Assembly: GCF_030382115.1 (NCBI RefSeq)
Contig: NZ_JAUDRJ010000003.1
Span: forward strand, 1-41,020
Source of the DNA: Nostoc sp. GT001
GTDB taxonomy: Bacteria; Cyanobacteriota; Cyanobacteriia; Cyanobacteriales; Nostocaceae
Reading direction: 5' to 3'
DNA length: 41,020 nucleotides
Shown here one piece after another: positions 1 to 41,020 of this stretch. Below the pieces are notes generated by a model, which saw only the letters and a list, made by a program, of their open reading frames with translations, ran no database searches and was not told where the DNA came from. The position numbers were made by a program, and so were the translations under genes. The first letter of the stretch is position 1. Each line of letters opens with the position of its first letter.

Positions 1-1450
1 AATACCTTAGCCAAAATAAGAGGATGAGGAGAGAGGGCCGATGTAGTAGAGTTATTGTCTCTCACAACGACAACTCAAAAACTACAATCAGCCCATGTCC
101 GATATCTTATCACTGCTACAATGCTTGCTACCGCAGATAAACGCTACGACGATGCGGCAATTGAACCAGATAATCCTGGCTATGTTAGCGATGAGCGGAC
201 GAGTCACGATGTTGGGAATTTCCCGTTGGGCAGGCATTGGTGGTAGTTATCGGACGATGTTGCGGTTTTTTCATACAGTAATACCTTGGGCTACATTGTT
301 TTGGCTATTTTTCCGCAAGCATTTGTTCCGTGCGAATGAGGTATATTTGCTTGCAGGAGATGAAGTTGTAGTCAGTAAATCGGGTAAAAAGACTTATGGA
401 TTAGATAGATTCTTTTCTAGCCTAGCCAATAAACCGATATCAGGATTATCTTTCTTTGTATTATCATTAGTGAGTGTTGAACAGAGGCACTCGTTTCCGA
501 TTCAGATAGAACAGGTAATAAAGAAAGATACTCAAACAAAAAGTACCTCGACAATCGAAAAACCAAACAAAAAAGAAAAGCGTGGGCGTGGACGACCAAA
601 AGGAAGTAAAAACAAAAATAAAAAGGAAGTGATATTAACATCTGAATTAATACTAATTCAGAAAATGATTGGTTCACTATTCAAGTTATTAGCTAACTCT
701 ATTTCCCTCACCTACTTGGTAGTAGATGGTCATTTTGGTAACAACAATGCTTTGCAGATGGCACGTCTTGTCAACTTGCAGATAATTTCCAAATTGCGCC
801 ATGATTCAGCATTATACTTCCCTTATGAAAATCCTGACTCCAGTAAGCGCTCTCGTCGTAAATACGGTGATAAGCTAGACTATCGTAATATACCTGACAA
901 ATACTTATGTAAAAGTGCTATTGAGGATGATATTCAAACTGATATTTATCAAGCCACTCTTATTCACAAAGAATTTGCCCAAGCTCTCAATGTAGTGATT
1001 TTGGTCAAAACCAATCTTAAAACTAATGCTTGCAGCCATGTAATTATTTTTTCTAGCGACCTAACTCTGTCATTTGAAAAAATTATCGACTATTACAAAC
1101 TCCGTTTCCAAATCGAGTTTAATTTTAGGGATGCCAAGCAGTTTTGGGGATTGGAAGATTTTATGAACCTGAGCCAAACTGCCGTGACTAATGCTTCTAA
1201 TTTAGCATTTTTTATGGTCAATTTATCCCACCATCTTCTCGCTGATTTCCAGCAACTCAATCCCGGTTCTGGCATTATTGACCTTAAGGCTTACCATCGT
1301 GGTTTTCGATATGTTCGTGAAATGTTAAAAATGCTTCCCGAAATCCCTGAGCCTATTTTATTAACCCAGATTTTTGCCAAGCTTACTTCTTTAGGACGTA
1401 TTCATCCCGTTTCCACTGGCGTTGAACCCTCGTAAATTGGCAGAGGTATT
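1..1450 (+). mobile_element. IS4-family insertion sequence, left end at the window edge
   Basis: The element holds one complete transposase gene. Bases 1-15 match the reverse complement of 1436-1450 at 12 of the first 14 positions (left arm AATACCTTAGCCAA, right arm read inward AATACCTCTGCCAA), which is what imperfect terminal inverted repeats look like. The right arm starts directly after the transposase stop. The true left tip may lie a few bases before the window, so target duplications cannot be tested. The gene is intact, so the element may be active or recent. Confidence 0.7.
95..1435 (+). CDS. IS4-family DDE transposase
   Basis: This 446-residue protein would cut and join the ends of its insertion sequence. 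The DDE catalytic triad is readable: Asp89 in LLAGDEVVVSKSG, Asp211 in LVVDGHFGNN, and Glu341 within the IS4-type Y-x2-R-x3-E-x6-K signature (Tyr334, Arg337, Glu341, Lys348). Residues 160-180 form a very basic lysine/arginine stretch between the first two acidic residues, probably a DNA-contacting or linker insertion. The ATG at 95 gives a full-length protein without frameshift. Inverted repeats close to both ends of the gene support a single-gene element. The family call is firm; the IS subgroup is not resolved. Confidence 0.88.
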   Translation: MSDILSLLQCLLPQINATTMRQLNQIILAMLAMSGRVTMLGISRWAGIGGSYRTMLRFFHTVIPWATLFWLFFRKHLFRANEVYLLAGDEVVVSKSGKKTYGLDRFFSSLANKPISGLSFFVLSLVSVEQRHSFPIQIEQVIKKDTQTKSTSTIEKPNKKEKRGRGRPKGSKNKNKKEVILTSELILIQKMIGSLFKLLANSISLTYLVVDGHFGNNNALQMARLVNLQIISKLRHDSALYFPYENPDSSKRSRRKYGDKLDYRNIPDKYLCKSAIEDDIQTDIYQATLIHKEFAQALNVVILVKTNLKTNACSHVIIFSSDLTLSFEKIIDYYKLRFQIEFNFRDAKQFWGLEDFMNLSQTAVTNASNLAFFMVNLSHHLLADFQQLNPGSGIIDLKAYHRGFRYVREMLKMLPEIPEPILLTQIFAKLTSLGRIHPVSTGVEPS

Positions 1451-1526
1451 GGAGTAAATACCCATTTCTCATCCACTCTTTACTCATTACTCATTACTCA
1501 TTTAAAGTCCTGTCACCGATGATAAA

Positions 1527-1551
1527 AAGCCGTCCTCAAAGGACGGGGCTT
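1527..1551. repeat. Hairpin resembling an IS200/IS605 right end
   Basis: CGTCCT (1531-1536) and AGGACG (1540-1545) form a perfect 6-bp stem with a 3-nt loop, extended by AAGC/GCTT outside a two-base bulge. The following bases GGGCTTCAGACCC resemble the subterminal hairpin at tnpB-side ends of cyanobacterial IS200/IS605 elements. No tnpA or tnpB gene is nearby, so this would be a solo end. The resemblance is from memory. Confidence 0.4.
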
Positions 1552-1573
1552 CAGACCCAAGTTTTTGGTGAAT

Positions 1574-1632
1574 AAGTTTGTAGTAAGGACTAAAGTCCTT
1601 GGTTTGAGGGCTTTAGCCCTCACTACGAACTT
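1574..1632. repeat. MITE-like double-hairpin repeat
   Basis: The outer arms AAGTTTGTAGT (1574-1584) and ACTACGAACTT (1622-1632) are inverted repeats with one mismatch. Inside are two small hairpins, AAGGAC-TAAA-GTCCTT and GAGGGC-TTTA-GCCCTC. The nested symmetry in 59 bp suggests a small dispersed non-coding element. Confidence 0.6.
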
Positions 1633-1657
1633 GGCAATTGCACCAAATCGCAAAAAT

Positions 1658-1681
1658 AGGGACGTACATTTGTACATCCCT
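1658..1681. terminator. Hairpin between converging genes, possible transcript end
   Basis: AGGGACGTACA (1658-1668) pairs with TGTACATCCCT (1671-1681) over 10 of 11 positions with a 2-nt loop. It lies 41 bp beyond the stop of the minus-strand cytochrome gene. No U-run follows, so it could stabilise a 3' end or simply be another dispersed palindrome. Confidence 0.35.
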
Positions 1682-1722
1682 ACATATCTATCTGTATTCA
1701 GGTATTTCGTCGTGAAATGAGA

Positions 1723-3912
1723 TTAACTGAGGAAATTTGGTGTACCACTATTACCACTCCTACCAACAGCAGGAATTTCCACTGTGTCATCTTTAGCTTT
1801 ACCAGTGCCGTCATTGACAACGTAATTAGTGTTACCCACATGTCCATTAGGGATAAACAATTGTGGATGGTCAAAGGGCGCTTTATCAAACCGAACTCGG
1901 TCATCAGTCAGCGCTTTTAAAAAGGCGACCAATTCCTGTTTTTCTACTGGTGAGAGCTTTAGCGGTGGAAGTAGTCCATAATCACCACCACGATTGTAAA
2001 AATCAATCACTTGCTCTAGAGTCGCCTGACCTCCATTGTGGAAGTAGGGAGCAGTTAGTTCCACATTGCGAAGTCCAGGTGCTTTGAAAGCTCCATTTGC
2101 AAACACAGGTTCACTGGAATTCAACGGTGGATTAAGGGTTGGGGGATTTTCGCCCAGGAGATTCTTAAATTTACCCAACTGAGCCAATCGTGCTTCTGAA
2201 AGCGGATTAGGTTGACCATTATTCTGCAAACCGTCATAACCACCCAAACTGGGGTCTTCTGTGGCAGGTCTGACACCGATATTGAAGAAACCAGTGTCTT
2301 CAGGGAATTTGAGGCCGAACGGCGCACGTTTGATTCGTCCCTCTTTAGCCACGTTGCTGACTGAAGCAGCTGTTAATTCTAATCCACTGTGGCAAGCAAT
2401 ACACAGAGCTTTGCCCTCAAACAGTCCTTTGCCTCGTTGCTGCTGCGCGGTTAAGGCGTTGGTGTTTCCTTCCAAGTAGCGATCGTAGGGCGTATCATAG
2501 GAAATGAGTGTAGACTCGTACAACTGAACTGCCAGCCCAAAGAATAGCGAAAAGTTGTACTCTAGCAATGTGTACTCATTAGTCTTCAAAGAGCGATCGG
2601 GCCTCTTGATAATAGTCCGTTTACCGTCAGAGTCAACTTGGATGAGTCGATTAGAATTCCACCACTCCGGCTTGAAAGCCTCTTGAATCATCTGAGTGTA
2701 GGTTTTATCTTTAAGTCCAGGTTGAGGTGATCTACTATCTTTACCTAAAACGCTGTCTTGTGGATGCACAATCTGCTTACCTAGCGGTCTCAGAGCTAAT
2801 AACTTTTTCGCAAGTTTTCGGGGGAGCTTTTTACCCTTATCAATCCTCAGAGGTGTTATGTCAATTTTCCCGAATTGATTAACCCCCCCGAACTTATCAC
2901 CAATTTCTTCAAAAGTGCGACCATCTGCGGATGACTCAAAGGAACTGAGTGGCGGCCTGACAGCTTGAGATGCCAAAGACGAGTTCTTTAAGCTGACTTT
3001 TACAAATTCTACACGAATTGGGTTTATAGCCTTGACGACAGCGGCGTTAGGATCTCTTAAACCGAAGGGATTCACTCCATTAAAGATGTCTTGTGCCCTT
3101 CCATCCCAAAAGTTGCGGAAGTTGAATGCGGCATTAATCACGGTTGGCGTGTTACGCGGCTCGACGCGCCGCACATTGATACCTTTTACGTTAAACACCG
3201 AATCTGGCTCGGTTGTAACTTTGTCTTCTGCATTTCCAGGTGTGACATCCACAAACTTCGTATAGAAGATCCCCTGAGAAGAACTGATATCGTTACGGTC
3301 AGATATAACGGTCTTAGGATCGTTTGGGTTTGACAGCTTGTGGAAAGGAAAATCTTCTGGTTTGAGTTGATAGTTTGGTAGTCCGCCGACATTGAAAACT
3401 GAATCTGGATTCTCTGTACCATTGGCGTTGACCCGCAAAAGCCCAGGAGCAATCTGATTTTTGGATCTATTGTCGGCTCCAGCATGGAAGTGACAACTAG
3501 CACAGGAGGTCTTTCCATCGCTCCCAACCTGCATATCCCAAAAAAGAGTCTTTCCTAACTTGATTGCAGCTGTTTTGTCTTTTACGAAGTCTCCAAGATT
3601 GTCAGGTTCTGGAACCGATACACTCTTGAGCGAAACTGGAGGTGGCCCTGTAACCTTTGCTGATACAGTATTTCCAGCTATTACTGCTGCCAGAATAATG
3701 GCAGCAATTGTTGTAGTTCTTGAAAATTTCGATCTCAAGTAATTAGGTTTGCCATATCTAAATTTCCACTCTTGCCGCTTTATTTTTGTCACCAAAGATT
3801 TGAGCAAAAATCGACCTCTTGAGGTCAGCAATAAGTAACTTGATAAGGCAGTCGTAAAGATTACTAAGCTGATTATGGGTATAATCCCCATAGTTGTATT
3901 ATAAAGTAACAC
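1723..3912 (-). CDS. Di-haem cytochrome c peroxidase / MauG-like protein, membrane-anchored
   Basis: This protein (up to 729 residues) belongs to the bacterial di-haem peroxidase/MauG superfamily, which reduces peroxide or oxidises substrates with two c-type haems outside the cytoplasm. Two haem motifs are present: CASCH at 137-141 and CIACH near 504-508. Typical family blocks lie between and after them (RNTPTVINAAFN, FWDGRAQDIFNG, YDRYLEGN, APYFHNGG). It is long for the family, partly through an N-terminal extension with one hydrophobic segment at about 10-30 and a second, signal-like one at 68-85 ending NTVSA. The frame opens with GTG at 3912; an ATG follows at 3891, and a TTG near residue 59 would leave only the signal-like segment. 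Family sure; start and substrate unknown. Confidence 0.9.
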   Translation of the reverse strand: MLLYNTTMGIIPIISLVIFTTALSSYLLLTSRGRFLLKSLVTKIKRQEWKFRYGKPNYLRSKFSRTTTIAAIILAAVIAGNTVSAKVTGPPPVSLKSVSVPEPDNLGDFVKDKTAAIKLGKTLFWDMQVGSDGKTSCASCHFHAGADNRSKNQIAPGLLRVNANGTENPDSVFNVGGLPNYQLKPEDFPFHKLSNPNDPKTVISDRNDISSSQGIFYTKFVDVTPGNAEDKVTTEPDSVFNVKGINVRRVEPRNTPTVINAAFNFRNFWDGRAQDIFNGVNPFGLRDPNAAVVKAINPIRVEFVKVSLKNSSLASQAVRPPLSSFESSADGRTFEEIGDKFGGVNQFGKIDITPLRIDKGKKLPRKLAKKLLALRPLGKQIVHPQDSVLGKDSRSPQPGLKDKTYTQMIQEAFKPEWWNSNRLIQVDSDGKRTIIKRPDRSLKTNEYTLLEYNFSLFFGLAVQLYESTLISYDTPYDRYLEGNTNALTAQQQRGKGLFEGKALCIACHSGLELTAASVSNVAKEGRIKRAPFGLKFPEDTGFFNIGVRPATEDPSLGGYDGLQNNGQPNPLSEARLAQLGKFKNLLGENPPTLNPPLNSSEPVFANGAFKAPGLRNVELTAPYFHNGGQATLEQVIDFYNRGGDYGLLPPLKLSPVEKQELVAFLKALTDDRVRFDKAPFDHPQLFIPNGHVGNTNYVVNDGTGKAKDDTVEIPAVGRSGNSGTPNFLS

Positions 3913-4175
3913 CGAGATAAAGTATACATTTACAAGGCAGTTTTAAATTTAAGATTCATGTAAAGTGAACACACAAATTACGAATTTTATGTGAACAGAA
4001 AAAATACCCTCTTCGGGCTACGAATCGTAAATTGAATTTGATAAATTCGTTATTCTATATTGAATTTGCATTAACTAAACTATTAAATATATTTTATCGA
4101 TAATAGTTTGATAAAATGTTTAGATATTTAAATTAGATATAACTTACTTATCAGTCCTACTTTTTGGATATTTTA
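3913..4175. other. Divergent intergenic region, AT-rich
   Basis: The 263 bp between the divergent cytochrome and exporter genes are very AT-rich and should hold both promoters. I see no convincing paired -35/-10 boxes, no coding potential and no palindrome above background. Confidence 0.5.
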
Positions 4176-5099
4176 ATGTTACTACATCAAAGTTCTGGTC
4201 GGTGGCGCTTAGGGCTAACATTATCACTATTGACAGTCTTGTTATGGGGAATTTTACCTATTGCCCTTGCAGTAATTCTACAAGTACTTGATGTCTATAC
4301 CGTTATTTGGTTTCGTTTTTTAGTATCATTTGTATTGCTTGCTGTGTATTTAGGGATACGCGGCAAATTACCAAAACTAGAACAATTGCGCTCTGCTTCT
4401 GGAAAATTATTAGCGATCGCAACAATATTTTTAGGGATTAATTACTTTTCATTTACCCAAGGTTTAGCATTAACATCGCCTGCTAACGCTGAAGTTCTCA
4501 TTCAATTATCTAGCCTTTTATTAGGTTTTGGCGGGTTAGTAATTTTTAAAGAACGTTATCGGCTATCTCAATGGATTGGCGTTAGTGTGATGATTTGTGG
4601 TTATCTTTTATTTTTTCGCGAACAACTAACGAATTTAATTACAGCACATGGCACATATATACTAGGTAGTGTTTTAATTGCGCTAGGAGCAATGGCTTGG
4701 GCTATTTATGCTTTGGCACAAAAGCAGTTATTACAATCTTTATCTTCCAGCAGCATCATGTTGATTATTTATGGAGGCTGTGCTTTATTATTCACTCCTC
4801 TAGCTAAAGTTAAATCACTTTTTATACTTGATAGTTTCCATTTGGGAATGTTGGTTTTTTGTGCCTTGAATACTTTAATCGCTTACGGTGCTTTTTCTGA
4901 ATCATTACAACATTGGGAAGCATCACGAGTAAGTGCAGTAATAGCTTTAGCTCCCATTGTGACATTAATAGCAGTCACGGTTGTATCAGTGATTGCACCT
5001 GATTGGATACCACCAGAACACTTCACCCTCATAGCAATATTTGGAGCGGGTTTAGTAGTTACAGGTTCAGTAGCGATCGCTTTGGGAAAAGCTAATTAA
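4176..5099 (+). CDS. EamA/DMT-family transporter
   Basis: This hydrophobic protein of about 307 residues shows the two-fold repeated EamA layout with roughly ten membrane segments. The first repeat includes LLWGILPIALAVIL and FRFLVSFVLLAVYLGIRGK; the linker region has ALTSPANAEVLIQLSS, a typical EamA loop; the second repeat starts near GAMAWAIYALAQK. Members export metabolites or amino acids across the inner membrane; the substrate cannot be read here. The frame could start at TTG 4164, but ATG 4176 is the better choice. No neighbour is co-directional within 500 bp, so it is probably transcribed alone. Confidence 0.88.
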   Translation: MLLHQSSGRWRLGLTLSLLTVLLWGILPIALAVILQVLDVYTVIWFRFLVSFVLLAVYLGIRGKLPKLEQLRSASGKLLAIATIFLGINYFSFTQGLALTSPANAEVLIQLSSLLLGFGGLVIFKERYRLSQWIGVSVMICGYLLFFREQLTNLITAHGTYILGSVLIALGAMAWAIYALAQKQLLQSLSSSSIMLIIYGGCALLFTPLAKVKSLFILDSFHLGMLVFCALNTLIAYGAFSESLQHWEASRVSAVIALAPIVTLIAVTVVSVIAPDWIPPEHFTLIAIFGAGLVVTGSVAIALGKAN

Positions 5100-5607
5100 T
5101 TGCAATGTTTTTCAGGATTTTTACTGGCTTTTTCAGCTAGTGATTTTGTGCAATATTCAAAGCTACAACATAAATACTGAGGCAGACTATTTTTTATTTG
5201 TTATGATTTAATAGTGAAGGCAAACTACTGAAGTCAGATGGATACTGTAGCAATCTGCGTGACTTTGTAGGATTTGATTGTTGACTTTATAGCCGAAATA
5301 TCATTGGAAAAGAATTCAAAAATCAGAATTCAGGAGTCAGAATAAATTACTAGGTAATTGGGAATCACTACTTTATTTGACTACTAAATCTCAGATTTGG
5401 TGGAAATTTTAAACCCATTTATACCCATTATTTTGAGCAAGCTACATTTGCAAGTCATACATTAATTCATCGTGAATTATAACTACTGACTCCTAAATTC
5501 TGTTTTGATAAAATTGAGGCTAGTAACTTTAAGTAAACCAAGCAGGGCGCCCGAATAACTACCAAAGCCAACACCTGATAAAACCAGACCACCGAAATAG
5601 TTGAGCG
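5100..5607. other. Intergenic region containing a dispersed inverted repeat
   Basis: No gene is supported in these 508 bp. Most of the middle is taken up by the repeat pair at 5311-5510. The last 90 bp before the hydrolase start carry no clear Shine-Dalgarno or promoter boxes. Confidence 0.5.
5311..5510. repeat. Dispersed element: inverted arms of 7-bp GAATTCA/GGAGTCA units
   Basis: The arm at 5316-5340 and the arm at 5486-5510 are inverted repeats of each other with few differences. They are built of 7-bp units close to GAATTCA and GGAGTCA, and the right arm ends TGTTTTGATAA. Similar arms occur at 13998-14106, 31268-31515 and 34850-34886. Confidence 0.6.
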
Positions 5608-7410
5608 ATGAATAGTTTGTTTGGTAATTGGGCTAGCACCCTCAGAAAAAATTCTTTATTGCTGGTTCTTTCAATGGTGCTGCCAACATTTGGAATTAGT
5701 AATTCTGTCTTGGCAGCAGAGCGGATTTATGCATCTTATTCAGCTTTGGAGCTTTCCATTTCAGTCAAAACTTTAGAGAACTACGCCAAAACAGGTGTAA
5801 TTAACGAAGACTTAGCAGCCTATCAGCAATATCTGCCTCTAGAACAGCTTCAAGAATTGCGGCGGATTTTGCTTAATCGTGTGAAAGTTAGTCCAGTAGT
5901 AGTTTCGCAACTTCTCTACACACCACAAGGAGAATTTTTACTGCGTCGGTTGGCACAAGTCATTAAAAGCAGTCAACCAGGATTTGGTAATTTGCGTTCG
6001 GCGCTAATTTTAGCCTCTGCTGAATCGGGAGGCTTGACACTTTTGAATGTGTTGCGTAAATATCCCAAAAGTAGCATTCACCTTGATGTCGCAGAGACTT
6101 TGGAAATAGCTACGGAATTGGAGAAACTTGTTAATCAAACCCATAGTGCGATCGCAGCTGTTTCCGAAAAGTCTAAAATAGAAGCTGAGAGCATTTCTCA
6201 ACCAAATTTCTCACAATTGCCCGATTTAAAGGTTCCGGGAAAATTTAAGTCGCAAAAATACATCCTGAAGTTTTTCGACTCAACCCGCAATCGGCTTTTA
6301 TTGACTGATGTTTACATCCCCAATGTCCAGAAGACTGCACCGATAATTGTCATTTCTCACGGCTTGGGTTTAGACAGCAGTAACTTTCAATATTTAGCCA
6401 CTCATCTAGCTTCTTACGGATTTGCTGTCGTTGTTCCCAATCACCCTGGTAGTGATGCGAAACAATTGCGTTCTCTGCTAAATGGACGCGCCATTGAAGT
6501 AGCAGAACCAAGTGAATTTCAAGACCGACCAATGGACATAACATATATACTGAATCAATTGCAAAAAGGTAATCAATCTGATTTACGATTTAAAGGTCGC
6601 TTAAATCTGCAACAAGTCGGAGTATTTGGCCAATCTTTGGGAGGCTACACAGCTTTGGCCCTAGCAGGCGCTAAAATCAACTTTGAGCAGCTAAAACAAG
6701 ACTGTCAACCAGCAGCACTACAAAATACCTGGAATATGTCTTTACTGCTCCAGTGTCGCGCTTTAGAATTGAGCATTAGTAAGTCTGGTAAAGATTATAA
6801 CCTGCGGGATGAGAGAGTAAAAGCTGCGATCGCAGTTAATCCCATTACTAGTTCGATTTTCGGCAAAGCTGGCTTAAGTCAAATTAAAACTCCAGTGATG
6901 ATTGTCAGCAGTAGTGATGATACAGTTGCACCAGCTTTATCCGAGCAAATTTTACCTTTCTCCTGGTTGGCAAATTCCCAAAAGTATCTCGTCATGCTTG
7001 TTGGTGGTACACACTTTTCCACCATTGGCAATGCAAACCCTGCAAATCAACAAGTAGCATTACCTGCTGATATGATTGGCGATGCTTCTCAAGCACGTCA
7101 TTACATGAATGTTTTAAGTTTACCTTTTTTCCAAACATACATTGCAGGCAAGCCGCAATACACACCATATCTGAACGCTGCTTACACTCAAAGCATTTCT
7201 AGTAAGTCTCTTGGTTTGAGTCTCGTCAAGTCATTGAATACAACCGAATTAGCACAATTATTGGATATAAAAGGAGGCAAACTCGTAAAAAAAAGTTCCC
7301 AACACCATAGTCAGCTTCGGATTTTGGATGTTGGATATTGGTGTTGCATTGCTGCATGTAATGATTTTTATTTGATTTGTACAGACGTATTTGAGTGGGA
7401 ACCGCTGTAA
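5608..7410 (+). CDS. Secreted alpha/beta hydrolase with N-terminal DUF1400 domain
   Basis: This 600-residue protein combines a signal peptide (about 1-36, ending SVLAAERI), a DUF1400 region (about 37-180, a domain typical of cyanobacterial hydrolases) and an alpha/beta-hydrolase fold resembling dienelactone hydrolases or lipases. The catalytic set is visible: nucleophile Ser343 in GVFGQSLGGYTAL, an acid at Asp437 or Asp438 in VSSSDDTVAP, and His469 in GGTHFSTIG; ISHGLGLD near 250 supplies the oxyanion loop. It should be an exported esterase or lipase of unknown substrate. The last 45 residues are unlike the rest and coincide with repeat-like DNA (TTTTGGATGTTGGATATTGG), suggesting the original C-terminus was replaced by read-through into a repeat. 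Confidence 0.87.
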   Translation: MNSLFGNWASTLRKNSLLLVLSMVLPTFGISNSVLAAERIYASYSALELSISVKTLENYAKTGVINEDLAAYQQYLPLEQLQELRRILLNRVKVSPVVVSQLLYTPQGEFLLRRLAQVIKSSQPGFGNLRSALILASAESGGLTLLNVLRKYPKSSIHLDVAETLEIATELEKLVNQTHSAIAAVSEKSKIEAESISQPNFSQLPDLKVPGKFKSQKYILKFFDSTRNRLLLTDVYIPNVQKTAPIIVISHGLGLDSSNFQYLATHLASYGFAVVVPNHPGSDAKQLRSLLNGRAIEVAEPSEFQDRPMDITYILNQLQKGNQSDLRFKGRLNLQQVGVFGQSLGGYTALALAGAKINFEQLKQDCQPAALQNTWNMSLLLQCRALELSISKSGKDYNLRDERVKAAIAVNPITSSIFGKAGLSQIKTPVMIVSSSDDTVAPALSEQILPFSWLANSQKYLVMLVGGTHFSTIGNANPANQQVALPADMIGDASQARHYMNVLSLPFFQTYIAGKPQYTPYLNAAYTQSISSKSLGLSLVKSLNTTELAQLLDIKGGKLVKKSSQHHSQLRILDVGYWCCIAACNDFYLICTDVFEWEPL

Positions 7411-7443
7411 GGCTTCCATAACGTACCGAAAACCATCTTCTAA

Positions 7444-7752
7444 TTATTCTCCGGCCAGTTCCCGCGCAATATCCATGTTTGCTGCCAGTACACGCACGAT
7501 TTCAACGGGGTTTTCACCTCTGTATATCAGGAAATATCGGGGCTGCACCAACCAGAAACGGACGGGAAGCGGAGTCAGGTCGTAACGGTACTGTCCGATT
7601 CTGGGGTTGTCTGTCAGTAATTCACAGGCACAAAGTAGCTTATCTAGCACCTGTTCGGCAGCATCAGAATTATCTCGCGCAATATAGGCATAAATTCTCG
7701 CGAGGTCGTTTTCTGCTTGCGGGGAGAGAATATAAAGTTTTGGGTTCGTCAC
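7444..7752 (-). CDS. parE: ParE/RelE-family toxin
   Basis: This 102-residue protein has the ParE/RelE plan: an N-terminal two-helix hairpin (LSPQAENDLARIYAYIARDN) followed by strands with the conserved core (LTDNPRIGQYRYDL, then VRFWLVQPRYFLIYRGE and VEIVRVLAANMDI). ParE toxins poison DNA gyrase; RelE relatives cut mRNA on the ribosome. Sequence alone cannot separate these, although the partner below is of the ParD type. Its ATG overlaps the antitoxin stop by 4 bp, the usual translational coupling of such pairs. Length is normal and the gene intact. Confidence 0.88.
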   Translation of the reverse strand: MTNPKLYILSPQAENDLARIYAYIARDNSDAAEQVLDKLLCACELLTDNPRIGQYRYDLTPLPVRFWLVQPRYFLIYRGENPVEIVRVLAANMDIARELAGE

Positions 7753-8015
7753 AAAGATTTTTTGATCAATTGTTGTGCCTTGTTGCGGATGCGGTCTCGC
7801 GCACCTTCTTTGGGAAGACCTTGTGCATTATCAAGCTCCGAAAGACCGATAGCAATTTGCTCATTGAGCCACAATTTATATTCCTCGGAATGGTCGTTAA
7901 AGCGTTTCAAAAGACGCAACCCCTCCCGAATCACCTCGCTTTGAGAATGGTACAAGCCGGACTCAACCTGCATTTGGACGAAGGCTTCCAACTCAGGAGT
8001 AAGGGAAATATTCAT
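7749..8015 (-). CDS. parD: ParD-family antitoxin (ribbon-helix-helix)
   Basis: This 88-residue protein starts with the ParD/CC2985-type DNA-binding segment (MNISLTPELEAFVQMQVESG, then SQSEVIREGLRLLKR), a ribbon-helix-helix dimerisation unit. The charged C-terminal half should wrap the toxin. It is the first gene of a two-gene operon, with the toxin start inside its final codons. These antitoxins repress their own promoter; a TATAAT-like -10 at 8045-8050 (minus strand) abuts a palindrome at 8050-8068, a fitting operator. Confidence 0.88.
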   Translation of the reverse strand: MNISLTPELEAFVQMQVESGLYHSQSEVIREGLRLLKRFNDHSEEYKLWLNEQIAIGLSELDNAQGLPKEGARDRIRNKAQQLIKKSL

Positions 8016-8044
8016 ATATCTATCTCTTTATAACAAGAATAGAC

Positions 8045-8068
8045 ATTATAATAACAGTTTTTGTTATT
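8045..8068 (-). promoter_or_regulatory. Candidate parDE promoter and operator
   Basis: On the minus strand TATAAT (8050 to 8045) lies about 30 bp before the parD start. It directly follows the inverted repeat AATAAC-N7-GTTATT (8068 to 8050), a size and position expected for a ribbon-helix-helix operator. No good -35 box is visible. Confidence 0.5.
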
Positions 8069-8097
8069 GCTTGCTAGTGAAAACTTTCACAAAGAGC

Positions 8098-8130
8098 TGC
8101 GCCTATTACTGTAAAACCGTAATAGGCGCA
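8098..8130. repeat. Perfect 12-bp inverted repeat with 9-nt loop
   Basis: TGCGCCTATTAC (8098-8109) and GTAATAGGCGCA (8119-8130) are exact inverted repeats. The hairpin sits between the parDE promoter and the phytochrome gene. No T-run follows on either strand, so it is not a standard terminator. It could be an operator, a transcript-stabilising stem or a small repeat. Confidence 0.6.
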
Positions 8131-8230
8131 GATGATATGCGATCGCACTCACAACTTCTCAGCATATAATTTAAAGAAATATGACATTTAATTACGCTAT
8201 TGTAAAAACCAGCTTTACATAAGTTCAGTT

Positions 8231-10582
8231 ATGAGCCAGCCGGAATATACTACAGCCCAAGCTACTGCCCTGACTAACCACGATCGCAAACCTATTCACA
8301 TACCTGGCTCTATTCAACCTCATGGCATTCTCCTGGCACTCAGTAATCAGCTAGAGATACTGCAAGTTAGCAATAATACCCAAGTGTATTTGTGCAAAGC
8401 TCCAGAAGATTTGCTCGGTAAACCTTTGAGCTATTTACTTGAACCTCAGACAGTGGAAATTGTCAAGCAGTGCTTAGTAAAAAAGGTTGGCAGCGCTAAT
8501 GCGTTGAAAGTATTAATAAATACTTTGTATGGAGAAATATACTTTGATGCGATCGCTCATCGTACAGAAGAAGCTGTGATTCTGGAGCTAGAACCAACTG
8601 ACTCGGAATTTGAGGTGAGTTTCTTAAACTTTCATAGTTTTGCGAGTGAAGCGATCGCTAAAATGCAAAGCATATCGAATCTGGTAGAATTTTTGCATTT
8701 AGTGGCTGAAGAAGTCCAAAAAATCATCGGTTTCGATCGGGTGATGGTCTATCAATTTGACGAATCAGAAGCGGGTTCTGTTGTTGCAGAAGTTAAACGA
8801 GAAGATTTATCACCTTATTTAGGACTCCACTATCCAGCTACAGATATTCCAGCACAGGCTAGGGAGTTATACACGCGTTGCTTTCTCAGATTTCTCCCCG
8901 ATTTGACTGCCGAACCTGTCAAACTAGTTCCAACGGAAAATCCGACAACACATCAGCATCTTGACTTAAGCTACTGTCTGCTACGGAGTTTTGATTGGTG
9001 TTGTACTGAGTATCATCAAAATATGGGAGTGAAGGCTCTTTTGGTGATTTCAATTATTCAAGAACAAAAGCTTTGGGGATTAATATCCTGCCACCATCAA
9101 ACACCAAAGTATATTTCTTACGAAGTCCGCAAGATGTGCGAATTTTTGGCACAGATTGCGTCTTCAGAGTTAGCACGCAAAATCAGTTACTCGGAATGGG
9201 ATTATAAAGTAAAACTCAAATCGTTACAGTCTGAGTTTCTAGAATCTATTTCCCAAGCAGACAATTTTATCGATGCCCTAATTAAACCGGAAATCCGCTT
9301 GCTCGATCTTGTTAGTGCTTCAGGAGCAGCAGTTTGTCTGGATAATGAAATTACCCTTGTGGGAGCAACACCGAATATTAATGAAGTTCAGGCACTCATT
9401 GAATGGGCAGATACCCAAGTTAGTGATAACCTATTTTCTACTGATTCCCTGCCGAAGGTTTACCAAGAGGCGCTGATATTTAAAGATACTGCTAGTGGCT
9501 TGTTGCTACTGCGGATTTCTAAAATTCGGCGCTATTACATCCTTTGGTTTCGCCCGGAAGTTATCCAAACGGTACACTGGGCAGGAAATCCACAGGAATC
9601 CATGCAAGCACAGCCAGATGGTAGCTATACCCTGTCTCCCCGAAAATCTTTTGAACAATGGCAAGAAACGGTTAGATTAACTTCTCTACCTTGGAAACCT
9701 TGTGAACTTGACAGTGCGATCGCTCTGAATAATGCGATCGTTGGTATTGTACTCTCGAAAGCGGATGAATTAGCTAAAATCAACCTGGAGTTAGAGCGCA
9801 GCAACCAAGAACTAGCATCCTTTGCCTACGCCGCTTCCCACGACCTCAAGGAACCTTTGCGAGGCATTTATAACTTCTCAACAGTGCTGTTAGAAGACTA
9901 TGCCCAAGTATTAGATGATGAGGGAATTGAGTGCTTGCAAACAGTAGTATCCTTGTCTGTACGCATGGAAACTCTGATTAATGCTCTGCTGCGGTTATCG
10001 CAGTTAGGACAAGCACAACTGCGTTTGCAAGCAACTGACCTCAACGAATTGCTCAATCAAGTAATTGACGTTTTTCGTGCTAGTCGCCAAGACTCTGGGC
10101 TTGTGGATATCCGCATTCCTCGCCCTTTACCAACAGTTTTGTGCGATCGAGTGCTGGTTAATGAAGTCTTCAGTAATCTGCTTGGTAATGCGTTCAAATA
10201 TAACGATAAAGCAGAGCAATGGGTTGAGATTGGCTACTTTTCTCAAGAAGAGGTAGAGGGGCAGGGGAGCAGAGGGGCAGGGGAGCAGAGGGGCAGGGGA
10301 GCAGGGGAGCAGGGGAGCAGGGGAGTAACTCATACCCAATGCCCCATGCCCCATGTCCCATGCCCAATATTTTATATCCGAGATAACGGTATTGGAATTC
10401 CACAGCATCATCTAGAAACTATCTTTAGATTATTTAAGCGGCTCCATTCTCAGGAAAAGTACGGTGGAGGAGCAGGTGCGGGACTAGCTATTGTTAAGAA
10501 GATTGTTGAGCTTCATAACGGTCAAATTTGGGTTGAATCTACCGTAGGTGTTGGCTCGATGTTCTATTTTACGTTGGAATAG
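8231..10582 (+). CDS. Phytochrome-type sensor histidine kinase (PAS-GAF-PHY-HisKA-HATPase)
   Basis: This 783-residue protein has the Cph1 order: N-terminal PAS with HIPGSIQPHGILLAL, GAF, PHY, then kinase. In the GAF, PATDIPAQAR contains Asp205, and the bilin-site Cys257 is followed by Cys258 where Cph1 has a conserved His; SCHHQTP follows at 287. Numbering runs two behind Cph1, so Cys257 matches the attachment cysteine. The kinase has phospho-acceptor His537 in SHDLKEPLRG, the N-box NLLGNAFKYND, and the G1 box RDNGIGIP at 717. About 35 residues (676-712) encoded by 8-bp and 7-bp repeats sit just before G1. It should sense red/far-red light and phosphorylate the regulator 52 bp downstream. Confidence 0.95.
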   Translation: MSQPEYTTAQATALTNHDRKPIHIPGSIQPHGILLALSNQLEILQVSNNTQVYLCKAPEDLLGKPLSYLLEPQTVEIVKQCLVKKVGSANALKVLINTLYGEIYFDAIAHRTEEAVILELEPTDSEFEVSFLNFHSFASEAIAKMQSISNLVEFLHLVAEEVQKIIGFDRVMVYQFDESEAGSVVAEVKREDLSPYLGLHYPATDIPAQARELYTRCFLRFLPDLTAEPVKLVPTENPTTHQHLDLSYCLLRSFDWCCTEYHQNMGVKALLVISIIQEQKLWGLISCHHQTPKYISYEVRKMCEFLAQIASSELARKISYSEWDYKVKLKSLQSEFLESISQADNFIDALIKPEIRLLDLVSASGAAVCLDNEITLVGATPNINEVQALIEWADTQVSDNLFSTDSLPKVYQEALIFKDTASGLLLLRISKIRRYYILWFRPEVIQTVHWAGNPQESMQAQPDGSYTLSPRKSFEQWQETVRLTSLPWKPCELDSAIALNNAIVGIVLSKADELAKINLELERSNQELASFAYAASHDLKEPLRGIYNFSTVLLEDYAQVLDDEGIECLQTVVSLSVRMETLINALLRLSQLGQAQLRLQATDLNELLNQVIDVFRASRQDSGLVDIRIPRPLPTVLCDRVLVNEVFSNLLGNAFKYNDKAEQWVEIGYFSQEEVEGQGSRGAGEQRGRGAGEQGSRGVTHTQCPMPHVPCPIFYIRDNGIGIPQHHLETIFRLFKRLHSQEKYGGGAGAGLAIVKKIVELHNGQIWVESTVGVGSMFYFTLE
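10255..10368. repeat. In-frame STRR array inside the phytochrome ATPase domain
   Basis: An 8-bp unit GCAGGGGA, with variant GCAGAGGG, is repeated about eight times, followed by 7-bp units of the CCCCATG type. The array keeps the kinase frame open and encodes a glycine/arginine/glutamate-rich loop followed by a proline/cysteine-rich stretch. Confidence 0.85.
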
Positions 10583-10634
10583 TTTAAGATAATGACTAAA
10601 TATGTATTTTTGTTAAGCTCTTTTAAGACCACGA

Positions 10635-11108
10635 ATGACAAAAAAACTTCATGAACCGCTGCTCGTTGTTGAGGACAGCAATGAAGATTTTCGGATGCTG
10701 CAACGTCTGATGCGGCGTATGTCCGTCCAGAATCCCATACACCGTTGTACTAATGGAGATGAGGTTTTAGAGTTTCTCTATCAACTGGGGAACGATGCCT
10801 ACACTAAAGGCGAAGACCTACCTAACCCAAAAGTAGTATTACGACCCTCTGTAATCTTGCTCGATCTCAATTTGCCAGGTATTGATGGGCGTGACATTTT
10901 AGATCGGCTCAAGCAAGACAAGACTTTCAAGGGAATCCCCATCGTTGTTTTTACCACATCATCTAACCCCAAGGATATTGAATTGTGCTACCAGAAGGGC
11001 GCCAATGGATATCTGGTAAAACCGATGGATGCTCTGGAACTAAAAAAGACGATTCAGGCATTTGTAGACTACTGGCTTGAAGCCAATACACCGCCTGTGT
11101 TGGATTAA
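10635..11108 (+). CDS. Rcp1-like single-domain response regulator
   Basis: This 157-residue protein is a stand-alone receiver domain of the Rcp1 type, the usual phosphotransfer partner of Cph1-class phytochromes. The acidic pair Glu13-Asp14 (VVEDSNED), phospho-acceptor Asp77 (ILLDLNLPGIDG), Thr107/Thr108 (VFTTSS) and Lys129 (YLVKPMD) are in place. There is no output domain, so signalling must pass to another protein. It lies 52 bp after the phytochrome kinase on the same strand, almost certainly co-transcribed. The extra loop after the first helix (DAYTKGEDLPNPKVV) is typical of this subgroup. Confidence 0.93.
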   Translation: MTKKLHEPLLVVEDSNEDFRMLQRLMRRMSVQNPIHRCTNGDEVLEFLYQLGNDAYTKGEDLPNPKVVLRPSVILLDLNLPGIDGRDILDRLKQDKTFKGIPIVVFTTSSNPKDIELCYQKGANGYLVKPMDALELKKTIQAFVDYWLEANTPPVLD

Positions 11109-11387
11109 GTTGTTTATTTTTTGTTGATGTAGCAGTCGGGGAAAAACGATCATAAAAGAGATGGCTCAGAGGACACAAAGACATTTTCCTCTTTGAGTCA
11201 CTGTGTCTGTTGGTCTCTGTTAGATTTCTTTTCCCCATTTTCCTGTTTTTGACTATTTGGTGTTTCTTTAGGATTACTAAAGAATTTAGATTTTATTTAC
11301 ACTTATTTTATATTATTTTTAGAATTATGCAAGAAAACACAATCTGGATAAAAGGGATCTATATGGCTCCCTGATCGTCATAACCTT
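11109..11387. other. Intergenic gap in the light-signalling block
   Basis: The 279 bp are AT-rich and hold no gene I can support. They separate the regulator from the next kinase, which may therefore have its own promoter, though no clear boxes are visible. Confidence 0.4.
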
Positions 11388-13208
11388 ATGTTGGACATAC
11401 GGACGCTACTTATCATCGATGATTGTGCCGCAGATCGGAAAATCTATCGTCGATATCTTTTGAAAGATCCGCACCAGTCCTACCAGATTTTGGAGGCAGA
11501 TTGCGCAGAAGAAGGACTTGCTTTGTGCCAAAAAGTACGCTGCGATGTCATTTTGCTGGATTTTTGCCTACCTGATATGAGTGGGTTAGAACTTTTCGAT
11601 CGCATCCAGCAGGAGATATTTAAGACTTCTGTCCCCGTGATTATGTTAACAGGGCGCGGTGATGAAGAAATCGCTGTACAGGTAATGAAGCGGGGTGCTT
11701 TGGATTATTTAGTCAAGCACCATCTAACACAGGATGTGCTGCAACTAGCAGTCCGCAACGCCATCAAGCAGTCGTGCTTGCAAGCCCAACTGCTCAAAAC
11801 TCAAGAGAGACAACGCCTAATTGCCACAACTGCTTTACGAATTCGCCAGTCTCTTAATCTAGAGCAAATTTTGAATACGGCTGTAGCTGAGGTACAGCAA
11901 CTTTTGAAGTGCGATCGCGTGATGGTGTATCAGTTTTACCCAGATACAGATGGTAAGATAGTCGCCTCATCAGTTGAGTCATACCGCACTGTAGCATTGT
12001 GCGATCGCGTTGGCGCTGGGACTGGGGAGCAGGGGAGCAGCACTTCTCTACGAGAGGCTGCGCCAACGACTACGCCCTTCGACGCCGCTCAGGCTAAACT
12101 CAGTGACAGAGGAGCAGAGGAGCAGAGGAGCAGGGAAGAAGTTGCAGTAGGTTTTTCTCCTGTGCCCCTCCGCCCCTGTGCCTCTCTGCCTCTTGTGCCC
12201 AATTCCGAATCCGCAATCCCTTATATCTATGAGCTTGGCTTGTGTAATTGTGTCAGCCTAAAAGAGCAATTTAATACTAAGGCAAATCTGGTAGTTCCGA
12301 TTAATCTAAGCAACAATGGGAACCCAACCCCCAAGCTTTGGGGTTTATTGATTGCTCACCATAATTCCGGGGAGCGACACTGGCAAACTGATGATGCAGA
12401 AATGCTCAATGAAGTATCAGTACAATTAGCCATCGCTATTCAACAGGCGGAATTGTTAGCCCAAACTCAAGCAGCCCTTGCCAAAGAAAAGCAACTCAAT
12501 GTATTTAAATCCCAAATAATTACAACGGTTTCGCATGAGTATCGAACGCCCTTAACTTCGATTCTGGCTGCGGCATCAACTTTGGTAAAACATAGCCAGC
12601 AACTAGATGAGTCTAAACAAGAGCGATTCTTGGGAATCATTGAACAGAAAGCCAGGTATATGTCCAAACTTGTGGATAATATGCTTCTGGTTAACCAACT
12701 GGAACTGGAAAAACCCAAGTTTCAACCAATCTCAGTCGATTTACTACAATTTTTTTCTGATCTTTTAGAACAAGAGCGAGAAACAGTAGGCGATCGCCAC
12801 GAATTGATTTTTAAAATTACTGGTAATCATCATGGATTTTGGGGCGATCGCGGACTTTTGCAACAAATTTTTATTAACTTAATGTCTAATGCAATTAAGT
12901 ACTCTCCAGAAGGAGGTAGTGTAGAATTCCACCTGATCGGCAAAGAATCAGAAGCAATTTTTTACATCAAAGATTGGGGAATTGGCATCCCGATGGCAGA
13001 TCAAGAAAATTTGTTTCAATCCTTCAGTCGTGGAAGTAACGTTGACACAATTCCTGGTACAGGCTTAGGGCTAGCGATCGCTAAAGCTTGTGTCGAGTTA
13101 CATAGTGGCAATATTACTTTGTCAAGTGAAGTGGGGCAAGGAACTAAAGTTACAGTTAGCTTACCGAAGATATGCCCAACTGGTCAACTATCCCCATCAT
13201 CCACTTGA
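11388..13208 (+). CDS. REC-GAF-histidine kinase (hybrid sensor kinase)
   Basis: This 606-residue protein starts with a receiver domain (Asp11-Asp12, phospho-acceptor Asp58 in VILLDFCLPDMSG, lysine in YLVKHH), continues with a phytochrome-related GAF (about 140-345; CDRVMVYQFYPDTDG), and ends with HisKA (His383 in TVSHEYRTPL) and HATPase (NLMSNAIKYSPEGG, KDWGIGIP, GTGLGLAIAK). An N-terminal receiver suggests it is itself controlled by an upstream kinase, possibly the phytochrome. The GAF lacks the bilin cysteine context of phytochromes. Residues about 211-277 derive from repeat DNA at 12018-12215 and interrupt the GAF in frame. It follows the regulator by 279 bp on the same strand. Domain calls are firm; the input signal is unknown. 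Confidence 0.92.
   Translation: MLDIRTLLIIDDCAADRKIYRRYLLKDPHQSYQILEADCAEEGLALCQKVRCDVILLDFCLPDMSGLELFDRIQQEIFKTSVPVIMLTGRGDEEIAVQVMKRGALDYLVKHHLTQDVLQLAVRNAIKQSCLQAQLLKTQERQRLIATTALRIRQSLNLEQILNTAVAEVQQLLKCDRVMVYQFYPDTDGKIVASSVESYRTVALCDRVGAGTGEQGSSTSLREAAPTTTPFDAAQAKLSDRGAEEQRSREEVAVGFSPVPLRPCASLPLVPNSESAIPYIYELGLCNCVSLKEQFNTKANLVVPINLSNNGNPTPKLWGLLIAHHNSGERHWQTDDAEMLNEVSVQLAIAIQQAELLAQTQAALAKEKQLNVFKSQIITTVSHEYRTPLTSILAAASTLVKHSQQLDESKQERFLGIIEQKARYMSKLVDNMLLVNQLELEKPKFQPISVDLLQFFSDLLEQERETVGDRHELIFKITGNHHGFWGDRGLLQQIFINLMSNAIKYSPEGGSVEFHLIGKESEAIFYIKDWGIGIPMADQENLFQSFSRGSNVDTIPGTGLGLAIAKACVELHSGNITLSSEVGQGTKVTVSLPKICPTGQLSPSST
12018..12215. repeat. Composite in-frame repeat insertion inside a GAF domain
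   Basis: GGGGAGCA-type units are followed by a dispersed palindromic repeat (CTTCTCTACGAGAGGCTGCG), more GAGCAGAG units, and finally CCCCTCCGCCCCTGTGCC-type units on the opposite strand sense. CGTTGGCGC (12008-12016) and GCGCCAACG (12060-12068) form a stem around part of it. The whole insert of about 200 bp leaves the frame open. Confidence 0.75.
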
Positions 13209-13237
13209 TTTAGATAATTTTAAAAAGCATATTGTAA

Positions 13238-13744
13238 TTATTGCTTTTGAATTTCTATTTTGCTAATCAACCATTCTTTGATTGTTTTCCCGCAAGGCTC
13301 AGAACTTTGGCAATCACTGACGTTCTCTAGAGAATAAGACATTTTTACTTTTTTGTTGACGTATTTCTCTGGTTCGCAAACCTCAAAGACTGCACCGACA
13401 CCTTCATATACTTTGCCCTTTTCATCGACAACAGTAACGTAGCATTTTAAGTCTCCGTTTTGCATATCTTTGATAGTACCAGAAATTGGATTATTGTTTT
13501 TAATTTCCTTGGATTGATTGTTTTTAGGAGATGTTTTTTCAGATGATGCTGACTTAATAGTTTTTTTGCTGTTATCTAGTTTTACTTGATTTGCAGAAAT
13601 AGATTCAGAATTAACTTGCGTAGCTTTTGCAGTATTTGCTGGATTAACTTTATTCTGTTGAGAAGCACTATTGCCTGAGTCGCTACAACTCACAATCAAC
13701 ATAGAGCAAAAAAACAATGTAGTAGTGAAGATTGATTTTTTCAT
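13238..13744 (-). CDS. Putative lipoprotein of unknown function
   Basis: The ATG at 13744 gives a 168-residue protein; an upstream ATG at 13792 would add 16 residues before the signal. It opens with a lipoprotein signal (MKKSIFTTTLFFCSMLIVSC), with a lipobox LIVSC and Cys20 as the lipidation site. A Ser/Asn/Lys-rich linker follows to about residue 88, then a small folded domain with four cysteines (LKCYVTV, FEVCEPEK, SDCQSSEPCGK), possibly two disulphides outside the cytoplasm. I do not recognise the domain. It converges with the upstream kinase gene, with only 29 bp between the ends. Confidence 0.75.
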   Translation of the reverse strand: MKKSIFTTTLFFCSMLIVSCSDSGNSASQQNKVNPANTAKATQVNSESISANQVKLDNSKKTIKSASSEKTSPKNNQSKEIKNNNPISGTIKDMQNGDLKCYVTVVDEKGKVYEGVGAVFEVCEPEKYVNKKVKMSYSLENVSDCQSSEPCGKTIKEWLISKIEIQKQ

Positions 13745-13997
13745 TTGATTTATGTTAGTAAAAACTATTGATAGTTGTTTGGCTAAAAGCACTACAAGTA
13801 AAATCTTTGATTGGCAATAAAAACTTTCATGAAGTTTTCTATAAGATTTCTTGATTATTACAATTTTATGTATCGGAAGTTATAAATGACATCGTGATAT
13901 TTGCGGAGAATACTCGGCGTTATCCTTACTTTTTGGATATTATTCGGTAAAGTTCTTAGAGAATGTCTTGATACTGATAAAATAATGCTTAATTGAA

Positions 13998-14106
13998 GAA
14001 GAATTCAAAATTCAGAATCAAGACGCTCTCTACGACTTATTATCCGCTTTTTCAGTCAGAATTAATTCTGACTCCTGAATTCTGACTCCTGAATTCTGTT
14101 TCGATA
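13998..14106. repeat. Dispersed 7-bp-unit element
   Basis: The left arm (GAATTCAAAATTCAGAATCA) and the right arm, made of alternating TGACTCC and TGAATTC units and ending TGTTTCGATAA, are inverted relative to each other. A partial copy of the CTCTCTACGA palindrome lies between them. The element sits directly before the truB leader. Confidence 0.6.
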
Positions 14107-14185
14107 AACTTTGATTGCTAAATATTAATGTTTTGAGCATTAAATAAGTATTTAATAGAGTTTAAAAGCTGTAAGTATTGATTTT

Positions 14186-15070
14186 GTGTTATTTCAAGGT
14201 TTTCTCAACTTAAACAAACCATTTGACTGGACTTCCCACGACTGCGTAGCGCGGGTGCGAAAATTGTTGCGCCTCAAACGTGTAGGACATGCGGGAACCT
14301 TAGATCCAGCAGCAACAGGGGTTTTACCGATCGCACTTGGTAAAGCCACAAGATTATTGCAATATCTGCCAGAAAACAAAGCTTATAAGGCTACGATTCG
14401 TCTGGGTGTGCGGACTACAACCGATGATTTACAAGGTGAAATCATTAGTTCTCAAGCTTGTGCTGGATTGAGTTTAGCAGAGGTGAAAACTGCACTAACA
14501 CAATTTGAAGGCAAGATTGAGCAAATCCCACCGAATTATAGTGCAATTCAAGTGGATGGGAAACGTCTCTACGACTTAGCCCGCCAAGGAAAAATGGTGG
14601 AAGTCCCAGTGCGGACAGTGGAAATTTTTCAGATAGATATTTTGGATTGGAGAGAAGGAGATTTTCCCGAATTGGATGTGGCGATCGCCTGTGGATCTGG
14701 TACATATATTAGAGCGATCGCTCGTGACTTAGGTGCAATCTTAGAAACTGGTGGTACTTTGGCGGCTTTGATCCGTACCCAAAGCAGTGGTTTCGATTTA
14801 ACAGATAGTCTCACTTTTACCGACTTAGAAGCTAAATTGCAAGGCGGGACATTTCAACCTCTCGCCCCTGATGCAGCCTTACAACATTTGTTGTCTGTGA
14901 CTTTACCAGCAACATCTGCTCAAAAATGGTGCCAAGGTCAGCGAGTTTCTCTAAACTCTGATATTACTGGGATAGTGCGAGTTTATGAAGAAGAGACTCG
15001 CTTTTTAGGTGTTGGACAATTACAAGATGAAGTGTTGATTCCGCAAATGGTTTTTGAACCGATTTCTTGA
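14186..15070 (+). CDS. truB: tRNA pseudouridine(55) synthase TruB
   Basis: This 294-residue enzyme converts uridine 55 in the T-loop of tRNAs to pseudouridine. The N-terminal block [15 protein letters not shown], the catalytic segment [17 protein letters not shown] with Asp40, YKATIRLG, the substrate-binding [20 protein letters not shown] and the late [14 protein letters not shown] are all classic TruB motifs. A PUA-like C-terminal segment follows. The start is GTG at 14186; there is no ATG nearby and no strong Shine-Dalgarno, but the protein begins where homologues begin. Housekeeping gene, apparently monocistronic. Confidence 0.95.
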
Positions 15071-15528
15071 AGGAGAATTCAGGAGTGGAGGTGGAGTGTC
15101 TGCGGCTCCGGTAATACCAATTCTGTATGAAGATGCGCCAAACTATATGAGGAACGAACCGCAAAGGGCGCATACTCCTACGGAGAAGCAAGCTACGCGC
15201 AGCGTCTCGTAAGAGTTGGACACAAAGAAGAAAAAAAATTTGGCGCAGCCTCACAAAGAAATGGTATAAAAATCAAGATGTTCACTACAAGACGCTCTGT
15301 ATAGCTTGCTTTATTCGCTGCAAGGGTACGCTGACTTGCATTGGTGTCAACTTAAGCTGAAAGCCTTTGCAAATCTCGTTTCCAGCCTCTGGGCTGGAAA
15401 TGCTGCTCTTGGCGCTCTGCCGCCAGCAAGGGAGGCGGAGCCTCTAGAACGGCATTCCCAGTCTCCGACTGGGAACGAGACACAATTCAATTCTGAATTC
15501 TGGCTCCTGACTCCTGAATTCTTTCTTG
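15071..15528. other. Repeat-filled intergenic region
   Basis: No gene is supported. It contains the MITE-like element at 15115-15266, a GGCTGGAAATGC...GGCATTCCCAGTC inverted segment around 15390-15470, and a 7-bp-unit array at about 15485-15535 ending CTTTCTTGTTAAA. Confidence 0.5.
15115..15266. mobile_element. MITE-like element with 28-bp imperfect terminal inverted repeats
   Basis: Bases 15115-15142 and 15239-15266 are inverted repeats matching at 23 of 28 positions, both ending in TA followed by CCA, consistent with a TA target duplication. The 152-bp element has no coding capacity. A second dispersed repeat (GAAGCAAGCTACGCGCAGCG) lies inside it. Confidence 0.75.
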
Positions 15529-16308
15529 TTAAACCAAATAACTCGTATTAGGTACGATCGCAAAAAAGGCATACTCATACCAAGCAGTCCAGATGAAACT
15601 GCGAATCCATCGCTGACGCTTGTCGGGACTCAATTCATATTCAAACGCCCCACGAGATACATCAATGGAAGATAGATGAGAGTTGCAACCACAGCCATGC
15701 TGATAAGTAAAACCATATTTAGAAGCAATACTTTGCACCTTCATTTGAATAGCAAATACCTTACCTGCATGGAGTATGGCATCCCAAGCACGTTTGTGTT
15801 CGATATCGCGCTGATCGAATCGCAAAGCACGTTCTTCAAAAACATGATCGCGGTAAATTGGTGCTAAATGCACGTGATAAAAGCTAGCAGGTAGTTCATA
15901 ACCAAATTCATTGAACAAATCTATGCCAATACGAGCCACTTTTATTTCATCAGCGTAATCGATTCCTTTGGACTCCACATCGCGGAGAATTTCTGCAAAG
16001 TTCGGATAGTTGTGTTTGAGAAAGTCTTGTCCAAAAAACTCTAAGGTTTCCCATGCCAGTTGTGCAAATAACTGAGAAAATGATGGTATTAGGTGAGCTA
16101 GTTGGGGGCGATCGCTAAATAAGTCAACATCACCACGTTCTAATTTATACAGGAACAATTGCGCCATCTCAACATAGCTTTGGGGTTGGGAAAGTCCGAC
16201 ACTCGTGGCTCCTCTAGCAATGTCTTGCCATATAGAAGGTAGTTGAGAAACATGAACCGCATTTTCTCCAGCAATGACTGCAACAGGAGGACATTCGAGA
16301 AGTTGCAT
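15529..16308 (-). CDS. Conserved-looking protein of unknown function with HGCGC motif
   Basis: I do not recognise this 259-residue soluble protein. The ATG at 16308 is preferred over a TTG six bases upstream because AAAGGAG lies 7 nt before the ATG. There is no signal peptide or membrane segment. The sequence is rich in aromatic residues, with many histidines in the second half (FYHVHLAPIYRDHVF, HKRAWDAILHAGK). The cluster YQHGCGCNSHLS near residue 210, two cysteines flanked by histidines, could bind a metal or cofactor. It ends WYEYAFFAIVPNTSYLV, suggesting a buried C-terminus. It has no close operon partner, so context gives no function. Confidence 0.75.
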   Translation of the reverse strand: MQLLECPPVAVIAGENAVHVSQLPSIWQDIARGATSVGLSQPQSYVEMAQLFLYKLERGDVDLFSDRPQLAHLIPSFSQLFAQLAWETLEFFGQDFLKHNYPNFAEILRDVESKGIDYADEIKVARIGIDLFNEFGYELPASFYHVHLAPIYRDHVFEERALRFDQRDIEHKRAWDAILHAGKVFAIQMKVQSIASKYGFTYQHGCGCNSHLSSIDVSRGAFEYELSPDKRQRWIRSFIWTAWYEYAFFAIVPNTSYLV

Positions 16309-16509
16309 CGACAATCTCCTTTAATACTTTAATGTGTAATTTACCTTAAACGCTCGCTAAATCTATCTTCTGAACACAATAAAAAATGTTTGACAGACTG
16401 TCTTTTGACAAGGAGCGCAATTTTCTTCATAATTTTCGAGGTATTGGCTATTAGTTATTTTAGGATAATTCATAATTCATAATTTAATTACCCATTCAAA
16501 GCATTCTCT

Positions 16510-17358
16510 TCAGGCACCTGCTATTTTTCTATATATTTTCTCACCCTTGATTAACTCTTCATAGTACGGCTCGTAAGAGGTAAATCTGATAGATTCTTGT
16601 TTTCCTAAACCCAAAATGCCAAAGGTGCAAAGGCTATTATAAAAAAGTTCGTGTACTCGCTTCTGAAGTACCTGATTAAAATATATGAGGACATTACGAC
16701 AAAGAATCACATTAAACTCATTAAAAGAACTATCAGTTGCTAAATTATGCTGGGCAAAAACAATATTTTCTCTTAGAGATGAGCGGAAAATAGCATTGTC
16801 ATAAGCTGCTGTATAATATTCTGAGAAAGATTTCTTGCCACCTGCTTTCAGATAAAGGTGAGTATATTCCTGCATCATTTTTAGCGAGAAAATCCCACTT
16901 TTGGCATTTTGTAATACCTTCTCGTTCGTATCAGTGGCATATATGCGACAACGGTGATAAAGTCCTTCTTCTTGCAATAAAATTGCCATTGAATATACTT
17001 CTTCACCAGTTGAACATCCAGCGTGCCAGATGCGAATAAATGGATAGGTTTGTAAGAAAGGAATAACCTGATTTCTGAAGGTGTTATAAAAGCTGGGATC
17101 GCGAAACATTGATGTTACATTCACCGTCAGAGCCAGCAAAAATCTTTCTAAATAGGCGCGGTTGTGGAGTAAACGCTCTTGCAATGCAGAAACATTTGCT
17201 ACACCTTCTAATTGCATAAAGCCCTGAATACGGCGCTTGAGCGAGGAAAGAGCATAATTGCGAAAGTCATAACCGTAGTATTGATACACACCTTCCAAGA
17301 GCAAGTGTATTTCTATGTCCTCCAATATTGGTTTGGGTAGAGGCATAATATTCATCAT
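16510..17358 (-). CDS. cheR: CheR-type protein-glutamate O-methyltransferase
   Basis: This protein of about 280 residues has the CheR layout: an N-terminal helical domain (YQYYGYDFRNYALSSLKRRI) and a SAM-binding domain with IWHAGCSTGEEVYSMAI, the ATDTNEKVLQNAKSGIF segment, and NVILCRNVLIYF. CheR methylates glutamates on chemoreceptors with S-adenosylmethionine. No other chemotaxis gene is nearby, so it may act with receptors encoded elsewhere or in another signalling system. The start is uncertain: ATGs at 17358, 17355 and 17346 lie next to a 7-bp repeat array that also forms the leader. The companion gene lies 28 bp upstream on the same strand, probably in one operon. Confidence 0.9.
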   Translation of the reverse strand: MMNIMPLPKPILEDIEIHLLLEGVYQYYGYDFRNYALSSLKRRIQGFMQLEGVANVSALQERLLHNRAYLERFLLALTVNVTSMFRDPSFYNTFRNQVIPFLQTYPFIRIWHAGCSTGEEVYSMAILLQEEGLYHRCRIYATDTNEKVLQNAKSGIFSLKMMQEYTHLYLKAGGKKSFSEYYTAAYDNAIFRSSLRENIVFAQHNLATDSSFNEFNVILCRNVLIYFNQVLQKRVHELFYNSLCTFGILGLGKQESIRFTSYEPYYEELIKGEKIYRKIAGA

Positions 17359-17377
17359 TCATAATTCATCATTCATC
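17351..17377. repeat. 7-bp repeat array (ATTCATC units) at the cheR start
   Basis: Four tandem ATTCATC/ATTCATA units cover the cheR leader and its first start codons. On the coding strand the units supply repeated ATG triplets, which makes the start ambiguous. Confidence 0.6.
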
Positions 17378-17386
17378 AGTTTCAGT

Positions 17387-17917
17387 TTACCAAGTGGCCC
17401 TTACTACTAAAACAGCGATCGCAATTATTGAAATTCCAGCTAGCCATCTTACCTGAGAGCGCAGATTTTTAATCTCTTGGCTCAGACTTTCTCTTTGTGG
17501 TATGGAATATGGTTCCAGTTGTACAACTTCAATAGCTACTTGTTCGGGTGTCTTTTGGGGATTTTCAAAAGAGACTTGCGTGTGTAGCCAATTAGTAATC
17601 AGTTGGGGACAGTTCTTTTTAAACCAATTTAAAGCTAAGGTTCTAAAAACTGGTTTAGACATTCGGGCAATTAATTTCATCACCCTGTTTAAGGGTTTCA
17701 GGCGAAGCTTTTGATTAATCAAATTAACTGAACCAACATCATAAAGACAATCCAAAATTAATTTTACAGTGGCTTCTTCACTGTTAATCAAGTTTTGCAA
17801 TAAAAGCAGAACATCACGCATACGCTCTGCTTCCATATACTTTTCTGCCAAGTTTTCTGGAGGACTTACTGAAGGATTTACAGTTGGATTTAGAGTGTTT
17901 TGTCTTACTATCGTCAT
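17387..17917 (-). CDS. Unknown protein with C-terminal membrane anchor, upstream of cheR
   Basis: This 176-residue protein is not a family I can name. Residues about 20-110 are mostly helical and basic (LLLLQNLINSEEATVKLILDCLYDVG, then LKPLNRVMKLIARMSKPVFR); a linker with QLEPYSIPQRESLSQEIKNL follows, and the end is a single membrane segment (WLAGISIIAIAVLVVRATW). That predicts a tail-anchored protein facing the cytoplasm. It ends 28 bp before cheR on the same strand, so it may be co-expressed with the methyltransferase and could tether a signalling partner to the membrane; that role is inference. Confidence 0.75.
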   Translation of the reverse strand: MTIVRQNTLNPTVNPSVSPPENLAEKYMEAERMRDVLLLLQNLINSEEATVKLILDCLYDVGSVNLINQKLRLKPLNRVMKLIARMSKPVFRTLALNWFKKNCPQLITNWLHTQVSFENPQKTPEQVAIEVVQLEPYSIPQRESLSQEIKNLRSQVRWLAGISIIAIAVLVVRATW

Positions 17918-18101
17918 ATTGGTAACATAGCAGCCATAATAATGTCAGTACACCTATCTATCGAGAGAAAGATTTTTTATCTAGAGAGAGAACCTAAAAG
18001 CCAAAATTTATTCCTGAGAAACATGACTATATCGTGTTTATAAAAAATCTATTTGTCTAGGTTTGATAAATTTTTTATCTGCTTCTGGATCAATAAAATT
18101 T

Positions 18102-18668
18102 TTATTTAGATGCTAACACCTCAATTTGCAAAATTACCCGTTCTAATTCCTCAATGATTACAGTGCTTTCAATCTTTTTAAAAGCCTCTAAAAGCGCCCG
18201 ATAATACCAAAGAGTACCTTCTTTACGCCCATGAAAACGTTCCCAAAGTGATTCGCCCAAAATGCGATAATCTTTGAGAATAGACTGGGCGTTGTAAAGT
18301 TTATCCGCTGATGACACAAGCAGAACTGATGGGGAAGCAGTAGCAATATGAGCAATGTATGCCTCCTTACGCTGTCGCCAAGGGGGTTTTGGAGTTGTAT
18401 CAGCGTCAGTACAACCATCTACAATTGCCGTTACATTGTCACCAAAGCGACGACGAATTTCTTCTCGTGTTGCAGCGCCACCTTGGTCTTCGATCGCATC
18501 GTGTAAGAGAGCTGCGATCGCTTCATCCTCATTTGCCCCGTATTCTAAAGCAATACTGGTGACACCTAATAAATGGGCAACATAAGGGATGCCTGAACCT
18601 TTACGAACTTGGTTAGCGTGTAGTTGGGTGGCGTAGGTAAGGGCTGCCGTAAAACGTTCTGAGAGCAT
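18102..18668 (-). CDS. HD-domain phosphohydrolase, MESH1/SpoT-hydrolase-like
   Basis: This 188-residue protein has the SpoT/MESH1 HD fold: RKGSGIPYVAHLLGVTSIA with the first metal histidine, ALLHDAIEDQGG with the HD pair (His56-Asp57) followed by the catalytic Glu-Asp, and SSADKLYNAQSIL with the distal aspartate. Relatives hydrolyse (p)ppGpp or NADPH in a manganese-dependent manner. There is no synthetase, TGS or ACT domain, so it is a stand-alone small hydrolase. It is transcribed alone; the next minus-strand gene starts almost 200 bp downstream. Confidence 0.88.
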   Translation of the reverse strand: MLSERFTAALTYATQLHANQVRKGSGIPYVAHLLGVTSIALEYGANEDEAIAALLHDAIEDQGGAATREEIRRRFGDNVTAIVDGCTDADTTPKPPWRQRKEAYIAHIATASPSVLLVSSADKLYNAQSILKDYRILGESLWERFHGRKEGTLWYYRALLEAFKKIESTVIIEELERVILQIEVLASK

Positions 18669-19119
18669 TGTATAAAAAAATTCCAGCAGTCAGAAGAACT
18701 TAACCGAAATATTGGGTTTGTGTCAATTTTATAACAAATCGCTCCAAGTGCAGAGGTAATAAAGGATAAAAATAGTACAAAGGGAAAATTGAAGTTTGAA
18801 ATTAGATAGATAACATTTAAATCTATATTCCATCGCCAGATAGATAAAACTCTGCTGTTAGTTTATTAGATTTACTCAAAGATGCGCTTTTCAAACTAGG
18901 ACTAAAAGTTAACTTACATAATGTTCAGACAATCCTGGATTAGAAAAACAAATTTTCGATGATCAGGTGATGGAAAAGTAGCGCTAAATTCCAGCAGAAA
19001 ATTAGTCAAGTCAACCCACTAAAACTAGAAGTAGGCAAACTATCCTACAAGCTGAAGCTAATGTTAAAAAAATTTCTTCAGCCGAAAAATGTAAAGTTCA
19101 TAAATTCAGGATACTAATA
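18669..19119. other. Intergenic, no feature seen
   Basis: These 451 bp between divergent genes are AT-rich. I find no ORF, stem or repeat that stands out. AGGA lies 9 nt before the plus-strand gene's ATG. Confidence 0.4.
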
Positions 19120-19671
19120 ATGGAAACTACAGAAACAACACAAACAGGTTCAACACCTTTTCCAAATATTCCACCAGTTATTGAAAGTAACGATAGTGAG
19201 TATCGTGATACTGGTGTACCCAGTACAGTTGCGATCGCCGGACATCCCCTACACCCCTTGAGTGTGATCTTTCCCATAGCATTTTTAGCTGCTGCTTTGG
19301 GAAGTGACATTGGTTATTGGTTAACTGGCGATTTCTTTTGGGCTAGGGCTTCGCTATGGTTAATCGGACTTGGATTAGGTGGAGGCATCCTTGCATCTGC
19401 GATCGGTCTTAGCGACTTTGTGAAAATTGAACGCGTCCGCAAGCGCACCGCTGGTTGGACACATCTAATACTTAACGTTTCTATACTAGTTTTATCACTC
19501 GTCAACTTTCTCCTACGTTTGGGTGACGCTGAATCCCGAATCTTACCTTGGGGACTGTTAATCTCGCTTGTTGTCGGTACGCTAACCAGTGCTTCTGGTT
19601 GGTTTGGTGCTGAACTCTCCTATCGCCACAAAATTGGTGTAGTGGGTGGAGGTAGCAGAAGATACCCTTAA
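19120..19671 (+). CDS. DUF2231 membrane protein
   Basis: This 183-residue protein carries the DUF2231 signature GHPLHPLSVIFPIAFL near residues 41-56, followed by about four membrane segments (SVIFPIAFLAAALGSDIGYW, SLWLIGLGLGGGILASAIGL, HLILNVSILVLSLVNFLL, LPWGLLISLVVGTLTSASG). The N-terminal 40 residues are polar and probably cytoplasmic. The paired histidines in GHPLHP suggest haem or metal binding, as proposed for related small membrane proteins, but the role is unknown. The gene stands alone between two long non-coding stretches. Confidence 0.85.
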   Translation: METTETTQTGSTPFPNIPPVIESNDSEYRDTGVPSTVAIAGHPLHPLSVIFPIAFLAAALGSDIGYWLTGDFFWARASLWLIGLGLGGGILASAIGLSDFVKIERVRKRTAGWTHLILNVSILVLSLVNFLLRLGDAESRILPWGLLISLVVGTLTSASGWFGAELSYRHKIGVVGGGSRRYP

Positions 19672-20151
19672 AGGAGGCAGAAGATAGAAAAAACGCAGCA
19701 ATTAACAAGATAGTTACTTGGAGCTAGAAACCCAGTGACAGATTATTATTTACAGCTTCCGCTAAGAATATTTAGCAGTTATCGTTTGTATTTGATACAG
19801 TTTTGATACATCTTGTGGGGTGGATATAAGTCCGAGCTAAGGTTTTAAAAAATCCAAATCCGGGAAGATATTTCCCTTACCCAGCAAGGCTTTTAAACCC
19901 ATCTCACAAGAAAAAATATTGCTTATTTAATTAATAACTGTATACTTTATCTATGTAGTAAAAAGAATACATCCTGTTAAATACCAACTATTTATATACA
20001 CAAACTTTTAAAAATTGCAATTATACAAAAGGGTGAAATTGCAATATTAAATTTCATACTAAATTAAGTTTAGAAAAGTGCGCGATCGCTAATTTTCAGA
20101 CTTTAAAGTGTTTTAATAAAGTTATTACCGAAAGTCTAGAGAAGCAAAAAC
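19672..20151. other. Long intergenic region with a candidate structured RNA
   Basis: No protein gene is supported. The structure at 19811-19911 is described separately. The rest is AT-rich; a HIP1-type GCGATCGC lies at about 20081, and AGAGAAG precedes the downstream start. Confidence 0.5.
19811..19911 (+). ncRNA. Candidate structured RNA (unknown class)
   Basis: Bases 19811-19823 pair with 19899-19911 as 13 consecutive pairs, two of them G-U on the plus strand; these would be A-C mismatches on the minus strand, so a plus-strand RNA is favoured. Inside, GGGAA-GATAT-TTCCC (19862-19876) forms a second hairpin. It lies about 240 nt before the arginine-rich repeat gene, so it could belong to its leader or be independent. 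No known riboswitch core is recognised. Confidence 0.4.
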
Positions 20152-20565
20152 ATGGAAGGTTTCAGGAAACTATCCTCAATAGCAGTTTTGCTATTTGCCT
20201 TTGTGTCTCCGCCCTCATTAGCTGAAGCGAAAGATATTTCTCTAAGTAATACTCTGAATGAACAGAGCGTTGCGCCAGATACTAACCTGGTTGGAAATAA
20301 AACCGGAGAGCTTTTGATTGCTCAACGGCGGTCAGGACGATACCAGAGAATCCGACGACGGCAGATAATCCGACGACGGCAGCCCTACGGACGATACCAG
20401 AGAATCCAACGACGGCAGCCTTATAGACGATACCAGATTATCGAACGACGGCAGCCTTATGGACAACGCCAGATTATCGAACGACGGCAGCCTTATGGAC
20501 AACGCCAGATTATCGAACGACGGCAGCCTTATGGACAACGCCAGATTATCCGCCGACGCTATTAG
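20152..20565 (+). CDS. Secreted arginine-rich tandem-repeat protein
   Basis: This 137-residue protein has a signal peptide (about 1-26, ending LAEA) followed by a short Asn/Ser/Thr-rich spacer. From residue about 61 to the end it is a tandem array of 12-residue units close to RQIIERRQPYGQ, giving roughly one third arginine. The DNA carries three identical 36-bp units (20434-20541), with diverged ones before them. I know no enzyme of this form. A strongly basic exported repeat protein could bind polysaccharide, nucleic acid or acidic envelope components; that is inference. The array makes length variation between strains likely. AGAGAAG upstream supports the ATG at 20152. Confidence 0.75.
   Translation: MEGFRKLSSIAVLLFAFVSPPSLAEAKDISLSNTLNEQSVAPDTNLVGNKTGELLIAQRRSGRYQRIRRRQIIRRRQPYGRYQRIQRRQPYRRYQIIERRQPYGQRQIIERRQPYGQRQIIERRQPYGQRQIIRRRY
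20434..20541 (+). repeat. Three perfect 36-bp tandem repeats in a coding sequence
   Basis: Copies run 20434-20469, 20470-20505 and 20506-20541 without a mismatch, and a partial copy follows. Earlier units (20341-20433) differ in length and sequence, so the perfect copies are the youngest. Confidence 0.9.
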
Positions 20566-20885
20566 AGATAGGAGTGAAAACTACGTAGTCATAATACCCT
20601 TCTATTAATGGAAAGGCTGCGTGTAGCTTGCTTCCAGAAAGTGCTAGGGGAAGCCTCCAGCTACATAAATTTTGCATACTAAGGATTTTGGATAAGGCAG
20701 ATAATTAGTTTCTAGAGATGTCTATTGAGGAATGGTGATACAAATAAGCCAATTGTTAATAGGAATCTGATGAAAAAGAATGTAGAGATGCAGCACTATT
20801 AAATTTCTACAAGGGTTTTGAATAACACATATTTAATTTCACCAGATGTCTAATGGTTAGTGCTTGTTCTATTAATCACTAACCA
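20566..20885. other. Intergenic, contains a decayed dispersed repeat
   Basis: No gene is supported in these 320 bp. GGCTGCGTGTAGCTTGCTTC near 20619 is an antisense, decayed copy of the GAAGCAAGCTACGCGCAGCG repeat found at several other sites in the window. Confidence 0.4.
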
Positions 20886-21143
20886 TTACCCCTCTTCTGT
20901 CAGTTTCCGGGATAGAGTAGGATTTTTTATTATTTCTTGGAGTAATCTAAACTTAGATACTGTTTGATTTTTTCCAAATTTAGATAAACTAAAATTGTTT
21001 ATTGTTCGTGCCATAACAGAATTTGCAGGTGGCATGTAAAATTTTATCTCACAGCCTAGTTCTTCATAAGATTTTTTACTCAAACGTAGCAGATGGTGCG
21101 GTGGGTGATTTAATATATCAAACCAGTCTGATTCAACAGACAA
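20886..21143 (-). pseudogene. C-terminal remnant of a SAM-dependent methyltransferase
   Basis: The 85-residue frame contains WFDILNHPPHHLLRLSKKSY followed by EELGCEIKFYMPPANSVMAR. The PPHH-L-R-x-S-K block before a GCE/GFE strand is typical of the last third of methyltransferases of the Methyltransf_23 type. The SAM-binding first half is missing: upstream DNA in this orientation has no matching continuation. It is therefore a truncated remnant, with a chance ATG at its start. Confidence 0.6.
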
Positions 21144-21189
21144 CTTCTAACCGTGGGTTGTTTAATAATATTGACCTCAAGAATTATGA

Positions 21190-21540
21190 TCGGTTCATGA
21201 ATTCAAAGAGGGTGTTATCAAAAGTTCTTCTAGCGAATCTGTTCAGCAAGACCTAGCTGATGGGGTAACTTCCGAAGTTCATACCGACTCGAAATCTAGC
21301 CATCAGCAGGAAAGTAAAACACAATCAGAAACTTTAGTACCCTTGAGTCCCGCAGCAATCAAGCGGGTAAAAGAGGGTGTAACTGCGGCTGGCGATGTCT
21401 ACGATGGTCACTGAGCGCAGCCGTTCGCGCAGCGTCTCGTAGAGAAGTGCGGGCTATGCCTACGCGCTGTTCGCCAAATTCTCGAAAAAACTCTCAATCG
21501 ACTGGAAACTATAAGTCAAGGAAAGAGATTATTGTTCTAA
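21190..21540 (+). pseudogene. Gene remnant carrying an in-frame dispersed repeat with a stop
   Basis: From 21190 the frame is open for 74 codons with protein-like content (a Ser/Gln/Glu-rich stretch, then LVPLSPAAIKRVKEGVTAAG). It stops at TGA 21412, then continues in the same frame to TAA 21538 with a helical tail (AVRQILEKTLNRLETISQGK). The interruption between about 21408 and 21465 is a dispersed repeat (CTGAGCGCAG, AGCGTCTCGTAGAGAAG). No start codon exists at the 5' end, so the piece is truncated as well. I do not recognise the parent protein. Confidence 0.55.
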
Positions 21541-21825
21541 AAAGTTTGTAACTTTGAAATTTGATGTTCCCTCCCAACAGTGGTTTAAAAATGCGTTTAC
21601 CTGGGCATCTGCTGCATCAACCGATTCCCTAGATGCATTAAATTGCACTGCTGTCACAATGTATTCAAAGATAATCACAAATTGCTTTTGGGGTGAAATT
21701 CTTTCGACTACAATTGTTTCACCTATCTTCGGAATTTGAGGCAGATTTACCACAAACGTCTCAATTTTCGGTTTATCTAATGGATTTTTGAAATTGAAGT
21801 ATTTACAGTAAACAATAATTTTCAC
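21529..21825 (-). CDS. Small protein of unknown function
   Basis: This 98-residue frame looks coding: it opens with MKIIVYCKYFNFKNP and contains alternating strand-like stretches (ETFVVNLPQIPKIGETIVVE, FVIIFEYIVTAVQF) and a helix (SRESVDAADAQVNAFLNHCW). No signal or membrane segment is evident. I cannot assign a family. On the minus strand TATAAT lies about 20 bp upstream of the ATG, possibly its -10 box. Its last codons overlap the end of the converging gene remnant by 12 bp. Confidence 0.55.
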   Translation of the reverse strand: MKIIVYCKYFNFKNPLDKPKIETFVVNLPQIPKIGETIVVERISPQKQFVIIFEYIVTAVQFNASRESVDAADAQVNAFLNHCWEGTSNFKVTNFLEQ

Positions 21826-21904
21826 TTAGGCAACTACCAATAACATTATAGATAATCAAAATTATCCTTAAATTCAAAAATTGTCAGCCCCGATGAAATC
21901 TGAT

Positions 21905-22146
21905 GAGTGTTAATTACAAATTACGTTAGCGTAGCGGTAGCGAGTATTCGTACTCTTACAGAGAAGCAAGCTACGCTTTTAGCGTCTCGTAGAGAGCGTC
22001 ATTACGAATTACGAACTTGTACTGAGTTTCGACTGCGCTCAACTACCGCGTAGCCGTTGGCGTGGTAACAGAGCGTAGTCGTTCGCGGAGCGTCTCGTAG
22101 AGAAGTGCAGCCTCTCGTAGAGAAGTATTACGAATTACGAATTAGT
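21905..22146. repeat. Cluster of dispersed palindromic repeats
   Basis: At least three copies of the AGCGTCTCGTAGAGA core (near 21979, 22090 and, truncated, 22113) are interleaved with GAGAAGCAAGCTACGC and GCGTAGCGGTAGCG motifs. The cluster is flanked by ATTACGAATTACGAA units of 7 bp. No gene is present. Confidence 0.75.
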
Positions 22147-22147
22147 A

Positions 22148-23788
22148 TTATTTCCCCTGCCATAGCTGCCGCAATGACTGAAAAATTCTTACAAATCTCT
22201 CTTCTAGCCAGACCATAACATAATCAAGCCATTCCAGAAGTTGCTCTAAGGGGTGCTTTTCATAGCCAGCTGAAGTTGCTGTGGTTTCTATCCAGTCTGG
22301 CTGCGCCTCAACTTGACTGCTTTGGTGAAACTGATGTTGCAAAATTTCCCCTTTACGACTCTCACTTTTAGTTTGGGAAATGCGGGTTTGAGTTTGTTTT
22401 ACAGAGGCGACTTTTCCAGATGTTTTTCGACTTGAGGTAAGATTACGACTTGGTTGTTTTCTTTGTACCAAACCAGATCCGACTTTAGGTTGTTTTACAC
22501 TCAAATTCTTTTGTGGAAAATGCCCTATTGATAAACTTGGGGCTAAAGCAGGATTTATTCCCCCAGAAAGTGTAACTGGCTTTTCAGCAACGGTTTCGCT
22601 GTCACCAAATAAATCATTCCACGTTAGCCAAGGATCGTTTGTTAAATCCTGATTCTCTATCAGAGGGCTTTTGGACAAAGCTTTTCTAAGGCGTGATGGA
22701 AATAGTTTACCTGGCAATCTCACATTACTGGTTGTTGTCTCAAGTGTTTTTCTATTACCAACACCAAAAAAGTAATTAAGCGCCGCCTCAATCAAAGCCT
22801 GAAAATCCTGTGAATGAGTTTCTAAACCATCAGCATTAGGCGCAATTTCTCCTTTGGCAGCTAATTGCTCTTTGCCATAAAGAAATATGTTTAACTGAGT
22901 TTGGGCAACTTGGATAACTTCCTGGCTACGTTCTTGCACTGGGAGTAAAGCATTCGATTCCAACTTAGCAATGGCTATATCTAGAAATGCTAATAATCTA
23001 TCTGTATTAAGTAAATCTTTTGGTATACCCTCCGCTAAAACTGGAATTTTAGCTGGGTTTACGTCAGTGAGTTTTGCTAATAATCGGTCAATTTGTGGTA
23101 ATAGCTGCGTTTCTTTTTTAGCTACAATCAAACGCCAATACTGCCAGTAATTAGCAACTTCGTTAATAATTCGGTCTTCTAATTTTACCTGTTGTTCAGG
23201 TGTTAAAATATCTAGAATTTCATTGTCGGCAGTAACAAGTACTAAATTTCGATTCATCAAATTTGTGGCAATTCCTCGCACTATTGGAAAACGCTGTTGA
23301 AGGGCATTGTCTAATTGTGAAGGGTTGAGACTGATAGCTTGATTAGCCGTAATATTTGATGATTGAGTAAGATTAGAGTTCTTTTCAAGCAATTTCAGCC
23401 GAAAAACTCCCAATAAAGCCAAGGGATTGAAATGTTTAGATGCTTTCGTAGAAGTGGAAGCGGGTTCATCTGATGACAGATACTTGACTGCCTCTAGTAC
23501 ATTTTGAATCGGACTATCAGCATTGGGTAGAGTTTCAGGCTGGAAATCGGTATCATTTGGTTGTAACTTTAATCTAGTTTGTGGTTCTTTAGTATGTAGC
23601 GTTTTCCCAGATGATTCAGATGACTGAAACAGTAGATACACTGGGTAAAGTAGTACCTCGACACCCCACTTAGTGGCGACTTGCAAATGCCGAAAGGTAT
23701 GTTCCCACTGTTGTGTCACCCGCCGAGATTGCTGGTGGACAAAGTTAAATAGTCTGCTTTGATAACGACCAGAGGAACCAGAAGACAT
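22148..23788 (-). CDS. Large protein of unknown function
   Basis: I cannot name the family of this 546-residue protein. It has no signal peptide. A basic, aromatic N-terminus (residues about 5-55, with WGVEVLLYPVYLLFQ) could lie against a membrane. Two predicted helical regions (about 165-330) contain QRFPIVRGIATNLMNRNLVL and a lysine/glutamate-rich segment. Residues about 400-500 are a disordered, basic Ser/Lys/Gln linker, and the C-terminus (HPLEQLLEWLDYVMVWLEER) is an amphipathic aromatic helix. This layout suggests a peripheral membrane or scaffold protein. It is divergent from the alpha-mannosidase gene, 87 bp apart. Confidence 0.8.
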   Translation of the reverse strand: MSSGSSGRYQSRLFNFVHQQSRRVTQQWEHTFRHLQVATKWGVEVLLYPVYLLFQSSESSGKTLHTKEPQTRLKLQPNDTDFQPETLPNADSPIQNVLEAVKYLSSDEPASTSTKASKHFNPLALLGVFRLKLLEKNSNLTQSSNITANQAISLNPSQLDNALQQRFPIVRGIATNLMNRNLVLVTADNEILDILTPEQQVKLEDRIINEVANYWQYWRLIVAKKETQLLPQIDRLLAKLTDVNPAKIPVLAEGIPKDLLNTDRLLAFLDIAIAKLESNALLPVQERSQEVIQVAQTQLNIFLYGKEQLAAKGEIAPNADGLETHSQDFQALIEAALNYFFGVGNRKTLETTTSNVRLPGKLFPSRLRKALSKSPLIENQDLTNDPWLTWNDLFGDSETVAEKPVTLSGGINPALAPSLSIGHFPQKNLSVKQPKVGSGLVQRKQPSRNLTSSRKTSGKVASVKQTQTRISQTKSESRKGEILQHQFHQSSQVEAQPDWIETTATSAGYEKHPLEQLLEWLDYVMVWLEERFVRIFQSLRQLWQGK

Positions 23789-23875
23789 AGTAGTAATTTT
23801 TTAGTTCAAGTCTTGTTAAGTTGTGAGACTCGCGCCAAACAATAAAAACGACCAACACCCCATCTTAGCGAATAT

Positions 23876-26800
23876 ATGACCCCGACTGTCTCTCAATCCC
23901 AGACCAAATTTATCTCACAAGCAATTGAGCAACTGCGCTCTTTTTGTCAAGTTAATATCCAGTCTACATGGCTGTATCAGGAATCTGACCTAGTTATTAC
24001 TGATGTTGTAGCTGCTGATTTGTCTCATTGGCAACTTGCCCAGTTGAATGCTAAAGAACATATTGCTTGGACGGGCGGGAAAAAAGTGCTATGGCTAGTG
24101 CAAAGATTGGTGGTTCCCCAAGATTTACACGGTTATCCCTTGGCGGGGTTGTCTTTGCGGCTGGCGCTGCTTTGGTGGGCGGATTCTGCTGAGATTTATG
24201 TAAATGGCGAGTTAGTGCTGGAGGGTGATTTATTTGATTGTTCGCCGAGAGTGCTTCTGTGTCAGGGGGTGACGCCAGGCGAAGAGTTCACTGTGGCTTT
24301 GCGGTTAGTGAGTCCGGGACATTGTGATGGTGCTTTAGTGCGATCGCTCCTAGTTTATGAGTCTTATGTTGATAATAATCCCGATCCGGGTTTTGTGGCT
24401 GATGAGTTAGCTGTGGTGCAACTTTATTTGGAAAAATTTGCGCCGGAGAGGTTGGATGTTTTGGCGGCGATGGTGGGGGAGGTTACGAACCGCAGAGGCG
24501 CAGAGGACACGGAGGAAGACAATGGAGGGTTGGTAAAGTCGTTTTTGTCTCTACGCCAAAACCTAATTCAATCCGACATCTTAGCCCCCCTTTTGAAGGG
24601 GGGTTGGGGGGATCAAAAATCTAAAATTTTCCTGTTGGGTCATGCTCACTTAGATTTAGCATGGTTATGGCCTGTAAGTGAAACTTGGAATGCGGCGCAA
24701 AATACTTTTGAGTCGGTTTTGAAGTTGCAAGCAGATTTTCCTGAGTTAATTTTCTGTCATTCAAGTCCCGCACTTTATGCTTGGATTGAAGAACATCGCC
24801 CGGATTTATTCAGGGCAATTCAAGCACAGGTAGTCGCCGGACGTTGGGAAGTTGTCGGCGGAATGTGGGTGGAACCAGAACTCAACATAATTGCTGGTGA
24901 ATCAATAGTCCGTCAGCTACTGTATGGTCAGCGCTACATCCAAGAGAAATTTGGCAAGTTCTCAACTGTAGAATGGGTTCCAGATTCTTTTGGTTTTTGT
25001 GCCACTTTACCGCAGTTTTTCGCTAATGCTGGAATTGAGTATTTTGTGACGCAGAAGTTGCGGTGGAATGATACTACTAAATTTGATTATGGGGCTTTTT
25101 GGTGGCGATCGCCTGACGGTAGCGAAGTCTTTAGTTTGATGTCTGCACCCATCGGTGAAGCTATAGACCCAGTTAAAATGGCAACTTATGCTCTTGAGTG
25201 GCAAACTCAAACTGGTTTATCAGAATCCCTCTGGCTTCCCGGTGTCGGCGACCACGGCGGCGGCCCCACCCGTGATATGTTAGAAACCGCCCAACGCTGG
25301 CAAAAGTCGCCTTTCTTCCCAGACTTAGAATTCACGACGGCTGAAAAGTATTTACAGCAAGTTGTAGAGACGCGATTCATCGCGTCTGTTAATAATTATG
25401 ATTCTTCCCCTGCCTCCCCATCCTCCTCATTCCCTACTTGGAATGACGAACTATACTTAGAATTTCATCGCGGTTGCTACACTACCCACGCAGATCAAAA
25501 ACGTTGGAATCGTCGTTGTGAAAATTTATTATATCAAGCTGAACTATTTGCTACTTTGGCAACCGTAAGCTGTGGTTTGACATATCCTAAAGCAGAAATC
25601 GAAGCAGCTTGGAAATTAGTTTTATTTCAACAGTTTCACGATATTTTACCTGGTTCTTCAATTACCCAAGTTTACACAGATGCGTTGCCTCAATGGCAGC
25701 AAGTGGAACAAGTAGGAACGAAAATATTACAGGAATCACTTTTAGCGATCGCATCTCACATTACCCTATCAGAACCACCAAAACCCGATAGTCTACCTAT
25801 TTTTGTTTTCAATTCTCTCAATTGGCAACGTTCTGAAGTAATCTCTGTAGCCTTACCTACACCACCAACAACTACTCCAACAACTACTCAAGGATGGCAG
25901 ATTTACGATGCTTCTGGAAACCAGCTTGTATCCCAATTATCTGAATCCTCAACCCTACTATTTCTCGCCACCAAAATTCCACCCGTAGGCTACCGCATAT
26001 TTTGGCTTTCCCCTTCACTCCCCACTACAGACGAGATTAATCGCGTCTCTCCCTCATTTCCCCCACTCCTCCCAGACTGGATTTTAGAAAATGAATTCTT
26101 GCGAGTTGTTATAGATCCTGATACCGGAGATTTATCAAGTGTTTTTGACAAAACTTATCAGAGAGAAGTTTTAAGTGGCGCGGGGAATCAACTACAAGCT
26201 TTTAAAGACAGTGGGCAATATTGGGATGCTTGGAATATAGACCCCAATTATACTCAACATCCCTTACCCTCAACAAATCTTCAATCTATTCAGTGGTTAG
26301 AACAAGGCCCAGTGCAAAGTCGTGTACGCGTGGTGCGTCAGTTGGGCGAATCGGAATTTTGCCAAGACTATATTCTGCAAGCTGGTTTACCTCTGCTGAA
26401 CATCGCTACAACTGTCAATTGGCAAGAAAATCATGTATTAGTGAAAGCTGCTTTTCCTCTAAATATTGAAGCCGACTTTGCTACTTATGAAATTCCCTGT
26501 GGCGCGATTCGCCGCCCAACTAAACCGCAAACCCCCGCAGAGAAAGCAAAATGGGAAGTTCCTGCTTTGCGTTGGGCTGATTTAACAGCAGAAAACACAC
26601 AGACAAATACCACAATCCCAAATCGTTATGGTGTCAGTTTGCTCAATGATTGTAAATACGGTTATGACAGCAAACCAAATCAACTCCGCCTAACACTGCT
26701 ACGCAGTTCTAATTGGCCAGACTCAGAGGCTGACCGAGGTTTTCATGAGTTCAAATATACCTTGTATCCTCATGCAGGTAGTTGGCAATCAGCCCATACA

Positions 26801-27160
26801 GTACGGCGTGGTTATGAATTGAATATACCGTTGCAAGTGATATTCAATTGGCCACTGGCTCAACCCTCCGCTACCACTACCGACACTATTGAAGGAGTAA
26901 GTTTCCTAGATTTATCAGCTGAAAATTTAATCTTGATGGCCTTAAAGCCATCTGAAGACGATCAACAGCAGTTAATTCTCCGATGTTATGAATCTCACGG
27001 AGAAACAGCCGAGTTATCTTTGCAAAGTGATTTAGGATTGAATCTCGGAAATCCAGTAGATTTATTAGAGCGCTCTGACAGTACTGAATTTTCATCTCAG
27101 CAACAAATCTTGATGATACAACCTTGGAAAATCGCCAATTTCAAGATGATAAGTAGGTAG
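23876..27160 (+). CDS. GH38 alpha-mannosidase
   Basis: This 1094-residue enzyme matches the bacterial cytosolic class of glycoside hydrolase family 38. The zinc-site motif GHAHLDLAWLWP (His256, His258, Asp260) and the nucleophile Asp370 in WVPDSFGFCATLPQ are intact. RWNDTTKFDYGAFWW and LPGVGDHGGGPTRDMLE are typical substrate-pocket blocks, followed by the middle helical domain (QFHDILPGSSITQVYTDA) and large beta domains. It has no signal peptide. Repeat-derived stretches lie in frame: residues about 203-250 before the catalytic domain (GCAGAGGCGCAGAGGACACGG DNA and a CCCCCCTTTTG hairpin), plus two GACGCGAT-TCATCGCGTC type palindromes at 25371 and 26026. Substrate linkage is unknown. Confidence 0.93.
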   Translation: MTPTVSQSQTKFISQAIEQLRSFCQVNIQSTWLYQESDLVITDVVAADLSHWQLAQLNAKEHIAWTGGKKVLWLVQRLVVPQDLHGYPLAGLSLRLALLWWADSAEIYVNGELVLEGDLFDCSPRVLLCQGVTPGEEFTVALRLVSPGHCDGALVRSLLVYESYVDNNPDPGFVADELAVVQLYLEKFAPERLDVLAAMVGEVTNRRGAEDTEEDNGGLVKSFLSLRQNLIQSDILAPLLKGGWGDQKSKIFLLGHAHLDLAWLWPVSETWNAAQNTFESVLKLQADFPELIFCHSSPALYAWIEEHRPDLFRAIQAQVVAGRWEVVGGMWVEPELNIIAGESIVRQLLYGQRYIQEKFGKFSTVEWVPDSFGFCATLPQFFANAGIEYFVTQKLRWNDTTKFDYGAFWWRSPDGSEVFSLMSAPIGEAIDPVKMATYALEWQTQTGLSESLWLPGVGDHGGGPTRDMLETAQRWQKSPFFPDLEFTTAEKYLQQVVETRFIASVNNYDSSPASPSSSFPTWNDELYLEFHRGCYTTHADQKRWNRRCENLLYQAELFATLATVSCGLTYPKAEIEAAWKLVLFQQFHDILPGSSITQVYTDALPQWQQVEQVGTKILQESLLAIASHITLSEPPKPDSLPIFVFNSLNWQRSEVISVALPTPPTTTPTTTQGWQIYDASGNQLVSQLSESSTLLFLATKIPPVGYRIFWLSPSLPTTDEINRVSPSFPPLLPDWILENEFLRVVIDPDTGDLSSVFDKTYQREVLSGAGNQLQAFKDSGQYWDAWNIDPNYTQHPLPSTNLQSIQWLEQGPVQSRVRVVRQLGESEFCQDYILQAGLPLLNIATTVNWQENHVLVKAAFPLNIEADFATYEIPCGAIRRPTKPQTPAEKAKWEVPALRWADLTAENTQTNTTIPNRYGVSLLNDCKYGYDSKPNQLRLTLLRSSNWPDSEADRGFHEFKYTLYPHAGSWQSAHTVRRGYELNIPLQVIFNWPLAQPSATTTDTIEGVSFLDLSAENLILMALKPSEDDQQQLILRCYESHGETAELSLQSDLGLNLGNPVDLLERSDSTEFSSQQQILMIQPWKIANFKMISR
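24484..24615. repeat. Repeat-derived segment in the alpha-mannosidase gene
   Basis: A GCAGAGGCGCAGAGG-type stretch (24492-24512) and the hairpin CCCCCCTTTTGAAGGGGGG (near 24587) lie between the N-terminal jelly-roll and the catalytic domain, keeping the frame. The second part is a common intergenic motif in Nostoc-like genomes. Confidence 0.65.
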
Positions 27161-27173
27161 GCATAATTAAACA

Positions 27174-27295
27174 TTAGGACTTACGCACACTATACGAATT
27201 CTCAGCGCTCTTCTCTACGAGAGGCTTCGCCAACGCGAAGGCGTCTTGGCGGTTCGATAAATTAAGCTTTTGAACAATTTTTGCGTAAGTCCTAA
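27174..27295. mobile_element. MITE with perfect 14-bp terminal inverted repeats
   Basis: TTAGGACTTACGCA (27174-27187) and TGCGTAAGTCCTAA (27282-27295) are exact inverted repeats bounding 122 bp. A nested palindromic repeat (CTCTTCTCTACGAGAGGCTT) lies inside. There is no ORF. No clear target duplication is visible. Confidence 0.85.
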
Positions 27296-27525
27296 ATTCA
27301 AAATATGGGTTCTTGGCAACTTTTGGTGATCTTGGTTGGGACTGCCCTCTGCCCTCTGCCTTAAAGTGCGTAACCTTTCATCATCACCAAAATCTGACAA
27401 GAACCTATAAACTGGATACTCATTTCTGAAGCATATCATGAGTTAAAATCTCATTTTTTGTTTCAAATCACACTATCCTCAAAAATAGTATAGAAATTAT
27501 TTAAATTACATAAAAAATTAACCCT
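27296..27525. other. Intergenic region with a short 7-bp array
   Basis: CCCTCTG units occur at 27345-27360. The rest is AT-rich leader for the next gene. No gene is supported. Confidence 0.4.
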
Positions 27526-28446
27526 ATGATTGACCATAGCGATCGCATACTCTCTCATAAACAAGGTAGATTCCCAGGTGTTGGAGGACTTGAACTGTAT
27601 TATCAAAGCTGGCATCCAGAGGGTAAAGTCCGGGTAATATTAGCCATTGTGCATGGACTCGGAGCACACAGCGATCGCTACAGTAATATAATTGAGCAGT
27701 TGATACCCAAGCAATATGCTGTCTACGCCTTAGACTTGCGTGGTCATGGACGCTCACCGGGTCAGCAAGGCTATATCAACGCTTGGAGTGAGTTTCGTGA
27801 AGACTTGGGAGCTTTTTTACAGTTAATTCAGACTCAGAATCCTGGATGTCCAGTTTTTCTCTTGGGTCACAGTTTAGGCGCGGTGATTGTCTTAGATTAC
27901 ATTCTCCGATATCCCCAACAAGCATCATTATTGCAGGGTGCGATCGCTCTTGCGCCAACTTTGGGTAAAGTAGGGGTTTCACCGATTCGGGTGCTTTTAG
28001 GAAAAATGCTCTCACGAGTGTGGCCGCGTTTCACCCTGAATACAGGCATTGACATCAGTGCTGGTTCACGAGAACCCCAGGTTTTAGCTGCCATTGCTCA
28101 GGATACAATGCAACATACCCGTGCTGCTGCCCGTCTGGCTACAGAATTCTTTGCAACAGTTGATTGGATTAATGCTCATGCAGGTGATTGGCAATTACCA
28201 TTATTGATTCTCCACGGTGGCGCAGACCGAGTAGCTTTGCCAGGGGGAAGCGATATTTTTTACCAAAGGCTAAACTGCACAGATAAGCTGAGAATCGAGT
28301 ATCCAGGAGCCTATCACGAACTTCAGAGTGACATAAATTACCGCGAGGTACTAGCTGATTTGGAAGACTGGTTGGAGCGACACCTACCATCTGAGGTAGT
28401 GCAGTTAGCACGGGAAAGCGCTGAGTTAGAGTTTCCTAGTTCTTAG
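27526..28446 (+). CDS. Alpha/beta hydrolase, monoacylglycerol-lipase-like
   Basis: This 306-residue cytosolic protein has the Hydrolase_4/serine aminopeptidase S33 layout. AIVHGLGAHSDRY gives the oxyanion loop, ALDLRGHGRSPG is the typical second motif, the nucleophile is Ser116 in LLGHSLGAVIVLDY, the acid Asp234 in LHGGADRVALP and the base His264 in PGAYHELQSD. These features are characteristic of monoglyceride lipases and related esterases, so it probably hydrolyses acyl glycerols or similar esters. The C-terminal 25 residues are acidic and extra. It stands alone, converging with the SDR gene 18 bp away. Confidence 0.9.
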   Translation: MIDHSDRILSHKQGRFPGVGGLELYYQSWHPEGKVRVILAIVHGLGAHSDRYSNIIEQLIPKQYAVYALDLRGHGRSPGQQGYINAWSEFREDLGAFLQLIQTQNPGCPVFLLGHSLGAVIVLDYILRYPQQASLLQGAIALAPTLGKVGVSPIRVLLGKMLSRVWPRFTLNTGIDISAGSREPQVLAAIAQDTMQHTRAAARLATEFFATVDWINAHAGDWQLPLLILHGGADRVALPGGSDIFYQRLNCTDKLRIEYPGAYHELQSDINYREVLADLEDWLERHLPSEVVQLARESAELEFPSS

Positions 28447-28464
28447 AACCTAAATTTTAAAAAG

Positions 28465-29235
28465 TTACCAAGGCAATCTGCTACCATCCCATGAGAAAAA
28501 GTGTCCGCTATCGCCTTCTTGAAGCTGTTCGATGACAGCCAATAATTGGGTAACAGTACGTTCCACTGAAAATAATTTTTCCGCAGGGACATTTCTTTGG
28601 AAAGGACGAGAAAGGCTGGTATCAGTTGTACCAGGATGTAATGTTACTATTAATGCTTTCGGACAACTTCTTTTATACTCAATTGCCGCAGTTCGCATCA
28701 ACATATTGAGTGCTGCTTTAGAAGCCCGATAGCCATACCATCCACCAAGTTGGTTATCGCCAATACTGCCCAATTTAGCAGAAATAGTGGCGAAGACGCT
28801 GCGATCGCCATGACGAAACAGAGGCAATAAATGTTTAGCCAGTAAGACAGCACCAATACTATTTATCTGAAAGTAGCGCAGCAAATTTTCTGAATTGATC
28901 TGTCTTAAGCTTTTTTCAGGTTGCAAAGTATCTTCATGTAACAGTCCTACACAGTTGACTACCAAATGCAGTTTGTCAACTTGAGTATGTATTTTTTGAA
29001 CAGCTTCAATAATCTGTAACTCGTCAGTAATATCCATCTCCAAACAAATTAATCGCTCAGGACATTCGTCTGCAAGAGCTATTAACTCTAAGGCTGATTT
29101 CGGTTGACGAGAAGTTGCATAAATTTTAGCTATTCTGCGATCTTGTAGCAATTTTTTCACACAACCCAAACCAATACCTTGGCTGGCTCCCACAATCAAA
29201 GCATTGACAGGATTAATTTCATCGATAAAAGACAT
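28465..29235 (-). CDS. Short-chain dehydrogenase/reductase coupled to arsS
   Basis: This 256-residue SDR has the nucleotide-binding motif GASQGIG near residue 17, LICLEMDITDE, the NCVG motif in LHLVVNCVG, an active-site serine region SAKLGSIGD, and the YRASK catalytic pair (YxxxK). The ATG at 29235 overlaps the arsS stop by one base (TAATG), so translation is coupled; an in-frame start seven codons upstream would lie inside arsS and is less likely. SDRs reduce or oxidise carbonyl/hydroxyl groups with NAD(P)H. Its position suggests a role after ArsS in arsenosugar formation, for example acting on the ribosyl moiety, but it could be an unrelated hitchhiker. Confidence 0.88.
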   Translation of the reverse strand: MSFIDEINPVNALIVGASQGIGLGCVKKLLQDRRIAKIYATSRQPKSALELIALADECPERLICLEMDITDELQIIEAVQKIHTQVDKLHLVVNCVGLLHEDTLQPEKSLRQINSENLLRYFQINSIGAVLLAKHLLPLFRHGDRSVFATISAKLGSIGDNQLGGWYGYRASKAALNMLMRTAAIEYKRSCPKALIVTLHPGTTDTSLSRPFQRNVPAEKLFSVERTVTQLLAVIEQLQEGDSGHFFSWDGSRLPW

Positions 29236-30242
29236 TAGAGCAAAGCGCCACCACAACTAGAACCACACCCAGCAGTACAACCATAGCAATAAGCAGCAGT
29301 TTGTACATCACTAATCAGGTCTAAATTGCCAGCTTCTAACAATTTGCCAACTGTCAAAGTTTCACCATTGCGAGTTTTTGCAGGCAAATTCATCATTTGG
29401 TTAAAGTCACAATCATATACATTGCCCAGATAGTCAATTGAAAGTTCATCGCGACACATTAAATGTTCAACTGTGCTGGGATTAAAATGCGACTCTAAAA
29501 ACTGCAAATAGCTAGCGTATAGTTTTCTCCGCTCTAAATACATTTTGGTTCTACCAACTGGTAGGTTGGTAAAGGTGAAGAGGTTGTTAAACACAATATT
29601 AAAATGTTCTTGCAAGAACATTTTGTAATCTCGTTCTAGGTTACTCTGTTCGGGAGCTAAAGAAAATTTTTCATCGGTGGGCAACTGAGGATTAAAAACC
29701 AAGTCTAAAATTAAGTTTTGGTCTTTACCATAGCCGAGTTCGTTAAGCCACTGCAAAGCTTTGACTGAACTATCAAAAACACCAGTACCGCGCATTTTAT
29801 CAACATTATCTGCTAGGTAACAGGGTAGAGAAGCCACAACTCTTACTTGGTGTTTAGCAAAGTATTCTGGTAAATCACCAAATCCATCTTCAAAATAAAT
29901 GGCCAAATTAGAGCGGACAATCACTTGTTTACCAGTTGCTTTTGCTGCTTCTACCAGTGGCTTAAATCCATAATTCATTTCAGGCGCGCCACCAGTCAAA
30001 TCCACAACTTTAATTTCAGGAAAATTATGGATTAGTGAAATCAATTGTTGGCAAATTTCAGGAGAAAGTTCTTCTGTACGTTTTGGCCCGGCTTCGACAT
30101 GACAGTGTGTACAGGCCAGATTACAACGCTTACCTAGATTAATTTGTAAAACAGTGATTCCTTTTTTTGTCAAAGGTGAACTGAGTTTATTTTTAAAGGC
30201 TGTGACTGCTGTATCTCGTAGAATTTTTGCTTGAGTTTGCAT
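29235..30242 (-). CDS. arsS: Radical SAM arsenosugar biosynthesis protein ArsS
   Basis: This 335-residue enzyme has the radical SAM cluster motif CNLACTHCH (Cys40, Cys44, Cys47) and the GGAPEMNYGF segment. It ends with the cysteine-rich tail CYGCTAGCGSSCGGALL, which probably binds an auxiliary cluster. In the known pathway ArsS transfers the 5'-deoxyadenosyl group of SAM to dimethylated arsenic made by ArsM, giving the dimethylarsinoyl-deoxyadenosine precursor of arsenosugars. LPVGRTKMYLERRKLYASYL and EHLMCRDELSIDYLGNVYDC are typical of the family. It lies 43 bp after the phosphate permease and is coupled to the SDR. arsM is in the same locus. Confidence 0.93.
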   Translation of the reverse strand: MQTQAKILRDTAVTAFKNKLSSPLTKKGITVLQINLGKRCNLACTHCHVEAGPKRTEELSPEICQQLISLIHNFPEIKVVDLTGGAPEMNYGFKPLVEAAKATGKQVIVRSNLAIYFEDGFGDLPEYFAKHQVRVVASLPCYLADNVDKMRGTGVFDSSVKALQWLNELGYGKDQNLILDLVFNPQLPTDEKFSLAPEQSNLERDYKMFLQEHFNIVFNNLFTFTNLPVGRTKMYLERRKLYASYLQFLESHFNPSTVEHLMCRDELSIDYLGNVYDCDFNQMMNLPAKTRNGETLTVGKLLEAGNLDLISDVQTAAYCYGCTAGCGSSCGGALL

Positions 30243-30285
30243 TAGTTACTACTCCTAAAAAATTGCACAACAATATTCAACTTTT

Positions 30286-31251
30286 CTAACCTTGCAATAA
30301 TCTGTAGGTTATTGCACTAATAATTCCAGCAGTTGGTAAAGTTAAAATCCACGATAGTAGAATCTGATAAAAAACACGCGTATTAGATTTAGATTTTTTG
30401 CTAATTAATCCTACACCAAAAATCGAACCAACTGAAACGTAAGTGGTAGAAACTGGAAGCCCAAACCGAGTAGCTGCAATCACCAGAATCCCAGTGACTA
30501 TATTTGCTGATAAGCCTTGAGTATGATTCATTGAGGTAATCTTTTCACTCATGGTTATTGCAACTTTTTGGGAGTTGAGTAAACCGCCAAGTGCCATTGC
30601 GATCGCTATTGTGATCATTCCTCCCTGAATCGAGAAATACTCAATAATGAGGATGAGTGAAACAATCTTAGGAGTATCATTTAAGCCTCTAGCAAAACTG
30701 ACAATTGCAGTACTGAAAAAATGACACCCATCAATCATTTTTTGGTTGACTGGTAGATGCCATTTTGAATTAATATAGCCAGATAAGCTGTAAATTCCTG
30801 CTCCCAAGGGAATAGCAATAATTGGACTGAGTAATAAAGGCAAAACAAAGGAAGTTCCTAAAGCTGCAAAATTAACTTGTAATCCGATTGCAACTAATCC
30901 AGCGCCAACCAGCGCACCTGTTAAACTGTGAGTTGTGGAAATAGGAAACCCCATAAGGGTAGCAATGAGTACAGTCAATCCAGTAGCGATCGCAACTGCG
31001 AGATGAAACTCTGGAGAATTAGCGATCGCATCAGGTAATAGTCCTTTTCCAGAGAAATTTTTAATTAATACTCCTCCTAAAAAAGTCGCAGTTATTGCAC
31101 CAGCAAAAGTTGTAAAAGTTGCCCACAAAATTGCTGTTTGATAACTGCTAGTTCGGCTACCAAACAGCGTCGCTACACCTTTAAAATTATCATTTGCTCC
31201 ATTTGAATATGCTAAAAAAAGCGTAGCTAAAAATAGACTAATTAACAACAT
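30286..31251 (-). CDS. PiT-family inorganic phosphate transporter
   Basis: This 321-residue membrane protein has about ten membrane segments in two inverted halves. The first half begins with the PiT signature SNGANDNFKGVATLFGSRT; the second carries the partner FARGLNDTPKIVSL, and PISTTHSLTGALVGAG with VSTTYVSVGSIFGVG are the repeated conserved loops. PiT permeases move phosphate by H+ or Na+ symport and also take up arsenate as an analogue. Its place between arsM and arsS links phosphate/arsenate uptake with arsenic conversion. It starts 268 bp after arsM, a gap filled with repeats, and ends 43 bp before arsS. Confidence 0.92.
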   Translation of the reverse strand: MLLISLFLATLFLAYSNGANDNFKGVATLFGSRTSSYQTAILWATFTTFAGAITATFLGGVLIKNFSGKGLLPDAIANSPEFHLAVAIATGLTVLIATLMGFPISTTHSLTGALVGAGLVAIGLQVNFAALGTSFVLPLLLSPIIAIPLGAGIYSLSGYINSKWHLPVNQKMIDGCHFFSTAIVSFARGLNDTPKIVSLILIIEYFSIQGGMITIAIAMALGGLLNSQKVAITMSEKITSMNHTQGLSANIVTGILVIAATRFGLPVSTTYVSVGSIFGVGLISKKSKSNTRVFYQILLSWILTLPTAGIISAITYRLLQG

Positions 31252-31267
31252 TTTGGAGTTTATAAAG

Positions 31268-31515
31268 AAGAAAGAATTCAGAATTCAGAATGTAATTAGT
31301 GAAATATTCAAATTGCGCATTCATTACCCAGCGATGCACTGACTTGTACTGAGCGCAGTCGAAGTAGCTTGTCGTACTCCTCCGGGGAAGCAAGCTACGC
31401 GAAGCGTCTGTCTGCAACACGCTGCGCGAACGTAGAGAAGGAAGTGTCGCACAGAACCATTCTGTTAGCGGATAGCTAAGGTTTAGCCCATTCTGACACC
31501 TGAATTCTTTCTGAA
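31268..31515. repeat. Dispersed repeats between arsM and the phosphate permease
   Basis: GAATTCAGAATTCAGAATG (31273-31291) and the inverted arm CATTCTGACACCTGAATTC (31489-31507) bound a stretch of palindromic repeats (CTGAGCGCAG, GGGGAAGCAAGCTACGCGAAG, GCTGCGCGAACGTAGAGAAG). The insertion separates arsM from the rest of the locus. Confidence 0.7.
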
Positions 31516-31519
31516 TAAA

Positions 31520-32488
31520 TCAACAGCAGCCACCACCGCTATAGTGCCAGGTTGAATCGGTAACAATTATTTCTGCTGGCTTACTAGCAGCAAGTTTAGC
31601 AGCAGTTTTATCACACACCGCAGCCGGAATACCTAACTGAAGTATATGACCTGCCAAATCGTCAAAGAAGGGTTCAGAACCAGCATAAATTGCTGTTTTT
31701 CCAGTGAATATGCAAGCACCATCTTCTGGAATGATAACTTTAAATGAGACAGAATCCAGACTTTCTAAAAGTAAGTTTTCTTCTAAATTATAAGTCTGGG
31801 AATCTAGTAGGCGATAAGGACGACGGGCACGAATTTCAACTTGACCAAAACCAGCATTTATAATCCTTTCAGTATACTCTTGATATGTGAGTGCGCCTGA
31901 TAAACACATGGCTCTCAGTCGCTCATCTTCTTGAAGATGTGCTGGAATTGGACGAGTAGCAATTGGATCGCTCATCTGCAAGCGTCCACCTGGTTTTAAT
32001 ACCCGATATGCTTCTTTTAAAGCACGAGTTAAATCTTGTGGTTCAAAGATGTTGAAAAGGCAATTTTGTGCCACGATATCGACGCTAGCATCAGCAACAG
32101 GTAAGTTAAAAGCATCACCTTCGCAGATTTCTACAAAGCTGGTGTTAAACCAGGGGTTTTCTTGAGCAGCAATTTCCAGATTACGTGCAGCTGCTTCCCG
32201 CATGGCCCCAACCGGTTCAACGGCAATTACAGCACTTGCATAACGGGAAAAATAAGCGAATTGCAACGCTTCTAAGCCGCCACCAACACCGACGTACAGC
32301 ACTGTAGGTTGGTTTCCTAGTTCGGTAGGGTGAACAGTGGTGCCACAGCCATAATTCATTTCCTGCATTAGCAAAGGAATTTTCAATCCTGGTAATTGCA
32401 GGGGCGTACTTTGTACACAACAAAGTCCAACTTGCGGGGTTTGGGCAACTTCGCGGTAGAACTGCGCTGCTGTTTCTAGATAGGTCAT
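31520..32488 (-). CDS. arsM: Arsenite S-adenosylmethionine methyltransferase ArsM (arsenosugar type)
   Basis: This 322-residue enzyme methylates arsenite with SAM, giving the methylated arsenic used by ArsS. The SAM motif is VLYVGVGGGLEALQFAYF; three cysteines at 48 (MNYGCGTT), 143 (AQNCLFNIF) and 195 (LRAMCLSGAL) have the spacing of the arsenic-binding cysteines of ArsM enzymes. YRVLKPGGRLQMSD is the typical post-motif. A C-terminal domain (about 250-322) carries cysteines at CIFTGK and AAVCDK and ends HYSGGGCC, likely a thiol-rich arsenic site. An adjacent CC pair (23-24) lies near the start. The response regulator gene ends 203 bp upstream on the same strand. Confidence 0.93.
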   Translation of the reverse strand: MTYLETAAQFYREVAQTPQVGLCCVQSTPLQLPGLKIPLLMQEMNYGCGTTVHPTELGNQPTVLYVGVGGGLEALQFAYFSRYASAVIAVEPVGAMREAAARNLEIAAQENPWFNTSFVEICEGDAFNLPVADASVDIVAQNCLFNIFEPQDLTRALKEAYRVLKPGGRLQMSDPIATRPIPAHLQEDERLRAMCLSGALTYQEYTERIINAGFGQVEIRARRPYRLLDSQTYNLEENLLLESLDSVSFKVIIPEDGACIFTGKTAIYAGSEPFFDDLAGHILQLGIPAAVCDKTAAKLAASKPAEIIVTDSTWHYSGGGCC

Positions 32489-32691
32489 GCCACTTTGAGT
32501 TTTGGATTTTGGATGATGATAGCTTTGTGCATCCTAATATAATTAACTCTAAGTTGGATGAGTTTTTGTAGAGATTGCCAAAAACGCCAAAGTTTGCTAA
32601 ACTTAAAACCTTTGCTTTTGGGCAATAGGCACTGAGGGAATAAGGAAGAATTATTGGAAAGTCTTTTGCTTGTCTTGCCCCAATCCCCAAT

Positions 32692-33366
32692 TCAATCATG
32701 CAATGTGTAGCCAACACCAATCACAGTTTGAATGAGACATTTTTCATTATTGGCTTCAAGTTTCAGGCGCAGGTAGTTAATGTAAGGTTCAATGATGTTA
32801 GCATCGCCCATGAAGTCATAACCCCAGACTTCCTCTAAAATGCGATCGCAGCTAATTATCTGTCGCGGATGGGCCAGTAAATATTCTAGTAAATGAAATT
32901 CTTTAGCAGTTAACTCAATTAACCGCCGATCTCGATACACTTCGCGTGTGCGACGATTTAAACTCAGGTCTTCAAATTCTAAAACATCTGCGTACTCTAC
33001 TTGATTGCTTCTTCGTAGGCGAGCGCCGACTCTGGCTAATAATTCATCAACGCTGAAGGGTTTAACAAGGTAATCATCAGCACCAGCGTCTAAACCTGCA
33101 ATGCGATCGCTTACTTCATCTTTGACGGTTAATAAGATTATCGGCACTTTCTCAGATATGCTCCGCAAGCGGCTGCAAATTTCCCACCCCGACAACCCAG
33201 GCAACATCCAGTCTAAAATTACTAAATCCAGATGCAACTCCCTTGCTGCGGTAAGTGCAGTTAATCCATCGTAGGCAATACTGACTTGATAGCCTTCATA
33301 ATTCAATTCCAATTCGACAAATCGTGCCAGTTTGACCTCATCTTCAATCAGTAAGATGTGCGTCAT
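32692..33366 (-). CDS. OmpR-family response regulator
   Basis: This 224-residue protein has an N-terminal receiver (Glu8-Asp9-Glu10 cluster, phospho-acceptor Asp52 in VILDWMLPGLSG, Thr80, Lys102 in YLVKPFS) and a C-terminal winged helix (LSLNRRTREVYRDRRLIELT, VWGYDFMGDANIIEPYINYL, TVIGVGYTLHD). It is close in feel to cyanobacterial RppA/ManR-type regulators, some of which respond to metals. No kinase gene adjoins it. It lies directly upstream of arsM on the same strand with a 203-bp gap, so it may control or be co-expressed with the arsenic locus; that is inference. Confidence 0.9.
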   Translation of the reverse strand: MTHILLIEDEVKLARFVELELNYEGYQVSIAYDGLTALTAARELHLDLVILDWMLPGLSGWEICSRLRSISEKVPIILLTVKDEVSDRIAGLDAGADDYLVKPFSVDELLARVGARLRRSNQVEYADVLEFEDLSLNRRTREVYRDRRLIELTAKEFHLLEYLLAHPRQIISCDRILEEVWGYDFMGDANIIEPYINYLRLKLEANNEKCLIQTVIGVGYTLHD

Positions 33367-33535
33367 GATGATCTTAATAATTTCAGCAGGATACGGGAAG
33401 CAACAATAGTGCCAGCTACTTAATAGCCAAACATCTAATTAGGTGTACGTTAGCTTAGTATAAACCTGAGTAAGTAACAACCGTAAATCTGCAATTACCG
33501 ATCGCTGCTCGATCTAAGAACAATCCAACTGGCTA

Positions 33536-33823
33536 TCAGCAATAAGCTGTGATATCTTCACCACATTCATCGGCAAGATAACAGAGCGCTCTAAAACGCA
33601 AACCAACCACTTCCTCGTATAGAGGATTTAATTTACACATAGGTGGAATATGCAATAGCTTCCGACCAAACAGGGTGATGTCTCGCTCAAAGGGACACTG
33701 AGCAGGAATAGCTTTGCATAGAAAATGAGCCAATTTGGAGTTATGAATTTCTATAGTTTCCAACCACTCGCGGACTGAGTGCAGTAGGTCGTTGTGTGAG
33801 TGAACTTGCATAAAGCTTGTCAT
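33536..33823 (-). CDS. Mo-dependent nitrogenase C-terminal domain protein
   Basis: This 95-residue protein matches the small Mo-nitro_C family of diazotrophic cyanobacteria: HFLCKAIPAQCPFERDITLF, HIPPMCKLNPLYEEVVGLRF and RALCYLADECGED are its hallmark blocks. Five of its cysteines are in conserved settings. The name comes from similarity to a nitrogenase region; the role of the stand-alone form is unknown. No nif genes are in the window. It is probably a single-gene unit, 169 bp from the response regulator leader. Confidence 0.85.
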   Translation of the reverse strand: MTSFMQVHSHNDLLHSVREWLETIEIHNSKLAHFLCKAIPAQCPFERDITLFGRKLLHIPPMCKLNPLYEEVVGLRFRALCYLADECGEDITAYC

Positions 33824-34209
33824 AATTTTTCACCTTGATAATTTCAAACTAGATTAAGTTTTTTGTATTTGAACCTCTATAAATAAATACAGTTCGCTTT
33901 TGTAGTTTTATGCACTTATTACTTTTTCTTTGGTTCTCTACAGAGATAAAATGAGTATTATTAACTACACATTCAAGTACTACAGTTCCCGATAATTTGT
34001 CCTGACTTTTCACCTTAATATTGAAAAATCCATCAAAACCTAACCCTCTAATCTTTCCCTAGTAAAGAAGCTCGATTTTCAGGGCAAAAATAGACCTTTT
34101 ACAAAAATATATTTTTGCTAGAGAGGGAAAAGGGTGCAACTTAATATATTGCACCAGCTTTGCTCAAGCTACGATGTGAAATAAGAAGAGCGAGAAAAAA
34201 GCGATCGCT
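33824..34209. other. Intergenic, AT-rich with small hairpins
   Basis: No gene is supported. GGTGCAA (34133-34139) and TTGCACC (34149-34155) form a 7-bp stem; CAAAAATATATTTTTG near 34102 is a perfect AT palindrome. Either could mark transcript ends of the minus-strand acetyltransferase gene. Confidence 0.4.
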
Positions 34210-34713
34210 TTAAACAAAAGGTTTACTAATTCGCAGTCCCATGATCACTAAGTCCCGTTCAACGCTGTCAAGTTCGGCAATGTTAGGTAAATGTCCCCAG
34301 CGTTCAAAACCAAACGTTTCAAAGAGTTTTAAACTGGGCTGATTGTGGGCAAATATGAAGCATACTAGGCTCTTTATACCTAAACTAGGACTTTCGTTAA
34401 TTGCTTGTGCTAAGAGTTGCCGTCCCAAGCCGCACCGATGAAAGTTAGGGGCTATGTAAATACTAATTTCGGCAGTCTTACTATAGGCGGAGTGCCCATA
34501 AAAAGATTGGAAACTAAGCCATCCAGCGATTATTCCATCTATTTCAATTACCCAAAGTGGGCGTTGTGAAGGCGATCGCCCTTTAAACCAAGCAAGGCGA
34601 CTTTCCACGGATACTGGTTCTAAGTCAGCCGTTGCCATGCGGCTGGGAACTGCGGCATTGTAAATTGCCACAATTACAGGTAAGTCAGTTTCAGCCGCAT
34701 GGCGAATAGTCAT
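34210..34713 (-). CDS. GNAT N-acetyltransferase, phosphinothricin-acetyltransferase-like
   Basis: This 167-residue protein has the GNAT fold. TIRHAAETDLPVIVAIYNAAV opens it in the way PAT/bar-like members do, PLWVIEIDGIIAGWLSFQSF forms the central strands, EISIYIAPNFHRCGLGRQLL contains the acetyl-CoA loop (R-x-G-L-G-R), and the C-terminal part has FIFAHNQPSLKLFETFGFER. It should transfer acetyl from acetyl-CoA to a small amine; the actual substrate, and any role against amino-acid analogues, cannot be read. It stands alone. Confidence 0.88.
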   Translation of the reverse strand: MTIRHAAETDLPVIVAIYNAAVPSRMATADLEPVSVESRLAWFKGRSPSQRPLWVIEIDGIIAGWLSFQSFYGHSAYSKTAEISIYIAPNFHRCGLGRQLLAQAINESPSLGIKSLVCFIFAHNQPSLKLFETFGFERWGHLPNIAELDSVERDLVIMGLRISKPFV

Positions 34714-34849
34714 TGCTACCGTCTCGGAAAAAATTTTCAGAAAATATTCAAAAATAATACAGTGTTAACAGTAGCAATTCTACGGCTTCTATAGCGATTC
34801 TCTATTTGAATAAGTTAGGCGGGTATAGGCACATATCTGTTCCCCTACT

Positions 34850-34886
34850 GAATTCTGACTCCTGAATCCTGAATTCTCTTTCGATA
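34850..34886. repeat. Single arm of the 7-bp-unit dispersed element
   Basis: TGAATTC and TGACTCC/TGAATCC units are followed by TCTCTTTCGATAACTCC. This is the same arm and tail seen at 13998-14106, but no opposite arm is visible here. Confidence 0.6.
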
Positions 34887-34896
34887 ACTCCTAATT

Positions 34897-36567
34897 TTAT
34901 GCACGTGCTAGTAAGGGAGCAGCAGCTAGTAAGGTTTTGGTATAAGGATGCTGAGGATTGGCGAAAATCTGTTTTGTCAGACCGAGTTCGACAATTTTAC
35001 CGCCATTCATCACGGCAATACGATCGCACAAAAATCGAGCTAACCAAAGATCGTGAGTGATGAATAGATAAGTTAACTCAAACTCTTCCTTTAATTGCAA
35101 CATCAAATCAAGCACCTGTGACTGCACGCTGGCGTCTAGCATACTTACTGGTTCATCGCAGATTAAAAGTTTAGGGTGAGTAATCAAAGCACGAGCGATC
35201 GCTACTCTTTGCTGTTGTCCACCAGACAAATCTGACGGATAACGCTCATAATACACTTCTGGCGGTGTTAACCCAACTTTATTTAGCATCCACAAAACCT
35301 GTTCTTTTGCCTTGGCAGGATTGGCTAAATTGTGGATAAATAAAGGATCTGCAATACTTTGTCCCACTGTCATCGCTGGATTGAGACAAGCATGAGGGTC
35401 TTGGAAAACCATTTGTATTTGTCGCCGCGAGGAACGAATTTCTTGACGCGATAGTTTAGTTAAATCCTGTCCTAAAAACTCAACTTTGCCACTAGTGGGA
35501 CGAATTAGTTGCAATATTGTTCGTGATAGTGTGCTTTTACCACAACCTGATTCTCCGACTAAGCCAAGAATTTCTCCTGAATAAAGATCCAGGTTGATTC
35601 CATCTACTGCTTTAATTGTCTGCGCTTGTGTGTTAAGCAGTCGTTCGATAAAGTTAGGTTCTATAGTGTAGTGTTGCTTGAGTTCTGTAACGCTCAAAAT
35701 TGGAGATTGCTGATTAATAATTGGTAATTGCTTTTCTTCGTCATTAGCAATTATCAATTCTCCACTATCAGTTACTGCTTGAATATGTAAAGCTGCTTTT
35801 AAGAGCGATCGTGTATATTCATGTTGAGGTTGCCTAAATACGGTTTCTGTAGAACCCATTTCGACCATCTTGCCGTTGTACATCACGCCAATGCGATCGC
35901 AATATTCAGCCACCATTGCTAAATCGTGAGATATCAACAACAATCCCATGTTTTCTTCACCGCACAGGCGAGTTAATTCTTGCAATATCTGCGCGGAAAC
36001 GGTGACATCTAAACTGGTGGTGGGTTCATCGGCAACAATAAACTTGGGGTTGAGGAGTAAAGCTAAAGCGATCGCTACCCGTTGGCGCATTCCACCGCTA
36101 AACTCATGAGGATACTGATTCCAACGACTAGCGGGAATATTCACCTTAGCTAAAGTAGCAAGTGCTTTTTCTTTCGCTTCCCGCGTTGATAATTGTGGTG
36201 AGTGCGCCTGGAGGGTTTCGATACAATGCTTACCAATGGTCATCAACGGATCGAGGCGTGTCATGGGATCTTGAAAAATTAAGGCGATCGCCTCTCCCCG
36301 AAATTTCCGCAACTGGTTAGGTGTCAAGTCAAACACTGACTGTCCTTGAAATGTCACCCGTCCCTCAATCCGACTAGAGGCTGGTAGTAAACGCATTACT
36401 GCCCGTCCAATAGTTGATTTACCACAACCTGACTCTCCCACCAATCCCATCCTTTCACCTGGTTTCAAGGTGAAAGATACATCATCAACCGCCCAGGTTG
36501 CTTCTTCTCCACTCCGAGCAGGATAGGCAACTCGCAAATTTTCGATACAGAATAAGGCTTCACTCAT
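34897..36567 (-). CDS. Fused double ATP-binding subunit of an oligopeptide/nickel-type ABC importer
   Basis: This 556-residue protein contains two complete nucleotide-binding domains in tandem, an OppD-OppF fusion. Walker [10 protein letters not shown] occurs at 44-52 and 338-346; signature motifs are [16 protein letters not shown] and [16 protein letters not shown]; Walker B ends in [10 protein letters not shown] and [10 protein letters not shown]; switch histidines follow in LLISHDL and LFITHDL. It powers an importer of peptides or similar small molecules at the inner membrane. No permease or binding-protein gene is adjacent, so the other subunits are elsewhere, as is common in cyanobacteria. 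The substrate is open. Confidence 0.93.
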
Positions 36568-36867
36568 AGTTAGTAATCAGCCCTGAGCTACCAGTTTTTA
36601 TAATTTCAAATTTAGGATAGTCTATCAAATTAAGTATTAGAACTGTTTTATAAAACTTACCTAAACTTAGCCAAACTTGATTTAGTGTACCCGTAGTGAT
36701 CGCAATAAATCTCCCGTCTTAGCAATTGGAGACAGCTATCGATATTCTTGATAACCATTGCTAAAGTTGATACAGCACACAACTATGATGTTATAAGTGC
36801 AAAATTTAAATCTGTAGGAACTAGAATCAAAATTAAGTCAGTAAATCAGGATTTTCAAGCTAATATT
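36568..36867. other. Intergenic leader of the small acidic protein gene
   Basis: The frame upstream of 36868 is open to 36748, but its content does not look like protein and the better start is ATG 36868. I see nothing else in this stretch. Confidence 0.4.
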
Positions 36868-37116
36868 ATGGAGCAAAGTCAGCCAGAACAGCGCCGCGCT
36901 GCCGATCAAGTATTTCAACAATCCCTCGAACAGTTGGAGGATATCTTACAAGAAATTTCAACTGAGGAAGAAGAGATCCCTCAACTGCATACTAGTACTT
37001 TCACGGAAGTAGAACTCGACGAAGACTTGATAGATATTGATTTAGCAGCTCTTGAGGACGCAGTTGCTGATATTGAACAATATCTCGAAGAAAAAACAAA
37101 AACCCAATTGGGGTAA
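36868..37116 (+). CDS. Small acidic protein of unknown function
   Basis: The ATG at 36868 gives an 82-residue, strongly acidic protein (pI clearly low) opening MEQSQPEQRRAADQVFQQSL. The first half is a predicted amphipathic helix (VFQQSLEQLEDILQEISTEE), the second carries many Asp/Glu with LDEDLIDIDLAALEDAVADI, again helical. There is no signal or membrane segment. It resembles short conserved cyanobacterial hypothetical proteins; I cannot give a function. It converges with the RNA methyltransferase gene, ends 14 bp apart. Confidence 0.65.
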   Translation: MEQSQPEQRRAADQVFQQSLEQLEDILQEISTEEEEIPQLHTSTFTEVELDEDLIDIDLAALEDAVADIEQYLEEKTKTQLG

Positions 37117-37130
37117 AAAGTTAAAATTCA

Positions 37131-37913
37131 CTACTGACAAATCAATTGCCGTTGAGCTTCGTACAACATTAAAGCGGCTGCGATCGCCACATTCAAAGAT
37201 TCCACCCCAGGACTCAAAGGAATTCTGACTTGCCGATCTGCGATCGCTGCTAAATCTGCTGACAATCCAGCACCTTCATTTCCCAGTAAAATCATACTGG
37301 GTTTTCGCCAGTCCACTTCCCAATAAGTTAAAGTCGCATCGGGTAAGGTTGCCACTACCTGCATTCCTGCTTGCTGACTTTGTTGGACTGTCGCTTTTAA
37401 ATCTTCGGTTACGGCTGTTGTTAGGCGAAACCATTGCCCTGCGGAAGCACGCAGAACTTTAGGGCTATCTAAATCTACACTATCTTCACTTACCCACAAA
37501 CCTGATGCTCCGGCAGCAGCAGCGGTGCGAATCATTGTACCCAGGTTGCCGGGATCTTGTACCGTTTCTAAAGCTAGCACTAAACCAGTAAATGGTAGTT
37601 GAGTTTGGCGTTGGCTTCGTTTTGCCGTTGCCACCACACCATCCGGTTGGACTGTGGTAGCGATCGCATCCAAGACTTCTTGACTGACAATTTCGGCGCG
37701 ATCGCATCGGCTACAAGCTTCTTCCCATAGCGAAGGATGGGCTAATTGCCAATCTGGGGTACAACACACTGTTTCTAGTGGGTAATTGACCGCACAAGCT
37801 TCTTCTAACAAGTGCGTCCCTTCTAGTAGAAATAACTGTTGCTTGTGCCTCTCCTTAGTGGAGTGCAGCTTGCGAATTTGTTTGACTAGGGAATTCTGTA
37901 AACTGGTCAACAT
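37131..37913 (-). CDS. SpoU/TrmH-family RNA 2'-O-methyltransferase
   Basis: This 260-residue enzyme has an N-terminal substrate-binding domain (LVKQIRKLHSTKERHKQQLF, LLEGTHLLEEA) and a SPOUT knot domain with the three family motifs: LETVQDPGNLGTMIRTAAA, MILLGNEGAGLS and IPLSPGVESLNVAIAAALML. Such enzymes methylate ribose in rRNA or tRNA with SAM. The RNA target cannot be decided from sequence alone; the N-terminal L30e-like domain fits rRNA methyltransferases. The leader is a large inverted 7-bp repeat, and tRNA-Leu lies just beyond it on the same strand. Confidence 0.9.
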   Translation of the reverse strand: MLTSLQNSLVKQIRKLHSTKERHKQQLFLLEGTHLLEEACAVNYPLETVCCTPDWQLAHPSLWEEACSRCDRAEIVSQEVLDAIATTVQPDGVVATAKRSQRQTQLPFTGLVLALETVQDPGNLGTMIRTAAAAGASGLWVSEDSVDLDSPKVLRASAGQWFRLTTAVTEDLKATVQQSQQAGMQVVATLPDATLTYWEVDWRKPSMILLGNEGAGLSADLAAIADRQVRIPLSPGVESLNVAIAAALMLYEAQRQLICQ

Positions 37914-37917
37914 TAAA

Positions 37918-37991
37918 AAGTTAGGAGTTAGGAATTAAGAGTTAGGAGTTAATTTAGTTTTCTTAAACTCATAACTCATAACTCCTAACTT
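37918..37991. repeat. Large inverted repeat made of 7-bp GTTAGGA/GTTATGA units
   Basis: Arms 37918-37943 and 37966-37991 are inverted repeats matching at 23 of 26 positions with a 22-nt loop. It lies between the 3' end of tRNA-Leu and the start of the RNA methyltransferase gene, both on the minus strand. Confidence 0.8.
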
Positions 37992-37999
37992 AGATAGTA

Positions 38000-38080
38000 T
38001 GCGGAACCCGGGACTTGAACCCGGAAGCCTTGCGGCACTAGAACCTGAATCTAGCGCGTCTGCCATTCCGCCAGTTCCGC
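38000..38080 (-). tRNA. trnL-CAG: tRNA-Leu(CAG)
   Basis: On the minus strand the acceptor GCGGAAC pairs with GTTCCGC. The anticodon stem CTAGA/TCTAG holds the loop TTCAGGT, so the anticodon is CAG (codon CUG). The T arm is CCGGGTTCAAGTCCCGG, and a long variable arm (about GCCGCAAGGC) is as expected for a class II leucine tRNA. The discriminator is A at 38000; CCA is not encoded. Confidence 0.95.
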
Positions 38081-38475
38081 TGGCATTTGTGCTTATCGAC
38101 AATTTCTTATTATTGCGTTATGTTTTACCTTTGTCAAGTAAAAGCAATAATGCCTCGTTAAAAGTCTCTAACTGGAAACGAGTTTTTCAGGCACAACGTC
38201 GAATCAAAATATTAACTGAACAGTACAGCATTGATTTTTAGAGAATACTTAAGTTATTTTACTGAGTATTTAATTTTGCTTAAAACTACTGCTTATTGAT
38301 TCTTTTTTTAAATTTTTTAAAAATCTCAAAAAGCTTGCTATTGCTTGTTTACAGCCTGCATTTTCACTCAAAAAGCAATTTTTTTATACAAAACCCTGCT
38401 TTAAAACGTGGACATTTTGAATCTTTACTGTAGAATCAAAACCAACTTCAAACATATAAAATACGTATTACTTTT
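38081..38475. other. Intergenic region before murA
   Basis: No gene is supported. The stretch is AT-rich and presumably carries the murA promoter; no clear boxes are seen. Confidence 0.4.
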
Positions 38476-38490
38476 GGAGGTAGGCTTATT
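38476..38490 (+). promoter_or_regulatory. Shine-Dalgarno and ATT initiation codon of murA
   Basis: GGAGG at 38476-38480 lies 7 nt before ATT at 38488. Between the in-frame stop at 38431 and TTG at 38548 there is no ATG, GTG or TTG. The ribosome site therefore favours ATT as start codon. Confidence 0.55.
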
Positions 38491-39855
38491 AATCCTTCTA
38501 CCAGCTTACCAGATGCCAAAATTGCTCCAGAAGCAGACTCCTCAGTCTTGCAAATTTGGGGTGGGCATCCTTTGCGGGGTCATGTGAAAATTAGCGGGGC
38601 AAAAAATTCAGCACTGGTAATCATGGCTGGAGCCTTGCTGTGTCCGGGCGATTGTCGTATCCGTAATGTCCCTTTGTTAGCGGACGTAGAACGGATGGGT
38701 CAGGTGTTATCAGCTTTGGGTGTGCAATTAACCCGACAAGGTGACATTTTAGATATCAATGCCAGCGAAATTAAAACATCAAAAGCTCCCTATGAATTAG
38801 TTACCCAGTTGAGAGCGAGTTTTTTCGCCATTGGAGCCATTCTGGCAAGACTGGGAGTAGCACAGATGCCTTTACCAGGCGGTTGTGCGATCGGGGCAAG
38901 ACCGGTTGACTTGCATGTTCGAGGACTGCAAGCAATGGGAGCGGAAGTACAAATTGAGCATGGCATTTGTAATGCCTACGTCCCTGGCAGCAGCCGGAGA
39001 TTAAAAGGTGCGAAGATTTACTTAGACATTGCCAGCGTTGGAGCGACGGAAAACTTGATGATGGCGGCTACCCTAGCAGAGGGTGAAACGATCATCGAAA
39101 ATGCTGCCAGAGAACCGGAAGTAGTCGATCTAGCTAACTTCTGTAACGCAATGGGAGCGAAGATTAAGGGCGCGGGGACTAGCAGAATTATTATCGAAGG
39201 AGTCCCCAAGTTGCATTCTGTTGACTACAGCATTATTCCCGATCGCATTGAGGCTGGGACGTTTTTGCTGGCAGCAGCAATTACCCGCTCAGAACTTCTT
39301 CTCTCGCCAGTGGCTCCAGAACATCTCATTCCAGTAATTGCCAAGCTGCGAGATATTGGAGTGACAATAATTGATGAAAAGCCTGACCACTTGCACATTC
39401 TGCCAGCGGAAAGCCTTAAGGCAACGGATATTGAAACTCAATACCATCCAGGTTTCCCCACAGATATGCAAGCGCCATTCATGGCTTTGCTGGCAGTGGC
39501 AGAAGGCGACAGCGTAATTAACGAATCCGTCTTTGAAAATCGCTTGCGTCATGCCTCAGAGTTGAATCGTTTGGGGGCAGATATTCGTGTCAAAGGCAAT
39601 GCTGCTTTCGTTCGAGGAGTACCAAAATTATCTGGCGCACCAGTATTAGGTACAGACTTACGAGCATCGGCAGCGTTAGTCATCGCCGGACTAGCGGCAG
39701 AAGGACAAACCACAATTCAAGGTTTACAGCACCTTGATCGCGGCTACGATCGACTTGATATGAAGTTGCAGCAATTGGGGGCTAAAATTCTCCGCGTAGG
39801 CGAAACAGCAACAGATGCAGAAATCGCTCCCAGCATTAGTAGCCTGTCAAGTTGA
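38488..39855 (+). CDS. murA: UDP-N-acetylglucosamine 1-carboxyvinyltransferase MurA
   Basis: MurA transfers enolpyruvate from PEP to UDP-GlcNAc, the first committed step of peptidoglycan synthesis. The enzyme is complete: [20 protein letters not shown] near the N-terminus, the catalytic loop [14 protein letters not shown] with the PEP-binding cysteine (residue 133 from the ATT start, 113 from TTG), the [13 protein letters not shown] block, [16 protein letters not shown] and [19 protein letters not shown]. The active-site Cys means fosfomycin sensitivity is expected. The start is unusual: GGAGG precedes an ATT at 38488, while TTG at 38548 has no Shine-Dalgarno; ATT gives 455 residues, TTG 435. 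A terminator follows the gene. Confidence 0.94.
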
Positions 39856-39893
39856 AATTTCTCGGTTGAGACTGACGCGAGGATAAGAAGAAT

Positions 39894-39932
39894 AAAGCAG
39901 ACAAGGTAAAATTTTCTCCCTTGTCTGCCTTT
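39894..39932 (+). terminator. Terminator after murA
   Basis: GCAGACAAGG (39897-39906) pairs perfectly with CCTTGTCTGC (39919-39928), a 10-bp stem with a 12-nt loop, followed by CTTTATCT. The U-run is short, so it is a moderate intrinsic terminator. Confidence 0.65.
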
Positions 39933-40137
39933 ATCTCTCCCATCTATACCTTGCGATCTGCTGAATTCTCCTGATAGATAGAGGCTTTTAAGCTTTGCCC
40001 ATATCTTTTTTTGATGAATATTCTGGAAAAATCTGTGTTGGCTGTTACAATATTGTTAAGAAAAGTTGCCCGTTGCATTTTGGGAACGCGTAATTGGGTT
40101 TTAACTCTCTTGAGAAGACAACGCAAAAAAATTTTTT

Positions 40138-40165
40138 AGACCAGCTGTGGGAGGCTGGTCTTTTT
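40138..40165 (+). terminator. Strong intrinsic terminator without an obvious gene
   Basis: AGACCAGC (40138-40145) pairs with GCTGGTCT (40154-40161) around an 8-nt loop, and TTTTT ends at 40165. It is directed to the right on the plus strand. murA already has its own terminator 205 bp earlier, so this one may end a small RNA starting near 40050. Confidence 0.75.
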
Positions 40166-40212
40166 GTATTTAAAGTTATCACAAATTATACTTATTTCTT
40201 TAAGTATAATAC

Positions 40213-40434
40213 TCATGCTGTTTTATTAATTACTTTGATTTCCTCCCAAGTCAGCACATTGTCTGGATTTGAATCGTAGTCAGTAGTTCGACGATCGAGT
40301 TCTCGCTTTTGTGCATCGGTTAAATCAGGGTAAACTTGCTCTGCTGCGATGCTATCCCAAATTGCCTGCACAATACGGATTCTATCTTCAACACTGAGAG
40401 TTGCGATTTCGTTCAAAGTAGCTGTGATATCCAT
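40213..40434 (-). CDS. Addiction-module antitoxin-like protein (PF09720 type)
   Basis: The ATG at 40434 gives 73 residues; an upstream in-frame ATG at 40500 would add 22 residues and seems less likely. MDITATLNEIATLSVEDRI, RIVQAIWDSIAAE and LTDAQKRELDRRTTDYDSNP with TWEEIK at the end are the hallmark of the putative addiction-module component family, normally the antitoxin of a RelE-like toxin. Here no RelE follows; the upstream neighbour is a MazF-like toxin, 66 bp away on the same strand. It may therefore be an orphan antitoxin or a third member of this locus. Confidence 0.8.
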   Translation of the reverse strand: MDITATLNEIATLSVEDRIRIVQAIWDSIAAEQVYPDLTDAQKRELDRRTTDYDSNPDNVLTWEEIKVINKTA

Positions 40435-40500
40435 GCTGATTAACTTGGAGTGAGGAAGCAACTGGTACACCTTAAATATAGCGGACAAGATTTTGTCCAT

Positions 40501-40830
40501 TCACAACCCTAACCAATACCGCAAAGATTGCTCTAACAGTTCAGCATCAGTATCAGCTAACTTGCCGATCGCTTTTACAACTAAGCTTTTATGCACTGTG
40601 TATAAACCTCTCTTGACTGCTGTAGCCACGTTTAGCCCTGCTGCTGACCATTCAGACAAGACAAACTCACCTTCTAGCAATGCTCCAGTTTTGCTCGTCA
40701 AGGGTGTAATTAGGATATCTTGAGAAACGTGTGGCGCACTTACAACAACAGCAGGTCTAACTTTTGAACTGGACAAATCTGAAAAGGGATACTTAACCAA
40801 AATGATGTCATTTTTAGAGTAGTTGGGCAT
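40501..40830 (-). CDS. MazF/PemK-family toxin
   Basis: The ATG at 40830 gives 109 residues. YSKNDIILVKYPFSDLSSSK followed by VRPAVVVSAPHVSQDILITP is the MazF/PemK opening, including the conserved Arg-Pro-Ala; LSEWSAAGLNVATAVKRGLY and IGKLADTD complete the fold. Such toxins cleave mRNA at short motifs. CAGAGG lies 9 nt before this ATG, and the start overlaps the end of the antitoxin gene by 17 bp, as in coupled toxin-antitoxin pairs. Earlier in-frame ATGs would add up to 26 residues lying inside the antitoxin gene and are disfavoured. Confidence 0.87.
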   Translation of the reverse strand: MPNYSKNDIILVKYPFSDLSSSKVRPAVVVSAPHVSQDILITPLTSKTGALLEGEFVLSEWSAAGLNVATAVKRGLYTVHKSLVVKAIGKLADTDAELLEQSLRYWLGL

Positions 40831-41011
40831 AGACATCATCCTCTGTGTTATCCCAAACTGATGAGAGTGATGTTTGACTGGTTTGAAGCCAAAATTCAGT
40901 TTCATCATCAGGAAGCAGCGTCACTAACACTCTTGTCCCTTCCGGTAATTCCTCTGACTCCAGCAATTCGATTTTTCCTTCCCGAACAGTAGCCCAAAGC
41001 GTTTTTAGCAT
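40814..41011 (-). CDS. Putative antitoxin of the MazF-like toxin
   Basis: This 65-residue frame starts nine bases from the window end. MLKTLWATVREGKIELLESEELPEG followed by TRVLVTLLPDDE (given in two parts) has the look of a short swapped-hairpin DNA-binding domain. The acidic, hydrophobic tail (SSVWDNTEDDVYAQLL) could block a toxin. Its last codons overlap the toxin start. The promoter lies outside the window. The antitoxin role rests mainly on position and size. Confidence 0.72.
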   Translation of the reverse strand: MLKTLWATVREGKIELLESEELPEGTRVLVTLLPDDETEFWLQTSQTSLSSVWDNTEDDVYAQLL

Positions 41012-41020
41012 ATCTGTTTA

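Follow-up and report, generated by a model that had tools for sequence, protein, structure and literature searches.

Methylation of arsenite by ArsM and addition of a 5'-deoxyadenosyl group by ArsS are established for these enzyme families. Arsenic genes are linked to phosphate-type transport in the aio-ars-pst-phn arsenic islands (PMC3834237). The arsinothricin operon arsQML of B. gladioli joins a radical SAM enzyme, an ArsM and a permease, with pitA nearby; the permease, ArsQ, is of the GntP type, and product export was shown by assay (PMC8552651). In the passages of open-licence literature consulted, neither arsenosugars nor their precursors were seen to have an assigned transporter. A search of the open-licence literature likewise found no paper naming a PiT-family permease between arsM and arsS together with an upstream response regulator, which is the arrangement considered here.

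Results

The window, by which we mean the whole 41,020-nucleotide stretch of Nostoc sp. GT001 DNA that was analysed, contains four genes whose common location on the minus strand was confirmed from their coordinates: arsM, for an arsenosugar-type arsenite methyltransferase (31520-32488; 322 aa); a PiT-family permease of a divergent, double-lysine type (30286-31251; 321 aa); arsS, for an arsenosugar radical SAM enzyme (29235-30242; 335 aa); and an SDR (28465-29235; 256 aa counted from the ATG). The arsenosugar assignment of the preliminary description was upheld, as both enzymes score above curated NCBIfam cut-offs: ArsM reached 570.8 bits over 321/321 positions of NF038099 (AsSugarArsM; cut-off 400), and ArsS, which has its CxxxCxxC motif (CNLACTHC) at residue 40, reached 417.5 bits against TIGR04167 (cut-off 300). 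The junctions also proved to be as first described, with 43 bp between the end of the PiT gene and arsS, and a one-base overlap in which the arsS stop codon runs into the start codon of the SDR gene, in the TAATG at 29233-29237 (minus strand). A 268-bp gap (31252-31519, minus strand) separates arsM from the permease gene. An orphan OmpR-type response regulator (32692-33366, minus strand; PF00072 and PF00486) sits 203 bp upstream of arsM; its top NCBIfam model, NblR, gave 236.7 bits, under the cut-off of 300. A convergent alpha/beta hydrolase gene (PF12146) occupies 27526-28446 of the plus strand.

The permease is a full-length member of the PiT family (193.4 bits against PF01384, gathering score 33.7, profile positions 1-350 of 350), and both of its repeats match the T. 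maritima PiT 6l85 (E 2.7e-26). It is a member neither of the PitA-type model NF033774 (59.8 bits; cut-off 800) nor of the CysP sulfate permease model NF053884 (76 bits; cut-off 400). Each repeat reads D-x-x-K rather than the D-x-x-N, with its role in sodium binding, by which sodium-coupled members are recognized. The lysines are Lys24 in the repeat 1 motif GANDNFK (codon 31180-31182, minus strand) and Lys195 in the repeat 2 motif GLNDTPK (codon 30667-30669, minus strand), at the paired sites whose asparagines in canonical PiTs we take to be sodium ligands. Among 61 clade proteins, 59 of them distinct, Lys24 is conserved in 58/59 and Lys195 in 55/59. The repeat 1 site is Asn in the canonical second PiT encoded elsewhere in this genome, in E. 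coli PitA and in 6l85, and the repeat 2 site is Asn in the second PiT and 6l85 and Lys in PitA. With a lysine for asparagine in each repeat, the permease is most likely not sodium-coupled. In the longer double-lysine PiTs (Acinetobacter and genomes G099 and G185), the two repeats are separated by a loop with a CxC...C motif, a potential binding site for trivalent arsenic. An AlphaFold2 model of the window permease, built from 26 sequences, had a mean pLDDT of 34.7 and was set aside.

The recurrence of the permease beside arsS, for which a neighbourhood survey had been suggested, was borne out. In 80 named arsS loci, the best matches listed, arsM, PiT and arsS are contiguous in 44; the response regulator adjoins arsM in 53 of these 80 best matches listed, and the PiT gene is missing from 33 of them. 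At least two genomes are common to these loci and the 386-genome set (L027/L143 and L034/L142). For arsS positions we took 105 of the 175 genomes that score above the cut-off, 14 of the 105 from a separate listing, leaving out picocyanobacterial rows. Most genomes bearing an arsenosugar arsM (57/74) are without a double-lysine-type PiT. The gap between arsM and PiT is 13-18 bp in 26 of 57 measured adjacent pairs (two loci counted twice), and outside the window it is either 13-18 bp or 107-461 bp. Such close spacing, shared by many relatives, would fit the predicted co-transcription of arsM, PiT and arsS. Promoter-like sites, of which there were 7 where shuffled sequence averaged 12.3, were not informative; terminator-like sites numbered 12, against a shuffled mean of 5.0.

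We took 19 of 115 genomes as having the double-lysine-type PiT, leaving out a group at ~26-32% identity and G050, whose match (53%) is partial, with the end of the contig and a Proton_antipo_M gene next to it. In 18 of the 19, the permease gene is found by arsenic genes or their relics; in G167 it is intact although arsM and arsS are mere relics. Seven plasmid relatives were found (Acinetobacter, Cupriavidus and five similar Priestia plasmids), and all seven have both lysines and are located with arsS or with a radical SAM gene encoding an RCCLKC tail. Since the five Priestia plasmids are alike, this evidence amounts to approximately three independent cases. A plasmid search with the Cupriavidus PiT as query matched only itself and Acinetobacter. 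None of ten sampled canonical plasmid PiTs combined double lysines with a neighbouring arsS or radical SAM gene, and none had the repeat 1 lysine; one of the ten has a possible arsenic permease. These patterns support, as an association, a tie between this PiT type and arsenic genes in unrelated bacteria, beyond the Cyanobacteria.

The SDR had been put forward as a candidate for a later step of arsenosugar synthesis, where it might reduce a carbonyl intermediate. In favour of this are its position on the same strand as arsS, the one-base overlap in the window and its intact glycine-rich and YxxxK motifs. It matches PF00106 (98.8 bits); its best NCBIfam model, PRK09009 (NF006532), gave 260.4 bits, below the cut-off of 330, and it is not a member. 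However, the SDR adjoins arsS in just 7 of the 80 arsS loci (best matches listed) and in 2 of 55 genomes having both genes, among the genomes entered, and this adjacency is confined to one small Nostoc clade. Absence beside arsS in nearly all relatives had been named beforehand as the outcome that speaks against the proposal, and it is what the survey returned. The SDR counts take 58 of 107 matching genomes, at >=53% identity; picocyanobacterial matches, which are partial and at 41-48%, were set aside, as were G010 (44%), G229 (34%) and G101, whose copy is truncated and has a stop. The usual neighbours of the SDR gene are mnmE and GNAT, with mnmE followed by the SDR in 11 of 20 other SDR loci, and it also occurs in three genomes without an arsS above the cut-off (G167, G183 and G151). 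An alpha/beta hydrolase gene is near the SDR in native loci as well (L119, L121 and L122).

In all eight other adjacent loci a decayed GNAT gene lies between arsS and the SDR, in a spacer of ~275 bp; the window alone shows the TAATG overlap. Its genome retains the GNAT start beside mnmE, 2.5 Mb away. The relic in the relatives, together with this GNAT start, indicates that a rearrangement and then a deletion produced the overlap. On this comparison the TAATG junction is evidently the product of a deletion, the SDR evidently joined the operon by rearrangement, and it is not a plausible arsenosugar gene; we consider its action on a carbonyl intermediate extremely improbable, and hold the gene-set architecture and the SDR history as described to be very nearly certain. 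Kinship with an arsS-adjacent SDR of Hymenobacter was also considered and rejected (E 0.48), as two unrelated SDRs aligned better (4.6e-8 and 6e-4). A misleading candidate for the later arsenosugar steps is thereby taken off the list. Proteobacterial arsS clusters have annotated genes for an MTA phosphorylase and for TIGR04283 and TIGR04282 glycosyltransferases, and these look more promising for such steps than the SDR.

Discussion

In the explanation that we favor, the locus is an arsenosugar set of the Nostocales, made up of response regulator, arsM, PiT and arsS, to which an unrelated SDR was joined at the end by rearrangement. ArsM would methylate arsenite, ArsS would then add the 5'-deoxyadenosyl group, and the divergent PiT would move an oxyanion without sodium in the service of organoarsenical pathways. 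To this explanation as a whole we give a probability of about one half. Within it, the permease would most likely export pentavalent arsenicals or exchange them, possibly for phosphate, its cargo being arsenate, methylated arsenate or an oxo-arsenosugar; entry of phosphate or arsenate is a close alternative. Its substrate, its direction and the loss of sodium coupling are what we infer from sequence, and we favor export or exchange only tentatively.

The preliminary description suggested that the permease may import arsenate along with phosphate or restore phosphate while arsenate is present. The association with arsenic genes behind that idea stood (44 of 80 loci, best matches listed) and extends to other phyla; import became one possibility among others. 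In its present form the idea is that the permease imports phosphate or arsenate under arsenic, the lysines merely switching the coupling ion from sodium to protons. It draws on PiT family membership and on E. coli PitA, whose annotation is that of a metal phosphate:H+ symporter and which already has Lys in repeat 2, so that a lysine does not conflict with import. Further precedents are the arsenic islands that include phosphate transport genes (PMC3834237) and, in B. gladioli, the pitA that adjoins the arsinothricin cluster (PMC8552651). However, a canonical PiT is already present in the genome, and the repeat 1 lysine of the arsenic-linked PiTs occurs in none of six other PiTs checked at this site, nor in any of the ten PiTs sampled from plasmids. 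An ordinary sodium-phosphate symporter is made less likely by the conserved Asn-to-Lys changes, and import by way of a mere change in coupling appears possible but somewhat doubtful. Alternatively, the permease could be functionally paired with the response regulator, for example in a phosphate response, with arsM and arsS as passengers. G284 retains the regulator beside PiT with no arsenic gene there, and G042 and G167 retain both beside arsM relics. Against this pairing, regulator, arsM and arsS without PiT are a common arrangement among the 80 arsS loci (best matches listed), PiT goes with arsenic genes in G099, G185 and the plasmids although no such regulator was seen alongside, and the window has no tandem pho-box-like repeats by the pattern used. 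We regard it as improbable.

A broader form of the export or exchange reading is that the Lys/Lys PiTs may be a subfamily dedicated to sodium-independent export or exchange of pentavalent (organo)arsenicals, serving alongside ArsM and radical SAM enzymes in three or more bacterial phyla, which we judge rather unlikely in so specific a form. A permease that has a simple residue signature, and whose gene lies with those of organoarsenical enzymes in Cyanobacteria, Proteobacteria and Bacillota alike, offers a concrete gene to test.

The locus resembles the cyanobacterial ArsM-ArsS arsenosugar pathway in that both genes score above the NF038099 and TIGR04167 cut-offs and belong to one gene set, and differs in the PiT between arsM and arsS and the response regulator upstream. 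Its permease is like the T. maritima PiT 6l85 and E. coli PitA in its full Pfam match, both repeats and conserved STT motifs, but it is short (321 aa) and Lys/Lys, where 6l85 is Asn/Asn and PitA Asn/Lys. The aio-ars-pst-phn islands pair arsenite oxidase with Pst or Phn systems, whereas the window joins methylation and radical SAM genes to a PiT. The arsQML operon is similar in that it unites ArsM with a radical SAM enzyme and a permease; its permease is GntP-type and that of the window is a PiT.

The permease and the SDR beside arsS

The window carries, in order on the minus strand, an orphan response regulator (32692-33366), arsM (31520-32488), a PiT permease gene (30286-31251), arsS (29235-30242) and an SDR gene (28465-29235), and its arsM and arsS both exceeded the curated arsenosugar-model cut-offs in a profile search. 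The preliminary description was accurate in placing arsM, PiT, arsS and SDR on one strand, with a TAATG junction between arsS and the SDR and a 43-bp gap between the permease and arsS. To survey arsS neighborhoods in named genomes, we took the 80 best loci among 422 confirmed stretches. The permease proved to be a recurrent neighbor, with arsM-PiT-arsS contiguous in 44 loci and a PiT match of any kind in 47, and a response regulator directly precedes arsM in 53. The SDR adjoins arsS in seven loci (L009-L015); since seven of the SDR-less loci end less than 1.5 kb from arsS, 7/73 is the fairer count.

An arsS above the cut-off was found in 175 of 386 cyanobacterial genomes, and an SDR relative (at least 53% identity to the window SDR) in 58. 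arsS could be placed in 55 of these 58, and the two genes lie no more than 5 kb apart in two (the window's genome and G125), share a contig at a distance of at least 138 kb in 28, and are split over separate contigs in 25. Genomes G167, G183 and G151 possess the SDR without an arsS above the cut-off. In an arsS tree, all nine SDR-adjacent loci (the window, G125 and L009-L015) fall inside one ten-row set (98/81), together with L017, a locus without the SDR.

Each of the eight relatives that share the adjacency has an arsS-SDR spacer, about 275 bp long, that matches a decayed GNAT acetyltransferase, and the match stops 10-13 bp short of the SDR. Among 20 other SDR loci fetched, 11 have mnmE (named by TIGR00450, 524.5 bits against a cut-off of 252.6) at most 2.5 kb upstream of the SDR and on its strand, and three (L119, L122 and L123) have an intact GNAT gene (Pfam PF00583) upstream of it; at L123, from G338, the order is mnmE, GNAT, SDR, with 10 bp between the end of GNAT and the SDR. 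No such mnmE was found in nine of the 20, the most distant ones among them, so this neighborhood is characteristic of near relatives. The window's genome retains the first 32 residues of GNAT directly downstream of mnmE (75% identity, E 1.1e-6), about 2.53 Mb from arsS. A GNAT relic by the SDR and a GNAT start by mnmE show that a rearrangement joined the end of the arsenosugar operon into a GNAT gene upstream of the SDR. In the lineage of the window a deletion then removed the relic and created the arsS-SDR overlap; we infer this order of events. The two genes may be coupled in translation at present. The arrangement is nevertheless young and uninformative on function, and the SDR part of the observation is ordinary and explained; given this recent origin and the rarity of the adjacency, the proposal that the SDR performs a later arsenosugar step is not upheld. 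No paper pairing arsenosugars with a short-chain dehydrogenase and ArsS was found in the open-licence literature.

Linkage of PiT to arsenic genes

On the arsS tree of 80 rows (the window and 79 loci; L022 was excluded for its short upstream DNA), PiT presence requires seven changes, versus 25.8 with shuffled labels. The window-type PiT clade occurs in 19 of the 386 genomes, and in 13 of them it is no more than 1 kb from arsM and from arsS (in one, G197, the PiT-arsM-arsS locus is split over two contigs). Elsewhere, PiT adjoins arsM with arsS 48 kb off (G019), adjoins an ArsM-like gene scoring 324 bits to NF040538, under the cut-off of 500 (G185), is flanked by relics of arsM and arsS (G167), or stands beside an arsM relic (G042) or the regulator only (G284). 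In G099, PiT, arsR, aquaporin, arsH, arsC and arsS are consecutive; this row (L206:5835-10577) is on one strand, and the arsenosugar-type arsM is more than 1 Mb away. The decayed G167 locus (L141, 5705-7201) retains arsM and arsS fragments and an open PiT with Asn for Lys at position 195. Arsenosugar-type arsM occurs without a window-type PiT in 57 of 74 genomes.

A tblastn search with the window PiT against 72,556 plasmid records (E 1e-15) matched seven, all from other phyla: Acinetobacter portensis, Cupriavidus KK10 and five Priestia. The A. portensis plasmid encodes ArsS, TIGR04283 and TIGR04282 glycosyltransferases, an ArsM-like methyltransferase (177 bits to NF008823, under the cut-off of 263) and PiT, which starts 22 bp past the ArsM-like gene and is followed by mtnP on the opposite strand. 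The plasmid arsS clusters of A. portensis and Burkholderia glumae contain, or lie close to, annotated S-methyl-5'-thioadenosine phosphorylase genes (L208:11457-12320 and L212:117-998), which are candidates for the adenine-removing step. The Cupriavidus record, which is not annotated, has PiT, an ArsM-like gene (334 bits to NF040538, cut-off 500), a carboxymuconolactone-decarboxylase-family gene and arsS (466 bits to TIGR04167), then a pyridine nucleotide-disulphide oxidoreductase and a VTT-domain protein. All five Priestia plasmids share an RCCLKC-tail radical SAM protein, an aquaporin, a GTP-binding/cobalamin-type protein, a small hypothetical protein and PiT (L211:2137-6936, also L213-L216), possibly an organoarsenical pathway. 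In four, ArsI or a glyoxalase-family protein, ArsR, ArsN1 and ars efflux genes follow; in the fifth (H4) the only such gene is an ArsR/SmtB regulator located upstream.

As a control, a canonical PiT query matched 34 other plasmid records, of which we inspected 10, picked for annotation and thus non-random. No arsS, arsM or radical SAM gene is annotated within 6 kb of PiT in these 10, and an ArsR/SmtB-family regulator lies near it in two. One of the two, L218, also has a permease matching PF03773 ArsP_1 (240 bits; NCBIfam matches were under cut-off), so one of the 10 may be arsenic-related. In the reverse search, 52 plasmid records (47 Burkholderia) contained ArsS; the single B. glumae record inspected and a Hymenobacter record had no PiT within 7-8 kb, indicating that arsS clusters often lack one.

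Residue signature and comparison with known systems

The window PiT reads GANDNFK in repeat 1 and GLNDTPK in repeat 2, with lysine at both paired sites (Lys24 and Lys195), whereas the Thermotoga maritima PiT (6l85) and the second, canonical PiT of the window's own genome (C3:507749-508912) have asparagine. Among 59 distinct clade proteins (61 extracted), Lys24 is present in 58 (exception L145) and Lys195 in 55 (exceptions L067, L150, L154 and L141, the last from G167 with its relic arsM and arsS); the repeat-2 Asp varies in 17. All seven plasmid relatives have both lysines, and all 10 canonical plasmid PiTs inspected have Asn in both repeats. We take the paired Asn residues of canonical PiTs to be sodium-binding, and because both are lost, the sequence suggests that the double-lysine PiT is not sodium-coupled. 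Since an uncoupled anion permease would favor exit at an inside-negative membrane, we tentatively prefer an exporter or exchanger. A CxC...C loop separates the two repeats in the longer, arsenic-linked PiTs of Acinetobacter (L208:10350-11462), G099 (L206:5835-6950) and G185 (L205:6363-7484). It is absent from the Nostocales and Priestia PiTs; the Cupriavidus PiT has a different cysteine-rich loop, and this stretch contains one cysteine in two canonical PiTs.

The permease thus shows a recurrent association and a clear sequence signature, for which we found no prior description in the open-licence literature searched, nor any paper there pairing arsenosugars with an inorganic phosphate transporter. 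In published accounts, ArsS is the adenosylating enzyme (PMC12159101, PMC8552651), NsarsM (alr3095) is reported not to adjoin an arsR (PMC5258700), and arsenic islands contain phosphate genes (PMC3834237). A pitA is also noted next to the arsinothricin genes of B. gladioli (PMC8552651), so that a PiT near an organoarsenical cluster has a precedent. E. coli PitA has Asn in repeat 1 and Lys in repeat 2, a pattern shared by four other PiTs compared, whereas the window PiT has lysine in both.
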